A stretch of 64,000 bases of DNA from Curtobacterium sp. VKM Ac-2865 (lineage in GTDB: Bacteria; Actinomycetota; Actinomycetes; Actinomycetales; Microbacteriaceae), in the NCBI RefSeq assembly GCF_015350905.1, contig NZ_JADKRZ010000001.1, positions 682,001 through 746,000 of the forward strand, read 5' to 3'. The number at the start of each line of letters is the position of its first letter. The first letter of the stretch is position 1. Positions 1 through 64,000 of the stretch are shown piece by piece. Made by a program: the position numbers and the translations under genes. The notes beneath the pieces are model-generated. The model ran no database searches. It was not told the DNA's origin and was given only the letters and a program-made list of their open reading frames with translations.

Positions 1-870
1 GGACACGTTCGCGCGGATGGTCTCGGTGACCGGGCCAGCTGCGCCCTTCATGGCGGTCGCGAGGATCTTCGAGTCGATGCCGCGCAGGACCTGCTGGATG
101 TCGCGGGACTCGAGCTTGACGATGTCCTCGAACGTGAGCATGCGGGAGCGGATGTCCTCGGCGAGCTCGGGGTCGCGGGCCTCGAGGCCGTCGAGCACGG
201 CCTTCTCGGTGGCGACGTCGGAGCGGTTGATGATGTCGACGAGCGGCTGGATGCCCCCGACGACCTCGACGCTCTCGCGCGGCGACACGACGGCGCCGGC
301 ACGCTGGCGGAGCACGCCGGCGACGATCCCGACGGACTCGGGGGTGGCGGAGCCCATGGTGGCGAACGCCTGCGCGACGTCGGTTCGGGCGTGGTCGTCG
401 ACCCCGGCGAGCACGGCGCTGGCCTGTGCGGGCTTGAGGTGGGCGAGCACGAGGGCGATCGTCTGCGGCAGCTCGCCCTCGAGCAGGGACACGACCTGCC
501 CGGGTTCGGCGTCGTCGAGGAAGTCGAACGACTGCCCGGCCAGGTTCGACGCCAACCGGTCCATCACGCCGGCGGCGCGCTCGGAGCCGAACGAGGCCTC
601 GAGCAGCCCCATCGCGGCGTCCTTGCCACCGCGGCGCTGGCGACGACCGCTCTGGGTCATCCGGTGGAACTCGCTGAGGGTCTGGTCGACGACGGTGTCC
701 TCGACGCGGCGCATCCGGACGATCTCGGCGGAGATCTCCTCGGCCTCGAGCTCGGAGAACTGCTTCATCACCTCGGCGGCGCGGTCGGTCTCCATCTGCA
801 TGAGGATCAGCGCGACCTTCTGCGCACCGCTCAGGGAGCGGTCGCCGGCCTTGACCGCGGGGCCGTTCAC
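1..870 (-). CDS. fliG: Flagellar motor switch protein FliG (C-terminus cut by window edge)
   Basis: FliG forms the rotor ring on FliF and converts stator action into torque; it sits at the cytoplasmic face of the basal body. Reading leftward from a GTG at 870 there are 290 codons with no stop. The protein opens VNGPAVKAGDRSLSGAQKVA and continues with FliG-like segments such as ALILMQMETDRAAEVMKQF, FDFLDDAEPGQVVSLL, HLKPAQASAVLAGVD and FEDIVKLESRDIQQVLRGID. FliG is usually about 335 residues, so roughly the last 45 are missing. The GTG overlaps the fliF stop by four bases (GTGA), which indicates translational coupling. The assignment is firm; only the exact start is less certain. Confidence 0.95.
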   Translation of the reverse strand, partial: MNGPAVKAGDRSLSGAQKVALILMQMETDRAAEVMKQFSELEAEEISAEIVRMRRVEDTVVDQTLSEFHRMTQSGRRQRRGGKDAAMGLLEASFGSERAAGVMDRLASNLAGQSFDFLDDAEPGQVVSLLEGELPQTIALVLAHLKPAQASAVLAGVDDHARTDVAQAFATMGSATPESVGIVAGVLRQRAGAVVSPRESVEVVGGIQPLVDIINRSDVATEKAVLDGLEARDPELAEDIRSRMLTFEDIVKLESRDIQQVLRGIDSKILATAMKGAAGPVTETIRANVS

Positions 871-2546
871 ACCGGGCTCCGGTCGTCCAGGAGCCCGCGG
901 AGCAGGTCGGCCGTGCGCTTCGGGTCACGCTCGGCCAGGGCGGAGATGTCCTGGCGGCGGCGCTCGGCCGTGACCTCGTCCGTGGTCAGGATCTCGGTCG
1001 GGGCGTCGTCGTGCGGCATCGTCGGCAGGGCGACCGTGGCCGGGTCACTGCCGGCGAGCAATCCGGCGCGGGCGTCGGCGGCGTCGACGGCCATCGGCAG
1101 CTCGAACGCGGTGCCGAAGGCGTCGAGCTCGCCGACGTCGACGGTCTCGCGCTCCTGACGGCGGCCGCGGCGGACGAGCACGATCATCAGCGTGATGAGG
1201 GCGAGCGCGATGCCCACCACGATGCCGGCGGTCCGGATGGCGGACCAGAGGGCCTCCTGCTGGTCCGACTCCTGCTGGGCCTTGAGCGCCTTCGCGGCGT
1301 CGTCGGCGGCGCTGGTGTCGAAGTCCATCATCGCGACCTTGACCTGGTCGCCGCGGGCGGTGTCGGTGCCGGCGGCGGCGGACACCAGGTCGTTGATGCT
1401 CTGCAGGTTCGCGCTCTGCACCGACGGGGCCTTGCTGTTCAGGGCGACCGACACCGTCTGGCGGTCGACGGCACCGGCGGGGATCTGCGTCGTCTCGGTG
1501 GTGTGGTCGACGGCGTTGTTCTTCGTGGCCGACTCGTTCTTGTAGCCGTCGTCGCCGGCAGTGGAACCGCTGGCGGCCGTGCCGTTCGGCACGGCGATGT
1601 TGTCGGGACCGAGGACGCCCGTCGCGCCCTTGCCACCGGCGCCACTGCCGGCGCCGTACTGCTCGGTCGTGGACGACTCGTTCAGCGCGACCGGGCCGGT
1701 GGTCGGCGTCGTGTACGACTCCGCCGTGCGGGTGCCCGTGTTCTGGTTCATCGTCGCGGAGACGACGACGCTGGCGTTCCCGACGCCGAGCGTGGTGTCG
1801 AGCAGGTCCTGGATCTTCTTGCTCGTCGCGGCGTCGTAGTCGGCGGCCTGGTCGCTGCCGGAGCCGGTCGCGCCGGTACCGACGGCGGAGAGCGTCTGGC
1901 CCTTCTGGTCCACGACGGACACGTCGGTGGTCTGCATGCCCTCGACTGCGGCGCTGGTCAGGTGCACGATCGCCTGGACCTGGTCGGTCGTGAGCTCGGT
2001 GCCGTTCTTCGTGGCGATGAACACCGACGCGGTCGGGTCCTTCTCCTCGGACACGAACACCGACTTCTTCGGGATCGCGAGCTGCACGGTGGCGGTCTGC
2101 ACGCCGTCCATCGCGGAGATCGTCTTGGCGAGCTCGCCCTCGATCGCGCGCTTGTACGTGACGTCCTGCTGGAACTCGGAGCTGGTCACGCCCATCGTGT
2201 CGAGCAGCGAGTAGCCGCCCTCGTTCGACGACGGCAGCCCGTTCGACGCGGCCTTGAGCCGTTCCGTGTAGACCTTCGACTGCGGCACGAGGATCGTCGC
2301 GCCGCCGTCGGTGAGCTGGAACGGCACGCCGTCGGTCGTGAGCTGGTCGGTGACCGAGCTCGCGTCCGCCGCGGCCAGGCCGGTGAACAGCGGCGCGTAG
2401 GACGGCTTGCCGAGCCACGACGCCAGCGCGAAGCCGCCGAGCACGAGCGCGGCGACACCGATGATCGCGATGGTGCGCTGGGCGGCGGTGAAGCCCTTGA
2501 CGTAGCCGCCGAGGCGACCGAACAGGTTCTGCAGTGCAGCGGGCAT
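867..2546 (-). CDS. fliF: Flagellar M-ring protein FliF
   Basis: FliF builds the membrane MS-ring on which the rotor and export gate assemble. The 559-residue product starts MPAALQNLFGRLGGYVKGF and has a membrane segment at about residues 25-44. The large extracytoplasmic ring region contains YKRAIEGELAKTISAMDGVQ and AIPKKSVFVSEEKDPTASVF, both typical YscJ/FliF stretches. A second membrane segment lies near 435-458, followed by a tail of about 95 residues ending ERDPKRTADLLRGLLDD, the conserved FliG-binding helix. The ATG at 2546 shares a base with the fliE stop (TGATG) and the 3' end overlaps fliG. This is a complete M-ring protein of normal length. Confidence 0.97.
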   Translation of the reverse strand: MPAALQNLFGRLGGYVKGFTAAQRTIAIIGVAALVLGGFALASWLGKPSYAPLFTGLAAADASSVTDQLTTDGVPFQLTDGGATILVPQSKVYTERLKAASNGLPSSNEGGYSLLDTMGVTSSEFQQDVTYKRAIEGELAKTISAMDGVQTATVQLAIPKKSVFVSEEKDPTASVFIATKNGTELTTDQVQAIVHLTSAAVEGMQTTDVSVVDQKGQTLSAVGTGATGSGSDQAADYDAATSKKIQDLLDTTLGVGNASVVVSATMNQNTGTRTAESYTTPTTGPVALNESSTTEQYGAGSGAGGKGATGVLGPDNIAVPNGTAASGSTAGDDGYKNESATKNNAVDHTTETTQIPAGAVDRQTVSVALNSKAPSVQSANLQSINDLVSAAAGTDTARGDQVKVAMMDFDTSAADDAAKALKAQQESDQQEALWSAIRTAGIVVGIALALITLMIVLVRRGRRQERETVDVGELDAFGTAFELPMAVDAADARAGLLAGSDPATVALPTMPHDDAPTEILTTDEVTAERRRQDISALAERDPKRTADLLRGLLDDRSPV

Positions 2547-2878
2547 CAGGCCTGCATCCTCATGATCTCGTTGAAGGCGTCGACGCCCTTGTTGCGGACC
2601 GCGGCGACGAGCTCGAGCGTGACCTGTGCGCGGGTGGACGCGATGGTGGCGTCGTGGATGTCGTCGAGGTTGCCGGTGACCGCCTTGAGCGCGAGCGTCT
2701 TGGAGTCGCTCTGCAGCTGCTGCAGGCCGTCGACCGCGTTGCCGAGCGACGCGGCGAAGCCACTGCCGCCGGTGCCGCTGGTGGCCGAGGTGCCGATGTC
2801 GCTGCTCGTCCCGGAGACCGAGGTGAGCGCGTTCGTCATGGCGTTCGTGGTGACGCCGTTCACGCCGTCGATGGGCAT
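2546..2878 (-). CDS. fliE: Flagellar hook-basal body protein FliE
   Basis: FliE links the MS-ring to the proximal rod and helps secretion of rod proteins. The 110-residue product begins MPIDGVNGVTTNAMTNALTS, has a Gly/Ser/Thr-rich N-terminal half, and ends with the FliE helix ASTRAQVTLELVAAVRNKGV followed by AFNEIMRMQA. Length and C-terminal signature match the family. Both ends overlap neighbours with TGATG junctions (flgC upstream, fliF downstream), so it is translated as part of flgBC-fliEFG. A longer open frame continues upstream of the ATG at 2878, but it lies inside flgC and lacks FliE similarity. Confidence 0.93.
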   Translation of the reverse strand: MPIDGVNGVTTNAMTNALTSVSGTSSDIGTSATSGTGGSGFAASLGNAVDGLQQLQSDSKTLALKAVTGNLDDIHDATIASTRAQVTLELVAAVRNKGVDAFNEIMRMQA

Positions 2879-3273
2879 CAGTTCTTCCCGATCTGCAGTG
2901 CCGCTTCGTAGGCGGTCTTGGCACGGTCGACCACGGCGGCGTTCGCCTGGTAGCCGCGCTGGGCCATGATGAGGTCCGCCATCTGTGTGCCGAGGTCGAT
3001 GTCCGGCATGCGGACGTACCCTTCGGCGTTCGCGAGCGGGTTGTCCGGGTCGTACGTGACACGGCCGGCGGCGCTGCCGAACGCGGCGCCCTTGACGTAG
3101 GCGCCGGACACGCCGTTGCCCTCCTGCACCTCGACGTAGCGGGCCTGGAAGGCGGTGTCGTCCATGGACTTGACCGTGTTGACGTTGGCGATGTTGTCGG
3201 AGATCGCGTCGAGCCACTTGCGGTGCACGGTGAGGCCGGTGCTCGCGATCCCGATCGCGTCGAACGTGGTCAC
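2878..3273 (-). CDS. flgC: Flagellar basal-body rod protein FlgC
   Basis: FlgC is a proximal rod subunit. The 131-residue product reads MTTFDAIGIASTGLTVHRKW then LDAISDNIANVNTVKSMDDT, with the DNIANVNT motif shared by rod and hook proteins. It ends with GYQANAAVVDRAKTAYEAAL, the C-terminal rod helix. The initiation codon is GTG at 3273, overlapping the flgB stop by four bases; the 3' end overlaps the fliE start. The length matches FlgC (about 130-140). It belongs to the flgB-led operon. Confidence 0.95.
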   Translation of the reverse strand: MTTFDAIGIASTGLTVHRKWLDAISDNIANVNTVKSMDDTAFQARYVEVQEGNGVSGAYVKGAAFGSAAGRVTYDPDNPLANAEGYVRMPDIDLGTQMADLIMAQRGYQANAAVVDRAKTAYEAALQIGKN

Positions 3274-3614
3274 GAGTTCGTCCGCATCGCCGCACGGACG
3301 CTGGTGAGCTCGGAGTTCATCGCCTGCGTGGCGAACTGGTACCGGAGCACGGTGTCGATGTTCGACAGCGTCTCCTCGTCCAGGTTGACGTTGTTGCCGT
3401 TCGTGTTCGTCGGCTCGAGGCTGCGCGCCATGGTCGGCGTCGTCGAGCCCTTGCCGTCGACGATGGACTTCGCGAGCGCGTCCTCGAACTGCACCTTCTC
3501 GGCGTGGTAGTTCGTGGTGTTGATGTTCGCGATGTTGTTCGCGATCACGCGCTGGCGCATCGACAGCCCGTCGAGTGCGCTCTGCAGCGCTGCCGACGTC
3601 ACGGAATCGAACAC
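3270..3614 (-). CDS. flgB: Flagellar basal-body rod protein FlgB
   Basis: FlgB is the rod subunit closest to the MS-ring. From GTG at 3614 the product is 114 residues, starting VFDSVTSAALQSALDGLSMR and carrying VIANNIANINTTNYHAEKVQ, the rod-protein motif. A GAGGGGGA ribosome-binding site lies just before the GTG. An in-frame start 30 bases upstream (3644) adds MTAPRPRGTP, which has no family similarity and no ribosome-binding site, so the inner start is preferred. It is the first gene of flgBC-fliEFG and lies about 100 bases downstream of a sigma-28-like promoter. Confidence 0.93.
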   Translation of the reverse strand: MFDSVTSAALQSALDGLSMRQRVIANNIANINTTNYHAEKVQFEDALAKSIVDGKGSTTPTMARSLEPTNTNGNNVNLDEETLSNIDTVLRYQFATQAMNSELTSVRAAMRTNS

Positions 3615-3715
3615 AGGGGTCCCCCTCGGACGCGGCGCCGTCACGTGTGGTGACGTCGCCGTGCGGTGGTGGCCGATCCCTGGCCGGTGGTCGAGCGATC
3701 CGTGCTCGTGTGGCG

Positions 3716-3743
3716 CTATCGGAGCCCGTCGCGGACCCCGTTA
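3716..3743 (-). promoter_or_regulatory. Sigma-28-like promoter for the flgB operon
   Basis: On the minus strand TAAC (3743-3740) is followed after 16 bases by TCCGATAG (3723-3716). This resembles the FliA/WhiG consensus (TAAA, 15-bp spacer, GCCGATAA) and the two better matches upstream of fliC and flgN in this window. It sits between the fliT-like gene and flgB. The one-base-longer spacer and the T for G make it the weakest of the three. Confidence 0.5.
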
Positions 3744-3774
3744 GCGCTCGCCCCGAACGGGGGCCGGGTCTGGT

Positions 3775-4107
3775 TCAGGCGGAGGCGTCGAGGTACACGG
3801 AGCGCTGCGGCGCGCGGGTCGCGTCGACCTGGCGGAGCGCACCGAGGTGCTCCAGCGCCTGCCGGCGGTCGCCTTCCAGCGTCGCCATCCGGTCCCGCTG
3901 CGCGGCGAGCAGCCGGGAGGCTCGTCCCGCCAGTGCGCGCGGCATCGGTCCCAGCCCGGTCGGCTCGTGCCACGGGGCCGGGTCGCCGTCGACCGTCGCC
4001 TGTTCCAGGGACGTGAGCACGGCCTCCCATGCGGTGGTGCCGTCGGTGTCGGCACCGGTGGTGCCGTCCGTGTCGGCTCCGCTGGTGCTGTCCGTGTCAG
4101 GCGACAC
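3775..4107 (-). CDS. Small flagellar protein, FliT-like (hypothetical)
   Basis: This is a 110-residue acidic protein read just after fliS and before flgB. The start chosen is GTG at 4107, 11 bases inside the fliS end. The N-terminus is a low-complexity run built on a GADTDGTT unit (see the tandem repeat). The rest contains a helical stretch ASRLLAAQRDRMATLEGDRR and QALEHLGALRQVDATR. In many bacteria fliT, the FliD chaperone, follows fliS, and a short helical protein here fits that role. No residue-level FliT match can be claimed, so the function is inferred from position only. It could also be a lineage-specific flagellar accessory protein. Confidence 0.6.
   Translation of the reverse strand: MSPDTDSTSGADTDGTTGADTDGTTAWEAVLTSLEQATVDGDPAPWHEPTGLGPMPRALAGRASRLLAAQRDRMATLEGDRRQALEHLGALRQVDATRAPQRSVYLDASA
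4033..4099 (-). repeat. 24-bp tandem repeat inside the fliT-like gene
   Basis: Two nearly identical 24-bp units (4033-4056, 4057-4080) and a partial third encode repeats of Gly-Ala-Asp-Thr-Asp-Gly-Thr-Thr at the N-terminus of the fliT-like protein. The unit length is a multiple of three, so copy-number change would keep the frame. Confidence 0.85.
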
Positions 4108-4531
4108 CGAGTGCTCCGCCCGCGTGCGCGCCGACGACGGTCGGGGCGGCCGGCATCGCGGCGGCCGCGTCGTGCCAGGCTTGGCGGAGCGGTTCGAGGA
4201 TGCGGACGCAGTCGCGCGTGGCCTGCACGTCGCGGTGCACGTTCGCGGTGATGAGCGACGTGGAGGCGTAGTTGTAGATCGCGAGCAGGCCCTCGCCGCC
4301 GTCCCACGCGTCGATGCGCAGGGTCGAGGACAGCTCGCCGACGATGGCCTGGGCGTGCAGGAGCTGGTCGCGGGCGGCGTCCCAGTCGGACCCGACCTGG
4401 GCGGCCTCGGCACGGTGCAGGTCGAGCAGCAGCCGGTCGTAGAGCATCGTGACGAGCTGGGCGGGCGTCGCGGAGAGCACCGACTCGTTCGTGTACTGGG
4501 CTCTGCGGCGCTGCGTCTGGTTCGTGTACAT
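4097..4531 (-). CDS. fliS: Flagellin chaperone FliS
   Basis: FliS binds the C-terminus of flagellin in the cytoplasm and prevents early polymerisation. The 144-residue product starts MYTNQTQRRRAQYTNESVLS, followed by ATPAQLVTMLYDRLLLDLHR, the classic FliS N-terminal helix with the LVxMLYD motif. Later AIVGELSSTLRID and IYNYASTSLITAN match the family helices. The start at 4531 is 13 bases after fliD and is preceded by a purine-rich GAGCAGGAGA ribosome-binding site. It lies in the fliD-fliS-fliT-like operon. Length is typical, with an Ala-rich C-terminal extension. Confidence 0.95.
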   Translation of the reverse strand: MYTNQTQRRRAQYTNESVLSATPAQLVTMLYDRLLLDLHRAEAAQVGSDWDAARDQLLHAQAIVGELSSTLRIDAWDGGEGLLAIYNYASTSLITANVHRDVQATRDCVRILEPLRQAWHDAAAAMPAAPTVVGAHAGGALGVA

Positions 4532-4544
4532 GAGGGTCTCCTGC

Positions 4545-5948
4545 TCAGCTCGACGAGGTCGAGGCGAGGTGGCTGGCGATGAAGCTCGACTGCGACTGGA
4601 GCTTGCTGAGGCTGGTCTCGAGCGCCGCGTACTGCGTCTGCAGCGTCGACTTCCGCGCCGCGAGGCGGTCGGTCCAGCGGTCGATCTGGTCGTTGAGGTC
4701 CTTGACCACGGCCTGCTGGCCGGTGATCGCGGTGGTGATGGAACCGGTGTACTTGTCCGACGCCGACGTCGCAGCGGCACCGACGGCGGTGGCCATCCCG
4801 GACAGGATCGCCTGGGTGCCCTGCGGGTCCGCGGCGAGGGCCTTCTGGAAGACGTCCGCGTCGAAGGTGAAGTCACCGGACCGGGTGATCGAGATGCCGA
4901 TCGACGACGGGGACTTGCCGTTCACGGGGGCCGACATCGTGCTGGTCAGCCGCTGCACGGCGTCCCGGCTGCTGGCGTCGCCGAGGAGCACACCCGCCGT
5001 GGTCGTCGTCGCGCCCGTGGACGGGCTCGTCGTGCTGGTGACCTTGGTGTTCGAGGCGTAGTACGACGCGACCGCGTTGATCGCGTCGACGAGACCGGAC
5101 GCGACCGCCTGGGCCTTGGTCGTGTCCTGCGCGACCGAGACGGTGACGGGGTCGGTGGTGGCCTGGGAGACGGTGACGTCCACGCCGGGCACGAGGTCGC
5201 GGAAGGTGTTCGACGCGCTCGTCACGGTCTGCGCGGCAGCGGTGCCGGCCCACAGCGTGACCGAGGCGTCGCTCGCCTGCTTGACGACCGCGGCCCCGGT
5301 CTCCGTGAGCACGTTCGTCGCCGTGCCCGCGGCGACCTCGTCGGCCGTCCCGCGGTGGACGGTGAAGGCACCGGCCGAACCGGAGGCGGTCGAGCTGAGC
5401 TGGAGCCGCCAGAGCCGGGTGCCGTCGGCCGCGGTCCCCGCCTGCACCTTGGTGGCGGTCACCCCGGCGCCGGACTTGGTGATCGCGGCGGCGACGTCGT
5501 CGAGGGAGCCGGACTTCGGCGTGACGGTCGTGGTCGTGCCGTCGGCCTTCTTGATGGTGAGCGGCTGTGCGTCCGCGGACCACGTCGACATCGCCGCGGT
5601 GACGCCGACCTGGGCGGACGCGGTGGACCCGACGGAGAAGCTGATGGACCCGGGGGCGGCGGTGGCGCTCGTGGCGACCGTGACCCCGGGTGACGAGCTG
5701 GTGGCGGAGAAGACGTCGAGGGACGCGGGCTTGGCGGCGTCGGTGGCCTTCGTCGCGAGGGTCTGCACCAGGGAGTTGATGGTCTGCAGGGACGAGACGA
5801 ACGCGGTGGTCGCGGTGACCTTGTTCTTGAGGAGCGTCTGCGGGACCGTCTCGATGGACATCAGCGAGTTGATGAGGCTCGTGGTGTCCAGGCCGGAGAC
5901 GAGTCCGTCGATGGCGAAGCTGCCGCTCGACACGGAGGACGTTGACAT
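4545..5948 (-). CDS. fliD: Flagellar filament capping protein FliD
   Basis: FliD is the filament cap that guides flagellin insertion. The 467-residue product begins MSTSSVSSGSFAIDGLVSGL and then DTTSLINSLMSIETVPQTLL, the conserved FliD N-terminal coiled region. A Thr/Ala-rich variable middle follows. The C-terminal conserved part includes SIGISITRSGDFTFDADVFQ and ends with a long coiled coil (about 400-460). An AGGAG ribosome-binding site precedes the ATG at 5948. fliS follows after 13 bases. A hairpin at 6008-6048 separates it from fliC. Confidence 0.95.
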   Translation of the reverse strand: MSTSSVSSGSFAIDGLVSGLDTTSLINSLMSIETVPQTLLKNKVTATTAFVSSLQTINSLVQTLATKATDAAKPASLDVFSATSSSPGVTVATSATAAPGSISFSVGSTASAQVGVTAAMSTWSADAQPLTIKKADGTTTTVTPKSGSLDDVAAAITKSGAGVTATKVQAGTAADGTRLWRLQLSSTASGSAGAFTVHRGTADEVAAGTATNVLTETGAAVVKQASDASVTLWAGTAAAQTVTSASNTFRDLVPGVDVTVSQATTDPVTVSVAQDTTKAQAVASGLVDAINAVASYYASNTKVTSTTSPSTGATTTTAGVLLGDASSRDAVQRLTSTMSAPVNGKSPSSIGISITRSGDFTFDADVFQKALAADPQGTQAILSGMATAVGAAATSASDKYTGSITTAITGQQAVVKDLNDQIDRWTDRLAARKSTLQTQYAALETSLSKLQSQSSFIASHLASTSSS

Positions 5949-6007
5949 GGGTGCTCCTGTTCAACGGGGCAGATCGGGGCGCGCGCCGACGACGGCACGC
6001 AGGGGTG

Positions 6008-6048
6008 CGCCGCCCCCCGGGAGGCCTGAACTGTCCCGGAGGGCGGCG
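6008..6048 (-). terminator. GC-rich hairpin after fliC
   Basis: Arms 6008-6022 and 6034-6048 pair over 15 bases with one mismatch. It lies 25 bases past the fliC stop and before fliD. There is no clear U-run, as is common in high-GC actinobacteria. It probably limits read-through from the strongly expressed flagellin gene into fliD. Confidence 0.7.
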
Positions 6049-6072
6049 CTGGTCACGCGTCGCGCGTGGTGG

Positions 6073-6933
6073 CTAGCGGAGCAGCGACAGGACGCCCTGC
6101 GTGCTCTGGTTCGCCTGCGCGAGCATCGACGTGCCGGCCTGGCTGAGGATGTTGTCGCGCGTGTACTTGACCATCTCCTCCGCCATGTCGACGTCGGTGA
6201 TGCGGGACTTCGCAGCGGTCAGGTTCTCCTTGGCCACGTTCGTCACGTTGATGGCGTGGTCGAAGCGGTTCTGGACGGCACCGATGTTGCTGCGAGCGGT
6301 CGAGACCGACTTGATCTGCGCGTCGATCGCCACGATCGCCTTCTGGGCGTTCGCGTTGGTGTCGAAGGCGATCTTGCCGTCGGTCCCCGTGGTGAGCGCG
6401 TCGGCCACCGTCTTCACGTTCGCCCCGGCGAGGTCGACGTCGATCTTGCTGGCGTCGTCGCCGTTCGCACCGACCTGGAACGTCAGCTTGCCGTCCCCGG
6501 CCGCACCGGCGGACCCGTCGAGCAGGTTGATGCCGTTGAAGTTGGTCGAGGCCGAGATGCGGGTGAGCTCCTTCTGGAGCTCGCCGACCTCGGTCGTGAT
6601 GGCGGTGCGCGAGTCGGCGTTGTTGGAGTCGTTGCCGGCCTGCACGGCGAGGTCACGCATGCGCTGGAGGATGGAGTGGGTCTCGGTGAGGCCACCTTCA
6701 GCGGTCTGCACGACGGAGATGCCGTCCTGCGCGTTGCGGGCGGCGACCGTGAGGCCACCGACCTGGGACTTCAGCCCCTCGGAGATCGACAGACCGGCCG
6801 CGTCGTCGGCAGCACGGTTGATGCGGAGACCCGTCGAGAGCTTCTCGAGGGACTTCGACAGGTCGTTCTGCGTCGAGTTCAGGTTCCGGTACGTGTTGAG
6901 TGCCGAGAGGTTGGTGTTGATGGACATACCCAT
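6073..6933 (-). CDS. fliC: Flagellin
   Basis: This is the filament subunit. The 286-residue product begins MGMSINTNLSALNTYRNLNS and has the D0/D1 signatures STGLRINRAADDAAGLSISE and NAQDGISVVQTAEGGLTETH. The C-terminal D1/D0 helices follow: AKSRITDVDMAEEMVKYTRD and NILSQAGTSMLAQANQSTQG, ending VLSLLR. The short middle means the outer D2/D3 domains are minimal, as in other short flagellins. The start at 6933 has GGAGGA about 8 bases upstream. An upstream in-frame ATG at 6987 would translate the leader and is rejected. A sigma-28-like promoter at 6994-7020 gives a 5' leader of about 55 bases. Confidence 0.98.
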   Translation of the reverse strand: MGMSINTNLSALNTYRNLNSTQNDLSKSLEKLSTGLRINRAADDAAGLSISEGLKSQVGGLTVAARNAQDGISVVQTAEGGLTETHSILQRMRDLAVQAGNDSNNADSRTAITTEVGELQKELTRISASTNFNGINLLDGSAGAAGDGKLTFQVGANGDDASKIDVDLAGANVKTVADALTTGTDGKIAFDTNANAQKAIVAIDAQIKSVSTARSNIGAVQNRFDHAINVTNVAKENLTAAKSRITDVDMAEEMVKYTRDNILSQAGTSMLAQANQSTQGVLSLLR

Positions 6934-6993
6934 GGTGAATTCCTCCGTGAAGTGTGGGTCTTCGCCGGCCCGTCCGTGGGCTGGCATCGTTGC

Positions 6994-7020
6994 CTGTCGG
7001 CCGGTCGGCCGGAGGCGTTA
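6994..7020 (-). promoter_or_regulatory. Sigma-28-like promoter of fliC
   Basis: On the minus strand TAAC (7020-7017), then 15 bases, then GCCGACAG (7001-6994). It matches the FliA/WhiG layout and differs from the flgN site (TTAC-N15-GCCGATAG) at one position in each box. It lies between the sigma-factor gene and fliC. Confidence 0.72.
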
Positions 7021-7061
7021 GGAGAACGGGGACGGATTTCTCCGACATCGTCCTCCTGGTC

Positions 7062-7880
7062 TCAGCTCGCGACCACCTGGTGGGTCGCGGCCGCGTGCTG
7101 CACGGCGCGGGCGACCCCGGCCGTGGCGTTCGCGGCCACGCGGGCCAGGTAGGCGCTGCGGCGCGCGGCCGTGGTGCGCGACGCGGGTTCCGGGGCCGGC
7201 TGGCCGTCGCCGTAGTGCGTGGCGAGGCCGTCGCGGAGCAGGCGCATCGCCTCGGAGCGCTGCTGCGAGACGGCCGAGTGGGTGATGCCGAGCTCGGCGG
7301 CGACGTCGGTCACCGAGCGGTCCCCGAAGTAGACGGCCTCCACGACGAAGCGCATGCGCTCCGGCAGTGCCTCGACGGCGGCGCGGAGGTAGCGGTCGCG
7401 CTCGGTGTCGACGAGCTCGTCCCCGGGGAGCGGCAGGTCGGCGGCGACGGTGTCGTGCACGGTCTCGTCGATCGGGCTCGTCGTGCGGCCGGCGTCGCTC
7501 ATCGCGTCCACGGCGGTCTGACGGTCCACGCCCATCGCGTCGGCGATCTCCTGCACGGAGACGCTGCGGCCGAGACGGGCGGACAGGGCCTCCTGCGTGG
7601 CGAGGACCTCGCGGATGCGCTTGCGGGTCCCCCGGCTCGCCCAGTCGGCTGAGCGCATGTCGTCCGCGAGCGCGCCGGTGATGCGCGTCCTGGCGTACGC
7701 GCCGAACGGGACGCCGAGTGTGGGGTCGAAGGCGTCGGCGGCCGCGACGAGGGCGAGCGAACCGACGGCGGCGAGGTCGTCGCGGTCGAGGTGGGTGGCA
7801 CGGGCGCGGACGTCGGCGACGATGTAGCCCACGAGCGGCAGGTGCTCGACGATCATCGCGTTGCGTTCGGTGCGTTCCAT
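7062..7880 (-). CDS. fliA: FliA/WhiG-type flagellar RNA polymerase sigma factor
   Basis: This is a 272-residue sigma-70-family protein that would direct RNA polymerase to flagellar promoters. Region 2 is seen in HLPLVGYIVADVRARATHLD, FGAYARTRITGALADDMRSA and ADWASRGTRKR. Region 3 is seen in RLGRSVSVQEIADAMGVDRQ. Region 4 carries the helix-turn-helix VTDVAAELGITHSAVSQQRS. There is no region 1.1, and length and layout fit FliA. The start is ATG at 7880 with AGGGGAAG upstream; an earlier ATG at 7937 lacks a ribosome-binding site. It lies immediately upstream of fliC and between the two divergent flagellar units. About 40 Ala-rich residues after region 4 are unusual. Confidence 0.92.
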   Translation of the reverse strand: MERTERNAMIVEHLPLVGYIVADVRARATHLDRDDLAAVGSLALVAAADAFDPTLGVPFGAYARTRITGALADDMRSADWASRGTRKRIREVLATQEALSARLGRSVSVQEIADAMGVDRQTAVDAMSDAGRTTSPIDETVHDTVAADLPLPGDELVDTERDRYLRAAVEALPERMRFVVEAVYFGDRSVTDVAAELGITHSAVSQQRSEAMRLLRDGLATHYGDGQPAPEPASRTTAARRSAYLARVAANATAGVARAVQHAAATHQVVAS

Positions 7881-8275
7881 TGGTCTTCCCCTGGTCGTCT
7901 CGTGCTGACTGACCCCGTCCGTGGGCACGACGAACACCGGCCGCGTGGTGGCCGGTCGGTACGCCGAGGTCCCGCCCGGTTCCCTCCGAGCGGTGCACCG
8001 ACGCCGTTCCCGACGCCGTCCGGGTGTCCCCCGGTGGTGCGCTTCTGAAGGTAGCGGCTGGCAATCGGCTGGACACCCCTGTGAACGGCCCCAATGCGGG
8101 GGGACGAGGGGTCTGGATGGGTCCGCATTCGGGGGGACACGGGCAGGAGAACGACCGTTCCTGTCCCCTGTTCTGAGGGTGGCGGCGGGCCGCGTGGGGC
8201 GTCCTGCTTACGCGCTTCCCGGACTGGCCGATAGTCCATCGTGTCCGACTGGACGACCGACAACGGGAGGAGCTG
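7881..8275. other. Divergent regulatory region between sigma gene and flgN
   Basis: No gene is visible in these 395 bases. They hold the flgN sigma-28-like promoter (8208-8234) and a purine-rich part with two related words, AATGCGGGGGGAC (8093-8105) and ATTCGGGGGGACAC (8127-8140). An imperfect inverted repeat follows around 8141-8167. These may be operators for an unknown flagellar regulator. No convincing promoter for the sigma-factor gene could be picked. Confidence 0.5.
8208..8234 (+). promoter_or_regulatory. Sigma-28-like promoter of flgN-flgK-flgL-fliW
   Basis: TTAC (8208-8211), 15 bases, then GCCGATAG (8227-8234), seven of eight bases of the FliA/WhiG -10 consensus GCCGATAA. Transcription would start near 8241, giving a leader of about 35 bases that contains the GGGAGGAG ribosome-binding site of flgN. 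Confidence 0.78.
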
Positions 8276-8761
8276 ATGAGCGTGAACGACCTGTCTGCCG
8301 TGCTCTGGCGCGAACGAGAGCTGCTCGAGATGCTCACCTTCAAGCTCGAGGAGGAGCAGCTGCTGCTCGCCGCCGGCCGCTCCCGCTGGGTCTCGCACGC
8401 CAGCCGTGAGGTCGAGCAGGTGCTCGCACGCCTCCGCACCACCGGCCTCGAGCGCAGCGCCCAGAGCGCCGCCGTCGCCGAGGAGTGGGGCGTCGACCCC
8501 GACGCTCCCCTGCGCGAGGTCGTCGCCGCTGCCCCGGCCGGCCCGTGGGGCGAGATCCTCGCGTCGCACCTGCAGGCGATGCTCGAACTGACGACGCAGA
8601 TCGGCGCGCTCCGGGACGAGAACGACCGCTTCCTCCGCACCGCTGCACAGTCGACCGAGGAGACCCTCGCCGGGTCCGTCGGCGACACCGCCACCTACGA
8701 CGCCGCCGGGGTCTCCGGGCGCTCGGACGGCGAGGCACGCCTCTTCGACGGGAGCCTGTAG
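8276..8761 (+). CDS. flgN: Flagellar hook-filament junction chaperone FlgN
   Basis: FlgN-family proteins chaperone FlgK and FlgL for export. The 161-residue product begins MSVNDLSAVLWRERELLEML and TFKLEEEQLLLAAGRSRWVS, an alpha-helical start typical of FlgN. It continues ILASHLQAMLELTTQIGALR, with a flexible C-terminus. It is placed directly before its expected client flgK with a two-base gap. The GGGAGGAG ribosome-binding site at 8265-8272 fixes the ATG. Sequence similarity within the family is low, so the call rests on the N-terminal pattern plus position. Confidence 0.85.
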   Translation: MSVNDLSAVLWRERELLEMLTFKLEEEQLLLAAGRSRWVSHASREVEQVLARLRTTGLERSAQSAAVAEEWGVDPDAPLREVVAAAPAGPWGEILASHLQAMLELTTQIGALRDENDRFLRTAAQSTEETLAGSVGDTATYDAAGVSGRSDGEARLFDGSL

Positions 8762-8763
8762 CC

Positions 8764-10185
8764 ATGGTGAGCACCTTCGGGTCCCTCGCGACCGCGTACT
8801 CCGGCCTGAGCGCCGCCCGTGCCGGCATCGACGTCACCGGGCAGAACATCGCCAACGCGAACACCGCGGGCTACACGCGGCAGCGCGTCACGCAGTCGTC
8901 GGTCCCCACGGCGCAGACGGGCTTCATGCGCGGCACCGCGGCCCTCGCCGGCCAGGGCGTCTCCATCGACGGGATCGCCCGGCTCGGCTCGATGACCCTC
9001 GACGCGGGTGTCCGTGCAGCCGCGGGTTCCTCCGCGTACGCCACCACCCGGGCCACCGCCCTCGATCAGCTCGAGACGGGGCTGCACGAGCCCGGCACCG
9101 ACGGACTGTCCGCGAAGCTCGACGCGTTCTGGTCGTCGTGGAGCGACCTCGCGTCGCACACCGAGGACCCCGGCGCCGGGACCGCTCTCCTCGGCGCGGC
9201 CGGCACCGTCGTCGCCGCGCTCGCCAGTGGCTCGAAGGCCGTCGACGCCCAGTGGACGAGCGTCCGCGGAACGGTCGTCGGCCAGGTCCAGCAGCTCAAC
9301 GACGCGGCGAAGCAGATCGCCGACCTGAACGGCCGCATCCGCGCCACCCTCGCCGGCGGCGGCAGCGCCAACGAGCTGCTCGACCAGCGCGACCAGCTCA
9401 CCGAGCAGGTCGCATCGCTCGCGGGCGGCACCACCCGGACCAACGCCGACGGCACGGTCGACGTGCTCATCGGCGGGAACCCGCTCGTGCAGGGCAGCGA
9501 TGCCCGGTCGATCGCCCTGGGCGGCGGCACCCGACTCAGCGACGGCGCGCCACTCACCCTGACCTGGACCTCCGGTTCCGGCTCGGCCGTCGGGCTCGGC
9601 GGCGGCTCCATCGCCGGCAACCTCTCCCTGCTCGCCCCGGCGAACCAGGGCGGGACGGGCGGCGCGCTCGCGCAGGCCTCCGCCGCCTACGACGCCACCG
9701 CCACCGCGATCGCGACGCAGGTGAACGCTGTGCACCGCACCGGCACGACCGCGGCCGGCGCCACCGGGACCGACTTCTTCGCGTTCGCTGCCGGGGGCCC
9801 CGCAGCGCAGGGCCTGACGGTCCTGCCCACCGACGCGAGCGGCCTCGCGACCCGGAACGCCGCCGGCGACCACGACGGCTCCGTCGCGGACGCCATCGGG
9901 CAGCTGGGCGCTGCCCTGGACGCTCCCGACCGCACCTGGTCCGCCTTCGTGGCGGGCGTGGGCACGGCCTCCCGGTCGGCGACGTCCGAGTCCACGCTCT
10001 CCGGCCTCGCGCTCACCAGCGCCAGGACCCAGCAGCAGTCCAGCGCGGGCGTCGACCTCGACGAGGAGAACGTCAACCTGCTGAGCTACCAGCACGCGTA
10101 CCAGGGCGCGGCGCGCGTCCTGACCGCCGTCGACGAGATGCTCGACACCCTCATCAACCGCGTCGGCCTCGTCGGGAGGGGATGA
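8764..10185 (+). CDS. flgK: Flagellar hook-associated protein FlgK
   Basis: FlgK is the first junction protein between hook and filament. The 473-residue product begins MVSTFGSLATAYSGLSAARA and GIDVTGQNIANANTAGYTRQ, the diagnostic FlgK/rod motif. The middle contains QQLNDAAKQIADLNGRIRAT and ANELLDQRDQLTEQVASLAG. The C-terminus ends NLLSYQHAYQGAARVLTAVD then EMLDTLINRVG, the axial-protein helix. It follows flgN after two bases and overlaps flgL by ATGA. The length is at the short end for FlgK. Confidence 0.96.
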   Translation: MVSTFGSLATAYSGLSAARAGIDVTGQNIANANTAGYTRQRVTQSSVPTAQTGFMRGTAALAGQGVSIDGIARLGSMTLDAGVRAAAGSSAYATTRATALDQLETGLHEPGTDGLSAKLDAFWSSWSDLASHTEDPGAGTALLGAAGTVVAALASGSKAVDAQWTSVRGTVVGQVQQLNDAAKQIADLNGRIRATLAGGGSANELLDQRDQLTEQVASLAGGTTRTNADGTVDVLIGGNPLVQGSDARSIALGGGTRLSDGAPLTLTWTSGSGSAVGLGGGSIAGNLSLLAPANQGGTGGALAQASAAYDATATAIATQVNAVHRTGTTAAGATGTDFFAFAAGGPAAQGLTVLPTDASGLATRNAAGDHDGSVADAIGQLGAALDAPDRTWSAFVAGVGTASRSATSESTLSGLALTSARTQQQSSAGVDLDEENVNLLSYQHAYQGAARVLTAVDEMLDTLINRVGLVGRG

Positions 10186-11069
10186 CCGTGATCGCCCGTG
10201 TGACCACCCAGATGTCCATGGCGGCAGCCACCAACCGGCTGCAGGCCGGAGCCGCGAAGCTCGCGCAGCTGACCGAGCAGGCCACCACGCTGAAGAACAT
10301 CGGCAAGCCCTCCGACGACCCCGTCGGCACCGCGTCCGCGATGCAGGTCCGCAAGGAGCAGGCCGCGAACGCGCAGTTCACCCGCAACGCGGACGACGCC
10401 GCCGGCTGGCTCGCCACGACCGACAGCGCCCTCGGCGACGTGTACTCCGTGCTGGCCAAGGCCCGGGACCTGACGGTCCAGGCCGCCAACACCGGCAGCA
10501 TGAGCGACACCGACCGGGACGCCGTCGTGACGCAGCTCCGCGCCCTGTCCGCCGACCTCGCCGCGTCCGCCAACACGAAGTACGGCTCCCGCTCCGTGTT
10601 CGCCGGCTCCACCACCGCGGCGACCGCGTTCGACCCGGCCACCGGGTGGGCGTCGTCCACGGCGACCGTGGACCGTCGCATCGGGGACGGCTCCTCGGTG
10701 CGCGTCGACACCTCCGGCCAGGCCGTGTTCGGCACCGGCAGCACCTCGGTGTTCGCTGCGATCGACTCCATCGTGACCGACCTGCAGAACGGCGTGAACG
10801 TGAACCCCCGGCTGAACGAGCTCGACGCGCACCTGACGACCGTGCGCGGCGTGCAGGCGGACGTCGGTGTGCGGCACGCGTCCGCGCTCACCGCGCAGTC
10901 CTCGTTGAAGTCCTCCTCGGTGGACCTCGAGGCCCGCCGGTCGTCGGTCGAGGACAAGGACCTCGCGAAGGCCGTCCTCGACCTCCAGCTCCAGCAGACC
11001 AACTACCAGGCAGCGCTCGCGGTCACCGCGAAGGTGCTGCAGCCGACCCTGATGGACTACCTCCGATGA
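10182..11069 (+). CDS. flgL: Flagellar hook-associated protein FlgL
   Basis: FlgL is the second hook-filament junction protein, distantly related to flagellin. The 295-residue product starts MTVIARVTTQMSMAAATNRL and has a D0/D1-like N-terminus KNIGKPSDDPVGTASAMQVR. KYGSRSVFAGSTT is a FlgL-typical stretch. It closes with LQLQQTNYQAALAVTAKVLQ and PTLMDYLR. The ATG at 10182 overlaps the flgK stop; a GTG two codons later is an alternative. It overlaps fliW by four bases. Confidence 0.95.
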   Translation: MTVIARVTTQMSMAAATNRLQAGAAKLAQLTEQATTLKNIGKPSDDPVGTASAMQVRKEQAANAQFTRNADDAAGWLATTDSALGDVYSVLAKARDLTVQAANTGSMSDTDRDAVVTQLRALSADLAASANTKYGSRSVFAGSTTAATAFDPATGWASSTATVDRRIGDGSSVRVDTSGQAVFGTGSTSVFAAIDSIVTDLQNGVNVNPRLNELDAHLTTVRGVQADVGVRHASALTAQSSLKSSSVDLEARRSSVEDKDLAKAVLDLQLQQTNYQAALAVTAKVLQPTLMDYLR

Positions 11070-11467
11070 ACATCGCCCTCACCTTCACCGTCGCCCCGTT
11101 CGGCCTCGAGCCGCTCTCCGCCTTCGTGCTCTCCCCGATCGAGCACACCGACGGCCTGTTCGCGCTGGTCGGCTCGGGCTCCACGGACACCGGGGTCGAG
11201 GACCCGAGGCTGTTCCTGCTCGACGCCGCGGTGCACCTGCCGTCGTACGCGCCGGAGCTGTCGGACGTTCAGGCCGCCTCCATCGGGCTGGACTCGGCCG
11301 CGGACGCGATGCTGCTCGTGGTGGCGAACGCCGGGTCCGGCTCCGATGCCGGCATGACCGTGAACCTGCTCGCGCCCGTGGTGGTCAACGCCCGCACGGG
11401 TGTCGGCGCCCAGTTCATCCTCGACGGCCAGGACCTGCCGCTGCGCGCCGAGCTCGTGCGGGCGTAG
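11066..11467 (+). CDS. fliW: Flagellar assembly factor FliW
   Basis: FliW binds flagellin and, in bacteria that have it, the translational repressor CsrA. The 133-residue product begins MNIALTFTVAPFGLEPLSAF and contains RLFLLDAAVHLPSYAPELSD and MTVNLLAPVVVNARTGVGAQ, the latter matching the FliW signature near a conserved NLxAPVVVN. The ATG overlaps flgL by ATGA, and the gene ends the flgN-flgK-flgL-fliW operon. csrA usually follows fliW, but none is seen in the next 315 bases. Confidence 0.92.
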   Translation: MNIALTFTVAPFGLEPLSAFVLSPIEHTDGLFALVGSGSTDTGVEDPRLFLLDAAVHLPSYAPELSDVQAASIGLDSAADAMLLVVANAGSGSDAGMTVNLLAPVVVNARTGVGAQFILDGQDLPLRAELVRA

Positions 11468-11782
11468 CGCGGGGGCGGCGCCCGCCCGGCCGCCCCGCCG
11501 CTGCCTCCCCTGCCGCTGCCCTCGCCCGTCCGCCACCCCCGCCGGTCGGAACTTGCAGACGCATACGTCGACTCCGCAGAAGTCGATCACGCTGTGTCAC
11601 GTCGAATGATGCGGACGCAACGTCCTCGTGCGCATCAATCGACACCGCACGAGTCGAACGACTGATGCGATGTCGGTCGTTGCAGACGAACGAGTCCTCC
11701 ACACCTGCGCGCTGCGACCGACTCCTCCACAGATCACCCGACGCTGCCGATCGGTTCGCATGACTTCCGTGACCATCGGTCC
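11468..11782. other. Gene-free spacer after fliW
   Basis: Directly after the fliW stop a run of GC-rich inverted words (about 11468-11500) may act as a terminator. From about 11550 to 11710 the composition drops and short words recur in both orientations, for example TTGCAGACG at two places and GTCGA or its complement many times. No csrA-sized reading frame with a ribosome-binding site was found. Confidence 0.5.
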
Positions 11783-12712
11783 ATGGGATCAGCGGCCTTC
11801 GACATAGAACTCATGCGGACCGGGACACTCGGCAGCGCGGAGCGGCGAGCAGCGGAACGTGCCGCTCGGCGGGGCACGCTCGAACGGGTTCGCCCCGGGG
11901 TCCTCGTCCGTGCTGGGTCGATCAACAGCCTCCGCCCTGCCGACCGCCACGTCCTGCTCATCCGAGCGTCGGTACCACGCATCCCGGTCGGGGCGGCGGT
12001 GGGCTGGTTGTCCGCGAGCAGCCTCCTCGGACTCCCGCACGTCGGCCCGTGGCCACCCAAGGTCCACCTCCTCGACGCCACGACGACGCACACGACGGTC
12101 ACGGCGTGGTTCGTCCGGCACGGGGTCTCCCAGCACCCGTTCTCAGAGCCGGGTCTGGTGAACGGCATCCCCGTCGCCCCACTCCCCCGGACGATCGTCG
12201 ACGTTGCCGCAACGCAGCCGGCCCTTCGATCCGTGCCCGCCATCGACCACGCGCTCAGGCACGGGCTCGCCTCAGTCGACGACCTGACACGGGAGCTGGC
12301 GGCCGTCGAGCCGAAGGGGCACACGCGGGCACAGGCTGCCCTGGCGATGGGTTCGACGCTGTCGGGATCGCCAGCGGAGTCCATCGCACGTGTGCGCTTC
12401 CGCCAGCTGGGAGCGCCCGACCCGGTGCAGCAGCACGAGTTCGCGCGCGTCGGCGAGCGACGAGCCAGCGTGGACTTCTGGTTCCCGGACCAGGGCGTCG
12501 TGGTCGAGGTCGACGGACGGGCCAAGTACGAGGACCCGGCGATGCTCGGCGGCAGATCGACCGCTGATGCCCACTGGCAGGAGAAACGTCGGGAGGACTT
12601 CCTGCGCTCGTTCCCCGAGGTGCGGTTCGTCGTCCGGTTCAGCTGGTCCGACCTGATGGACCTCGAGATCGTGCGGGCAACGCTCGTCCGGGTGGGCGTC
12701 CCGTGCCGATGA
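11783..12712 (+). CDS. AbiEi-like / DUF559-type endonuclease-domain protein
   Basis: This 309-residue protein has two recognisable parts. The N-terminal part (about 15-110) resembles the winged-helix AbiEi antitoxin fold common in actinobacteria, with ERAARRGTLERVRPGVLVRA and AAVGWLSASSLLGLP. The C-terminal part has a Vsr/DUF559-like PD-(D/E)XK nuclease pattern: ASVDFWFPDQGVVVEVDGRA, with D, E and D placed like catalytic residues, followed by KRREDFLRSFPEVRFVVRFS. No AbiEii-type toxin gene lies next to it. Such solitary proteins are abundant in Microbacteriaceae and their role is unknown. It is transcribed alone. Confidence 0.75.
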   Translation: MGSAAFDIELMRTGTLGSAERRAAERAARRGTLERVRPGVLVRAGSINSLRPADRHVLLIRASVPRIPVGAAVGWLSASSLLGLPHVGPWPPKVHLLDATTTHTTVTAWFVRHGVSQHPFSEPGLVNGIPVAPLPRTIVDVAATQPALRSVPAIDHALRHGLASVDDLTRELAAVEPKGHTRAQAALAMGSTLSGSPAESIARVRFRQLGAPDPVQQHEFARVGERRASVDFWFPDQGVVVEVDGRAKYEDPAMLGGRSTADAHWQEKRREDFLRSFPEVRFVVRFSWSDLMDLEIVRATLVRVGVPCR

Positions 12713-12743
12713 CGTCCCAGAGTGCACGTGAGCAGGCAGCCAC

Positions 12744-13376
12744 TCAGCTCGTTGGTTCGACCGGGTGGTGTGCTCTCTGCCGGTCCACCTCGAGCCTCGT
12801 CGTCCCGGGGCGGGCACCCGCACCGACGCCGATGACCTCGCCGACACCCACACGGACACCGTGCACACGTCCCGTCCCCTTGATGACACCGCCGCGGTCG
12901 TCCGGGTCCGGCGCGGAGTGGTCCCCGCCGTCTCCGAGAACCACGTCCCGCACCGCGACGGTGCCGAGGACCTGCGACCCGGCACCGAGTGACGCCGGCC
13001 CCTCGACGAAGACCCCGCCCTGCAGGCGGACTGCCTCGCCGACCTCGACGTCAGCGCCCCGACGAGCAACGATCGTGACGCCGCCTGGGCCCAGCAAGGC
13101 TCTGGCCCCGATCGAGACCTCGCCGTCGTCGGCGATCACACTCACCGACCCCGGGCCGAGCACCGCCCCCGGCGCGATCGTGATCGACCCCGTACCCCGC
13201 GCAGACAACACCACGCCGGGGTACAGCACCACGTCGTCGCCGAGTGCTATTGCTCCGGACACCAGCGTCGACCCCGGGTCCAACACCGCCACCCGAGGGG
13301 CCAGCGCCGCCACCTCACCGACAGTCCGGTACCCGGCAGCCCGCCGGACGACGTCGAGCGCGTGTTCTGCAGCCAT
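12744..13376 (-). CDS. Hexapeptide-repeat (left-handed beta-helix) protein, function unknown
   Basis: This 210-residue Gly/Val-rich protein is built of short repeats such as GAIALGDDVVLYPGVVLSA, GSITIAPGAVLGPGSVSVIA and GEVSIGARALLGPGGVTIVA. These look like the six-residue turns of left-handed beta-helix acyltransferases. No catalytic His or acyltransferase signature could be pinned. The start is ATG at 13376, supported by GGAGGG seven bases upstream; an earlier ATG at 13394 has none. It is divergent from the EcsC-like gene at 13415. It could be a sugar or serine O-acyltransferase relative or a purely structural protein. Confidence 0.6.
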   Translation of the reverse strand: MAAEHALDVVRRAAGYRTVGEVAALAPRVAVLDPGSTLVSGAIALGDDVVLYPGVVLSARGTGSITIAPGAVLGPGSVSVIADDGEVSIGARALLGPGGVTIVARRGADVEVGEAVRLQGGVFVEGPASLGAGSQVLGTVAVRDVVLGDGGDHSAPDPDDRGGVIKGTGRVHGVRVGVGEVIGVGAGARPGTTRLEVDRQRAHHPVEPTS

Positions 13377-13402
13377 CCAGCGACCCTCCCACATGCTCGG
13401 CG

Positions 13403-13408
13403 TACCGT
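13403..13408 (+). promoter_or_regulatory. -10 element TACCGT, leaderless-type
   Basis: TACCGT ends six bases before the ATG at 13415. There is no ribosome-binding site between it and the start codon, so transcription likely begins at or next to the A of ATG. Confidence 0.5.
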
Positions 13409-13414
13409 TGCGGC

Positions 13415-14302
13415 ATGGCCCCGAAGCAGAACAACCGGTCGGACCAGCGGGACCAGGCGATCATCCCCCTGCCCTCCGCGCCGATCGACCAGACCACCCC
13501 CAAGCCCGACGTCCCCACCACCACCACCAAGGGCTGGGCCAAGATGCTCGACCGTGTGATCGACGTCCAGCGCCCCGTCGTCCTCGCGCACGTCAACGCT
13601 GTGCGGCGGCGTCACCCGAACGCCTCGCCCGCCGAGATCATCCAGATCCTCGAGCGGCAGTACCTCGCCGCAGTGACGACCGGCGGCGCTGCCGTGGGTG
13701 CGAGTGCGGTGGTGCCCGGCATCGGCATGGTGGCGAGCTTCGGCCTCAGCGGGGCGGAGACGATCGGCTTCCTCGAGACAACGGCACTGTTCGCCCAGTC
13801 CGTGACCGAGGTGCACGGCATCGCCCTCGACGACCCGGAGCGCTCGCGCACACTGGTCATGGCGATGATCCTCGGCGCGCCCGGCACCCAGCTCATCAAG
13901 CAGCTCGCGGGCCAGGCGGCCGGCGGCCAGGTCCGGACGGCGTTCTGGGGCGAGATGGTGGCGTCGTCGCTGCCCAAGCAGGCCGTCAGCGGGATCGGCA
14001 AGCAGATCCGCGACTCGTTCATCAAGCGCTTCGTGGCACGTCAGGGCACGTCGATGCTCGGGCGTGCGCTGCCCTTCGGCATCGGGGCGGCGGTGGGCGG
14101 GATCGGCAACCACGCACTCGGACGCAAGGTGATCCAGGCCTCGCGCGAGGGCTTCGGCCTCCCGCCGACGCAGTTCCCGATGATCCTCGACCAGAAGGCC
14201 CCGAAGCAGCTCGGCCGTGGACTGCCCTGGCGCCGCAAGGGCAAGCAGGACGACGCCGACGACACCGGCGACCAGCAGCGGCGGTCCGACACGGCGCTCT
14301 GA
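13415..14302 (+). CDS. EcsC-like hypothetical protein
   Basis: This is a 295-residue protein with a polar, Thr/Pro-rich N-terminus (first 45 residues) and a basic, polar C-terminal tail. The central part, GGAAVGASAVVPGIGMVASF and ETIGFLETTALFAQSVTEVH, resembles the Gly/Ala-rich membrane-associated core of EcsC-family proteins; a second Gly-rich stretch is LGRALPFGIGAAVGGIGNHA. There is no signal peptide. The family function is not established. It is transcribed alone toward a bidirectional palindrome at 14314-14361. Confidence 0.55.
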   Translation: MAPKQNNRSDQRDQAIIPLPSAPIDQTTPKPDVPTTTTKGWAKMLDRVIDVQRPVVLAHVNAVRRRHPNASPAEIIQILERQYLAAVTTGGAAVGASAVVPGIGMVASFGLSGAETIGFLETTALFAQSVTEVHGIALDDPERSRTLVMAMILGAPGTQLIKQLAGQAAGGQVRTAFWGEMVASSLPKQAVSGIGKQIRDSFIKRFVARQGTSMLGRALPFGIGAAVGGIGNHALGRKVIQASREGFGLPPTQFPMILDQKAPKQLGRGLPWRRKGKQDDADDTGDQQRRSDTAL

Positions 14303-14313
14303 CTCCACCCGCA

Positions 14314-14361
14314 GACGGACAGGAGGCCCGTGGCGATGCCGCCACGCGCCTCCTGTCCGTC
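14314..14361. terminator. Bidirectional palindromic terminator, GGAGGC family
   Basis: Arms 14314-14327 and 14348-14361 pair perfectly over 14 bases, with further internal pairing. It lies between the 3' ends of the convergent genes ending at 14302 and 14383. It shares the AGGAGGC...GCCTCCT core with palindromes at 15840, 20173, 29154, 43159 and 58449. Confidence 0.75.
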
Positions 14362-14382
14362 AGCGGATCGGCTCCAGACCGC

Positions 14383-14775
14383 TCAGCGCCGCGCCTTCGC
14401 GGTCGCCCGCGCGTTCGCCTTCTTGATCGCCTCGACCAGCTCGTCCTTCGTCATCGAGGACCGACCACTGATCTCGAGCCGCTTCGCGACGTCCATCAGG
14501 TGCGCCTTCGACGCGTTGGCGTCGACGCCGTCCTCGGTCGTGCCCGAGCCGCGCGTGCCCGCAGCGCCGGAGTCCGACGGCCCCGAGGACTCCTTCTCCT
14601 CCCAGTGGTCGCCGACCTTCTCGTACTCGTGCTTGACGGCCGCAAAGGCGGTGCGGTGCGCCCGCTCCCCCTCGCCGTACGTCTCGTTCGCCGAGTCGAG
14701 CGTCTTCGCGTAGACCTCCTGCGCGTGCTCCGGCGACCGCTGCAGGGTGCTCGGGATCTCGTCCTTCGCTGGCAT
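14383..14775 (-). CDS. ChaB-family protein with C-terminal SAP/Rho-N-like domain
   Basis: The 130-residue product starts MPAKDEIPSTLQRSPEHAQE. This and VYAKTLDSANETYGEGERAH match the ChaB fold, a small protein first linked to a cation transporter in E. coli. A Ser/Gly linker leads to KAHLMDVAKRLEISGRSSMT then KDELVEAIKKANARA, a helix-extended-helix like the Rho N-terminal or SAP nucleic-acid-binding domain. The start at 14775 is fixed by GGAGGAGGAC just upstream. The combination suggests a DNA- or RNA-associated stress protein; the role is unproven. Confidence 0.8.
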   Translation of the reverse strand: MPAKDEIPSTLQRSPEHAQEVYAKTLDSANETYGEGERAHRTAFAAVKHEYEKVGDHWEEKESSGPSDSGAAGTRGSGTTEDGVDANASKAHLMDVAKRLEISGRSSMTKDELVEAIKKANARATAKARR

Positions 14776-14851
14776 GTGTCCTCCTCCCCTCACCATCACC
14801 GGTACTCGCAGGGCCTGGCAGCCCGCGGAGAGCAGCGGGTAGACCAGACCC

Positions 14852-15823
14852 ATGGACTACACACACCTCGGACGGACAGGGTTGTCGGTGTCACGAGCAG
14901 TGCTCGGCACCATGAACTTCGGACCGGAGACCAGCGAGGACGACTCGCACGCGATCATGGACCGGGCCCACGAGCTCGGCGTGAACTTCTTCGACACCGC
15001 CAACGGCTACGGCGGCTCGGTGGGCAAGGGCGCCACCGAGGAGATCATCGGCCGCTGGTTCGCCAAGGGCGGTGGGCGCCGCGAGAAGACCGTGCTGGCC
15101 ACCAAGGTCTACGGCGAGATGATCCAGTGGCCGAACGGCGGCAAGCTGTCGGCGTACAACATCCGGCAGTCGCTGGACGCCAGCCTCCGTCGCCTGCAGA
15201 CCGACCACATCGACCTGTTCCAGATGCACCACGTCGACCGGGACACCCCGTGGGACGAGATCTGGCAGGCCATGGAGCTCGCCGTCGCCCAGGGCAAGGT
15301 GCTCTACGTCGGCTCCTCGAACTTCGCCGGGTGGCACATCGCCCAGGCGCAAGAGGCCGCGAAGCACCGCAACTTCCTCGGCCTCGTCAGCGAGCAGTCG
15401 ATCTACAACCTGGTGGTCCGGGACGTCGAGCGCGAGGTCCTGCCCGCCGCCCGCCACTACGGCCTCGGCCTGATCCCGTGGTCCCCGCTGCAGGGCGGCC
15501 TGCTCGGCGGCATCATCGAGAAGACCGAGCAGGGCTCGCGTCGACTCAGCGGCCGCAGCGCCGAGTACGTCGAGGGCCACCGCGACCAGCTGACCGCGTA
15601 CGAGGGCTTCGCGAAGGAGCTCGGCCACACCCCGGGCGAGCTCGCGCTGGCCTGGCTCCTCCACCAGCCCGGCGTCACCGCGCCGATCACGGGGCCGCGC
15701 ACGATGGAGCAGTGGGAGTCGGCCGTCCGTGCGACGGACATCCGCCTCGACGACGCGGCGCTCGCGCGCCTCGACGAGCTCTTCCCCGGCCACAAGACGT
15801 CGCCGGAGGACTTCGCCTGGTGA
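14852..15823 (+). CDS. Aldo/keto reductase
   Basis: This is a 323-residue NADP-dependent oxidoreductase of the aldo/keto reductase family. It begins MDYTHLGRTGLSVSRAVLGT. The TIM-barrel and active-site pieces are FFDTANGYGGSVGKGATEEI (Asp, Tyr), KTVLATKVYG (Lys) and DLFQMHHVDRDTPWDEIWQA (His). The cofactor end is GALAWLL-like in ELALAWLLHQPGVTAPITGP. The substrate cannot be deduced; it looks like the YghZ/Tas-like group. There is no ribosome-binding site and TAGACC lies six bases before the ATG, so it may be leaderless. A strong palindrome follows. Confidence 0.9.
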   Translation: MDYTHLGRTGLSVSRAVLGTMNFGPETSEDDSHAIMDRAHELGVNFFDTANGYGGSVGKGATEEIIGRWFAKGGGRREKTVLATKVYGEMIQWPNGGKLSAYNIRQSLDASLRRLQTDHIDLFQMHHVDRDTPWDEIWQAMELAVAQGKVLYVGSSNFAGWHIAQAQEAAKHRNFLGLVSEQSIYNLVVRDVEREVLPAARHYGLGLIPWSPLQGGLLGGIIEKTEQGSRRLSGRSAEYVEGHRDQLTAYEGFAKELGHTPGELALAWLLHQPGVTAPITGPRTMEQWESAVRATDIRLDDAALARLDELFPGHKTSPEDFAW

Positions 15824-15839
15824 CCTGAGCCAACAGCCT

Positions 15840-15876
15840 GGAGGCCCGGTGCGCGTCCGACGCGCACCGGGCCTCC
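15840..15876. terminator. Palindromic terminator, GGAGGC family
   Basis: GGAGGCCCGGTGCGCG pairs with its complement across a five-base loop, 17 bases past the aldo/keto reductase stop. It has the same core as the other members of this family. Confidence 0.8.
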
Positions 15877-15970
15877 GTCATGTGCTCACCCTGGCGCCCG
15901 CCCCTGGCGATCGGTACCGCGGGCCGCAGCACCGTGCGGGCCCGCCCAGCCCGTGCCCGCTTCCACACCC

Positions 15971-16013
15971 GGTGCGAGCTCGTGTCTCGGCACGGAGTGG
16001 TCAACCTCGCACC
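15971..16013. repeat. Dispersed inverted-repeat element, copy 1
   Basis: The ends GGTGCGAG and CTCGCACC are inverted. The right half (15990-16013) is GCACGGAGTGGTCAACCTCG followed by CACC. A second, more complete copy lies at 56116-56175. It occupies the spacer between two convergent genes. Confidence 0.65.
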
Positions 16014-16099
16014 AGGCCCAACGACAACCGCGCGCAACGCCACGCGCACCGCGCCACGAACAGCGCACCCTCGCCACCAACACACCGCGCACCACACGC

Positions 16100-16133
16100 C
16101 GACGGCCCCCACGCCGGAGCGCAGGGGCCGTCG
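16100..16133 (-). terminator. Terminator hairpin of amt
   Basis: CGACGGCCCC (16100-16109) pairs perfectly with GGGGCCGTCG (16124-16133). It lies 20 bases after the amt stop on the minus strand. Confidence 0.75.
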
Positions 16134-16153
16134 GGCCGGACAGAGGCCGGGAG

Positions 16154-17428
16154 CTACCGGACGGAGACCGGGGTGCTGTCCTCCTGGTCGTAGAGGACGT
16201 AGCCCTCTTCGCCGTGGACCGCGGTGTCGATGCCGGCGACCTCGTCCTCGGTCTTCACACGGAAGCCGATGGTCTTCTCGATGATGAACCCGATGATGAA
16301 GGCCAGCACGAACGAGTACGCACCGACGGCGCCGGCGGCTGCGGCCTGCTTGCCGAGCTGCTCGAACGAGCCGGAGTAGATCAGGCCGGTGTCGTTGGCG
16401 AAGAAGCCGAGGAACAGCGTGCCGAAGATGCCGCCGACCAGGTGCACGCCGACCACGTCGAGCGAGTCGTCGAAGCCGAGGCGGTACTTCCAGTCGATCG
16501 CGAAGCAGCAGACGATGCCGGCGAGGAAGCCGAGCACGATGCCCCAACCCGGGGTGAGCGCAGCGCAGGCCGGGGTGATCGCGACGAGGCCGGTGACGGC
16601 ACCCGAGGCGGCACCGACGGACGTGGCCTTGCCGTCCCGGAGCTTCTCGATGAGCAGCCAGCCGAGGATCGCGGCGGCCGGGGCGGCGAGCGTGTTCACC
16701 CAGGCGATGGACGCGATGCCGTCAGCAGCGCCCTCGGACCCGGCGTTGAAGCCGAACCAGCCGAACCACAGGATCGCGGCACCGAGCAGGACGAAGGGCG
16801 GGTTGTGCGGCTTGTGCGCGCCCTTGGCGAACCCGACGCGCTTGCCGAGGACGATCGCCAGGGCGAGACCCGCTGCACCGGCGTTGATGTGCACCGCGGT
16901 ACCACCGGCGAAGTCGATGACGCCCCACGTGGCAGCCCAGCCGGAGGTGAGGTTGAACACCCACGAGGCGACCGGGAAGTAGACGACCGTGACCCAGACA
17001 CCGGCGAAGATCATCCACGCGCCGAACTTGGCACGGTCGGCGATCGCACCGGAGATGAGCGCGACCGTGATGATCGCGAACGTGGCCTGGAAGCCGACGA
17101 AGGCCATCGAGGGGTACGCGGCGTCGATCTTCGAGGCCGTGGCCTCCTCGAACGCCTGGCCGAGGCCGAGCTGGTTCCAGTCGATGCTGAAGAACCCGAC
17201 GACGCCGGAGATCGCTGTGTGGTCGCCGGTGTTGGCGAACGCGATCGCGTAGCCGTAGAGCACCCAGAGGACGCTCACGAGCGCGATCGCTCCGAACGAC
17301 ATCATCATCATGCTGATGACGGACTTGGCCTTCACCAGTCCGCCGTAGAAGAACGCCAGGCCTGGTGTCATGAACAACACCAGCGCCGCCATCACCAACA
17401 CGAACGTCGTGTTGCCCTGATCAAGCAT
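16154..17428 (-). CDS. amt: Ammonium transporter
   Basis: This is a 424-residue integral membrane protein of the Amt/Rh family that brings ammonium into the cell. It starts MLDQGNTTFVLVMAALVLFM and has eleven predicted membrane segments. The twin pore histidines are in GGTAVHINAGAAGLALAI and DVVGVHLVGGIFGTLFLGFF; the conserved Asp is in WGVIDFAGG. The cytosolic tail ends with EEGYVLYDQEDSTPVSVR. The usual companion glnK is absent: the next gene downstream is convergent. A GlnR-type box lies 67 bases upstream of the start, so expression should rise on nitrogen limitation. Confidence 0.97.
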   Translation of the reverse strand: MLDQGNTTFVLVMAALVLFMTPGLAFFYGGLVKAKSVISMMMMSFGAIALVSVLWVLYGYAIAFANTGDHTAISGVVGFFSIDWNQLGLGQAFEEATASKIDAAYPSMAFVGFQATFAIITVALISGAIADRAKFGAWMIFAGVWVTVVYFPVASWVFNLTSGWAATWGVIDFAGGTAVHINAGAAGLALAIVLGKRVGFAKGAHKPHNPPFVLLGAAILWFGWFGFNAGSEGAADGIASIAWVNTLAAPAAAILGWLLIEKLRDGKATSVGAASGAVTGLVAITPACAALTPGWGIVLGFLAGIVCCFAIDWKYRLGFDDSLDVVGVHLVGGIFGTLFLGFFANDTGLIYSGSFEQLGKQAAAAGAVGAYSFVLAFIIGFIIEKTIGFRVKTEDEVAGIDTAVHGEEGYVLYDQEDSTPVSVR

Positions 17429-17494
17429 GTCTCGCCTCTCGGTCGCGGTACGGATCGAGTCCGCCTCGGGTAGGACAGAGTCTGGCGAGGTGGT

Positions 17495-17532
17495 GTTTCA
17501 CAGGGGAACGCAGCGTGTTTCGCGGGTGTAAC
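17495..17532 (-). promoter_or_regulatory. GlnR-type box upstream of amt
   Basis: On the minus strand GTTAC-N6-GAAAC-N6-CGTTC-N6-GAAAC. Three of the four pentamers match the actinobacterial GlnR layout gTnAC-n6-GaAAC-n6-GTnAC-n6-GAAAC, all with exact six-base spacing; the third is degenerate. A further pair (TTTAC and GTAAC words, about 17545-17562) lies just upstream. Confidence 0.72.
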
Positions 17533-17658
17533 GCGATGCGCTGCCGTGTAAACGTCGTGTTACCGGCAGGCAGGGAACGGCACCGGATCGGCCTGGAGGC
17601 TCCCCCGGACCCCGCCACGCAGCCGCCGGCGCCCAGGCGGTCCAGCCCAGAGCGCGGC

Positions 17659-18702
17659 TCAGTCCAGAGCGCGGGTCAGCGCGACGACGCGGCTCGCGGC
17701 GCGCAGGTACTTCTTGCGGTACCCGCCCTCGAGCATCGACTCGGGGTACACCTGGTCCAGCGCTGTGCCCGACGCGACGATCCGCACCTGGCCGTCGTAC
17801 AGCCGGTCGACGAGCGCCACCCAGCGCAGCGCGTCCGTCTGGTCGCGGAACTCGGACACGTCGGTCAGCCCGACGGCGTCGAGCCCGTCGACCAACGCGA
17901 CGTACTTCGAGGGGTGCACCGATGCCAGGTGGGCCACGACGGACCGGAAGTCGTCCTGTGTGACGCGAGCGGGGCCTCCCGGCAGTTCGGCGGCCACGTC
18001 GGACACGACGCGAGCCGACTCGTCCACGGCCCGTCGACGGAAGTCGAGGCCGTCGATGCGCATGGTGTCGAACCGGTCGGACATCGCCTGGATCTCGCGG
18101 AGGAAGTCCTGCGCGGCGAAGCGCCCCTCGCCGAGGGCTCCTGGTGGTGTGTTCGACGTGGCGGCGAAGCGGGTGCCGGTGTCGCTGAGCTCCCGGATCA
18201 GCCGCGTCATCACCATGGTGTCGCCCGGGTCGTCGAGCTCGAACTCGTCGATGCACACCAGCGACGTGCCGCGCAGCAGGTCCACCGTCCCCTGGAAGCC
18301 GAGCGCGCCGACGAGTGCGGTGTACTCGATGAACGTGCCGAACGTCTTCCGGCCGGGCTCTGCGTGGTAGGCCGCGGCCAGCAGGTGGGTCTTGCCGACA
18401 CCGAACCCACCGTCGAGGTAGACCCCGGACGTCGTCGGCGTCTCCGGAGCGGCTCGACGGCGCCCGAACAGCCCGCGCTTCGCCGGCTCCGGGCGGGTGG
18501 CGACGAACGCGGCGACGGCGTCGCGGACGTCGGCCTGGGACGGGTAGTCCGCGTCCGGCCGGTAGGAGTCGAACGACGCGTCCGTGAACTGGGGCGGGGG
18601 CACCAGCGCAGCGGCCATCTGCTGCGGCGACACCTGCGGGTCACGGTCGACGAGGTGCTGTGGCAAGGAGGGCCTTCCGGGAAGGGAGTCGTGCGAGGTC
18701 AC
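17659..18702 (-). CDS. zapE: ZapE/AFG1-family P-loop ATPase
   Basis: This is a 347-residue AAA-like ATPase; in E. coli ZapE acts at the division septum. Walker A is [20 protein letters not shown] and Walker B is [20 protein letters not shown]. Next come the sensor [20 protein letters not shown] and the family C-terminus [20 protein letters not shown]. The start taken is GTG at 18702. A TTG at 18666 with GGAAGG upstream ([17 protein letters not shown]) would give 335 residues and is a serious alternative. It is divergent from the sulfurtransferase gene. Confidence 0.88.
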
Positions 18703-18796
18703 GTTGCACCGGGGTGACAGTACGTCCGCGTACCGTTGCTCCCGACGCCGAGCACCGATCCTAGTCCGGCGCCACCACGCACAAGGAGGCCTCCCG

Positions 18797-19711
18797 ATGA
18801 CCGCACCGGTCGACCCGTCCGACACGTTCCGCGACTACGCCCACCCCGAGCGGCTGGTCTCGACCGCGTGGCTGCAGGACCAGCTCGACGCCGGAGCCGT
18901 CGGCACCGCGGACCTCGTGGTGGTGGAGTCCGACGAGGACGTCCTGCTCTACGAGACCGGCCACGTGCCCGGTTCCGTGAAGATCGACTGGCACACGGAC
19001 CTCAACGACCCGGTGCAGCGCGACTACATCGACGGCGAGGCCTTCGCCCGGCTCGTCGGCGCCAAGGGGATCAGCCGCGACACCACCGTCGTCATCTACG
19101 GCGACAAGAACAACTGGTGGGCCGCCTACGCCCTCTGGGTCTTCACGCTCTTCGGCCACCAGGACGTCCGCCTGCTCGACGGCGGGCGCGCGAAGTGGAT
19201 CGCCGAGGACCGCCCCGTCACGACCGACCGCTCCGCCGTCACCCCTTCCGAGTACCCCGTCGTCGAGCGCGACGACGCCCCGGTCCGCGCGTTCAAGGAG
19301 GACGTCCTCGCGCACCTCGGCGAGCCCCTCATCGACGTCCGGAGCGCCCCGGAGTACAGCGGCGACCGCACCACCGCGCCGGACTACCCGGAAGAAGGCG
19401 CCCTGCGCGGCGGCCACATCCCCACTGCCGTGAACATCCCCTGGGCCACCGCGGCGGCACCGGACGGCACCTTCAAGTCCCGGGCCGAGCTCGACGCCGT
19501 GTACCGCGAGGGCGCCGGCATCGGTGACGCCGACCAGGTCATCGCGTACTGCCGCATCGGGGAGCGCTCGAGCCACACCTGGTTCGTCCTGCAGCACCTG
19601 CTCGGGTACGAGAACGTCCGCAACTACGACGGCTCCTGGACCGAGTGGGGCAGCGCCGTCCGCGTCCCGATCGTGCAGGGCACCGAGCCGGGAGCACTGC
19701 CGACCCGATGA
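18797..19711 (+). CDS. sseA: Thiosulfate/3-mercaptopyruvate sulfurtransferase (two rhodanese domains)
   Basis: This 304-residue enzyme moves sulfane sulfur from a donor to a thiol acceptor through a persulfide. The N-terminal inactive rhodanese domain covers about 25-140 ([39 protein letters not shown]). The C-terminal domain holds the active Cys in [20 protein letters not shown]. The start at 18797 has AAGGAGG upstream. It overlaps sufE by ATGA, so the two are co-translated; the rhodanese may feed sulfur to SufE or the two may share iron-sulfur duty. Substrate preference cannot be read from the loop with certainty. Confidence 0.92.
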
Positions 19712-20160
19712 GCGACACCACCGAGCTCCCCGCCGTCCTCGCCGAGACCCGCGACGACTTCCTCGCGCTGACCCAGGCCGACCGGCTGCAGCTGCTCCTC
19801 GAGTTCTCGAACGAGCTGCCCGCGCTGCCGGAGCGCCTGCAGGGCCACGAGGACGAACTCGAGCGCGTCGAGGAGTGCCAGTCCCCCGTGTTCATCCTGG
19901 TCACCGTCGGTGAGGACGGCGACGCCCCCGACATGGTCCGCATGCACGCCACCGCCCCGCGTGAGTCGCCGACCACGCGCGGCTTCGCGTCGATCCTGGC
20001 GCAGGGCCTGTCCGGCCTGACCGTCGACCAGGTGCTCGCCGTGCCGGCGGACTACCCGCTGACCATCGGGCTGTCCGAGGCGGTCAGCCCCCTGCGCATC
20101 CGCGGGATGGTCGGCATGCTCGGACGCGTCCAGCGGCAGGTCCGCGCGGCAGTCGCGTAG
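19708..20160 (+). CDS. sufE: SufE-family sulfur acceptor protein
   Basis: SufE takes sulfur from a cysteine desulfurase and stimulates Fe-S cluster assembly. The 150-residue product contains the acceptor Cys in [20 protein letters not shown] and the family segment [20 protein letters not shown], with [17 protein letters not shown]. The length is normal. It overlaps the rhodanese stop by four bases, with no sufS nearby. A bidirectional palindrome ends the unit. Confidence 0.93.
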
Positions 20161-20172
20161 ACCCGACCCGTT

Positions 20173-20220
20173 GACGGACTGGAGGCGCGGTGCCAGCTGG
20201 CGCCGCGCCTCCCGTCCGTC
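20173..20220. terminator. Bidirectional palindromic terminator, GGAGGC family
   Basis: GACGGACTGGAGGCGCGGTG and its near-complement ending at 20220 flank a CCAGCTGG centre. It lies between the convergent ends of sufE and the alpha/beta hydrolase, so it can serve both. Confidence 0.8.
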
Positions 20221-20232
20221 CTGCGGTCGCGT

Positions 20233-21456
20233 CTACCGCGCGCTGGCCGCACCGTCCCGCTGGACCACCTCGGTCAGCCACGCGAGGATGCGGGCGTCGA
20301 ACCAGTCGGCGTCGTGGTTCCAGAGCTTGGTGTGCCGGGCGTCGTGCGCGACCTCGAGCCGGACCAGGTCCGGGCGGGCCTCGGCCAGCGCGTGCGACGC
20401 CGAGGACGGCACGAAGCCGTCGTCGTCGCTGTGCAGCAGCAGGATCGGCACGGTGAGCTCGTCGGCGCGCGCGACCATGTCGAGCTCGCGGAGGTCGACC
20501 GGCTGCGCGAGCCCGGCCAGGCGGTGCAGCACCGGCGTGCGGAGCACCCGCTGCGCGACCTTCCGGACCACCCGCGGCAGGCGCATCGCGCGGCTCTGGG
20601 ACTTGAGCACCGCGTGCCAGTCGACGACGGCCGACTCGAGCACGACGCCGTCGACCAGGTGCGCCAGCGGCGACCGCACGAGGGTCTGCAGGACGACCGC
20701 GCCGCCCATCGACCAGCCCATCAGCACGACGCTCGTCGCACCGTGGGCGGCGACCCAGCGGAGGGCGGAGTCGACGTCCTCCCACTCGGTGGAGCCGAGG
20801 CCGTAGCGCCCGTCGACGCTCTTCGGGGCGACGCCGTCGTTGCGCCACGAGACGAGGAGCACCGAGTAGCCGGCGGCGCGGAAGACCGGCACGGCGCGGA
20901 TGGTCTCGGCGCGGGTGACGCCACGGCCGTGCACCAGGACGGCCCAGGGCGCGGCGGGGTCGTCGGCGCGGACGACCCACGCGGGCGCGGGACCGTTCGG
21001 CGTCGGGACGTCGACGTCCTCGACCGGGACGTCGAGCTCGCCGGGGGTCAGGTAGAACCAGCCGCCCCACCGACCGCGGCGGGCGTCGGTCGGGTCGCCG
21101 GCGTCGATCGCGATGATGCGTCGGGTGACGGTGGTCGGCGTCATCGCGACCACGTCGCCGACCCGCATGTGGCCGGTGCCACCGCCGAACCACAGGCTGT
21201 AGCGGCCCTGCAGCTCGGTGTCCGGCGTGCGCTCGAGGGTCACGGTGCCGTGGATGCGGTCGACCTCGATGATCGGGACCCGCTCGGTGCGCTTGCGGTC
21301 CGGCGTGACGACCATCCGGGCGATCGCGGCGACGAAACCCCCGACGACGGCAGTGCCCACCGCAGCGGCGGCGAGACCGGTCCCGAGGGCGATGAGTCCG
21401 GCGGAGCGCGCGGCACCCGGCGCTGGCTCCACGGCGGGTCGCGCGGAACGGGACAT
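20233..21456 (-). CDS. Membrane-anchored alpha/beta hydrolase
   Basis: The 407-residue product begins MSRSARPAVEPAPGAARSAG and has one membrane segment at about 18-47. The hydrolase domain has the oxyanion-side HGRGVTRAETIRAVPVFRAA, the nucleophile elbow SVVLMGWSMGGAVVLQTLVR (GxSxG Ser), the acid Asp in LLLHSDDDGFVPSSASHALA and a His in AHDARHTKLWNHD. The substrate is unknown; it resembles the actinobacterial FrsA/acyl-CoA thioester-hydrolase-like proteins with an N-terminal beta domain. The start at 21456 follows TAGGCT by seven bases without a ribosome-binding site, so a leaderless mRNA is likely. Confidence 0.85.
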   Translation of the reverse strand: MSRSARPAVEPAPGAARSAGLIALGTGLAAAAVGTAVVGGFVAAIARMVVTPDRKRTERVPIIEVDRIHGTVTLERTPDTELQGRYSLWFGGGTGHMRVGDVVAMTPTTVTRRIIAIDAGDPTDARRGRWGGWFYLTPGELDVPVEDVDVPTPNGPAPAWVVRADDPAAPWAVLVHGRGVTRAETIRAVPVFRAAGYSVLLVSWRNDGVAPKSVDGRYGLGSTEWEDVDSALRWVAAHGATSVVLMGWSMGGAVVLQTLVRSPLAHLVDGVVLESAVVDWHAVLKSQSRAMRLPRVVRKVAQRVLRTPVLHRLAGLAQPVDLRELDMVARADELTVPILLLHSDDDGFVPSSASHALAEARPDLVRLEVAHDARHTKLWNHDADWFDARILAWLTEVVQRDGAASAR

Positions 21457-21463
21457 GGTCCGG

Positions 21464-21473
21464 AGCCTAGTCT
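21464..21473. promoter_or_regulatory. Overlapping divergent -10 elements
   Basis: AGCCTAGTCT contains TAGGCT on the minus strand (21469-21464), seven bases before the hydrolase ATG. It also contains TAGTCT on the plus strand (21468-21473), six bases before the DUF3000 GTG. The two hexamers share two bases, so one polymerase would exclude the other. Confidence 0.6.
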
Positions 21474-21479
21474 GCATTC

Positions 21480-22076
21480 GTGTCCGACACCCATGAGCCC
21501 ACGGCCGAACCGGAGGCCTTCGCCGGCCTCCGCGCGTTCGTGTCGACGGGTGGGACCCGCAGCGAGACCACGGTGACCGAGATCCCGTCGCCGTCCCGCC
21601 TCGCACCCTTCTCGATCGCGCTGGCTGCGGACGTCTCAGGCGTGGAGCACGGGGTCGACTCCGACCTCGGCACCGGACGGTTCATCGCCCTGTACGACCC
21701 CGAAGAACCAGCCGGGTGGGCGGGCGCGTTCCGCATCGTGACGTTCGCGCAGGCACCCCTCGAGCCGGAGATCGGCGTCGACGAGTTCGTCGCCGACGTG
21801 ACGTGGAGCTGGCTCGTGGACGCCCTCGCGGCGAACGGGGCCGAGTACGACCACGCGTCGGGCACCGCAACCAAGATCATCTCCCGCGGCTACGGCGACC
21901 TCGCGGCCCAGGGCGACGGCGCGCAGCTCGAGCTCCGGGCCTCGTGGACGCCGCGCGGCACCGACCTCGTCGCGCACGTCGAGGCCTGGGAGGAGATCGT
22001 CGCCATGCTCGCAGGACTCCCGCCGTCGTCGGACGGCGTGACGCTCCTCGGCCCCAGGAGGCTCGCCCGTGACTGA
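21480..22076 (+). CDS. DUF3000 family protein
   Basis: This is a 198-residue actinobacterial protein of unknown function. Family stretches include FAGLRAFVSTGGTRSETTVT, IALAADVSGVEHGVDSDLGT, GRFIALYDPEEPAGWAGAFR and YDHASGTATKIISRGYGDLA. It is commonly found next to an RNase D-like gene, as here, and overlaps it by eight bases. The GTG start at 21480 is preceded by TAGTCT at leaderless distance. No catalytic residues are suggested. Confidence 0.9.
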   Translation: MSDTHEPTAEPEAFAGLRAFVSTGGTRSETTVTEIPSPSRLAPFSIALAADVSGVEHGVDSDLGTGRFIALYDPEEPAGWAGAFRIVTFAQAPLEPEIGVDEFVADVTWSWLVDALAANGAEYDHASGTATKIISRGYGDLAAQGDGAQLELRASWTPRGTDLVAHVEAWEEIVAMLAGLPPSSDGVTLLGPRRLARD

Positions 22077-23559
22077 CCCCGTTGCTCCCCGCCGCGTCCC
22101 GATCGACCCGTTCGCCGTGCCGGAGTCGGTGCTGGCGGACAGCTCGGCCACGTCCGTGACGCCGGAGCCTGCCGCCGCAACGGCACCCGCCGACGCAACG
22201 GCACCTGCCGCCGCGCCGGCACCCGTCGCCGCGCCGGGCGCCGGTGCGACGAGCGCCGGTGCGCCGCCCGTCGACGCCCCTGCCGCCGATGCCGCCGCCG
22301 CCCCGGCCACCGCGGGCCCCGCCCCGGCCGCCGCCGTCGTCCCGTCCTTCGAAGCGACCCACGACGCGGTCAAGGTCATCGAGTCGCGCGAGGACTACCT
22401 CGCCGCCGTCGAGCGCATCGCCGCCGGACACGGCCCGGTCGCGGTCGACGCCGAACGCGCCAGCGGCTACCGGTACTCGCAGCGCGCCTACCTCATCCAG
22501 GTGTTCCGCCGCGGTGCCGGCGCCTTCCTGTTCGACCCCATCACCATCGGGGACTTCCGCGAGCTGCAGGACGCGATCGTCGACGAGGAGTGGCTCTTCC
22601 ACGCCGCGTCGCAGGACCTCCCGTGCCTGCGCGAGGTCGGTCTCGTGCCGACGCGCATCTTCGACACCGAGCTCGGCGCGCGCATCGCCGGCTTCCCCCG
22701 GGTCGGCCTCGGCGCCGTCGTCGAGCAGCTGCTCGGGATCACGCTCGCGAAGGCCCACTCGGCCGCCGACTGGTCGACCCGTCCGCTGCCGCAGTCGTGG
22801 CTCGTGTACGCGTCGCTCGACGTCGAGCTGCTCCCCGACCTCCGCGACGCCCTCGCCGCGACGCTCGACGAGGCCGGCAAGACGCAGATCGCGCAGCAGG
22901 AGTTCCACGCCGTGCTGAACCGCGCCCCGAAGCCGCCGAAGGCCGAGCCCTGGCGCCGCCTGTCCGGCATGCACGCGCTCCGTGGGCAGCGCGCCCTCGC
23001 CATCGCCCGGTCGCTGTGGGAGGCACGCGACGCCTTCGCCCAGGAGACCGACATCGCCCCGGGCCGCACGATCCCGGACGCGGCCATCGTCGCCGCCGCC
23101 GCAGCCGCACCGGAGACCCGCAAGGACCTGTCGGCGGTCAAGGCCTTCACAGGCCGGGCGAGCCGCTCCGAGCTCGACCGCTGGTGGGCCGCCGTCGAGG
23201 CCGGACGCACGACCGAGGACCTGCCGAAGCTCCGCGGCCGTGGTGAGCCGACCCTGCCGCCGCCCCGCGCGTGGGCCGACCGCAACCCCGAGGCCGACCG
23301 CCGCTACAAGGCCGCACGGGCCGCCGTCGCAGCGCGGGCCGAGGAGCTCGACATCCCGCTCGAGAACCTCCTCACCCCGGACACCCTCCGGACGGTGGCG
23401 TGGGAACCGCCCGCGGACGTCTCGCCCGCCGGTGTCGGAGCGGCCCTCGCGGCCCTCGACGCGCGCGACTGGCAGGTCGAGGAGACCGCAGCCCGCATCG
23501 CCGAGGCGTTTGTGGCAGCAGGACAGGACGACGGCGGGGCGACTCCCGCCTCGTCGTAG
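22069..23559 (+). CDS. rnd: RNase D-like 3'-5' exonuclease with HRDC domain
   Basis: This is a 496-residue DEDD-family nuclease, probably acting on structured or stable RNA ends. After a low-complexity Ala/Pro stretch (about 30-95), the exonuclease domain has GPVAVDAERASGYRYSQRAY (D-x-E), FHAASQDLPCLREVG (Asp) and WLVYASLDVELLPDLRDAL (Tyr and Asp). The HRDC domain follows (MHALRGQRALAIARSLWEAR). A C-terminal HRDC-like region ends in a Gly/Ala-rich tail. The start is GTG inside the DUF3000 end. The Ala/Pro linker is longer than in E. coli Rnd. Confidence 0.92.
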   Translation: MTDPVAPRRVPIDPFAVPESVLADSSATSVTPEPAAATAPADATAPAAAPAPVAAPGAGATSAGAPPVDAPAADAAAAPATAGPAPAAAVVPSFEATHDAVKVIESREDYLAAVERIAAGHGPVAVDAERASGYRYSQRAYLIQVFRRGAGAFLFDPITIGDFRELQDAIVDEEWLFHAASQDLPCLREVGLVPTRIFDTELGARIAGFPRVGLGAVVEQLLGITLAKAHSAADWSTRPLPQSWLVYASLDVELLPDLRDALAATLDEAGKTQIAQQEFHAVLNRAPKPPKAEPWRRLSGMHALRGQRALAIARSLWEARDAFAQETDIAPGRTIPDAAIVAAAAAAPETRKDLSAVKAFTGRASRSELDRWWAAVEAGRTTEDLPKLRGRGEPTLPPPRAWADRNPEADRRYKAARAAVAARAEELDIPLENLLTPDTLRTVAWEPPADVSPAGVGAALAALDARDWQVEETAARIAEAFVAAGQDDGGATPASS

Positions 23560-23691
23560 GAACCGACCAACCGACATGCGGCCCCTCAGCCGCGGGGCAT
23601 AGCGTCGGGTCGTCGCCGGGGTCTGCCCCGGCCAGGGTCGGGACGCACGCGAAAGTCCCGACTCGATCGATGTGGATCTGTGGAGGCCAGC

Positions 23692-24903
23692 TTGGCAAAG
23701 GCATCAGACGTCGTGTTCGTCGACGGCGTTCGGACACCGTTCGGACGCGCCGGGGAGAAGGGGGTGTTCTGGCGGACCCGCGCCGACGACCTCGCCGTGC
23801 ACGCGATGCGCGGCCTGCTCGACCGGAACAGCTCCCTCGACGGAGCCGCCGTGGACGACGTCGCCGTCGCCGCGACGACGCAGCAGGGCGACCAGGGCCT
23901 GACCCTCGGCCGCACGGTGGGCATGCTCGCCGGTCTGCCGAAGTCCGTCCCCGGCTACGCCATCGACCGCATGTGCGCCGGTGCCATGACGAGCGTCACG
24001 ACCCTCGCGGGCGCCATCGCGTTCGGCGCGGCCGACATCGCGATCGCCGGTGGGGTCGAGCACATGGGACGCCACCCGATGGGCTTCAACGCCGACCCGA
24101 ACCCGCGCTTCGTCGCGGAGCGCATGGTCTCGAGTGACGCCCTCGTCATGGGTGCAACGGCCGAGCGCCTGCACGACCGCTTCCCCGCCATCACGAAGGA
24201 CCGCACCGACGCCTTCGCCGTGCAGTCCCAGCAGCGCTACGCCGCCGCCTGGGGCGCCGGCAAGCTGCAGCCGGACGTCGTCCCGGTCGAGGTCAACACC
24301 GGAGCGGGCTGGGACATCGTGTCGGCCGACGAGCCGCCGCGCCCCGGCACCACCCTGGAGGCCCTGGCCGCGTTGAAGACGCCGTTCCGGCCCCACGGAC
24401 GGGTCACCGCCGGCAACGCCGCCGGCCTGAACGACGGCGCGACGATGAGCCTGCTCGCCTCGTCCGCCGGTGCAGCGGAGCACGGCCTGCCGACGAAGAT
24501 GCGCATGGTCTCGTTCGCCTTCGCCGGCGTCGAGCCCGAGGTGATGGGCGTCGGCCCGGTCCCCGCCACCGACAAGGCGCTGTCGAAGGCCGGTCTGTCG
24601 ATCGACGACATCGGCCTGTTCGAGATCAACGAGGCCTTCGCCGTGCAGGTGCTCGCCTTCCTCGACAACTACGGCATCGCGCAGGACTCCCCGAACGTCA
24701 ACGCCTGGGGCGGCGCGATCGCCGTCGGGCACCCGCTGGCGTCGAGCGGCGTCCGCCTGATGAACCAGCTCGCGGCGCAGTTCGCCGAGCGTCCCGACGT
24801 CAAGTACGGCATCACCACGATGTGCATCGGGCTCGGCCAGGGCGGGACCGTCATCTGGGAGAACCCCTCGTTCAGCAAGTCCGCGGCACGGAAGGCGGCC
24901 TGA
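23692..24903 (+). CDS. fadA: Acetyl-CoA C-acyltransferase (thiolase, FadA-like)
   Basis: This enzyme cleaves 3-ketoacyl-CoA in the last step of fatty-acid beta-oxidation. The 403-residue product has all active-site parts: nucleophile Cys in YAIDRMCAGAMTSVTTLAG, NEAFAVQ in GLFEINEAFAVQVLAF, His in AVGHPLASSGVRLMNQLA and the second Cys in TTMCIGLGQGGTVIWE. TTG at 23692 is chosen because GGAGG lies six bases upstream and the protein then starts with Ala-Lys-Ala-Ser; a GTG at 23680 overlaps that site. fadB follows after two bases. Confidence 0.95.
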   Translation: MAKASDVVFVDGVRTPFGRAGEKGVFWRTRADDLAVHAMRGLLDRNSSLDGAAVDDVAVAATTQQGDQGLTLGRTVGMLAGLPKSVPGYAIDRMCAGAMTSVTTLAGAIAFGAADIAIAGGVEHMGRHPMGFNADPNPRFVAERMVSSDALVMGATAERLHDRFPAITKDRTDAFAVQSQQRYAAAWGAGKLQPDVVPVEVNTGAGWDIVSADEPPRPGTTLEALAALKTPFRPHGRVTAGNAAGLNDGATMSLLASSAGAAEHGLPTKMRMVSFAFAGVEPEVMGVGPVPATDKALSKAGLSIDDIGLFEINEAFAVQVLAFLDNYGIAQDSPNVNAWGGAIAVGHPLASSGVRLMNQLAAQFAERPDVKYGITTMCIGLGQGGTVIWENPSFSKSAARKAA

Positions 24904-24905
24904 CC

Positions 24906-27044
24906 ATGACCATCGCCGAGAACGACCAGCTGACCGCCCTGAGTGCGGACGAGGTCGTCACCCACTCGTACGTCAAGCACGTCGCGCTGCCCTCCGGCGG
25001 CACGCTCGCGCTCATCACGCTCGACAACGGCAAGGACTACAAGCGTCCCTCGACGCTCGGTCCGCGCACCCTGCGCGAGCTCTCCGACGTGCTCGACACC
25101 CTGCGCGCCTCGGCGGCCGCTGGGGACGTCCAGGCCGTCGCCGTGACGGGCAAGGAGTACTGCTTCGCCGCCGGGGCCGACCTGTCCCAGGCGTCGTCGG
25201 TGCCCTCGCGCGAGGTCGCCCACGACCTGGCAGCCCTCGGCCACGCCACCCTCCGCAAGTTCTCCGACCTGGGCGTGCCCTCGTTCGCGTTCGTGAACGG
25301 CATCGCGCTCGGCGGTGGCCTCGAGGTCGCGCTGCACTGCACGTACCGCGTGTTCTCCTCGGCGGCGCAGGGCATCGGGCTGCCCGAGGTCTTCCTCGGC
25401 ATCATCCCCGGCTGGGGCGGCGCGACGCTGCTCCCCCGCCTGATCGGCCCCGAGAAGGCGCTCCGCGTCATCGTCGAGAACCCGCTCAAGAACAACCGCC
25501 TGATGGACGGTCCGGCAGCGGTCGACCTCGGCATCGGCGACGCCCTCATCCCCTCGGTGACGTTCCTGCCGTCTGCGGTGGCGTGGGCCGACGGTGTCGT
25601 GTCCGGTCGCACCAAGGTCGTCCGGAAGAACGAGCCGGGCATGCTCGAGAAGGCCGCCTGGGGCACGGTCGTGAAGGTCGCGCGCTCGCAGGTCACGTCG
25701 AAGATCGGCTCGGTGCCGAAGTCCCCGTTCCGTGCGCTCGACCTGGTCGCGGCCGCGAAGTCCGGGTCGCTCGACGAGCGGTTCGCCGGCGAGGACGACG
25801 CCCTCGCCGACCTGCTCTCCGGCGACCAGTTCGCCGCGTCGATGTACGCGTTCGACCTCGTGCAGAAGCGGGCCAAGCGTCCGGTCGGTGCCCCAGAGGG
25901 CGTCGAGGCGAAGAAGATCACGAAGGTCGGTGTCCTCGGCGCGGGGCTGATGGCGTCGCAGTTCGCGCTGCTGTTCGCCCGACGACTCGGCGTGCCGGTG
26001 GTCATCACCGACGTCGACCAGTCACGCGTGGACGCCGGCGTCGCCCGCATCGGGGCGTCGATCGACGAGATGCTCGGCAAGGGACGGCTGTCGCCCGACG
26101 ACGCCAACCGCGTCCGGGCGCTCGTCAGCGGTTCGGTGTCCTACGACGCCTTCGCGGACGCCGACTGGGTGATCGAGGCCGTGTTCGAGGAGCTCAGCGT
26201 CAAGCAGGACGTGTTCCGGAAGATCGAGCAGGTCATCGCCCCCGACGCGATCCTCGCCACGAACACGTCGTCGCTGTCCGTCGACGAGATGGCGTCCGTG
26301 CTGCAGCACCCGGAGCGCCTGGTGGGCTTCCACTTCTTCAACCCGGTGGCCGTGATGCCGCTGCTCGAGGTCGTCCGGGCGTCGAAGACCTCCGACGAGG
26401 CCCTCGCCACGGCGCTCGCGGTCGCGAAGACCCTGAAGAAGACCGCGATCGTCACGGCCGACCAGCCCGGCTTCGTCGTCAACCGGGTCCTCGCCCGGGT
26501 GCTCGGCGAGGCGATGCGCGGCGTCGAGGAGGGCACCTCGTTCGAGACCGTGGCAGAGGGCGCCGCTCCCCTGGGCCTGCCGATGTCCCCGTTCGAGCTG
26601 CTCGAGCTCGTCGGCCTGCCGGTCGGCGCCCACGTGCTCGACTCGCACCACGCCGCGTGGCCGGAGCGCTTCTACCCGGGCGACGGCCTCAAGCGGATCG
26701 CCGAGCACGGCGCGATCCTGACCCGCGACAAGAAGGGCGCGGTGACCGGGTACGACCCCGCTGCCGTCAAGCTCGTCGCGCCGTCGAAGAAGGACGCCGC
26801 CCCGGTCGACGCCTCGACGATGCAGCAGCGCTTCGAGGACGCCCTGGCCGACGAGGTGCACCGCATGCTCGAGGACGGTGTCGTCCAGCACATCGAGGAG
26901 ATCGACCTCGGGCTCATCCTCGGCGCGGGCTACCCGTTCCAGGCCGGCGGCATCAGCCCGTACCTCGACCGGAGTGGAGCGTCCGAGCGCGTCTTCGGCG
27001 GCACGTTCCACGACCCGCGCATCGTCGGCCCCGCGTCCCGCTAG
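24906..27044 (+). CDS. fadB: Fatty-oxidation multifunctional protein: enoyl-CoA hydratase / 3-hydroxyacyl-CoA dehydrogenase
   Basis: This is a 712-residue beta-oxidation alpha-subunit-like enzyme. The crotonase domain (about 15-290) shows FAAGADLSQ, NGIALGGGLEVALHCTYRVF with a catalytic Glu, and LPEVFLGIIPGWGGATLLPR. The dehydrogenase part (about 340 onward) shows KVGVLGAGLMASQFALLFAR (NAD fold), ATNTSSLSVDEMASVLQHPE, LVGFHFFNPVAVMPLLEVVR (His) and DQPGFVVNRVLARVLGEAMR. Together with the thiolase it forms a complete trifunctional complex. The gene is two bases after fadA. Acyl-CoA dehydrogenase is not in this window. Confidence 0.95.
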   Translation: MTIAENDQLTALSADEVVTHSYVKHVALPSGGTLALITLDNGKDYKRPSTLGPRTLRELSDVLDTLRASAAAGDVQAVAVTGKEYCFAAGADLSQASSVPSREVAHDLAALGHATLRKFSDLGVPSFAFVNGIALGGGLEVALHCTYRVFSSAAQGIGLPEVFLGIIPGWGGATLLPRLIGPEKALRVIVENPLKNNRLMDGPAAVDLGIGDALIPSVTFLPSAVAWADGVVSGRTKVVRKNEPGMLEKAAWGTVVKVARSQVTSKIGSVPKSPFRALDLVAAAKSGSLDERFAGEDDALADLLSGDQFAASMYAFDLVQKRAKRPVGAPEGVEAKKITKVGVLGAGLMASQFALLFARRLGVPVVITDVDQSRVDAGVARIGASIDEMLGKGRLSPDDANRVRALVSGSVSYDAFADADWVIEAVFEELSVKQDVFRKIEQVIAPDAILATNTSSLSVDEMASVLQHPERLVGFHFFNPVAVMPLLEVVRASKTSDEALATALAVAKTLKKTAIVTADQPGFVVNRVLARVLGEAMRGVEEGTSFETVAEGAAPLGLPMSPFELLELVGLPVGAHVLDSHHAAWPERFYPGDGLKRIAEHGAILTRDKKGAVTGYDPAAVKLVAPSKKDAAPVDASTMQQRFEDALADEVHRMLEDGVVQHIEEIDLGLILGAGYPFQAGGISPYLDRSGASERVFGGTFHDPRIVGPASR

Positions 27045-27067
27045 TCGCGGCGACGGGTTCTCCGCCG

Positions 27068-27134
27068 CATCGCGCCCCGCAACGAACATCGCGCCCCGTC
27101 ACCAAGGGGCGCGATGTCCGTACGGGGGCGCGAT
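27068..27134. repeat. Iterated ATCGCGCCCC words forming a terminator
   Basis: CATCGCGCCCC occurs at 27068 and 27087. Its complement occurs at 27106-27116 and, shortened, near 27124-27134. The central pair (27087-27097 with 27106-27116) makes an 11-bp perfect stem with an 8-base loop. It lies between the convergent ends of fadB and dxs. Confidence 0.75.
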
Positions 27135-27166
27135 CAGCGCGACTCCGACGGCGCCCGCAACCAGCC

Positions 27167-29101
27167 CTAGCGGTCCGACGCCGCTGACTCCCGCGACCGG
27201 GCCGGCTTCGCCTGGGGCACCTTCGTGCCGACGACCTGGTCGATGACGTCGCGGGCGATCGCCTGCGCCGTGAGTCCGGCGTCCGCCAGGACCTGCGACC
27301 GGGTGGCGTGGTCGATGAACTCGTCCGGCAACCCGAGCTCGTTCACCCCGGTGTCGACACCGGCGGCGCGGAGGTCCTGCCGCAGCCGCGTGCCCACACC
27401 GCCGACACGGACGCCGTCCTCGATCGTGATGACCAGGCGGTGCGCGCGGGACATGTCGATGAGCGAGGCGGGGATCGGCACGACCCACCGCGGGTCCACG
27501 ACGGTGACGCCGATGCCCTGGGCCTCGAGCAGTCCGGCGGCTTCGAGCGCGACCGGCACCATCGAGCCGACGGCCACGAACAGGACGTCCTCCGACGCGT
27601 CCGACGCGTGCAGCACGTCCACCCCGTCCGAGGTCCGGGACAGCGCGGGGATGTCCGGCCCGACCTGGCCCTTCGACCAGCGCAGCACGGTCGGGGCGTC
27701 GTCGATGGCGATGGCCTCGCGGAACTCCTCGCGCAGCGTGGCCGCGTCACGCGGGGCGGCGATGCGGATCCCGGGGACGACCTGCAGCAGCGCGAGGTCC
27801 CACACGCCGTGGTGCGACGGGCCGTCGGGCCCGGTGACCCCGGCGCGGTCGAGCACGAACGTCACGCCGGCGCGGTGCAGGGCGACGTCCATCAGGACCT
27901 GGTCGAATGCCCGGTTGAGGAACGTGGCGTAGAGGGCGACCACGGGGTGCAGTCCCCCGTACGCCAGGCCGGCGGCGGAGGTGACGGCGTGCTGCTCGGC
28001 GATGCCGACGTCGTACACGCGCTCGGGGTGCTGCTCCTGGAACAGGTGCAGGCCGGTCGGGCGGAGCATGGCGGCCGTGATGGCGACGACCCGCGGGTCA
28101 GCGGCGCCGACCGCGGCGAGCTCGGCCGCGAACACCGACGTCCACGACGGACCCGACGCGGTGTCGAGCGACTCGCCCGTCTCCGGGTCGATGTGCCCGA
28201 CGGCGTGGAACTGGTCGGCCTGGTCACGCAGGGCGGGCTCGAAGCCGTGGCCCTTCTCCGTGATGGCGTGCACGATCACGGGCGCGCCGTACTCCTTGGC
28301 CTGTCGGAGCGCGGCCTCCATCGCCTGCTGGTCGTGCCCGTTGACCGGCCCGATGTACTTGATGTCGAGGTTCGAGTACAGCGACTCGTTGTTCGTGACG
28401 CGCGACAGGAACCCGTGCAGGCCCCCGCGCAGCCCTCGGTACACGGCACGCCCCGGAGCGCCGAAGCGGGCAGCCGCCGCCTGGCTCTTCTCGTAGAGCT
28501 CCCGGTACTCACGGCGCGTGCGCACGGAGTTGAGGAAGCGGGCCATGCCACCGATCGTCGGGGCGTACGAGCGCCCGTTGTCGTTGACGACGATCACGAG
28601 CCGGCGGTCGTTGTCGTCGGAGATGTTGTTGAGCGCCTCCCACGTCATGCCGCCCGTGAGCGCGCCGTCCCCGACGACGGCCACGACGGTGCGGTCGGAC
28701 TGGCCGGTCTGCCGGAAGGCACGGGAGATCCCATCCGCCCAGGACAGCGACGAGGAGGCGTGCGAGGACTCCACGATGTCGTGCTCCGACTCGCTCCGCT
28801 GCGGGTAGCCGGCGATGCCGCCACGCTCCCGGAGGTGCGAGAAGTCCTGCCGCCCCGTCACGATCTTGTGCACGTAGGACTGGTGCCCGGTGTCGAACAC
28901 GAACGGGTCGTGCGGCGAGTCGAAGACGCGGTGCATCGCGAGCGTCAGTTCGACGACCCCGAGGTTCGGTCCGAGGTGGCCGCCGGTCTTGGCGACCTCG
29001 GCCACGAGGAACTTGCGGATCTCGGCCGACAGTTCGGTCATCTGGGCGTCGGAGAGACGCTTCAGGTCGCGCGGCGACGTGATGCTGGCGAGCAGACTCA
29101 C
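27167..29101 (-). CDS. dxs: 1-deoxy-D-xylulose-5-phosphate synthase
   Basis: Dxs joins pyruvate and glyceraldehyde 3-phosphate in the first step of the MEP isoprenoid pathway. The 644-residue protein has the His-containing FDTGHQSYVHKIVTGR and the thiamine-diphosphate motif VVGDGALTGGMTWEALNNIS (ending at an Asn-Asp pair in VVNDN). The transketolase-like central domain has GIAEQHAVTSAAGLAYGGLH, and the C-terminal domain has ITIEDGVRVGGVGTRLRQDL. GTG at 29101 is preceded by AAAGGAG. TAGAGT upstream may be its -10. It stands alone, convergent with fadB. Confidence 0.97.
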   Translation of the reverse strand: MSLLASITSPRDLKRLSDAQMTELSAEIRKFLVAEVAKTGGHLGPNLGVVELTLAMHRVFDSPHDPFVFDTGHQSYVHKIVTGRQDFSHLRERGGIAGYPQRSESEHDIVESSHASSSLSWADGISRAFRQTGQSDRTVVAVVGDGALTGGMTWEALNNISDDNDRRLVIVVNDNGRSYAPTIGGMARFLNSVRTRREYRELYEKSQAAAARFGAPGRAVYRGLRGGLHGFLSRVTNNESLYSNLDIKYIGPVNGHDQQAMEAALRQAKEYGAPVIVHAITEKGHGFEPALRDQADQFHAVGHIDPETGESLDTASGPSWTSVFAAELAAVGAADPRVVAITAAMLRPTGLHLFQEQHPERVYDVGIAEQHAVTSAAGLAYGGLHPVVALYATFLNRAFDQVLMDVALHRAGVTFVLDRAGVTGPDGPSHHGVWDLALLQVVPGIRIAAPRDAATLREEFREAIAIDDAPTVLRWSKGQVGPDIPALSRTSDGVDVLHASDASEDVLFVAVGSMVPVALEAAGLLEAQGIGVTVVDPRWVVPIPASLIDMSRAHRLVITIEDGVRVGGVGTRLRQDLRAAGVDTGVNELGLPDEFIDHATRSQVLADAGLTAQAIARDVIDQVVGTKVPQAKPARSRESAASDR

Positions 29102-29153
29102 GGGCGCTCCTTTCGTGGGGCTGTCGGCCCACTCTATTCGCGGTGACCGACAA

Positions 29154-29197
29154 CGGACGGGAGGCGCGGTGCCAGCTGGTACCGCGCCTCCCGTCCG
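29154..29197. terminator. Palindromic terminator, GGAGGC family
   Basis: CGGACGGGAGGCGCGGT pairs with ACCGCGCCTCCCGTCCG around a GCCAGCTGGT centre. It lies 35 bases past the acn stop and just upstream of the dxs promoter, so it should insulate dxs from aconitase transcription. Confidence 0.8.
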
Positions 29198-29232
29198 GTC
29201 CTGGTCGCTTCAGCGACCCGTGCCCGACTCGC

Positions 29233-32070
<2,838 letters not shown>

Positions 32071-32190
32071 TGTGCCGCCTCCTGAGTTGATCGATCGTGC
32101 CCTCGTCCTCGTGGGCCGTCCCACCAGCACGGTAGACCTTCGCCGCCGGGTGCGATGCCCCCGCGGAGATGTCTTGATGTCGAGAGAACT

Positions 32191-33006
32191 CTACACGGCA
32201 GCCTGGTCCGGCTCGCGCCTGAACACCGTGCGGGTGAGCAGCCACGTCACCCAGAGCATCGCCGCGTAGAGCGGGACACCCGTGATGAGCTTGATGCCGG
32301 CGAGCAGTTCGACCTGCGCCGTCAGGTAGAGCGGGATCTCGATGACCAGCCGGAGCGTGAACAGTCCGACCCAGAGCCAGGTGGCGACCGTCAGCACGCG
32401 GCGCTTGCCCGGGTCGGCACGCCAGTCGGTGCCCGTGCCGTCCTCGTCCTGCGGCAGGAGCAGCCCGACGATGAGCCCGATGAGCGGCCGGCGGATCGCG
32501 AGCGTCGCGAGGAGCCCGACCAGGCACACCAGGTTGATGAGGATCCCGGGGATGAAGTTGCTCTCCGCCTTGCCGGTGATGAGTGCCAGACCGGCCGAGA
32601 TCGCCACGCCGAGGATGCCGGCGAACGACATCGCCAGGGACTGCCGCTGGGCCAGCCGGAGCACGACGAACACGAGCCCGACGAGGACGGGGATCACGAC
32701 GCTCGGGACGAGCTCCTTCGTGATCGCGTAGACGATCAGGAACGCGAAGCCCGGCAGCACCGACTCGGCGAGGCCTCGCACGCCACCGACGGCGGTCACC
32801 AGGGCGCGGCCGGAGGGGGCCTCTCCCGGTGCCACCTGGCCGATGCCCGCGTTCCGGACGGCGTCGCGGAGCTGCGCGTTCAGCGACAGCGGCTCGGCAC
32901 GCTCGTCGGCGAAGCGGTCGTCAGCGGAGCGGTCGTCAGCGGCCGGGGTGGTCGCGTCAGCAGACGCGGCCCCCTCGGGGTCAGCAGGGTCGAGACGGTC
33001 CGGCAC
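32191..33006 (-). CDS. DUF3159 membrane protein
   Basis: This is a 271-residue protein with an acidic, Asp/Ala-rich N-terminal 60 residues and about six membrane helices, for example VLPGFAFLIVYAITKELVPS, VVIPVLVGLVFVVLRLAQRQ and FIPGILINLVCLVGLLATLA. DUF3159 proteins are found with DUF3710 and dut in many actinobacteria; their function is unknown. GTG at 33006 has AGGAGG upstream, 15 bases after the DUF3710 gene. It is the last gene of the dut unit, 120 bases before acn. Confidence 0.88.
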   Translation of the reverse strand: MPDRLDPADPEGAASADATTPAADDRSADDRFADERAEPLSLNAQLRDAVRNAGIGQVAPGEAPSGRALVTAVGGVRGLAESVLPGFAFLIVYAITKELVPSVVIPVLVGLVFVVLRLAQRQSLAMSFAGILGVAISAGLALITGKAESNFIPGILINLVCLVGLLATLAIRRPLIGLIVGLLLPQDEDGTGTDWRADPGKRRVLTVATWLWVGLFTLRLVIEIPLYLTAQVELLAGIKLITGVPLYAAMLWVTWLLTRTVFRREPDQAAV

Positions 33007-33021
33007 CGGGCCTCCTGGTCG

Positions 33022-33744
33022 TCAGATCGCCGACTGCGTCGACTTCGGCATGTGCAGCGGGATCAGGTCGCGCGGCGGCATCGGCGTGGTGCCGCGCACC
33101 ACGACGACGCTGCGGAAGAGCTCTTCGATCTCCTCGGCGTCCTCGGGCGAGTCGGCGGCCTTGCCGGCGATCACGCCACGCAGGAACCAGCGGGGTCCGT
33201 CGACGCCGATGAAGCGGGCCGGACGGGCGCCGGCGACGCCGCCGTCCCCGTCGACGACGACCGGGACGCTGGCGCGGAGCTCGGGGCCGAACGGGCCGTC
33301 GACCTCGGTGACGGTGCCGCCCTGGCGCTCGATCTGGTCGGCGATCTGCGCGCGGATCTCGTGCCAGAGGCCGGTGGACCGCGGTGCGGCGAACGGCTGG
33401 ACCTGGAGCGTGGAGTCGTCGTAGTCGAGCCCGACCGCGACGACGCGTTGCGAGCCCTCCTCGACCTCGAGGCGGAGGTGCAGGCCCTCGCGCGGCAGGA
33501 TCTTCACGCCGCCCAGGTCGACGTACGGCCGGACCGGGTTGGCCTCGGTCTCGTCGAGCGGGCCCGACTCCTCGCGGTCGTCCGGGGCGGACTTGCCGGT
33601 CGGCGCGACGGCGTCGACCTCGTCGAGTCCGGCGTCGGCCTCCACCGCGATGTCGACCTCCGGGGAGGTCTCCGCGACCTCGGCGTCGTCGGCGACCGCA
33701 GCGGCCACCTCGACCTCGTCACGCTTGCGTCGGCCGATCCTCAT
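33022..33744 (-). CDS. DUF3710 family protein
   Basis: This is a 240-residue cytoplasmic protein of unknown function. It has a basic start (MRIGRRKRDE) and an acidic linker (10-65). The conserved core includes PVRPYVDLGGVKILPREGLH, RLEVEEGSQRVVAVGLDYDD and GRWFLRG-like DGPRWFLRGVIAGKAADSPE. It ends VVRGTTPMPPRDLIPLHMP. It overlaps dut by four bases and precedes DUF3159, the usual actinobacterial arrangement. Confidence 0.9.
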   Translation of the reverse strand: MRIGRRKRDEVEVAAAVADDAEVAETSPEVDIAVEADAGLDEVDAVAPTGKSAPDDREESGPLDETEANPVRPYVDLGGVKILPREGLHLRLEVEEGSQRVVAVGLDYDDSTLQVQPFAAPRSTGLWHEIRAQIADQIERQGGTVTEVDGPFGPELRASVPVVVDGDGGVAGARPARFIGVDGPRWFLRGVIAGKAADSPEDAEEIEELFRSVVVVRGTTPMPPRDLIPLHMPKSTQSAI

Positions 33745-34271
33745 CGCTGCGTTCCTTCCGTCTGGTTCAGGTCTGTCTCAGCGCCGGCTGCGGCGCTCGT
33801 GCTGTGGTTCGTCTGCGCGCCAGGGTCGGCGCTCGTGCCACCGTAGCCCGAGGAGCCGAAGCCGCCGAGGCCACGGACGCTGTCGGGGAGCTCGTCGACC
33901 CGCGTGAACACGACCGGGGGCACCGGCATGACGATCATCTGCGCGATGCGGTCGCCCACGTGGACCTCGTACGGCTCGGTCTGGTCGGTGTTGAGCAGCG
34001 CGACCTTGATCTCGCCGCGGTAGCCGGAGTCGACCGTGCCGGGCGAGTTCACGATCGTGATGCCGTGCTTGGCCGCGAGACCACTGCGGGGCACCACGAA
34101 GGCCGCGTGGCCGTCGGGCAGGGCGATCGAGACGCCCGTGCCGACCAGGCGGCGCGCACCGGGAGCGAGCACGAAGGCCTCGGTCGAGACGAGGTCGGCG
34201 CCGGCATCACCGGGGTGGGCGTGGACGGGAGCGTTCTCCCCGGTCCAGAGCACGTCGACAGGTTCGGTCAC
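33741..34271 (-). CDS. dut: dUTP diphosphatase
   Basis: This trimeric enzyme hydrolyses dUTP to dUMP and keeps uracil out of DNA. The 176-residue product shows the family motifs in order: GDAGADLVS, PRSGLAAKHGITIVNSPGTV, DSGYRGEIKVALLN, HVGDRIAQMIVMP, and the C-terminal arm VRGLGGFGSSGYGGTS. A polar tail of about 25 residues follows. GTG at 34271 sits six bases after a TACCCT -10, so a leaderless message is likely. It heads the dut-DUF3710-DUF3159 unit. Confidence 0.97.
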   Translation of the reverse strand: MTEPVDVLWTGENAPVHAHPGDAGADLVSTEAFVLAPGARRLVGTGVSIALPDGHAAFVVPRSGLAAKHGITIVNSPGTVDSGYRGEIKVALLNTDQTEPYEVHVGDRIAQMIVMPVPPVVFTRVDELPDSVRGLGGFGSSGYGGTSADPGAQTNHSTSAAAGAETDLNQTEGTQR

Positions 34272-34277
34272 GTGACG

Positions 34278-34283
34278 AGGGTA
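34278..34283 (-). promoter_or_regulatory. -10 element TACCCT of dut, leaderless-type
   Basis: On the minus strand TACCCT is followed by six bases and the dut GTG. No ribosome-binding site is present between them. Confidence 0.5.
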
Positions 34284-34336
34284 GTGCAGCCCGTGACCGT
34301 TCCGTGACCTCAGCTGAGTCGTGGTCGAATGGTCTC

Positions 34337-34768
34337 GTGACCCTGTACCGCGAACGTCTCTGGGCGCCGCCGAGCCTGTACCTGGCGACGGCGCTCGTCA
34401 TCCCCGCGAGCCTGCTCGTGTTCCTGCCGATCAGCATCGTGACGGGGATCATCGTCGCCGCGGCCATGGAGGTCGGCGTGCTCGTGCTCCTGTGGGCCGT
34501 CGCACCCGTCATCGAGGTGACGGACACCGAGTTCCGCGCCGGACGGGCACACCTGCCGCGTGCGGCCGTCGGCGAGGTCGTGCCGTTCCACGGGGCCGAG
34601 GCCACGACGCAGCGCGGGCCGAAGCTGGACGCCCGGGCGTGGACGCTCTTCCGGGGGTACGTCCGGCCCGTCGTGCGCGTCGAGGTCCGCGACGACGCCG
34701 ACCCCACGCCGTACTGGCTCGTCAGCGTGCGGGACCCGGACAAGGTCGTCGACGCCCTGCGGTCCTGA
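34337..34768 (+). CDS. DUF3093 membrane protein
   Basis: This is a 143-residue protein beginning VTLYRERLWAPPSLYLATAL, with two membrane helices at about 15-60 (LVIPASLLVFLPISIVTGII, VAAAMEVGVLVLLWAVAPVI). A beta-rich cytoplasmic part follows with RAGRAHLPRAAVGEVVPFHG and PYWLVSVRDPDKVVDALRS, all typical of DUF3093. GTG at 34337 is preferred (TCGAAT six bases upstream); an in-frame GTG at 34304 adds 11 residues. It is divergent from dut, as is common in actinobacteria. The function is unknown. Confidence 0.88.
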   Translation: MTLYRERLWAPPSLYLATALVIPASLLVFLPISIVTGIIVAAAMEVGVLVLLWAVAPVIEVTDTEFRAGRAHLPRAAVGEVVPFHGAEATTQRGPKLDARAWTLFRGYVRPVVRVEVRDDADPTPYWLVSVRDPDKVVDALRS

Positions 34769-34822
34769 CCCGCGCCCGCCGCACCCCCGTGGGACGCCCC
34801 CGCGGTGCGCCCCCGGACATGA

Positions 34823-34860
34823 CGAACGGCCCACGCCCCCGAGGGGACGTGGGCCGTTCG
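34823..34860. terminator. Bidirectional hairpin between DUF3093 and DUF4193
   Basis: CGAACGGCCCAC (34823-34834) pairs perfectly with GTGGGCCGTTCG (34849-34860), with more pairing of CCCC/GGGG inside. It lies between two convergent gene ends. Confidence 0.75.
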
Positions 34861-34877
34861 ACGTTCGCGTGCGTGCC

Positions 34878-35177
34878 CTAGAGCGCGGCGCACTCCGCGC
34901 AGACCGGGCCGAGCTTCGACTCGTGGTCGAGCTGCGACCGGTGCTTCACGAGGAAGCACTCGACGCAGGTGAACTCGTCCACCTGCGGGGGCAGCACGAC
35001 GACGTCGAGGTCGACGTCGCTGAGGTCCTGTCCGGCGAGTTCGAAGCTGCCGGGGTTGTCGGAGTCGTCGTCGACGACTCCGGACATCTTGTCGGGCACG
35101 CGCTCCTTGAGGGCCTCGATCGACTCCGAATCGGAGTTGTCGTCGGTCTTCCGGGGGGCGTCGTAATCGGTGGCCAT
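34878..35177 (-). CDS. DUF4193 family zinc-ribbon protein
   Basis: This is a 99-residue acidic protein starting MATDYDAPRKTDDNSDSESI. It ends with two Cys pairs, FTCVECFLVKHRSQLDHE and GPVCAECAAL, which can bind one zinc. The acidic middle includes LSDVDLDVVVLPPQVDEFTC. DUF4193 is universal in many actinobacteria and lies next to sepH; its role is not established. The start is ATG at 35177. The open frame extends further upstream but without a plausible start. Confidence 0.92.
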   Translation of the reverse strand: MATDYDAPRKTDDNSDSESIEALKERVPDKMSGVVDDDSDNPGSFELAGQDLSDVDLDVVVLPPQVDEFTCVECFLVKHRSQLDHESKLGPVCAECAAL

Positions 35178-35441
35178 GCCCATCCATTTCTCGTATCGAG
35201 AGGTCGTCGCCGGAGATCGGCGGCGACAGTATCCAACACGTGCCGCCTCGATGCAAACTGAGCGGTCAGCGGCTCGTCTGGGCGTGCAACCCGGCACGTG
35301 CTCCGGCCATTCCCGCAGGCCGGGACCGATCTGGCGACACCCCGGCGGCACGCCCGTGCGCCTCCCCGGGATCGGGCCTCCACCGCTGCATACTTCCCGG
35401 GTACGACGCAGACCGTACGCAACTGCTCGGAAGGCGGAACC

Positions 35442-36464
35442 ATGCAAGACGTCAGAGTCATCGGAGTGGAGTCCGGGGCGCTCCTGCTCGCGACCGACGG
35501 CGGCAGCGAGTTCCGGTTGCCCGTCACCTCGGCGCTGCCGGGGCAGGTCCGGCAGGCGAACCCCGACGGCATGCCGCAGAAGCGCGTGTCCCCGAAGGAC
35601 GTCCAGGCCCGGATCCGCAGCGGTGCCGACCCGGCCGACGTCGCCTCGGCGCTCGACGTCGACGTCGAGTACGTCCGTCGCTTCGAGGGCCCCGTCCTCG
35701 CCGAGCGCGCCTTCATGCTCGACGCCGCCCGCCGCGTGCCGGTGACGCCGTCCGACGACGCAGCACCCGACGTGTTCGGCGACGCCATCACGGCCCGCCT
35801 GGAGTCCGGCGAGGCCACCGGCGTCACCTGGTCGAGCTGGAAGCACGTGGAGAACGGCTGGCAGGTGCAGGTCCGCTACACCGCGGGCGAGGTCGAGCAC
35901 GACGCCCAGTGGTCGTTCGACCCGAAGACCTCGACGCTGACGCCCGACACGAGCGACGCACATCGGCTCTCGCACACCGAGGACGAGGGGCTCGCGCCCC
36001 GCCTCCGTGCGGTCGAGTACGAGCAGCAGGACACCGACGGCACCCGCTTCGACTCCGGCGCCTTCCGCGTCGACGAGCCCGACGAAGCCGTCACCAACCC
36101 CGAGGTCCCCGAGCGTGCCCCGCTCCGCGCACCGCTCCCCCGCATCGGCACCGCGCAGATCGAGGAGCGTCCTCCGGGCAACGAGACCGCCGACCTGCTC
36201 GAGGCGCTCCGGCGTCGCCGCGGTGAGCGCGAGTCCGTGACGTTCGCCGACCAGCAGCAGGACGAGCAGCGCGGCGCGGTCAGCGTGGTGGACATCCCGC
36301 TGCACGGCTTCACCGACACGAACGACACGGCCCCACAGCCGGACGGCCGCCCGTCCTCGGCCCCGGAGTCCGAGGGCCGCCAGGACCGCAAGAAGCGCAG
36401 CCGCCGCTCGATGCCGAGCTGGGACGAGATCGTGTTCGGCACGCGTCCCGACGACGAGGTCTGA
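35442..36464 (+). CDS. sepH: Septation protein SepH
   Basis: SepH binds FtsZ and promotes Z-ring assembly in actinobacteria. The 340-residue product begins MQDVRVIGVESGALLLATDG. The conserved DUF3071 region contains a helix-turn-helix, SPKDVQARIRSGADPADVAS followed by ALDVDVEYVRRFEGPVLAER. TWSSWKHVENGWQVQVRYTA is also typical. The C-terminal half is disordered and charged, ending RRSMPSWDEIVFGTRPDDEV, the conserved SepH tail. The ATG at 35442 has GGCGGA upstream; earlier in-frame starts lack one. Confidence 0.92.
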   Translation: MQDVRVIGVESGALLLATDGGSEFRLPVTSALPGQVRQANPDGMPQKRVSPKDVQARIRSGADPADVASALDVDVEYVRRFEGPVLAERAFMLDAARRVPVTPSDDAAPDVFGDAITARLESGEATGVTWSSWKHVENGWQVQVRYTAGEVEHDAQWSFDPKTSTLTPDTSDAHRLSHTEDEGLAPRLRAVEYEQQDTDGTRFDSGAFRVDEPDEAVTNPEVPERAPLRAPLPRIGTAQIEERPPGNETADLLEALRRRRGERESVTFADQQQDEQRGAVSVVDIPLHGFTDTNDTAPQPDGRPSSAPESEGRQDRKKRSRRSMPSWDEIVFGTRPDDEV

Positions 36465-36492
36465 ACCCACACCACCACGGCCGGGAGGCCCG

Positions 36493-36529
36493 GAGCAGCC
36501 CGCCACGCACGTCGAGTGGCGGGCTGCTC
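36493..36529. terminator. Bidirectional hairpin between sepH and phosphodiesterase
   Basis: GAGCAGCCCGCCAC (36493-36506) pairs perfectly with GTGGCGGGCTGCTC (36516-36529). It lies between convergent gene ends. Confidence 0.75.
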
Positions 36530-36564
36530 GCGTCCAGGGCCCGGTGCGGGTCGTGCGCGCGAGC

Positions 36565-37716
36565 TCAGCTCGCGAACGCCCCGGCGAGGCGCAGCGGCAC
36601 GAGCAGCTCGTCGTCGGTCATCGCCCCGTGCTGGCCGATCATCCGCTTCGGCACCGCACCGGGCTTCAGCGCCCGGTCGTCGTTGAACGCCCACGTGCTC
36701 CGCGCCACCACGACCACGTCGCCGATGCGCGGCAGCACGTCGTCGGACACCGCGCCGAACCAACCCGCCGCGATCGCCTCGTCGCGGCTGGCGACGTACG
36801 CCCGCTTGCCGTAGGTGCTGCGCCAGGCCTCGACCAGCGCGGGCACGTCCGTCCCCGGGGCGACGGTGAGCTGGCGGCAGCGCGGGTCCCCCGCGACGCC
36901 GACGACGTCCTCGAGCAGGTCGGGGTCGATGGCGATGTTCGCGTCCTCCGGCACGTCGAGGATGCCGTGGTCCGCCGTGACGAGGACCCCGACGTCGCGG
37001 GCCACGCCGACGGCCAGGCGGGCCAGCTCCCCGTCGAGCGACTCCAGCGCCGCGGTCCACCGGTCGGACTGCCAGCCGTGCTTGTGCGCGATCGAGTCGA
37101 GCTCCGGGACGTAGAGGTACACGAGCGCCGCGCCGGTGAGCGTGGCCGCGACCGCCGCGTCGACCCGCTGCGCGACGGTGTCGGCGGGGACGTACCGGGC
37201 GCCGCTGAGGACGTTCGCGGTCATGCCCGACGACTCGTACCGTGCCGGACCGACGACCACGGGGTCGACGCCGACGGCCGGTGCCTCGGTGAACAGGGTG
37301 GGCGTGCGGAGCCACCCGGCGGGCACCTCGTCGTCCCACCCGCTCAGCAGGTTCACGACCGCTCCGGTGTCCGGGCTCCAGCCGCTGTAGCCGACCACGC
37401 CGTGGGTGCCGGGCGAGCGACCGGTCGTCAGGGTCGAGAGCGCCGCGGCGGTCGTCGTCGGGAAGCCGCTGCGCAGGCGCTTCCGGGAGCCCGTCAGGAA
37501 CCGGGCGTGCCCGGCACGCGCGCCGAGCGCGTTGGCCCCCAGGCCGTCGACCAGGACGACGACCGCGGAACGGGCGGGACGGAGGGCGATCCGGGCCTCC
37601 AGGCCGTGTGTGCGCAACCACGTGTCGTCCGCAGCGCCGAGCGCCACGAGGCAACTCGGCAGCACGTCGGCGAGGTTCGCGGTGGCGTCGGGGGCCGTCG
37701 GTAGGCTCAGTGTCAC
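36565..37716 (-). CDS. Alkaline phosphatase superfamily / nucleotide pyrophosphatase-like protein
   Basis: This 383-residue protein has the metal-binding pattern of type I phosphodiesterases. It shows [20 protein letters not shown] (first Asp), [20 protein letters not shown] (Thr nucleophile), [31 protein letters not shown] (Asp and His) and [20 protein letters not shown] (Asp-His). No signal peptide is seen with the GTG start at 37716, so it appears cytoplasmic. The substrate is unknown. It is divergent from parC with a 25-base gap. Confidence 0.88.
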
Positions 37717-37741
37717 CCTCCGATCCTCCCAGAAAGGTCCC

Positions 37742-40228
37742 ATGGCACGCACGGACACAGTCGGTCTCCCCGACGGTGAGCGCATCGAGGACGTCGACGT
37801 CTCCGAGGAGATGCAGGGCTCGTTCCTCGAGTACGCGTACTCGGTCATCTACTCGCGTGCCCTGCCGGACGCCCGCGACGGCCTGAAGCCCGTGCAGCGC
37901 CGCATCCTGTACCAGATGTCGGAGATGGGCCTGCGGCCGGACCGCGGCCACGTGAAGAGCGCCCGCGTCACCGGCGAGGTGATGGGCAAGCTGCACCCGC
38001 ACGGCGACGGCGCCATCTACGACGCCCTGGTGCGCATGGCGCAGTCGTTCACGATGCGCGTGCCCCTGGTGGACGGCCACGGCAACTTCGGGTCGCTCGA
38101 CGACGGCCCCGCCGCGGCCCGGTACACCGAGGCCCGGCTCGCCGAACCCTCGATGGCGATGACGGAGAACCTCGGCGAGGACGTCGTCGACTTCGTCCCC
38201 AACTACGACAACCAGATCATGCAGCCGGGCGTGCTGCCCGCCGCGTTCCCGAACCTGCTGGTGAACGGCGCGTCCGGCATCGCCGTGGGCATGGCGACGA
38301 ACATGGCCCCCCACAACCTCGGTGAGGTGGTCGAGGCCGCCAAGCACCTGCTGATGCACCCGAAGGCGTCACTCGAGGAACTCATGGAGTACGTGCCGGG
38401 TCCCGACCTGCCCTCCGGCGGCACGATCGTCGGGCTGTCCGGCGTGCGCGACGCCTACGCCACCGGCCGCGGCACCTTCCGCACCCGGTCGAAGGTCAGC
38501 GTCGAGACCCTGTCGCCGCGCAAGACCGGCCTGGTCGTCACCGAGCTGCCCTACCTGGTCGGCCCCGAGCGCGTGATCGAGAAGATCAAGGACGGCGTCC
38601 AGGCCAAGAAGCTCGTCGGCATCTCCGACGTGAACGACCTGACCGACCGCAACCACGGGCTGCGGCTCGTCATCGGCATCAAGTCCGGGTTCAACCCCGC
38701 GGCCGTGCTCGAGCAGCTCTACAAGCACACCCCGCTCGAAGAGGGCTTCGGCATCAACAACGTCGCCCTGGTCAACGGGTCCCCGCGCACGCTCGGGCTC
38801 CGCGAGCTGCTCGACGTCTACGTGCAGCACCGCATCGCCGTCGTCACCCGGCGCTCCGAGTACCGAATGGCGCGCCGACGCGAACGCCTGCACCTGGTCG
38901 AGGGCCTGCTCATCGCGATCCTCGACATCGACGAGGTCATCCAGGTCATCCGCACGTCGGACGACTCCGAGGCCGCACGCAGCCGTCTGCGGGACGTGTT
39001 CGACCTGTCCGAGGTGCAGGCCGAGTACATCCTCGAACTGCGGCTCCGCCGGCTCACGAAGTTCTCCCGGATGGAGCTCGAGGGCGAGCGGGACCAGCTC
39101 CTCGCCGACATCGCCGCGCTCGAGGAGCTGCTCGCCTCCGACGACCGTCTGCGCGCTCAGGTCGCGCTGGAGCTCACCGAGGTGTCGGACAAGTTCGCCA
39201 CGCCGCGCCGGACCCTGCTGACCGAGGCCGATGCCCCTGTTCGCGGGGGCAAGAAGGCCGTGGTCGACCCCGAGGACCTCCAGGTCGCCGACGCCCCGTG
39301 CCGAGTCCTGCTGTCGACCACCGGGCGGCTCGTCCGGGTCGACGTCCCCACCGCCGAACTCGGGGTCGTGCGGGTGCCGAAGCGCTCCAAGCACGACGCC
39401 GTCATGTCCAGCGTGCTCAGCACCGTCCGCGGGCAGGTCGGGGCCCTCACCTCGACCGGCCGCATCGTGCGGTTCTCCCCCGTCGACGTGCCGTCGGTCC
39501 CGCCCGCTGCCGTCCGGCTCGACGCCGGCGTGCGGGTGCACGAGTACCTCGGCATCCCCCGCGGCGAGGCCGTCGTCGCCGTGGTCGACCTCAGCGCCGC
39601 GTCCGAGCACTCGCTCGCGATCGGCACCGCGCAGGGCGTCGTGAAGCGGGTCGTCCCCGGGGCCTGGCCGGACAAGCCCGACTTCGTGGCCATCGGGTTG
39701 AAGCCCGGCGACCAGGTCGTCGGCGCCACCCAGTCGGCCGAGTCGGACGACCTCGTGTTCATCACCTCGAACGCGCAGCTGCTCCGGTTCGGGGCGGCCG
39801 CCGTCCGTGCGCAGGGTCTGCCCGCCGGCGGGGTCGCTGGCGTGGCGCTGTCCTCCGGTGCCTCGGTGATCTGGTTCGGCGCCGTCACGCCGACCGAGGA
39901 CGCCGTCGTCGCCACCGTCTCCACGTCTTCGTCCGCCCTGCCCGGCACGGACACCGGACGCGCCAAGGTCTCGTCACTGTCGGAGTTCCCCGCGAAGGGC
40001 CGTGCGACCCAGGGTGTGCGGGCTCACGCGTTCCTCAAGGGCGAGGACGGCCTGACCGTCGCGTGGTCCGGCATCGCGCCGCCGCACGCGGTCGGGACGG
40101 ACGGCGCTGCCCGGACGCTGCCGGACTGGATGTCGAAGCGCGACGGGTCGGGCAGCCCGCTCGACGACGTCGTGGCGTCGATCGGCGGCAGCGCGGCGAC
40201 GCTCGACGGCACGCGCGGCGAGGCGTAG
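37742..40228 (+). CDS. parC: DNA topoisomerase IV subunit A (ParC)
   Basis: This is the breakage-reunion subunit that decatenates chromosomes. The 828-residue product has the GyrA/ParC core: [37 protein letters not shown], quinolone-region [19 protein letters not shown], and catalytic Tyr128 in [18 protein letters not shown]. The C-terminal beta-pinwheel repeats (about 500-800) lack a full GyrA box. A parE homologue converges on it, so ParC is favoured over GyrA. ATG at 37742 has AAAGG upstream. Confidence 0.93.
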
Positions 40229-40250
40229 CGCGCGCCACCGCCGCACGCGG

Positions 40251-40320
40251 CCGAGTCTCGGCCCCGCGGACACAACTCGCGCTCCGACCGCTCGAAAGTG
40301 TCCGCCCAGCCGAGACTCGG
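40251..40320. repeat. 70-bp palindromic element, copy 1
   Basis: The outer words CCGAGTCTCGG (40251-40261) and CCGAGACTCGG (40310-40320) enclose inner words GCGGACA (40266-40272) and TGTCCGC (40299-40305). The copy at 58346-58415 has the same words at the same offsets (0, 15, 48, 59). Confidence 0.8.
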
Positions 40321-40400
40321 TCCTGCCCCGGCGGCGGCGCGGCGACGAGGCCTAGCGCGACGCTCGCGCCGCGCGAGGCTCGGGTCTCGTGCACTCCGAC

Positions 40401-40590
40401 CGAGACGCCCCCGTCTCGCGTCGAGACACCCCCGTCTGGCCGAGACGCCTCGGAGTGGCTGAGACGCCGCCAGTTTCGACGGCGTCTCGATGACTCCGGG
40501 GCGTTCCGCACAGACGGGGGTGTCTCACGGGGCCTCAGCGGCTGTCCCGAGCACGAGACACCGGCGTCTCGTGCAGACGGGGGCGTCTCA
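40401..40590. repeat. Cluster of GAGACGCC/GGCGTCTC words
   Basis: CGAGACGCCCCCGTCTCG at 40401-40418 is itself an inverted repeat. Variants GAGACACCCCCGTCT, GAGACGCCGCC, GACGGCGTCTCG, AGACGGGGGTGTCTC, GAGACACCGGCGTCTCG and AGACGGGGGCGTCTCA follow up to 40590, in both orientations. Confidence 0.75.
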
Positions 40591-40615
40591 CCTGGTCAGG
40601 ACCGCGCGACGGGAC

Positions 40616-42742
40616 CTACACGTCGATGCGGTCGCGGTCCAGGCCCTCGCCGGCCAGGATGAACTCCTTGCGCGGGGCGACGTCGTTGCCCATCAGCAGC
40701 TCGAAGACCTTCGCAGCGGACTCGGCATGGGGCACCTGGACCCGACGCAGAGTGCGGTGCGCCCGGTCCATCGTCGTCTCCGCGAGCTGGTCGGCGTCCA
40801 TCTCGCCGAGCCCCTTGTAGCGCTGGATCGGCTCCTGGTACTTCTTCCCGGACTTCGCCAGCTTCTTCAGCACGGCCTGCAGCTCTTGCTCGGAGTACGT
40901 GTACAACGTGTCGTTCGGCTTGCCGCGGTTGATGACGACGACCCGGTGCAGCGGCGGCACCGCGGCGAACACCCGGCCCTGCTCGATCATCGGCCGCATG
41001 TAGCGGAAGAACAGCGTCAGGAGCAGCGTGCGGATGTGGGCGCCGTCGACGTCGGCGTCCGACATGATGATGACCTTGCCGTACCGGGCCTGGTCGAGCT
41101 CGAACGTGCGACCGGACCCGGCGCCGATGACCTGGATGATCGAGGCGCACTCGGCGTTCGAGAGCATGTCCGCGACGGATGCCTTCTGCACGTTGAGGAT
41201 CTTGCCGCGGATGGGCAGGAGCGCCTGGTACTCGCTGTTGCGCGCGAGCTTGGCGGTGCCGAGCGCGGAGTCGCCCTCGACGATGAAGAGCTCGGTGCCC
41301 TCGACGTCGTTCGACCGGCAGTCCGCCAGCTTCGTCGGCAGGGACGAGTTCTCGAGCGCGTTCTTCCGGCGCTGGGTCTCCTTGTGCGCTCGGGCTGAGA
41401 TGCGGGTCTTCATCTCCGCGACGACCTTCTCGAGCAGTCCGGCGGCCTGGGCCTTCTCGGTGCGCTGGGTCGACGTCAGGATCTCGGTCATCCGTTTCGA
41501 CACGACTGAGTCGACGACACGACGGACGGCCGGCGTCCCGAGGATCTCCTTCGTCTGGCCCTCGAACTGCGGCTCCGGCAGCCGGACGGTCAGCACGGCG
41601 GTGAGTCCCGCGAGCACGTCGTCCTTCTCGAGCTTGTCCTGCCCGAGCTTGAGCTTGCGGGCGTTGGCCTCGACCTGGGTGCGGACGGCCTTGACCAGCC
41701 CGGCCTCGAAGCCAGCCTGGTGGGTGCCGCCCTTCGGCGTGGCGATGATGTTCACGAAGCTGCGGAACACCGTCTCGTAGCCGTCGCCCCAGCGCAGGGC
41801 GATGTCGACCTCGCAGGTGCGCTCGACCTCGGTCGAGACCATGTGGCCCTTGTCGTCGAGCATCGGCACCGTCTCCTTGAAGGTGCCGGAGCCCTGGATG
41901 CGCCAGACGTCGGTCTTCGCACCGTCCACGGCGAGGTGCTCGACGAACTCGCCGATGCCGCCCTCGTACCGGAAGCGCTCGACGACCGGCCCTTCGGCGA
42001 CCTCGACACCCGTCGCGGCGGCGCGCTCGGCGGCCGCGGCGATCGCGGTCGGGCGTTCGTCGGTGATCGTGAGGCCGAGTCCGGGCACCAGGAACGCCGT
42101 CTGGCGCGCACGGTTCACCAGGTCCGCCATGCTGAAGGCGGCGTCCCTGGTGAAGATCTGCCGGTCGGCCCAGTAGCGGACCCGCGAGCCGGTGACGCCC
42201 TTCTTGACCTTGCCGACGACGCGCAGCTCACTGCCGGAGGTGAAGGGGCTGAACGGTGCGTCCGGGCCGATGCCGTCCGAGTCGTCGAACAGCCCGGGTT
42301 CCCCGCGACGGAACGACATCGCGTAGGTCTTGCCCCCGCGGTCGACCTCGACGTCGAGGCGCTCCGACAGCGCGTTCACGACCGAGGCGCCGACACCGTG
42401 GAGCCCGCCGGACGCCGCGTAGGACCCCGACCCGAACTTGCCGCCGGCATGCAGCTTCGTGAAGACGACCTCGACCCCGGTCAGGCCGGTCTTCGGCTCC
42501 ACGTCGACGGGGATGCCCCGGGCGGTGTCGGTGACCTGGACGGACCCGTCCGGGAACAACCGCACGCCGATCTCGTCACCGTGTCCGGCGAGGGCTTCGT
42601 CGACGGAGTTGTCGATGATCTCCCACAGGCAGTGCATCAGACCACGGGAGTCCGTCGACCCGATGTACATGCCGGGACGCTTCCGGACCGCCTCGAGTCC
42701 TTCGAGGACGGAGAGATGCCGTGCGGAGTAGTCGGAGCTCAC
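40616..42742 (-). CDS. parE: DNA topoisomerase IV subunit B (ParE)
   Basis: This is the ATPase subunit of topoisomerase IV. The 708-residue product begins MSSDYSARHLSVLEGLEAVR. The GHKL ATP site is IIDNSVDEALAGHGDEIGVR, with LHAGGKFGSGSYAASGGLHG then VGASVVNALS. The Toprim domain shows ELFIVEGDSALGTAKLARN, LPIRGKILNVQKASVADML and IIMSDADVDGAHIRTLLLTL. The C-terminal YKGLGEMDADQLAETTMD completes the type IIA B subunit. GTG at 42742 lies right after a GGGAG run, so initiation spacing is odd; no better start is nearby. Confidence 0.94.
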   Translation of the reverse strand: MSSDYSARHLSVLEGLEAVRKRPGMYIGSTDSRGLMHCLWEIIDNSVDEALAGHGDEIGVRLFPDGSVQVTDTARGIPVDVEPKTGLTGVEVVFTKLHAGGKFGSGSYAASGGLHGVGASVVNALSERLDVEVDRGGKTYAMSFRRGEPGLFDDSDGIGPDAPFSPFTSGSELRVVGKVKKGVTGSRVRYWADRQIFTRDAAFSMADLVNRARQTAFLVPGLGLTITDERPTAIAAAAERAAATGVEVAEGPVVERFRYEGGIGEFVEHLAVDGAKTDVWRIQGSGTFKETVPMLDDKGHMVSTEVERTCEVDIALRWGDGYETVFRSFVNIIATPKGGTHQAGFEAGLVKAVRTQVEANARKLKLGQDKLEKDDVLAGLTAVLTVRLPEPQFEGQTKEILGTPAVRRVVDSVVSKRMTEILTSTQRTEKAQAAGLLEKVVAEMKTRISARAHKETQRRKNALENSSLPTKLADCRSNDVEGTELFIVEGDSALGTAKLARNSEYQALLPIRGKILNVQKASVADMLSNAECASIIQVIGAGSGRTFELDQARYGKVIIMSDADVDGAHIRTLLLTLFFRYMRPMIEQGRVFAAVPPLHRVVVINRGKPNDTLYTYSEQELQAVLKKLAKSGKKYQEPIQRYKGLGEMDADQLAETTMDRAHRTLRRVQVPHAESAAKVFELLMGNDVAPRKEFILAGEGLDRDRIDV

Positions 42743-42909
42743 CTCCCGAGCCTACCCAGCACGGCCGACACCACGGCCCTGACACTCGCACTGGGGACGA
42801 TCGGTCCGCGCTGAGCGAAATGGAGTGCCCCAATGCCGTACATCCAGGCAGCACGTGTTGAAATGGTGCAACCAGGAAGCACCACCTGCAATCCGTGAGG
42901 AGCACAGCA

Positions 42910-43134
42910 ATGACCCAGACCGTGCAGGACCTCTCCATCGACGACGTCAGCAACCACCAGCTCACCGCTGCCGACCGGTGTGACAGCTGCGGAGCGCAGG
43001 CCTACATCCGAGCCACCATGGCCAGCGGCGAACTGTTCTTCTGCGCCCACCACGGCGCGGAGTTCAAGGACAAGCTCGCAGCCACCGCGATCGAATGGCA
43101 CGACGAGAGCAGCCGACTCCGCGAGTCGAAGTAG
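42910..43134 (+). CDS. Small DUF7455-like zinc protein
   Basis: This is a 74-residue protein starting MTQTVQDLSIDDVSNHQLTA. It has a Cys pair in DRCDSCGAQAYIRATMASGE and a Cys-His-His in LFFCAHHGAEFKDKLAATAI, able to bind a metal. Proteins like this are widespread in actinobacteria near parE or rpoD, with no known function. GAGGAG eight bases upstream fixes the ATG at 42910. It is divergent from parE and ends at a bidirectional palindrome. Confidence 0.85.
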   Translation: MTQTVQDLSIDDVSNHQLTAADRCDSCGAQAYIRATMASGELFFCAHHGAEFKDKLAATAIEWHDESSRLRESK

Positions 43135-43158
43135 CGCGCCGAGGCGCGAGTACAGCAA

Positions 43159-43198
43159 GACGGGAGGCCCGGTGCCAGTTGGCACCGGGCCTCCTGTC
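43159..43198. terminator. Bidirectional palindromic terminator, GGAGGC family
   Basis: GACGGGAGGCCCGGTGCCA is followed by a nearly perfect complement ending CCTGTC. It lies between the convergent ends of the DUF7455-like gene and the secreted-protein gene. Confidence 0.8.
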
Positions 43199-43213
43199 TG
43201 TCTGTGGACCCTT

Positions 43214-43663
43214 CTAGAACTCGCGGTTCAGCGCCCAGGCGGCACCTCGGTAGCTGTTCGGCCCCCACACGCCGTCGATGGGGCCGCTGTAGCGGTCGTG
43301 GTCGGCCGCCCACCGCTGCAGCGCTGCGATGGTGAGGGGGTGCTCGGTTCCGTAGAAGTTCCCAGACTGGTAGTACCCGCCGACCGCAAGTCGCTTTGCG
43401 ACGAAGACCCATGCGTCTGATCGCATCTGGCCGTCGATCTCGCCTGCGTACCCAGCCTTGCTGGCCATGCACTGCAGCCGCTTGTAGAAGATCGGCCCGG
43501 GTATCCCGTCGTACTCGGTCGTGGTCGTCGGGACCGAGCTGCAGGCCGAACTGATGCGCGGCGTTGCAGCCTCAGCAGGAGCTGTCTGGACGATGGCACC
43601 CGTCGTGGTCAGTGTCACGACGAGTGCGCCGACCAGCGCGAGGACGGATTTGGTGTGGTGCAT
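43214..43663 (-). CDS. Secreted protein of unknown function (peptidoglycan-binding-like)
   Basis: This is a 149-residue protein with a clear signal peptide, MHHTKSVLALVGALVVTLTT followed by TGAIVQTAPAEAA, with cleavage expected after AEA-A. The mature part has two short repeats, EYDGIPGPIFYKRLQCMASK with GYAGEIDGQMRSDAWVFVAK, and LTIAALQRWAADHDRYSGPI with DGVWGPNSYRGAAWALNREF. The DGxxGP/S pattern resembles small peptidoglycan-binding repeats. Two cysteines may form a disulfide. ATG at 43663 has AAGGAGG just upstream. The exact role is not recognisable. Confidence 0.75.
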   Translation of the reverse strand: MHHTKSVLALVGALVVTLTTTGAIVQTAPAEAATPRISSACSSVPTTTTEYDGIPGPIFYKRLQCMASKAGYAGEIDGQMRSDAWVFVAKRLAVGGYYQSGNFYGTEHPLTIAALQRWAADHDRYSGPIDGVWGPNSYRGAAWALNREF

Positions 43664-43748
43664 GAGGCCTCCTTTGTCGGCCTCCAACATTTCACATCCC
43701 GTTGCCGATGTGTCGGCTCTGGCAACTGTTGCCACGATCGCGGGGACG

Positions 43749-43782
43749 ACGAAGGCCGGGCCCGTGCGGGCCCGGCCTTCGT
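43749..43782 (-). terminator. Terminator hairpin of rpoD-murT-gatD
   Basis: ACGAAGGCCGGGCCC (43749-43763) pairs perfectly with GGGCCCGGCCTTCGT (43768-43782) around a four-base loop, just past the gatD stop. Confidence 0.8.
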
Positions 43783-43787
43783 GAGCG

Positions 43788-44561
43788 TCACGCGATGCGC
43801 TTGAACGCCTTGTCGACGTAGCGGTCGACCGTCGCCCGCGCTTCGCGCGCGTACCGGTCGATGGTCGCCGTCTGCTCCGGGTCCGGCGCGTACTCGCGGC
43901 CCCGCCGCGCGGCGGCCGCGGCGAGGACACCGTCGGTGAGGGCCGGGTTCAGCGGCAGGAGCGGGCCCTGCGCGTGGGTGCCGAAGGAGGTCCCGCGGCC
44001 GGCGCCCTCCACCGGGGAACCGGCCTGGTTCCCGCCACCGGAGACGACGTCAGCGAACGGGGTGACGCCTGCGCCGAGCTCGATCCGCGTGGCGTGGTCC
44101 TCGAACGCTGCGAGCCGCTTGGAGGCACCGTCGAGCAGCGGGTAGCGGGTCTCGAGCACGAAGTAGTTGACGCGACGCTCGGCACCGCGGACGGCTCGGG
44201 CATCGAACACACCGAACCCCTGCACCGGAGCGCCCTCCGTCGGGATGACCTCGTTCGTCGCGAGGTCGAACCCGCCACCGACCGCGACCATCGGCACGCC
44301 CGCGGCCACGAGGTCGCGGAGGGGCGCTGCGATGCGCGCGACGTCGCTCCCGAGGGACCGCATCGCGCTGAGCGGGCCGTTCCCGATGACGACGACGTCC
44401 GCCGCGGCGGGCAGGTCGCCGCCCGGGGCGTACTCGACGACCTCGGTCGGGAGGCCGGCGGCGGCGGCACGACGGGTGAGGGCGACCACGTTGCCGCGGT
44501 CCCCCGACACCCCCATCTGCCGCGGGTAGACGTGCAGGATGGTCAGGCGATCGGCCGTCAT
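43788..44561 (-). CDS. GatD-like class I amidotransferase homologue lacking the catalytic Cys and His
   Basis: In canonical systems GatD releases ammonia from glutamine and passes it to MurT, which amidates D-Glu in lipid II. This 257-residue protein keeps the fold: LHVYPRQMGVSGDRGNVVAL, VVVIGNGPLSAMRSLGSDVA and FEDHATRIELGAG. The nucleophile segment reads VPMVAVGGGFDLATNE, where canonical GatD has a Cys-Gly-Gly-Tyr-Gln pattern, so Gly95 replaces Cys and Asp99 replaces Gln. The His segment reads GTHAQGPLLPLNPAL, with Gln198 in place of the catalytic His. The protein has no cysteine at all. It overlaps the murT-like gene by ATGA. It is likely an inactive glutaminase subunit with a structural or altered role. 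Confidence 0.85.
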   Translation of the reverse strand: MTADRLTILHVYPRQMGVSGDRGNVVALTRRAAAAGLPTEVVEYAPGGDLPAAADVVVIGNGPLSAMRSLGSDVARIAAPLRDLVAAGVPMVAVGGGFDLATNEVIPTEGAPVQGFGVFDARAVRGAERRVNYFVLETRYPLLDGASKRLAAFEDHATRIELGAGVTPFADVVSGGGNQAGSPVEGAGRGTSFGTHAQGPLLPLNPALTDGVLAAAAARRGREYAPDPEQTATIDRYAREARATVDRYVDKAFKRIA

Positions 44562-45817
44562 GCGGTCTTCTCCAGGTCCGGGTGGCCGAGGGCCTTCCGG
44601 GCGATCATCATGATCTCGTAGTTGACGATGAAGTTCTTCGTGCCGGTGCTCGTCGTGCCGAGGCCCTGCATGTGCTTGATGGCGGTCTCGACGTCGGGTT
44701 CGACCCGGCCGATCCGGACGCCGGCGTGTTCGAGGGCGATCGCGATCTGCCAGGCCTTGTCACCGGAGACGACGTCGACGTGGTCGAGCTTGGAGAAGTC
44801 GATGTCGTAGATCCACGAGATGTCCGGGGTGCCCTCGTCGATCGCCATGAGCACCTGCTCGGGGTGGTCCGGCAGTGCGTCGAGGTTCAGCTGCAGGCTC
44901 GCGGCGTTCTTGAACATCGTGAACTCGGCGGACTCGCCGGCGATGGGCAGTCGCTCACCACGGCCGTACGCCGGCTTCATCGTCGAGAAGGCCCGCGTGA
45001 CGGCGTCCGGTCGGAACTGCGTGCCGAGCGCGGCACTGGCCGTGGCCGTCGCCGCAGCGGCGTCGACCGCGTAGTGCAGCCCACGGGCGGGCAGGCGCAC
45101 GGCGATGTCCGATCCCGCGAAGGCGATCGTCGCGGCGTCGCCGGTGTGCTCGGTGACCTCGGCGTCGATGACCGACTGCTCGGCGTCAGCGCGGTCGAAG
45201 TCGTCGGCGTTCTGCAGGCCGTTCGGGCTCGCGGCGACGATGGCGGGGCTCGCACCGAAGCGCAGCACCCGCTGGCCGTCGACGGCCGTGTAGGCGTCGA
45301 GGAACTGGTCGTCGTGGTTGGTGATGACGTTCGCGGTCGACAGTGCCGCCGTGTCGAGCATCATCGTCGCCACGCGCTCGGTCTCGAAGAACCGGTAGAG
45401 CTGGTCGACCTGGACGTTGAGCATCGTCACGGTGGACGGCGACAGGATGCCGGCGAGCTCCACGGCGAAGGCCTCGTCGACCTCGAGGATGCCGATGTCC
45501 GCCTTGAGCCGACCGGTCAGCGAGACCTCCGACAGCAGCGCGGACGCGATGCCCTGCGGCAGGTTCGCGCCCGACGGGTTGGTGAAGACCCGGAGCCCGT
45601 GTGCCCGGACGATGTCCGAGATCATGTGCGTCGTCGTGGACTTGCCGTTCGACCCCAGCACGAAGACGACCCCGTTGGGGAACTGCTCCGTGACGCGCTG
45701 CAGGAAGTCCGGCACGAGCTTCAGGACGATGAAGCCCGGGTAGGCGGACCCCCCGCCCCGCGCACGGGCGAGGGCGCGGAGGATCCGCCCGATGAGGATC
45801 GGGATGAAGAAGCGCAC
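44558..45817 (-). CDS. MurT-like Mur ligase without the zinc ribbon
   Basis: This is a 419-residue Mur-ligase-family protein. The ATP loop is GVVFVLGSNGKSTTTHMISD (residues 55-63 core), with GILEVDEAFAVEL and MLNVQVDQLYRFFETERVAT. The C-terminal MurT domain (DUF1727) keeps DEGTPDISWIYDIDFSKLD, including the Asp before SWIYD that completes the GatD triad in other species. The Cys4 ribbon that normally interrupts the central domain is absent, and there is no Cys in the protein. GTG at 45817 is eight bases after rpoD, and the 3' end overlaps gatD. It probably ligates something to the D-Glu alpha-carboxyl of a peptidoglycan precursor; the nucleophile is uncertain. Confidence 0.85.
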   Translation of the reverse strand: MRFFIPILIGRILRALARARGGGSAYPGFIVLKLVPDFLQRVTEQFPNGVVFVLGSNGKSTTTHMISDIVRAHGLRVFTNPSGANLPQGIASALLSEVSLTGRLKADIGILEVDEAFAVELAGILSPSTVTMLNVQVDQLYRFFETERVATMMLDTAALSTANVITNHDDQFLDAYTAVDGQRVLRFGASPAIVAASPNGLQNADDFDRADAEQSVIDAEVTEHTGDAATIAFAGSDIAVRLPARGLHYAVDAAAATATASAALGTQFRPDAVTRAFSTMKPAYGRGERLPIAGESAEFTMFKNAASLQLNLDALPDHPEQVLMAIDEGTPDISWIYDIDFSKLDHVDVVSGDKAWQIAIALEHAGVRIGRVEPDVETAIKHMQGLGTTSTGTKNFIVNYEIMMIARKALGHPDLEKTA

Positions 45818-45825
45818 CGCTCGGC

Positions 45826-47109
<1,284 letters not shown>

Positions 47110-47324
47110 GCGATCACCTCTCTCGTCGTGCCACGTTCCTGGGGTCGTGGCCTTCCCTCTGCCACGCGGGACCCGTGCCGCAGTTCCCCCGCGTCACTGG
47201 CCCCGTTGCTCCTGGCAACGCCGCCCGTTCAGGGCAGCATGAGGACCCATGTCAAGTCCCCCGACGAAACACGCGCCCTGGAAGAGCACCTGTACATGGG
47301 AGGCCCGAACGGGTCCTGGTCTCA

Positions 47325-48644
47325 TTATTGCACGGTCCGCTTGCGCAGGCGTGCAACGAGTGCAACCCAGAGCGGTGCGACCCGTATTCCGTCCTGCAGG
47401 TGCATCTGGGCGCGCGTGCGACGCCGGGCGTGCAACAGCATGCCGACACCGAACCCGACCACGACGTACTGCACGGTGAGCGCGACCCGGAAGTTCGCCC
47501 AGGCGAAGACGGTCTCCCCCGTGGCCCGGGCGACGGCGTCGAGGAGCAGGCCGATGCAGAACATCATCACGAAGGCCGCGAGGAAGCCCCCGACGTTGAC
47601 GACCCCGTTCGCCGACCCCAGGGAGCCCATCGGGTTGAACGAACGCGCGAAGTCGAACCCGATGAGCGAGCCGGGGCCGCCGATGCCCATCGCCACGACG
47701 AGCAGCACCAGGAGCCAGGTCGGCGGGTGTCCCGGCCAGAGCAGGACGAACGTCCAGACGACACCGAGCAGGACGACCACGCCGAGCACCAGGTTCGACC
47801 GGCGGAGCGGGTACCGGGCGCAGAGCACCCCGAGCAGCGGCCCGGCGACGAACCCGACCGCGACGATGACGGTGAGGAACCCAGCGGCCTCGGTCGAGGA
47901 GTAGCCGAGCCCGCGGAGCATCGGCACGCCCCAGAGCAGGCTGAACACCGTGCCCGAGGACTGGGTGACGTAGTGCGACCAGAAGCCGAGCTGCGTGCCG
48001 GGGCGGCGGAGCGCGTGCCCGAAGGTGTGGAACGCCGCCGACCAGGTGTGCGGCAGCGGGATCGTGTCGGTTCGGACGGGGACGGGTCCGTTGCGGACGA
48101 ACACGAACGCCAGGACGAGCCCGACGGCACTGGCCGCCGCAGCCACCCCGAACGCCACGGTCCACCCGGCGCTGTGCAGCAGCAGCGCGAAGGGGAACGC
48201 CGAGGCGATCTGGCCGACCTGCCCGAGGTTGCCCGTCCACTGCGAGATCTGCGGCAGGATCCGGCCGCTGAACCACATCGGCAGCAGGCGGATCACCGAG
48301 ATGAAGGTCATCGCGTCCCCGGCACCGACCAGGACCCGCCCGACCACCGCCGGGCCGATCGTGGGTGACACCGCGACGACGGCCTGCCCGAGCACCAGCA
48401 GCAGCGCGCCGAGCAGCACCAGGCGCCGTGGCCCGATCCGGTCGAGGGCGATCCCGACGGGGATCTGTAGCCCCGCGTACACGGCGATCTGCACGACCGC
48501 CAAAGTGGAGAGGACGGCGGCGGAGACCGCGAAGCGGTCCTGCGCGTCCACGCCGGACACGCCGAGCGAGGACCGCTGCACGACCGCAAGGACGTACGCG
48601 AGGACCGCGACGCCCCACACGACGAAGGCACGGCGGGAGTTCAC
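47325..48644 (-). CDS. Major facilitator superfamily transporter
   Basis: This is a 439-residue protein with about twelve membrane helices. Family features are the loop 2-3 motif VGIALDRIGPRRLVLLGALL and QRSSLGVSGVDAQDRFAVSA near the N-terminus. In the second half, ARSFNPMGSLGSANGVVNVG resembles the NarK/NreB and sugar-phosphate type MFS pattern. The substrate cannot be deduced. GTG at 48644 is six bases after TAGCCT with no ribosome-binding site, so it is probably leaderless. No operon partner is evident. Confidence 0.88.
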   Translation of the reverse strand: MNSRRAFVVWGVAVLAYVLAVVQRSSLGVSGVDAQDRFAVSAAVLSTLAVVQIAVYAGLQIPVGIALDRIGPRRLVLLGALLLVLGQAVVAVSPTIGPAVVGRVLVGAGDAMTFISVIRLLPMWFSGRILPQISQWTGNLGQVGQIASAFPFALLLHSAGWTVAFGVAAAASAVGLVLAFVFVRNGPVPVRTDTIPLPHTWSAAFHTFGHALRRPGTQLGFWSHYVTQSSGTVFSLLWGVPMLRGLGYSSTEAAGFLTVIVAVGFVAGPLLGVLCARYPLRRSNLVLGVVVLLGVVWTFVLLWPGHPPTWLLVLLVVAMGIGGPGSLIGFDFARSFNPMGSLGSANGVVNVGGFLAAFVMMFCIGLLLDAVARATGETVFAWANFRVALTVQYVVVGFGVGMLLHARRRTRAQMHLQDGIRVAPLWVALVARLRKRTVQ

Positions 48645-48650
48645 CCGACC

Positions 48651-48656
48651 AGGCTA
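48651..48656 (-). promoter_or_regulatory. -10 element TAGCCT, leaderless-type
   Basis: On the minus strand TAGCCT, six bases, then the MFS GTG start. Confidence 0.5.
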
Positions 48657-48735
48657 GCGGCGCGTCACCACTGCCAGGACGAGCTGTGGAGCACGTGCGC
48701 GGCGCGGACGGCTGTGGTGGAGCCTCCAGCCCGGA

Positions 48736-49650
48736 TCAGTCGTCGGAGGCGTCCCGGCGGTCCGCCAGGAACCGCTCGAGCTCGGCCGCGATCGCGTCGG
48801 CCGTGGGGACCTCGCCGTCGACGCCGGTGAGGGGCGAGCCGACGGGGTTGCCCTCCATGTAGGTGTCGTGGCGCTCCTCGAGCGCCGCGACGAGTCGCTG
48901 CAGCTCGCCGTTGCCGGCCACCTGCTCGTCGACGCGGAGGGCGAACTCGCGGCCCTCTTCGCGCAGGGCGTCGGTCGGGAAGATCAGGCCGGTTGCAGCG
49001 GCGATCCCGGACAGGGCCGCCACGGCGGCGTCGGGGTACTCGGTGTCGGAGAGGTAGTGCGGGACGAGGAGCACCAGGCCCGTGACCTGGCGCTCGAGCT
49101 CGGTCAGGCGGTGCTCGACGAGGTGCAGGACGTTCGCGGGTGCCTGGGTCTCCGGCTTCCAGACGCTCATCGACTCGATGAGGTCGGCGCGCGTGCCCGA
49201 CACGGTCAGGCTGACGGGGCGGGTGTGCGGCACGGGCATCGGGATCGACTGGACCCACGTCGTGTCCACGACCTGGAGCTCGGCGGCGAGGTCGGTCACC
49301 GCGCGGACGAACCGGTTCCACTGGAAGTCGGGCTCGTAGCCGGACAGGAAGAGGAACGGCTGCCCGATCTCGTCCCGCACCAGGTGCAGGGCGAGCCGCG
49401 GCGGTTCGATGTCGGTGATGTGGTCGTGCTCGAACGTGATCACCGGGCGACGGGCACGCCAGTCGAGCAGCGCGTCCGGGTCGAACTCGGCGACGAGCCG
49501 GGTGTCCAGCCGCTCGAGGATCGAGGTGGTCACCTGGGCGACCGCCGAGCCGGCGTCCGCGAACCCCGTGAGCCCGGCGACCAGGTGCAGGCCGGTCGGG
49601 ACCGTCGGGGCGGACTCGTCGAACGTGTAGAGGTCCTCGGGGCGGTTCAC
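48736..49650 (-). CDS. PAC2-family protein
   Basis: This is a 304-residue protein with the PAC2 fold known from proteasome-assembly chaperones. Recognisable parts are LHLVAGLTGFADAGSAVAQV, FDPDALLDWRARRPVITFEH, FLFLSGYEPDFQWNRFVRAV and GLVLLVPHYLSDTEYPDAAV. Such proteins are conserved in actinobacteria, often near ATP-grasp or proteasome genes, which are not seen here. GTG at 49650 follows TAGCAT by seven bases, again leaderless. It is divergent from pepA. Confidence 0.9.
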   Translation of the reverse strand: MNRPEDLYTFDESAPTVPTGLHLVAGLTGFADAGSAVAQVTTSILERLDTRLVAEFDPDALLDWRARRPVITFEHDHITDIEPPRLALHLVRDEIGQPFLFLSGYEPDFQWNRFVRAVTDLAAELQVVDTTWVQSIPMPVPHTRPVSLTVSGTRADLIESMSVWKPETQAPANVLHLVEHRLTELERQVTGLVLLVPHYLSDTEYPDAAVAALSGIAAATGLIFPTDALREEGREFALRVDEQVAGNGELQRLVAALEERHDTYMEGNPVGSPLTGVDGEVPTADAIAAELERFLADRRDASDD

Positions 49651-49657
49651 CGTCCCA

Positions 49658-49663
49658 ATGCTA
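49658..49663 (-). promoter_or_regulatory. -10 element TAGCAT, leaderless-type
   Basis: On the minus strand TAGCAT, seven bases, then the PAC2 GTG start; no ribosome-binding site. Confidence 0.5.
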
Positions 49664-49722
49664 GGCGGGGGCCCCGACACCACCCGCCACGACGCCCACG
49701 CCGACAGCGAACAGTGCCTGGA

Positions 49723-49728
49723 TAGGGT
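49723..49728 (+). promoter_or_regulatory. -10 element TAGGGT of pepA, leaderless-type
   Basis: TAGGGT, six bases, then ATG at 49735. CCGACA sixteen bases upstream could be the -35. Confidence 0.55.
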
Positions 49729-49734
49729 TGGAGC

Positions 49735-51213
49735 ATGGTCCGACCGACGCTCTCCACTGACTCCACCTCCCCCTCCTCGATCGACGCCGACGTCCTCGTC
49801 GTCGGTGTCCGGCCCGGCACCGACGGCGCTCCCGCGACGATCGTCGCCCCCGCGACCACGCCCTTCTCCGCGCTCGACGACCTCGACCTCGCGGCGATCG
49901 GCGTGACGGGCGCGAAGGACCAGCTCGTGCGCCTGCCCGGCACCGGTGTCAGCGCCCGCAGCATCGCGCTGATCGGGCTCGGCGCCGGCACCGACGCCGC
50001 CGCGGTCCGCTCGGCCGCCGGCAGCGCCGTCCGCCAGCTCCCCCTCGTGTCCTCGATCGCGCTCGCGCTGCCGACCGACTCCGAGGAGCTCGTCGACGCC
50101 GCCCTCGAAGGTGCCGCGCTCGGCGCCTACTCGTTCACCCGGCACAAGGGCATGGGCAGCACCGGACCGGTGCTGGGCGACCAGCGCGTCGTCGTGCTCG
50201 CCCCGTCCGCCGTCGCCGACGCCACCGTGCGCCCGGCGATCGTCGCCGACGCGGCCGCCCTGGTGCGCGACCTCGTCAACACCGCCGCACTGGACCTCGG
50301 CCCGTCGGACGTCGCGGACGTCGCGACCGGGCTCGCCGGCGACCTGCCGCTGACCGTCGAGGTCCTCGACGAGACCGCGCTCGAGGAGCAGGGCTTCGGG
50401 GGCATCCTCGGCGTCGGCGCCGGGTCCGTCCGTCCCCCGCGGCTGGTCGTCGTCCGGTACGCGCCGGATTCCGCCACGAAGCACCTCGCCCTCGTCGGCA
50501 AGGGCATCACGTTCGACTCGGGCGGGCTCTCGCTCAAGCCGGCCGCATCGATGCTCGGCATGAAGACCGACATGACCGGCGCCGCGACCGTCCTCGCCGC
50601 AACCGTCGCCGCTGCCCGACTCGGCCTCGACGTCAAGGTCACCGCGTGGCTCTGCCTGGCCGAGAACATGCCGTCCGGGTCGGCGATCCGCCCCGGCGAC
50701 GTCCTGACGCTGAAGAACGGCAAGACCGTCGAGGTCACGAACACCGACGCCGAGGGCCGGCTGGTCCTCGGTGACGGCCTGGCCGCCGCCTCGCTCGAGC
50801 AGCCCGACGCGGTCGTCGACGTCGCCACGCTCACCGGTGCCCAGGTCGTCGCGCTCGGCGACCGCACCACCGGCCTGATGGGCACCGACGACCTCGTGGC
50901 CCGTGTCCGTGCCCTCGCCGAGGCCGTCGCCGAGCCGATCTGGCCGATGCCCCTCCCCGAGGAGCTCGACGCCCGGCTGTCCAGCGACGTCGCCGACATG
51001 GTGAACGCCACGGTGGGCAACCCGGCCGGCGGCATGCTGCTCGCGGGCAAGTTCCTGGAGCGCTTCGTCGGCGAGGGTGTCCCCTGGGCGCACCTCGACA
51101 TCGCGGGCCCTTCGGAGAACAAGGGCGGCGGCTACGGGTGGCTGGGCAAGGGACCGACCGGCGCGATGGTCCGCACCCTCATCTCGCTCGCAGAAGACCT
51201 CCAGTCCAAGTAG
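49735..51213 (+). CDS. pepA: Leucyl aminopeptidase (M17)
   Basis: This is a zinc/manganese cytosolic aminopeptidase. The 492-residue protein has a variable N-terminal domain and the M17 catalytic domain: VGKGITFDSGGLSLKPAASM (Lys and Asp), MKTDMTGAATVLAATVAAAR, the signature NTDAEGRLVLGDGL with metal-binding Asp/Glu and the active Arg, and GPSENKGGGYGWLGKGPTGA near the end. The length is normal. The start is leaderless (see the -10 element). lpd follows after a hairpin. Confidence 0.96.
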   Translation: MVRPTLSTDSTSPSSIDADVLVVGVRPGTDGAPATIVAPATTPFSALDDLDLAAIGVTGAKDQLVRLPGTGVSARSIALIGLGAGTDAAAVRSAAGSAVRQLPLVSSIALALPTDSEELVDAALEGAALGAYSFTRHKGMGSTGPVLGDQRVVVLAPSAVADATVRPAIVADAAALVRDLVNTAALDLGPSDVADVATGLAGDLPLTVEVLDETALEEQGFGGILGVGAGSVRPPRLVVVRYAPDSATKHLALVGKGITFDSGGLSLKPAASMLGMKTDMTGAATVLAATVAAARLGLDVKVTAWLCLAENMPSGSAIRPGDVLTLKNGKTVEVTNTDAEGRLVLGDGLAAASLEQPDAVVDVATLTGAQVVALGDRTTGLMGTDDLVARVRALAEAVAEPIWPMPLPEELDARLSSDVADMVNATVGNPAGGMLLAGKFLERFVGEGVPWAHLDIAGPSENKGGGYGWLGKGPTGAMVRTLISLAEDLQSK

Positions 51214-51221
51214 TAGGTTTG

Positions 51222-51260
51222 GTTCCGGTGGGCAGGCGTCGATGCGCCACCCACCGGAAC
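51222..51260 (+). terminator. Hairpin between pepA and lpd
   Basis: GTTCCGGTGGG (51222-51232) pairs perfectly with CCCACCGGAAC (51250-51260). It is nine bases past the pepA stop and inside the possible lpd leader, so it may end pepA transcription. Confidence 0.7.
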
Positions 51261-51382
51261 GACACGGGACGGGACCGGAACCATGCGGTCCGACCGTCGG
51301 ACGCCGCCGCGGTGGTGTCCATGTGCGGGCCGCGACCACCACAACGGATCCGGCCCCGACATGCACGAGGGAGCAGCACCAG

Positions 51383-52756
51383 GTGACGGAACAGACTTAC
51401 GACGTCGTGGTCCTCGGTGGCGGGAGCGGCGGGTACGCAGCCGCGCTCCGGGCAGCCGAGCTCGGGATGAGCGTCGCGCTCATCGAGGGCGACAAGCTCG
51501 GAGGGACGTGCCTGCACCGCGGCTGCATCCCGACGAAGGCGCTGCTGCACTCCGCCGAGATCGCCGACGGCGCGCGTGACGCCGAGAAGTACGGCGTCCT
51601 GGCCGAGTTCGCCGGTGTCGACGTGCCCAAGGTCATCGAGTACCAGCAGGGCGTCATCAACTCCAAGTACAAGGGCCTGCAGGGCCTCATCAAGGCCCGC
51701 GGCATCACCGTCGTCGAGGGCTGGGGCCGTCTGACCTCGCAGAACACCGTGCAGGTCGGCGACCAGACCGTCACCGGCAAGAACGTCGTGCTGGCCACCG
51801 GGTCGTACTCGAAGTCCCTGCCCGGGCTCGAGATCGGCGGCCGGGTCATCACCTCCGAAACCGCCCTCCGCATGGACTACGTCCCGAACAAGGTCGTCAT
51901 CCTGGGCGGCGGCGTGATCGGCGTCGAGTTCGCCAGCGTCTGGAAGTCCTTCGGCGCCGAGGTCACCATCGTCGAGGGCCTCCCCCACCTGGTCCCCGCC
52001 GAGGACGAGTCGATGTCGAAGCAGCTCGAGCGCGCGTTCCGCAAGCGCGGCATCGAGTTCTCGCTCGGCACCCGGTTCCAGGGCGTCGAACAGCACGAGA
52101 ACGGCGTCGTCGTCACGCTCGAGGACGGCAGGACCTTCGACGGTGACGTCCTGCTCGTCGCCGTCGGCCGTGGCCCCGTCACGCAGAACGTCGGCTACGA
52201 CGAGGTCGGCATCACGATGGACCGCGGCTTCGTCATCACGAACGAGCGCCTCGCCACGAACGTCCCGAATGTCTACGCCGTCGGCGACATCGTCCCGGGC
52301 CTGCAGCTCGCGCACCGCGGCTTCCAGCAGGGCATCTTCGTCGCCGAGGAGATCGCGGGGCTCAACCCCGTGGTCATCGAGGACAAGAACATCCCGAAGG
52401 TCACCTACTCCGACCCCGAGGTCGCCTCCGTCGGCCTCTCGCAGTCGAAGGCGGAAGAGGAGTACGGCGCTGACAAGGTGGACTCCTACGAGTATAACCT
52501 GGCCGGCAACGGCAAGAGCCACATCATCGGCACCGCCGGTGCCGTCAAGGTCGTGCGCGTCGTCGACGGCCCCGTCGTCGGCATCAGCATGATCGGTGCC
52601 CGCGTCGGCGAACTCATCGCCGAGGCCCAGCTCGCCGTGAACTGGGAAGCCCACCCCGAGGACGTCGCGCCGCTCATCCACGCGCACCCGACGCAGAGCG
52701 AAGCCCTCGGCGAGGCGCTCATGCACCTCGCGGGCAAGCCCCTCCACGCCCTGTGA
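51383..52756 (+). CDS. lpd: Dihydrolipoyl dehydrogenase (E3)
   Basis: This FAD enzyme reoxidises dihydrolipoamide in 2-oxo acid dehydrogenase complexes. The 457-residue product begins [20 protein letters not shown]. The redox disulfide is [20 protein letters not shown]; the NAD fold is [20 protein letters not shown]; the second FAD motif is [19 protein letters not shown]; the active His-Glu end is [23 protein letters not shown] at 51383 lies 10 bases after GGGAGCAG. It is 61 bases upstream of sucB, so E3 and E2 are made together. Confidence 0.96.
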
Positions 52757-52817
52757 GCCGGCGCGCGATGCCACAGACAACCACCACGAACCACCCCTGC
52801 GAAGAGGAGTCCACCCG

Positions 52818-54347
52818 ATGAGCGAATCCGTCAACCTCCCGGCGCTCGGCGAGAGCGTCACCGAGGGCACGGTGACCCGATGGCTGAAGAACGTCGGTGA
52901 CCGGGTCGAGGTCGACGAGCCGCTGCTCGAGGTCTCGACCGACAAGGTCGACACCGAGATCCCGTCGCCGATCGCCGGCGTGATCGAGGAGATCCTCGTG
53001 CCGGAGGACGAGACCGTCGAGGTCGGCACCCCGCTCGTGAAGATCGGCGACGGCTCCGGGTCCTCCGACGGCGACTCCGGTTCGTCGGACTCCTCCGCGT
53101 CGGACTCGTCCGAGTCGAACGAGGCCGCTGCCGACGAGGAAGCGCCCGAGGCCGCGCCGAGCACCGAGCAGGACACCGAGGCCAAGGCCCCGGAGCCGAC
53201 CGAGCCCGAGCCGGCTCCGGCCGGACAGACCCAGCCCGCAGCGCCGGCCGCTCCGTCGGCACCGCCTGCCGCAGCCCCCGTGCCGCAGGCTGCCCCGGTC
53301 CCGCCGCCCGCCGCGGCGCCGGCTCCGCCCGCACCTGCCGCTCCGGCCCCCGCTGCGGTCCCGGCACCGCCCGCCGCGGTCTCGAGCGCGCCGACGGCGT
53401 CGGCTGAGGTCCCGAACCCGTCGCAGACCGGCGCAGCGTCCGGCTACGTCACGCCGCTGGTGCGCAAGCTCGCCAACGAGCAGGGCGTCGACCTGTCGAC
53501 CGTCACCGGCACCGGTGTCGGTGGGCGCATCCGCAAGGAGGACGTGCTCGCCGCCGTCAAGCCCGCTGCGGCGCCTGCTGCTTCCGCTGCACCCGCAGCC
53601 GCGGCCGGCCCGTTCGTCGCCGAGGTCTCCCCGCTCCGTGGCACCCGCGAGAAGATGACCCGCCTGCGCAAGGTCGTCGCCGAGCGTGCCGTGCAGTCGA
53701 TGACCTCGACCGCCCAGCTGACGAGCGTCGTCGAGGTGGACGTCACGAAGGTGGCGCAGTTCCGCGACGCCCACAAGGCCGAGTTCCTCGAGAAGACCGG
53801 CGCGAAGCTCTCCTTCATGCCGTTCTTCGCCCTGGCGGCCTCGGAAGCGCTCAAGGCGCACCCGAAGATCAACTCGACCGTCGACGGCGAGGAGATCGTG
53901 TACCCGGAGACGGAGAACGTCTCGATCGCGGTCGACACCGAGCGTGGCCTGCTCACCCCGGTGATCAAGGACGCGGCCTCGCTCGACCTCGCGCAGTTCT
54001 CGAAGGCGATCGCCGACCTGGCCGAGCGCACCCGCAACAACCAGCTGAAGCCCGACGAGCTCGCCGGCGGCACCTTCACGCTGACCAACACGGGTTCGCG
54101 CGGTGCGCTGTTCGACACCCCGGTCGTGTTCCTGCCGCAGTCGGCCATCCTCGGGACGGGCATCGTGACCAAGCGTCCGGCCGTCGTGAAGGTGGACGGC
54201 CAGGAGGCCATCGCGATCCGCTCGTTCGTGTACCTGGCGCTGTCGTACGACCACCGGATCATCGACGGTGCGGACGCGTCGCGCTACCTCGTCGCGGTGA
54301 AGAACCGCCTCGAAGAGGGCAACTTCGCCCCGAACCTGGGGTACTGA
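52818..54347 (+). CDS. sucB: 2-oxo acid dehydrogenase E2 (dihydrolipoamide acyltransferase, SucB type)
   Basis: This is the core acyltransferase of pyruvate and/or 2-oxoglutarate dehydrogenase. The 509-residue protein has one lipoyl domain (1-77) with the lipoyl Lys in [20 protein letters not shown]. An acidic then Ala/Pro-rich linker (about 78-210) follows. The E3-binding domain is [20 protein letters not shown] and [14 protein letters not shown]. The catalytic domain carries the His-Asp motif [20 protein letters not shown]. In actinobacteria one E2 often serves both complexes. GAAGAGGAG precedes the ATG. It is linked to lpd. Confidence 0.95.
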
Positions 54348-54367
54348 CCCGCACGTCCAGGTCTGAC

Positions 54368-54406
54368 CGACGGCCCCGGCTCCCCTCGTGGGAGCCGGGG
54401 CCGTCG
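54368..54406. terminator. Bidirectional hairpin after sucB
   Basis: A 17-base perfect stem (54368-54384 with 54390-54406) lies between the convergent ends of sucB and the kinase-like gene. Confidence 0.85.
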
Positions 54407-55186
54407 TCATGTGCCCCTGAGGCCCAGCACGCCGGCCGCGACGAGTCCGGCGGCGACGACCGCCCCGACGAGCACCTTCCGCGGTGCCACCCGGGTACCG
54501 CCGGCGCCGAGCCGCACGCCACGCTCGACGACGTCCTGCACCACGGCGAGGATCCCGGTGGCGGCCGGCGGCGCAGGTGTCGCAACGGCGTACACGTCCG
54601 CCGGGGGGTCCCAGCGGACAGGACGCGGCGGGCCCGTCGCCTGCACGACGGCGACGAGGCGTCGGAGGTCCTCCACCGCACCCCCGAGCGCCCCGGCCAC
54701 GGCGTCGTCGACCGCGGCGCGGCACGGCTCACGGGGGTCGACCCGTTCCCACACGCTCCGCACCGCGTGGAACAGGGCGACCGTGCCGGGCGACTCCGAG
54801 GTCCGCGCAGGAGCCGAGCCGGGGTCGACGGCTGGAGGATGGTCGACGAGGACCGGCGCGCCGGAGTCGTCGACGAGGACGTCGTCGGCACGGGCGTCCC
54901 CGAGCAGCACGGCGCCGGCAGCGGCGTCGACGGCCAGTTCGAGCAGCGGGAGCGTCAGGGTGACCGCGACGCCGGTGGTCGGCACCCCGATGCGGTCGAG
55001 GGCGTCGGGGAGCGGCATGCCGCTGAGCTGTTCGGTCTGCACCACGAGCCGTCCGGAGGCACTGCGACCGACGGTGGCGACACGGACGCAGTGCTGCGGC
55101 TCGGCCGCGCAGCGGTCGGCCACCCAGACAGCGAAGGGGCCGGTGTCCGGGCCGACCCAGCGGTGTTCGACGGTGGTCGTTGGCAT
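54407..55186 (-). CDS. Degenerate protein-kinase-like membrane protein (pseudokinase candidate)
   Basis: This is a 259-residue protein starting MPTTTVEHRWVGPDTGPFAV, with one membrane helix at the C-terminus (KVLVGAVVAAGLVAAGVLGL). The middle resembles the Hanks-kinase hinge and loop: RLVVQTEQLSGMPLPDALDR, then AGAVLLGDARADDVLVDDSG and APVLVDHPP, laid out like HGDVKPxNILVDxxGxPxLxDFG. The catalytic Asp-x-Lys and the DFG are not intact, and no N-terminal Gly-rich loop is seen. It may be a pseudokinase with cytoplasmic domain and C-terminal anchor, but the similarity is weak. ATG at 55186 is a choice; an earlier frame start exists at 55261. Confidence 0.55.
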   Translation of the reverse strand: MPTTTVEHRWVGPDTGPFAVWVADRCAAEPQHCVRVATVGRSASGRLVVQTEQLSGMPLPDALDRIGVPTTGVAVTLTLPLLELAVDAAAGAVLLGDARADDVLVDDSGAPVLVDHPPAVDPGSAPARTSESPGTVALFHAVRSVWERVDPREPCRAAVDDAVAGALGGAVEDLRRLVAVVQATGPPRPVRWDPPADVYAVATPAPPAATGILAVVQDVVERGVRLGAGGTRVAPRKVLVGAVVAAGLVAAGVLGLRGT

Positions 55187-55300
55187 GGTGACCAGCGTGG
55201 CTGCGGCGGGATGAGCCTCCCGGCCGGGTGCGACCGTCTGTGGAGAACTGGGTTCGCCCACAGCTGTTCACCGACGGTCCACACGACGGCCGTCAGGCCG

Positions 55301-55306
55301 TATCCT
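55301..55306 (+). promoter_or_regulatory. -10 element TATCCT, leaderless-type
   Basis: TATCCT, six bases, then the DUF4191 ATG at 55313; no ribosome-binding site. Confidence 0.55.
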
Positions 55307-55312
55307 GGGGGC

Positions 55313-56032
55313 ATGGCACGAAGCAGCTCGACCGACACGAAGGCGAAGGCGAAGGAGCCGGGACGTCTGAAGCAGATGTTCCAGGTCTTCCAGATGACTC
55401 GTCGGGCAGACCCGACGTCCATCTGGTGGTTCGCTGCCGCGTTCCTCGTCCCCGTCGTCCTCGGGGTCCTCCTGGCGCTCCTGCTGCCGGGGCAGAACTG
55501 GCTGGCGATCGTCCTGTGGATCCTCGCCGGTGTGCTCCTCGGTGTGCTGCTGTTCCTGATCGTGCTCGGGCGACTGGCCGAACGTGCCGCATACTCGCAG
55601 ATCGAGGGCCAGCCCGGAGCCGTCGGTGCCGTGCTGTCCAACTCGCTCCGTCGCCAGTGGCGCTCCAGCGAGATGCCCGTCGCGGTCCACGGCCGTTCGC
55701 AGTCCGCCGTCTACCGTGCCGTGGGGACGCCTGGCGTCGTGCTGATCACCGAGGGCCAGGTCGGCAACATCTCCCGCCAGGTCGACGAGGAGCGCCGCAA
55801 GGTCCAGCGCATCGTCCCGAACGTCCCCGTGCACGTCGTGCACGTCGGTGACGGCTCGGACCAGGTCACGCTGCACAAGCTCCCCCGTGCGATGAACAAG
55901 TACAAGAAGTCGCTCAACCGCAACGAGGTCCTCGCGGTGGCGAACCGTCTCGACTCCCTCACCCAGAGCCCCGCGTCGGCGATCCCCAAGGGCATCGACC
56001 CCACGCGGGTCCGCGCCGGTCGTCCGCGCTGA
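55313..56032 (+). CDS. DUF4191 membrane protein
   Basis: This is a 239-residue protein with a basic start (KAKAKEPGRLKQMFQVFQMT) and two membrane helices at about 40-85 (IWWFAAAFLVPVVLGVLLAL, WLAIVLWILAGVLLGVLLFL). A conserved cytoplasmic part follows with EGQPGAVGAVLSNSLRRQWR, AVGTPGVVLITEGQVGNISR and VHVVHVGDGSDQVTLHKLPR. DUF4191 precedes RDD and glnA in many actinobacteria, exactly as here. The function is unknown. Confidence 0.92.
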   Translation: MARSSSTDTKAKAKEPGRLKQMFQVFQMTRRADPTSIWWFAAAFLVPVVLGVLLALLLPGQNWLAIVLWILAGVLLGVLLFLIVLGRLAERAAYSQIEGQPGAVGAVLSNSLRRQWRSSEMPVAVHGRSQSAVYRAVGTPGVVLITEGQVGNISRQVDEERRKVQRIVPNVPVHVVHVGDGSDQVTLHKLPRAMNKYKKSLNRNEVLAVANRLDSLTQSPASAIPKGIDPTRVRAGRPR

Positions 56033-56051
56033 CCACGGCCTGACGTCGCTG

Positions 56052-56082
56052 AACGCCCCCGACCGCTGCGGTCGGGGGCGTT
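56052..56082. terminator. Perfect 15-bp hairpin after DUF4191
   Basis: AACGCCCCCGACCGC (56052-56066) pairs with GCGGTCGGGGGCGTT (56068-56082). It ends in TT followed by C on the plus strand. It is 20 bases past the DUF4191 stop. Confidence 0.85.
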
Positions 56083-56115
56083 CTGCGTCGCGCACCGTGC
56101 ACGCTTCCTCAGGTG

Positions 56116-56175
56116 GTGCGAGGTTGACCACCCCGTGCAGCGCGGTCGCGGGGCACGGAGTGGTCGACCTCGCAC
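56116..56175. repeat. Dispersed inverted-repeat element, copy 2
   Basis: 23-base arms (56116-56138 and 56153-56175) pair with two mismatches: GTGCGAGGTTGACCACCCCG then TGC, and its inverse. The right half is shared with 15990-16013. It lies between DUF4191 and the RDD gene, both ending toward it. Confidence 0.75.
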
Positions 56176-56248
56176 GGGGGCGCGGCCCGCCTGCCCGCGG
56201 GGCGCACCTGCCCGCGCGTCCTGGCCGCGCGGCGCACGCACTCGCGCC

Positions 56249-56686
56249 TCAGCGCCGGACGAGCACCGTGCCGGCCGCCGCGTCGTGCAGCGGGCGGCCG
56301 TCCTTCGCGTGGATGAGCACCGGCACCACGATGCAGAGCAGCACGGTGCGCACGACCGGACGCCACACCCCGACGTAGCCACCGCGGACCGGCACGACGC
56401 GGAGCCCGAGGCAGACCTGCCCGAACGACCCGGAGAGCAGCGGGATGAAGACGACCTGCAGCGCGGCGAAGATGCCGAGCGTGATGAAGTTGCCCGCGTC
56501 GCCGTAGGTCCCGAGGCCGAGCGACACGAGGCACGCGAGCGCCCAGTCGATCACGAGCGCGACGAACCGCCGCCCGAAGCTGGCCATCGACCGAGGCCCG
56601 GACTGCGGCAGCCCGAGGAGCTTGCCGGGCCACTCCCCCGCACCGGCACCAGCAGCGGAGGAGGACGACGAGGTGGGGCGGGCCAT
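56249..56686 (-). CDS. RDD-family membrane protein
   Basis: This is a 145-residue protein with a Ser/Ala-rich start and an RDD domain: SFGRRFVALVIDWALACLVS (Arg and Asp in helix 1), FIPLLSGSFGQVCLGLRVVP and VWRPVVRTVLLCIVVPVLI. It has about three membrane helices and ends DGRPLHDAAAGTVLVRR, the conserved RDD tail. RDD proteins next to glnA are usual in Micrococcales. The function is unproven; transport has been suggested for some members. The ATG at 56686 has TACCCT six bases upstream. Confidence 0.9.
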   Translation of the reverse strand: MARPTSSSSSAAGAGAGEWPGKLLGLPQSGPRSMASFGRRFVALVIDWALACLVSLGLGTYGDAGNFITLGIFAALQVVFIPLLSGSFGQVCLGLRVVPVRGGYVGVWRPVVRTVLLCIVVPVLIHAKDGRPLHDAAAGTVLVRR

Positions 56687-56692
56687 GCCTCC

Positions 56693-56698
56693 AGGGTA
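56693..56698 (-). promoter_or_regulatory. -10 element TACCCT of the RDD gene, leaderless-type
   Basis: On the minus strand TACCCT, six bases, then ATG at 56686. GGAGG within the gap is one base from ATG, too close to act as a ribosome-binding site. Confidence 0.5.
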
Positions 56699-56713
56699 GG
56701 CGACACCGGGTGC

Positions 56714-56751
56714 GTAACACGCCGGAAACAACGCAGTCACGTCCGGGAAAC
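56714..56751 (+). promoter_or_regulatory. Complete GlnR box upstream of glnA
   Basis: GTAAC (56714) N6 GAAAC (56725) N6 GTCAC (56736) N6 GAAAC (56747): all four pentamers and all three six-base spacers match the actinobacterial GlnR consensus. A -10-like TAGCCT follows at 56762-56767, which places the box where an activator would touch RNA polymerase. glnA starts at 56829. Confidence 0.85.
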
Positions 56752-56828
56752 CCCGTGTCTCTAGCCTCGTCGGAGGGTGCCTCTCGGTCCCCTCGAACCA
56801 CCACCCAACCAGTAGGAGAACGACTCAC

Positions 56829-58253
56829 ATGTTCAGTGATTCCTCCGAGGTGCTCGCCTTCATCAAGGACACGGACGTCAAGTTCCTCGACATCCGTTTC
56901 ACGGACCTCCCCGGGGTCCAGCAGCACTTCAACATCCCCGCGTCCACGGTCGACGAGGACTTCTTCTCGGTCGGGCAGCTCTTCGACGGCTCCTCGATCC
57001 GCGGTTTCGCGTCGATCCACGAGTCCGACATGCAGCTCATCCCGGACGTGACGACCGCGTACGTCGACCCGTTCCGCGCGGAGCGCACGCTGATCATGGT
57101 GTTCGACATCTACAACCCGCGCAACGGCGAGATCTACAGCCGTGACCCGCGCCAGGTCGCCAAGAAGGCCGAGAAGTACCTCGCCTCGACCGGCATCGCG
57201 GACACCGCGTTCTTCGCCCCCGAGGCCGAGTTCTACATCTTCGACGACGTCCGCTACTCGGTCACGCAGAACGAGTCGTTCTACGCGGTCGACTCCGAGG
57301 AAGGCGCCTGGAACACGGGTCGCACCGAAGAGGGCGGCAACCTCGCCAACAAGACCCCGTACAAGGGCGGCTACTTCCCCGTGTCGCCGGTCGACAAGAC
57401 CGCCGACCTGCGCGACGACATCTCGCTGAAGCTGATCGACTCCGGCCTCGAGCTCGAGCGCGCGCACCACGAGGTGGGCACCGGCGGCCAGCAGGAGATC
57501 AACTACAAGTTCGACACGATGGTCCACGCCGCGGACGACATCCTGAAGTTCAAGTACATCGTGAAGAACACGGCCGAGCAGTGGGGCAAGGTCGCCACCT
57601 TCATGCCGAAGCCGATCTTCGGTGACAACGGCTCGGGCATGCACACGCACCAGTCGCTCTGGTCCGACGGCACCCCGCTCTTCTACGACGAGAACGGCTA
57701 CGGCGGCCTCTCCGACCTCGCTCGCTGGTACATCGGTGGCCTGCTCAAGCACGCTCCGGCCGTCCTGGCGTTCACGAACCCGACGATCAACTCCTACCAC
57801 CGTCTGATCCCGGGCTTCGAGGCCCCCGTCAACCTCGTCTACTCGGCGGGCAACCGCTCGGCCTCGATCCGGATCCCGATCACGGGCACCAACCCGAAGG
57901 CCAAGCGCATCGAGTTCCGCGCGCCCGACGCCTCCGGCAACCCGTATCTGGCGTTCGCCGTGCAGCTGATGGCGGGCCTCGACGGCATCCAGAACCGCAT
58001 CGAGCCGCACGAGCCCGTCGACAAGGACCTCTACGAGCTCCCCCCGGAGGAGGCCAAGAACATCCCGCAGGTGCCGGCTTCGCTCGACGCCGCGCTCGCA
58101 GCACTCGAGGCCGACCACGAGTTCCTGCTCAAGGGGAACGTCTTCACCGAGGACCTCATCCAGACGTGGATCGACTACAAGCGCGAGAACGAGATCCTGC
58201 CGATGGCGCAGCGTCCGCACCCGTTCGAGTACGAGCTGTACTTCGGAGTCTGA
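56829..58253 (+). CDS. glnA: Glutamine synthetase type I
   Basis: This enzyme makes glutamine from glutamate, ammonia and ATP. The 474-residue product begins [20 protein letters not shown] and has [37 protein letters not shown] (metal Glu), [20 protein letters not shown] (ammonium and metal region), [20 protein letters not shown] and [20 protein letters not shown]. The adenylylation site Tyr lies in [20 protein letters not shown], which fits the nearby glnE. The ATG at 56829 has TAGGAGA upstream. A GlnR box controls the promoter. Confidence 0.98.
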
Positions 58254-58270
58254 GTTCCGCTCCACCCGCG

Positions 58271-58302
58271 AAGGGCCCCGCACCGTCAGGTGCGGGGCCC
58301 TT
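58271..58302 (+). terminator. Terminator of glnA
   Basis: A 14-base perfect stem (AAGGGCCCCGCACC with its complement) and GTCA loop, 17 bases past the glnA stop. Confidence 0.9.
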
Positions 58303-58345
58303 CCGCGTGCCGGGGCAGGTGCGCGAGCCGGGGCAGGTGTGCGGG

Positions 58346-58415
58346 CCGAGACTCGGTTCGGCGGACAGGACGCGCCCGCCGGACGGCGCGAAGTGTCCGC
58401 CGGGCCGAGACTCGG
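58346..58415. repeat. 70-bp palindromic element, copy 2
   Basis: CCGAGACTCGG (58346-58356), GCGGACA (58361-58367), TGTCCGC (58394-58400), CCGAGACTCGG (58405-58415). Length and internal offsets equal those of the copy at 40251-40320, although the connecting bases differ. Confidence 0.8.
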
Positions 58416-58448
58416 CGCGCGGGCTGCGGCCGGCGTCCCGGACGGGAC

Positions 58449-58480
58449 CGCCTGGAGGCCCGGTGGCGGGCCTCCAGGCG
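58449..58480. terminator. Palindrome, GGAGGC family
   Basis: CGCCTGGAGGCCCG pairs perfectly with CGGGCCTCCAGGCG around GTGG. It is the shortest member of the family seen here. Confidence 0.7.
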
Positions 58481-58553
58481 GGTGCGGTTGCACCCATAAC
58501 GGTTGCGATGGGAAGCGGGAACGCGCGTTGCGGGTCGGAAGGAAGGACCCCCT

Positions 58554-58700
58554 ACGCGCGAATCGACCTCCGACGCGCGATTCGACTCGCTACGCGCGAT
58601 TCGACGTGCTGCGCGGCGGCCTGGGACGCGCGGAACGACCCGCGACGCGCGATTCGACTCGGTACGCGCGATTCGACCGGCCACGCGCGGCTCGCCCGGG
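58554..58700. repeat. 19-bp periodic array of ACGCGCGATTCGA
   Basis: Exact ACGCGCGATTCGA occurs at 58573, 58592, 58645 and 58664. Variants at 58554, 58626 and 58683 keep the 19-base period within two blocks. All copies have the same orientation. Confidence 0.85.
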
Positions 58701-58754
58701 CGCGCGAAACGGGGCCCGCACCGCCCCGGCACGGACCCCGTCTGCTGCAGGCGA

Positions 58755-60176
58755 CTAGCGGCTGGTGGCCAGCACGTCGTTGGATCCGGCAGCAACGCTC
58801 ACGGGTGCACCCGCGACCGGCGTGGGACGTCCCAGGGAACGGACGGACCACCCCGCCTTGACCCAGTCGGTGACCGGGAGGCAGTTGCGCGCGTCGATCA
58901 CGACGCGGCGTCCGACGAGGTCCCCGAGGGCGACCGGGTCGGCGTCGATGATGTCGTCCCACTCGGTGAGGACGAGGACGATGTCGGCACCCTCGAGCGC
59001 CTCGGTCATCGACGTGGTGTAGCTCAGGGTCGGGAACGAGCGCTTGGCCGTCTCCATCGCCTCCGGGTCCCAGAGCGTGACCTGGGCGCCACGGAGGTGC
59101 AGCGCCGCGGCGACGTTGAGCGCCGGCGAGTCGCGGACGTCGTCGGTGAGCGGCTTGAACGCCGCGCCGATGACGGCCACGCGGCGGTTCAGGACCGATC
59201 CCCCGGCGGCGTCGATCGCCATGTCGATGACCCGCTGGCGCTGGCCCATGTTGATCTCGTCGACCTGCTGCATGAGCCCGACGACCTGGCCGGCACCGAT
59301 CTCGTTCGCGCGGTACATGAGCGCGCGGATGTCCTTCGGCAGGCACCCGCCGCCGAAGCCGAGGCCGGCGTTGAGGAACTTCCGGCCGATGCGGGCGTCG
59401 TGGCCGAGGGCGTCGGCGAGCGTCGTCACGTCGGCACCGGTGATGGCGCACATCTCGGAGATCGCGTTGATGAACGAGATCTTCGTGGCGAGGAACGCGT
59501 TCGCGCTGACCTTGACGAGCTCCGCGGTTGCGAGGTCCGTCGTGATGACCGGGGTGCCCTCGCTGATCGGTGCGGCGTAGACCTCGCGGATCACGGCGTC
59601 GGCGGCCTCGGACGCGCCGCCCCAGACCAGGCGGTCCGGGTGCAGGGTGTCCTCGACGGCCTTGCCCTCGCGGAGGAACTCCGGGTTCCAGATGAGCTCG
59701 GCGGTGATGCCGACGGGGGCGAACTCGCGGACGATGCCGCGGAGCCGAGCTGCCGTGCCGACCGGGACCGTCGACTTGCCGACGATGACCCCGGGGTGGG
59801 TCAGGTTCTCGGCGACGCCACGGGTGGCGCTCTCCACGTACGCCAGGTTCGCGGCGTGCGAGCCGGCCTTCTGGGGTGTTCCGACGCAGACGAAGTGGAC
59901 GTCCGCTGCCGCCACGGCCTCGGCGATGTCGGCGGTGAAGCGGAGCTTGCCGCTGGCCACGTGCTTCGTGATGAGCTCGGGCAGGCCGGGCTCGAAGAAC
60001 GGGACCTGGCCGGCGGAGAGTGCGGCGAGCTTGGCCGGGTCGACGTCCACGCCGATGGTCTCGAAGCCCATCTCGGCCATGGCGGCCGCGTGGGTGGCGC
60101 CGAGGTAGCCGGTGCCGATGACGCTGATGACGGGCGCGGGACGGGTGTCCTCGTCGGAGTGCTTCTGAGCGGTCAT
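58755..60176 (-). CDS. ugd: UDP-glucose 6-dehydrogenase
   Basis: This enzyme oxidises UDP-glucose to UDP-glucuronate with two NAD. The 473-residue protein has the NAD fold ISVIGTGYLGATHAAAMAEM, GKSTVPVGTAARLRGIVREF, ELIWNPEFLREGKAVEDTLH, catalytic Cys in NAGLGFGGGCLPKDIRALMY and VAVIGAAFKPLTDDVRDSPA. The ATG at 60176 overlaps the GH26 stop by four bases, so it is the third gene of the polysaccharide operon. It would supply glucuronate for the GT2 polymerase or for branching. Confidence 0.94.
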   Translation of the reverse strand: MTAQKHSDEDTRPAPVISVIGTGYLGATHAAAMAEMGFETIGVDVDPAKLAALSAGQVPFFEPGLPELITKHVASGKLRFTADIAEAVAAADVHFVCVGTPQKAGSHAANLAYVESATRGVAENLTHPGVIVGKSTVPVGTAARLRGIVREFAPVGITAELIWNPEFLREGKAVEDTLHPDRLVWGGASEAADAVIREVYAAPISEGTPVITTDLATAELVKVSANAFLATKISFINAISEMCAITGADVTTLADALGHDARIGRKFLNAGLGFGGGCLPKDIRALMYRANEIGAGQVVGLMQQVDEINMGQRQRVIDMAIDAAGGSVLNRRVAVIGAAFKPLTDDVRDSPALNVAAALHLRGAQVTLWDPEAMETAKRSFPTLSYTTSMTEALEGADIVLVLTEWDDIIDADPVALGDLVGRRVVIDARNCLPVTDWVKAGWSVRSLGRPTPVAGAPVSVAAGSNDVLATSR

Positions 60177-61726
60177 TGCTTGACCTCCTGCAGGTCGTAG
60201 TCGGTGTCGGTGCGCGAGATGCCGTCCACGAACGCCTGGAGGCTGTCCGCTCGGGAGTTGAGACGCCAGTCGTTGGTCGACCGGACGCCGTCCACCACGG
60301 TGGTGGCGGTCTCGCTGAAGTAGGAGAACCCGATGACGTCGTCGTTCTCCGGCTTCGCGAGCCCGTCGAACAGGGACGTCAGCCACTTGGACTTCTGCCC
60401 GCCCGTCACGGTGGTACCGGACTCCGTGGCGCCGACCTCGCTGAGGAGGATCTTCTTGCCAGGAGCCACGTCCCGGAGCTGGCGGAGGGTGGCGTCGAAG
60501 GTGTTCGAGAAGGTCGGGTCCTCGGAGGCCGTGCGGTAGTAGCCGCTCATGCCGACCCAGTCGACGTACGACGGGCCCGGGTAGTACGCCTTCAGGTAGT
60601 CGAGTGTCTGGTACTTGGCGTTGCCGAGCTTGTCGATGCGGCTCGGGGCCCAGTTCCAGATGACGTAGTCGTTCGCGCCGGCCTTCGTGAAGACGTCGTG
60701 CACGTGCTGCCACATCGCCACGTAGGACTTCGGTGCGTTCTGCTGCGCGGCACCCTCGGACCAGTTGTACCAGGAGCCGTTCATCTCGTGGTCGAGACGG
60801 ATGACCACCGGCTGCCCGTTGGCCTTCAGCGCGTCGGCGTACTTCGTCAGGTAGGCGTCGAACTTGCCCGAGACGATGTCCTGGTTCGTGTAGCCCTCGA
60901 CGTACTTCTGGTCGTTGCCGGTCTTCGACGGCGCGGACTCCCACGTCATGAGCGGGACGCGACCGTTCGCCCAGGAACGCTGGACGGCGTTGGCGTTGAA
61001 GTCCTGGTCGAAGCCCTGGAAGAACCCGACCATGTTCGTCGCCTTGCCGACCTGCTGGGACACGTCGTCGTACTCGGCCCAGTTGAAGGGCGACTGCGCC
61101 GTGTAGAGGCCGTACCAGCGCGACGACTGCGCGAGGACCTGTGCCTTCGTGGGCGTGACGACCGGCGTGACGGGATCGGGGTCCTTCGACGGACCGGTGT
61201 TCGGGTTCGTCGCCGGGGCACCGGACCCGCCACCGTCGGCCGACGTACCCGAGCCGTGCGAGCCTCCCGTACCGGAAGTGCCGGAGGCACCGTACGTACC
61301 GGACCCACCGGACCCGGACCCGCCCTTCGCACCGGCCGCGGACTTCGCGCCGGCAGCCGAGGCCTTCGCCGACCCGAGCTGCGACTGGAGCGACGCGATC
61401 TGCGCCTTGAGCTGGGAGACCTGGTCGCCCCGCGAACCCGACTGGGCGTTCGTGGATTTGAGCTGCCCCTCGAGCTTCCAGATCCGCTGCTGTGCGGCGT
61501 CGAGCCGGACCTGGAGGGCCTTCGCGTCCACCGTCTTCTCCTGCGCGGTCTTCACGCCGAGCGCGTGGTGGACCGCGGTGGAGACGGGGCTGGACGGCGA
61601 GATCCAGACGTTCCAGGTGATGAGGGCCAGGGCGAGCACGATCGCGGTGGTGCCGACGGCCGTGCGCTTGGCGTGCTTGGAGGAGGGTGCCCACCACGTG
61701 CTGGTGGAGCGGAAGAGGTCAGACAA
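60173..61726 (-). CDS. Membrane-anchored glycoside hydrolase family 26 protein
   Basis: This is a 517-residue protein. An N-terminal membrane anchor (about 23-43, TAVGTTAIVLALALITWNVW) is followed by a coiled coil (60-115), then a Gly/Ser/Thr/Pro-rich linker (115-200). The GH26 barrel has GFFQGFDQDFNANAVQRSWA, PVVIRLDHEMNGSWYNWSEG (general acid Glu), VIWNWAPSRIDKLG and KKILLSEVGATESGTTVTGG (nucleophile Glu). GH26 enzymes include beta-mannanases; the true substrate is unknown. It overlaps GT2 and ugd, implying that it edits or releases the polymer made by GT2 outside the cell. Confidence 0.88.
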   Translation of the reverse strand: MSDLFRSTSTWWAPSSKHAKRTAVGTTAIVLALALITWNVWISPSSPVSTAVHHALGVKTAQEKTVDAKALQVRLDAAQQRIWKLEGQLKSTNAQSGSRGDQVSQLKAQIASLQSQLGSAKASAAGAKSAAGAKGGSGSGGSGTYGASGTSGTGGSHGSGTSADGGGSGAPATNPNTGPSKDPDPVTPVVTPTKAQVLAQSSRWYGLYTAQSPFNWAEYDDVSQQVGKATNMVGFFQGFDQDFNANAVQRSWANGRVPLMTWESAPSKTGNDQKYVEGYTNQDIVSGKFDAYLTKYADALKANGQPVVIRLDHEMNGSWYNWSEGAAQQNAPKSYVAMWQHVHDVFTKAGANDYVIWNWAPSRIDKLGNAKYQTLDYLKAYYPGPSYVDWVGMSGYYRTASEDPTFSNTFDATLRQLRDVAPGKKILLSEVGATESGTTVTGGQKSKWLTSLFDGLAKPENDDVIGFSYFSETATTVVDGVRSTNDWRLNSRADSLQAFVDGISRTDTDYDLQEVKQ

Positions 61727-63341
61727 TGAGGAACGCCTCCAGGGCGAAGATCGCGAACCCGATGAAGTACGGGATCGACGCGTACGGGTTGTACCGACGA
61801 CGGGCCTTCACCGGAGCGGAGCTCGCGGCTGCCGTGCGGGCAGCGGGAGCCGCAGCAGCGGGGGCCGCAGCAGCCGCAGCCGCCGCTTCCCGCCGCGTGG
61901 CGAGGACGGTCGTCGTGGAGTTGGTGGTGACGTCGAGCTCACCGGCTCGGCCGTCCGGCGACGTGAACAGCTCGTCGAAGGCCCGGTCCACCGCAGCCTG
62001 GTCGCTGGCGTACCCGGCGGGGACCCGGTCGACCGGACTGACCGGCGTCTGCGTGGCGACGGCCTGGGGCTGGACGGGTTCCTCCTCCATCGGTCCACCG
62101 GCGTAGGCACCGGCACGGGTGCCCCAGCCGCTGGCGTGGCCGAGTCGGAAGAAGCCGACGAGCCGGATCGGCATGAGGAAGAACGTCGACACGATGATGA
62201 ACATCGGCAGGCGGAAGAAGTCGCTCGGCTTCTCGGCGAGGTGTCGCATCTGCCGGATGGCCATGCTGAGCACGCTCGAGAGGACCATGAGCGCGGCGAC
62301 GTAGACGAAGCCGGTGGAGAACCCGTACTGGTGCAGGATCCCCTGGTACAGGTTCTCGCCCTGCCCGGTGAACGCGCGGTAGATCCAGCCCGCGATCACG
62401 CCGAAGAGCATGAACGGCAGGATGATGTCGGTGATGAAGAACAGCGCCAGCACGGGGGCGTGACCGAGCATCCAGGGCATCATCCGCAGCGTGTTGTACT
62501 GCGAGCCGCGTGCCCAGCGGAGCTGCTGCTTGAACAGCTTCTTCACCTGCAGCGGAGCGTCCGTGTAGACCAGCGACGTGTACTGGTAGACGGTCCGGTA
62601 GCCCTCCTTGAGCGTCAGGTTCGTCAGCGTGCGGTCGTCGGAGACCTCGAGGAAGACGCCCATGAACTTCTCGTGCATGAACTTGTCCATGACGCGCATG
62701 AGGATGTTCCGGCGGAACGCGATCGTCCGCCCGGGCAGGCAGCCGATCTGTCCGAGGACGCTCTGCGCGGGCATCGAGTACAGCGCGCGGGAGTTCTCCA
62801 GCCAGTCCGCCCAGCGGGTGATCCAGGAGCGCTCGGGCTCGAGGATGCGCTGACGGGTGGTGACACCGCCGACGGACTCGTCGGCGAACGGCCGGAGGAG
62901 TTCCTCGAGCGCGCCGGGCGTCCAGACGGTGTCGGAGTCGACGAGCACCGTGATGTCGCCGTTCGACATCTCGGTGCCGACCTTGACGGCGTTGCGCTTG
63001 CCGGGGATCGGGGTGTGGGTCCAGCGGACGAGTGGGGCGAACTCGTCGCAGACCTCCTCGAGGGCCTCGTTGCGCGCGCCGTTGATGACGACGATGATCT
63101 CGCCGGGACGCTGCTCGACCATGCGGCCGATGACGTCCCGGAAGAGGTCGAGTGGCTCGTCCACGACAGGGACGACGACACTCGTCGTCCCGGTGTACGT
63201 GCCGGTGAAGGGGCGGTAGCGGGCGGACAGGACGACCTTGAGCACCCAGAGCAACCAGATCACCGCGGAGTACACGGCGAACAGGTAGAACTCGGGGTGC
63301 CCGTCGACCATCTGCCTGATCTGCAGAATGAAGGTGAACAT
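61719..63341 (-). CDS. Processive GT2 glycosyltransferase (hyaluronan/cellulose synthase-like)
   Basis: This 540-residue membrane enzyme would polymerise a sugar from UDP-sugar and pass it across the membrane. The N-terminal helix is VYSAVIWLLWVLKVVLSARY. The GT-A core has SVVVPVVDEPLDLFRDVIGR, HTPIPGKRNAVKVGTEMSNG, ITVLVDSDTVWTPGALEELL (metal Asp), FLEVSDDRTLTNLTLKEGYR (DDR) and KKLFKQQLRWARGSQYNTLR (QxxRW). About five membrane helices follow, then an Ala-rich cytoplasmic tail and a last helix. ATG at 63341 has AGGGA upstream. There is no PilZ domain. It overlaps the GH26 gene by eight bases. Confidence 0.92.
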   Translation of the reverse strand: MFTFILQIRQMVDGHPEFYLFAVYSAVIWLLWVLKVVLSARYRPFTGTYTGTTSVVVPVVDEPLDLFRDVIGRMVEQRPGEIIVVINGARNEALEEVCDEFAPLVRWTHTPIPGKRNAVKVGTEMSNGDITVLVDSDTVWTPGALEELLRPFADESVGGVTTRQRILEPERSWITRWADWLENSRALYSMPAQSVLGQIGCLPGRTIAFRRNILMRVMDKFMHEKFMGVFLEVSDDRTLTNLTLKEGYRTVYQYTSLVYTDAPLQVKKLFKQQLRWARGSQYNTLRMMPWMLGHAPVLALFFITDIILPFMLFGVIAGWIYRAFTGQGENLYQGILHQYGFSTGFVYVAALMVLSSVLSMAIRQMRHLAEKPSDFFRLPMFIIVSTFFLMPIRLVGFFRLGHASGWGTRAGAYAGGPMEEEPVQPQAVATQTPVSPVDRVPAGYASDQAAVDRAFDELFTSPDGRAGELDVTTNSTTTVLATRREAAAAAAAAPAAAAPAARTAAASSAPVKARRRYNPYASIPYFIGFAIFALEAFLIV

Positions 63342-63844
63342 CGATCCCTGCTGCAACGTTCGAGGGGGAGATTCCGCGCCATCGGAGAATCGGGGTCGGT
63401 TCGGGTGACCCCATTCACGCATCCCGGAGTGGACCGCTGCAACGTGCCCCTCGACCGGGGGCACGACCATTCCGTGACGGGGTACGTCGGAGTCCCCCTC
63501 GCGACCCACCGGAGTGGTCCCCTGCGTTGCTGACAGCACATCGGCGGACCACACGGACCGCGTCCCTGGCGGTCCACGGCCAGACCACCGACCTGGAGGC
63601 TCGGTGTGCGTCCCTGGGAAAGCCCTGGTCGCGACCGGGTCACCGGGCGCGTCGCCGGGACCGCCCGCAGGACGAGATCCGAGGGCCCACGCCGTCCGTC
63701 GCACACCCGCCACGCCGCCGACCCCAGCGCCCGTCGGGGTACAGACCGGGCCGTTGCGGGGGACGGATCACGACACGAGGATTTAACGTGCGCGGAGCGG
63801 ACCGCGCGACACGGAACGAGGGTGCCCGGGCGTGTCGCGGAGCG
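63342..63844. other. Spacer between glnE and the polysaccharide operon
   Basis: These 503 bases hold no recognisable gene. A small hairpin (CGTGCCCC with GGGGCACG, 63443-63465) lies in the likely leader of the GT2 gene. CTGCAACGT occurs at both 63351 and 63437. A half-site of the GGAGGC palindrome (GGAGGCTCGGTG, about 63595) is present. No riboswitch could be recognised. Confidence 0.5.
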
Positions 63845-64000
63845 TCAGGCGCCGTAGAACTCGCGCTCGAAGACCTGTCGAGCACGTCGGGTGACGCCGA
63901 GGTAGTCCTCCTCGAGTTCCGACGCCGACCCCGGCGGGTACTCCATCAGCCGCGCGATGCCCTCGAGCTGGATGCGGTCGACCGGCAGCACGTCGGTCGT
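63845..64000 (-). CDS. glnE: Glutamate-ammonia-ligase adenylyltransferase, C-terminal end (cut by window edge)
   Basis: GlnE adenylylates and deadenylylates GlnA in response to nitrogen status. The visible 51 residues end the protein. They include VDRIQLEGIARLMEYPPGSA and SELEEDYLGVTRRARQVFER, finishing EFYGA and a TGA stop at 63845-63847. The ARxxGYxPGxxxxLEEDYLRVTRRAR pattern is the conserved GlnE C-terminus. The gene begins beyond the right edge. Its position near glnA supports the assignment. Confidence 0.88.
   Translation of the reverse strand, partial: TTDVLPVDRIQLEGIARLMEYPPGSASELEEDYLGVTRRARQVFEREFYGA

Follow-up and report, generated by a model that had tools for sequence, protein, structure and literature searches.

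What does a MurT/GatD pair do once its GatD has lost the residues that release ammonia from glutamine? Elsewhere MurT/GatD amidates the alpha-carboxyl of D-Glu in lipid II, and it is through D-Glu that the 2-4 cross-link of group-B peptidoglycan runs, a wall type reportedly classified by Schleifer and Kandler in 1972, half a century ago. The window, as we call the whole 64,000-nucleotide stretch of Curtobacterium sp. VKM Ac-2865 DNA analysed here, contains such a glutaminase-dead pair. Its MurT-like protein probably joins D-Glu, through the alpha-carboxyl, to an amino acid, and specifically a D-diamino acid, while the GatD-like protein would act as a non-hydrolytic partner; the acceptor, the donor and the chemistry are all putative.

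The minus strand of the window reads, in order, rpoD, the MurT-like gene, the GatD-like gene, an inverted repeat, a gap and a GyrB/ParE-type gene (Table 1); the identities of the two flanking genes, rpoD/sigA and GyrB/ParE type, are our assumption. The rpoD stop lies 8 bases ahead of the MurT start, and the two open reading frames of the pair overlap by 4 bases. The inverted repeat is not T-rich and was therefore left uncalled by the terminator scan.

Table 1. Features of the rpoD-adjacent locus, in positions of the window
Feature	Position	Strand	Basis
Principal sigma factor rpoD/sigA, upstream neighbour	45826..47109	-	label assigned from the sequence
MurT-like Mur ligase of the W type (419 aa, GTG start), lacking the zinc ribbon	44558..45817	-	
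MurT P-loop GSNGK, including Lys59	45641..45655	-	
Asp332 codon, MurT D-x-SWIYD motif	44822..44824	-	
Glutaminase-dead GatD-like protein of the W type (257 aa)	43788..44561	-	ORF, Pfam, HMMER alignment, AlphaFold model
Gly95 codon of the GatD-like gene, replacing that of the nucleophile Cys	44277..44279	-	HMMER alignment
Arg129 codon, counterpart of S. aureus GatD Arg128, kept	44175..44177	-	alignment
Gln198 codon of the GatD-like gene, replacing that of the catalytic His	43968..43970	-	HMMER alignment
Perfect 16-bp inverted repeat, terminator-like, directly past the GatD stop	43749..43782	-	
GyrB/ParE-type topoisomerase subunit, downstream border of the interval	40616..42742	-	label assigned from the sequence

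The window pair exceeded the Pfam gathering scores of PF07685, PF08353 and PF08245 (GATase_3, 37.9 bits with a cut-off of 27; MurT_C, 36.7 with 25; Mur_ligase_M, 39.6 with 24) and fell far below the NCBIfam equivalog cut-offs (75.3 of 450 and 91 of 800 bits). Profile searches returned a single MurT_C match in the whole window genome and four GATase_3 matches, the best of which is the GatD of this pair. The MurT shares 97% identity with its counterpart in Curtobacterium sp. GC_Cur_3 and 92% with that of C. pusillum, and the 16S of another genome of the window genus is 99.2% identical to that of C. pusillum, which identifies the genus as Curtobacterium. The AlphaFold models (pLDDT of 92.6 for GatD and 88.5 for MurT) superimposed on S. 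pyogenes GatD (9sq9_D, Z 29.8) and, for MurT, on S. pyogenes MurT (9sqj_AAA, Z 30.7) and MurC (7bva_B, Z 27.9). HMMER alignment of the window GatD to S. aureus GatD (6gs2_A, 3.4e-18) set Gly95 (VAVGGGFDL) against ICGG and Gln198 (THAQGP) against TYLHGP, bearing out the replacement of the nucleophile Cys and the catalytic His that a preliminary description of this DNA had read from the letters. Its account of the partner was equally accurate: the MurT has the ATP loop GSNGKSTTT and the SWIYD motif (DISWIYD), the Cys4 ribbon is absent from it, and neither protein contains a single cysteine.

Pair types were surveyed in 249 Microbacteriaceae genomes from 85 genera, window assembly included, with types assigned by residues for the loci fetched and by scores for the rest. 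The type of the window pair, without ribbon and with the GatD Cys replaced (W), was present in 162 genomes, a count that includes one genome (G220, 5% contamination) carrying both W and a second type, M. The M type accounted for 14 genomes: its MurT bears the ribbon motif in 11 of the 13 read, and in all nine of its GatDs read the Cys is replaced by His or Gln and the His by Ile or Leu, the other 4 of the 13 loci giving no GatD match. Pairs with Cys and His intact occurred on their own in 17 genomes without the ribbon (C1) and in five with it (C2). Two genomes were typed X, two (G005 and G099) were left unclassified, and in 47 no MurT was found at E 1e-20. C1 also stands alongside W in some genomes (G054, G209 and, from the window genus, G163), and Leifsonia aquatica has, by score, both W and an intact-type pair. 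A second intact pair had been named as a sign against repurposing; the window genome, with its one MurT_C match, gives no such sign, but the relatives just listed do, and there we read it as paralogy.

Beyond the family, 396 genomes of the order were searched, 34 of them Microbacteriaceae and 362 others. W-level scores (at least 566 bits) were confined to Microbacteriaceae, the best among the 362 others being 418.7 bits. PF08353 matched in 129 of the non-family genomes, and the GatD was read in 50 of these: Cys and His were present at 48 loci, and the two exceptions, which belong to a single genus (f7/g91), show Arg and Gln in these places along with the ribbon motif. Because the scores of diverged W rows fall to those of intact non-family pairs, the confinement of W to the family rests on the scores and these 50 readings taken together. 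The available text of PMC6085368 describes the MurT/GatD operon as universal in Actinobacteria, with the ribbon in only some of them; PF08353, a profile that misses some W types, had no match in 257 of the 396 order genomes, at variance with a universal operon.

In the MurT tree, a quick one with a midpoint root and some long branches, the 73 W rows came together in a single clade (SH-aLRT 100), on the same side of the root as the ribbon-less C1-type rows; the 13 M rows made up a separate clade (SH-aLRT 99) on the other side, with most of the ribbon-bearing rows. At least two losses of the glutaminase have therefore occurred, both at this one locus. Since N304 and D332 are changed in the M-type MurTs, the two types may differ in what they do. 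The preliminary description had treated the missing ribbon as part of the same change, a point that has to be abandoned: scored by the C..C/C..C pattern, the motif is absent from 43 of the 48 intact non-family pairs and present in most of the dead M-type MurTs, so that ribbon loss is independent of glutaminase loss.

Chance or a sequencing slip was considered as the origin of the missing Cys and ruled out, since the loss is common to all nine Curtobacterium rows read, since no Cys occurs in any of the 72 W GatD rows (Gly in 56, Ala in 12, Ser in three, Thr in one), and on account of the dN/dS values. Comparison of the window pair with four same-genus genomes gave dN/dS of 0.15-0.21 for MurT and 0.21-0.30 for GatD; three other genera gave 0.38-0.66 and 0.52-0.74, values that we do not trust, the simple-count dS being flat with distance. 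The catalytic His, replaced by Gln198 in the window, is kept in 38 of the 72 W GatD rows, and Arg129 in 70 of the 72 and in all nine M rows. The S. aureus counterpart of this residue, Arg128, is thought to capture glutamine, according to the sections of PMC6085368 available to us. All 73 W MurT rows are invariant at nine positions (K59, N85, E112, D114, E115, R142, R286, N304 and D332), among them the P-loop Lys, the acceptor Asn and the Asp-Glu pair of the MurT/GatD amidotransferase (K59, N85, D114 and E115). Mutants of the pneumococcal counterparts (K59, N85, D112/E113) kept 1-3% of activity, as stated in the same sections (PMC6085368). The W pair is thus under purifying selection, with the ligase residues intact and the glutaminase alone gone.

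A distribution that follows group-B peptidoglycan had been anticipated for the loss of Cys and His. The named sample comprised at least 80 named loci recognised by a 16S-end pattern that is absent from 3 of 51 family 16S rows, Microbacterium not being among the matches listed; 49 of these genomes were searched for MurT. In the family sample, one genus (g85) is by its number of species probably Microbacterium, although it had no close match among the named 16S sequences. Among the matches listed, W was found in 28 of the 49, all of them Microbacteriaceae: Curtobacterium, Leifsonia and Agromyces (4/4 each), Clavibacter and Cryobacterium (3/3 each), Frigoribacterium, Herbiconiux and Naasia (2/2 each), and Glaciibacter, Rathayibacter, Agreia and Aquiluna (1/1 each). 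The Cys was missing from all 26 of the named W GatDs read among these matches, two of the 28 being unread. Also among the matches listed, C1 was the only type in Leucobacter (7/7, by score) and Amnibacterium (1/1), with Cys and His both present in the four Leucobacter GatDs read (4/4); Galbitalea was M, Aurantimicrobium C2 by score, and Actinopolymorpha canonical-like by score alone. No MurT was found at E 1e-15, among the matches listed, in 10 of the 49, seven of them Microbacteriaceae (Klugiella, Agrococcus, Microcella and two genomes each of Gulosibacter and Homoserinibacter) and three from outside (Cellulomonas avistercoris, Microlunatus parietis and Galactobacter).

As far as the accessible parts of the sources go, three of the W genera have diamino acids in their walls, with D-Lys of type B2beta in Frigoribacterium and DAB of type B2gamma in Cryobacterium (table in PMC7033078), and with a D-DAB bridge as the residue on D-Glu in Clavibacter (PMC9603630). 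The excerpts consulted also assign group-B peptidoglycan to Leucobacter (PMC4804768), DAB or D-Orn to Gulosibacter (PMC6113628) and type B2 with D-Orn to Paramicrobacterium (PMC10757982). A strict equivalence of W and group B was ruled out by Leucobacter, Gulosibacter and others. The anticipated pattern therefore finds support only in part: the named W genomes are all Microbacteriaceae, but group-B Leucobacter has canonical-type pairs and seven family genomes are devoid of a MurT match. A narrower link is conceivable, of W to B2 walls, where the D-diamino acid sits directly on D-Glu, and of the other modules to bridges that begin with Gly.

The MurT frame opens no more than 100 bases past the rpoD stop at 43 of 46 W loci and at all 13 M loci; of the remaining three W loci, one has it 831 bases away, and in two rpoD lies outside the available piece. 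W species and M species occur side by side within four genera (g37, g42, g48 and g67). Twenty regions downstream of rpoD were read from genomes with neither type, their genes being called by a GC3 heuristic that may miss or misplace some. A CofE-like protein directly follows rpoD in 10 of the 20 (in one with a gene between), and seven of these 10 regions contain an ATPgrasp_ST-type protein and seven an alanine-racemase-like gene before parE; the names stand for PF01996 in the one protein put to Pfam and for PF14397 in two. MurJ was seen in one of the 20 regions, and the Gulosibacter hominis interval includes an EctB diaminobutyrate transaminase (TIGR02407, 595 bits, cut-off 552). The heuristic gene calls gave none of these genes in the rpoD regions of Klugiella, Leucobacter chironomi, Amnibacterium and three further genomes (G014, G024 and G070).

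Across the 249 genomes, strong matches to the CofE-like profile (A3) numbered 37, all among the 47 MurT-less genomes, as against 0 of the 176 W or M genomes (Fisher 4.4e-24, kinship ignored). Weak matches came from two X genomes, that of G053 lying far from rpoD, and from one W genome (G147). Where rpoD could be located among the 37, the CofE-like match follows it in 7 of 7 cases. Eleven genera include both W/M species and CofE-like species, hence the exchange happened repeatedly, W and CofE-like modules being found in sister species for example of the Agromyces-like genus g79 and the Microcella-like genus g74; 10 of the 249 genomes have neither a MurT nor a CofE-like protein, hence other solutions must exist. 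The CofE-like and ATP-grasp genes are themselves putative ligases. Alanine-racemase-like genes also stand beside the W pair, at 17 of 46 loci (BLAST cluster, with Pfam on one locus, L048). The window genome has three Ala_racemase_C matches, all on another contig: a tandem pair, presumably in a glmS-tsaD-like housekeeping locus, and a single gene next to one that resembles a D-Ala-D-Ala ligase.

Since the pair occupies the rpoD position at which relatives carry alternative ligases, it is a candidate ligase for the cross-linking amino acid. Its replacement there by other families of ligases, in the company of racemases and in one case of an enzyme that can make diaminobutyrate, argues most strongly for this reading. 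In the mechanism that we propose, MurT would bind ATP and activate D-Glu at its alpha-carboxyl, the substrate being a peptidoglycan precursor that, by analogy, carries a lipid. The nucleophile would then be an amino acid rather than glutamine-derived ammonia, most likely D-ornithine in Curtobacterium, whose bridge amino acid we take to be D-Orn, and once ligated it would become the interpeptide bridge of the group-B wall. GatD, devoid of Cys and His and retaining the Arg and the fold, would be an obligatory partner, possibly one that grips the carboxylate of the amino acid to be added. The repurposing put forward in the preliminary description is thus supported in part, by purifying selection, intact ligase residues, W-level scores confined to Microbacteriaceae and a locus common to other ligases and racemases; ribbon loss and one-to-one correspondence with group B have dropped out of it. 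Against the bridge-ligase reading stand the canonical-type pairs of group-B Leucobacter, the 10 family genomes with neither a MurT nor a CofE-like protein, the racemases beside fewer than half of the W loci with the tandem pair of the window genome lying elsewhere, and the survival of the His in 38 of 72 rows. The D-Glu amidation reported for C. michiganensis (PMC9603630) would fit a remaining amidase role.

Such a role is the alternative that survives best, although we consider it unlikely: the pair would still be an amidotransferase, now on free ammonia, with MurT amidating the D-Glu of non-bridge stems and GatD as a scaffold. By the available account in PMC3266927, the S. aureus GatD C94G protein with MurT behaves in this way, being unable to use glutamine but still able to amidate lipid II with NH3 at pH 8.5, and amidated D-Glu is among the muropeptides reported for C. 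michiganensis in the excerpted text of PMC9603630. The same account records that neither MurT nor GatD is active alone, so that the GatD partner is still required, and that NH3-dependent amidation by the C94G complex was not seen at pH 7.5 (PMC3266927). An amide would, moreover, block the bridge-carrying carboxyl, and neither the exchange of ligase genes nor the racemases at the rpoD position would be expected of an amidase. The C94G complex is a precedent for the amino-acid ligase as well: the W pair carries this change by nature, and its MurT should therefore remain able to activate the carboxyl of D-Glu and to take a nucleophile not derived from glutamine.

Rather improbable, in our estimate, is that the pair attaches an amino acid or amine elsewhere, for instance as a Gly branch on D-Glu or as an addition to the amino acid at position 3, instead of the diamino acid of the cross-link. 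Residues at position 1, at position 3 and in the bridge do vary in the family, by the portions of PMC7033078 and PMC4156110 available, but in Clavibacter, a W genus, it is the D-DAB bridge itself that D-Glu carries (PMC9603630, in part), the W genera Cryobacterium and Frigoribacterium are of type B2 with DAB and D-Lys (PMC7033078, in part), and racemase-like genes lie beside 17 of the 46 W loci. There is little reason to favour a GatD that serves as a regulatory amino-acid sensor for a MurT working on an unrelated substrate; the retention of Arg129 without the catalytic residues would suit it, but the acceptor-binding N85 and the Mg-binding D114/E115 are retained as well. A relict, that is, a decaying amidotransferase without enzymatic role, is already disfavoured and very improbable, for although GatD is poorly conserved (24-50% identity between the window protein and W rows outside the genus), dN/dS within the genus is 0.15-0.30, nine ATP and acceptor residues are invariant in 73 rows, and the pair is kept in 162 of 249 genomes.

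More tentatively, the rpoD-parE interval as a whole may be a group-B bridge module, in which W and M independently became amino-acid ligases with amino-acid-binding GatDs, and CofE-like and ATP-grasp genes replace them repeatedly within genera, thereby setting the chemistry of the bridge. A search of open-access full texts found no paper on the group-B bridge enzyme acting on D-Glu or on a glutaminase-dead MurT/GatD. The W, M and CofE-like genes offer concrete candidates for that enzyme and a locus in which to look for it, and sister species with exchanged ligases constitute a natural experiment on bridge formation. If the bridge-ligase reading is true, W would be a glutamine amidotransferase that gave up glutaminase activity and came to use an entire amino acid instead.

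Among known systems, the closest is the MurT/GatD isoglutaminyl synthase of S. aureus and S. pneumoniae, which shares with the window pair the paired genes, both folds and the ATP and acceptor residues; the window GatD differs in having neither Cys nor His and the window MurT in having no zinc ribbon, a feature that is not defining for MurT/GatD in Actinomycetales. The amino-acid-adding Mur ligases MurC to MurF share the fold of the window MurT and are expected to share its type of mechanism, whereas the window MurT is expected to need a GatD-like partner; the UDP-binding N-terminal domain of MurC to MurF is absent from the MurT layout. The S. aureus GatD C94G complex has the identical Cys-to-Gly change, but as a laboratory mutant, and the available parts of its description report no amino-acid donor (PMC3266927). 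M-type MurT/GatD resembles W in a GatD without Cys and His (9/9) and in lying directly after rpoD (13/13), and departs from it in the ribbon motif (11/13) and in forming a clade of its own. Finally, the CofE-like (PF01996) and ATPgrasp_ST (PF14397) genes have the rpoD-parE interval in common with W, often together with Alr-like genes, yet belong to ligase families unrelated to the W MurT.

Altered GatD proteins also occur outside the Microbacteriaceae: in two genomes of genus g91, family f7 (G556 and G565; loci L136 and L137), the glutaminase Cys is replaced by Arg and the His by Gln, and the adjoining MurT bears the zinc ribbon. Judged from sequence, the GatD of this genus would constitute an additional dead-GatD lineage. 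The X-type MurT of G053 (genus g53; L040/L540) is strongly diverged, with the ribbon motif present, and is adjoined by a GatD-like protein without Cys and by a weak CofE-like match; an Alr-like gene of this genome lies near rpoD.

The EctB-type transaminase of Gulosibacter hominis is a likely source of wall diaminobutyrate. In the window's genome, the third Ala_racemase_C match adjoins a D-Ala-D-Ala-ligase-like gene, the two possibly representing a second D-amino-acid pathway.

Coordinates of repeat copies and genes
Feature	Location	Context
Palindromic repeat (unit, 2-base gap, inverse)	43162-43195; 29159-29192; 20180-20213	window
Repeat half-site	33001-33016	window
Repeat, further copy	L538:19208-19241	other contig
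D-Ala-D-Ala-ligase-like gene (PF07478, PF01820)	L539:5153-6235	G000 (window's genome), contig 8
EctB-type diaminobutyrate transaminase	L529:1298-2551	G. hominis, immediately downstream of rpoD
MurJ lipid II flippase gene	L515:2029-3615	within rpoD interval of G084

The palindromic repeat, with the unit GGGAGGC(C/G)CGGTGCCA, yielded 7 matches against 0.25 expected (≤2 mismatches allowed), and this dispersed sequence resembles an intergenic BOX/REP-type element.
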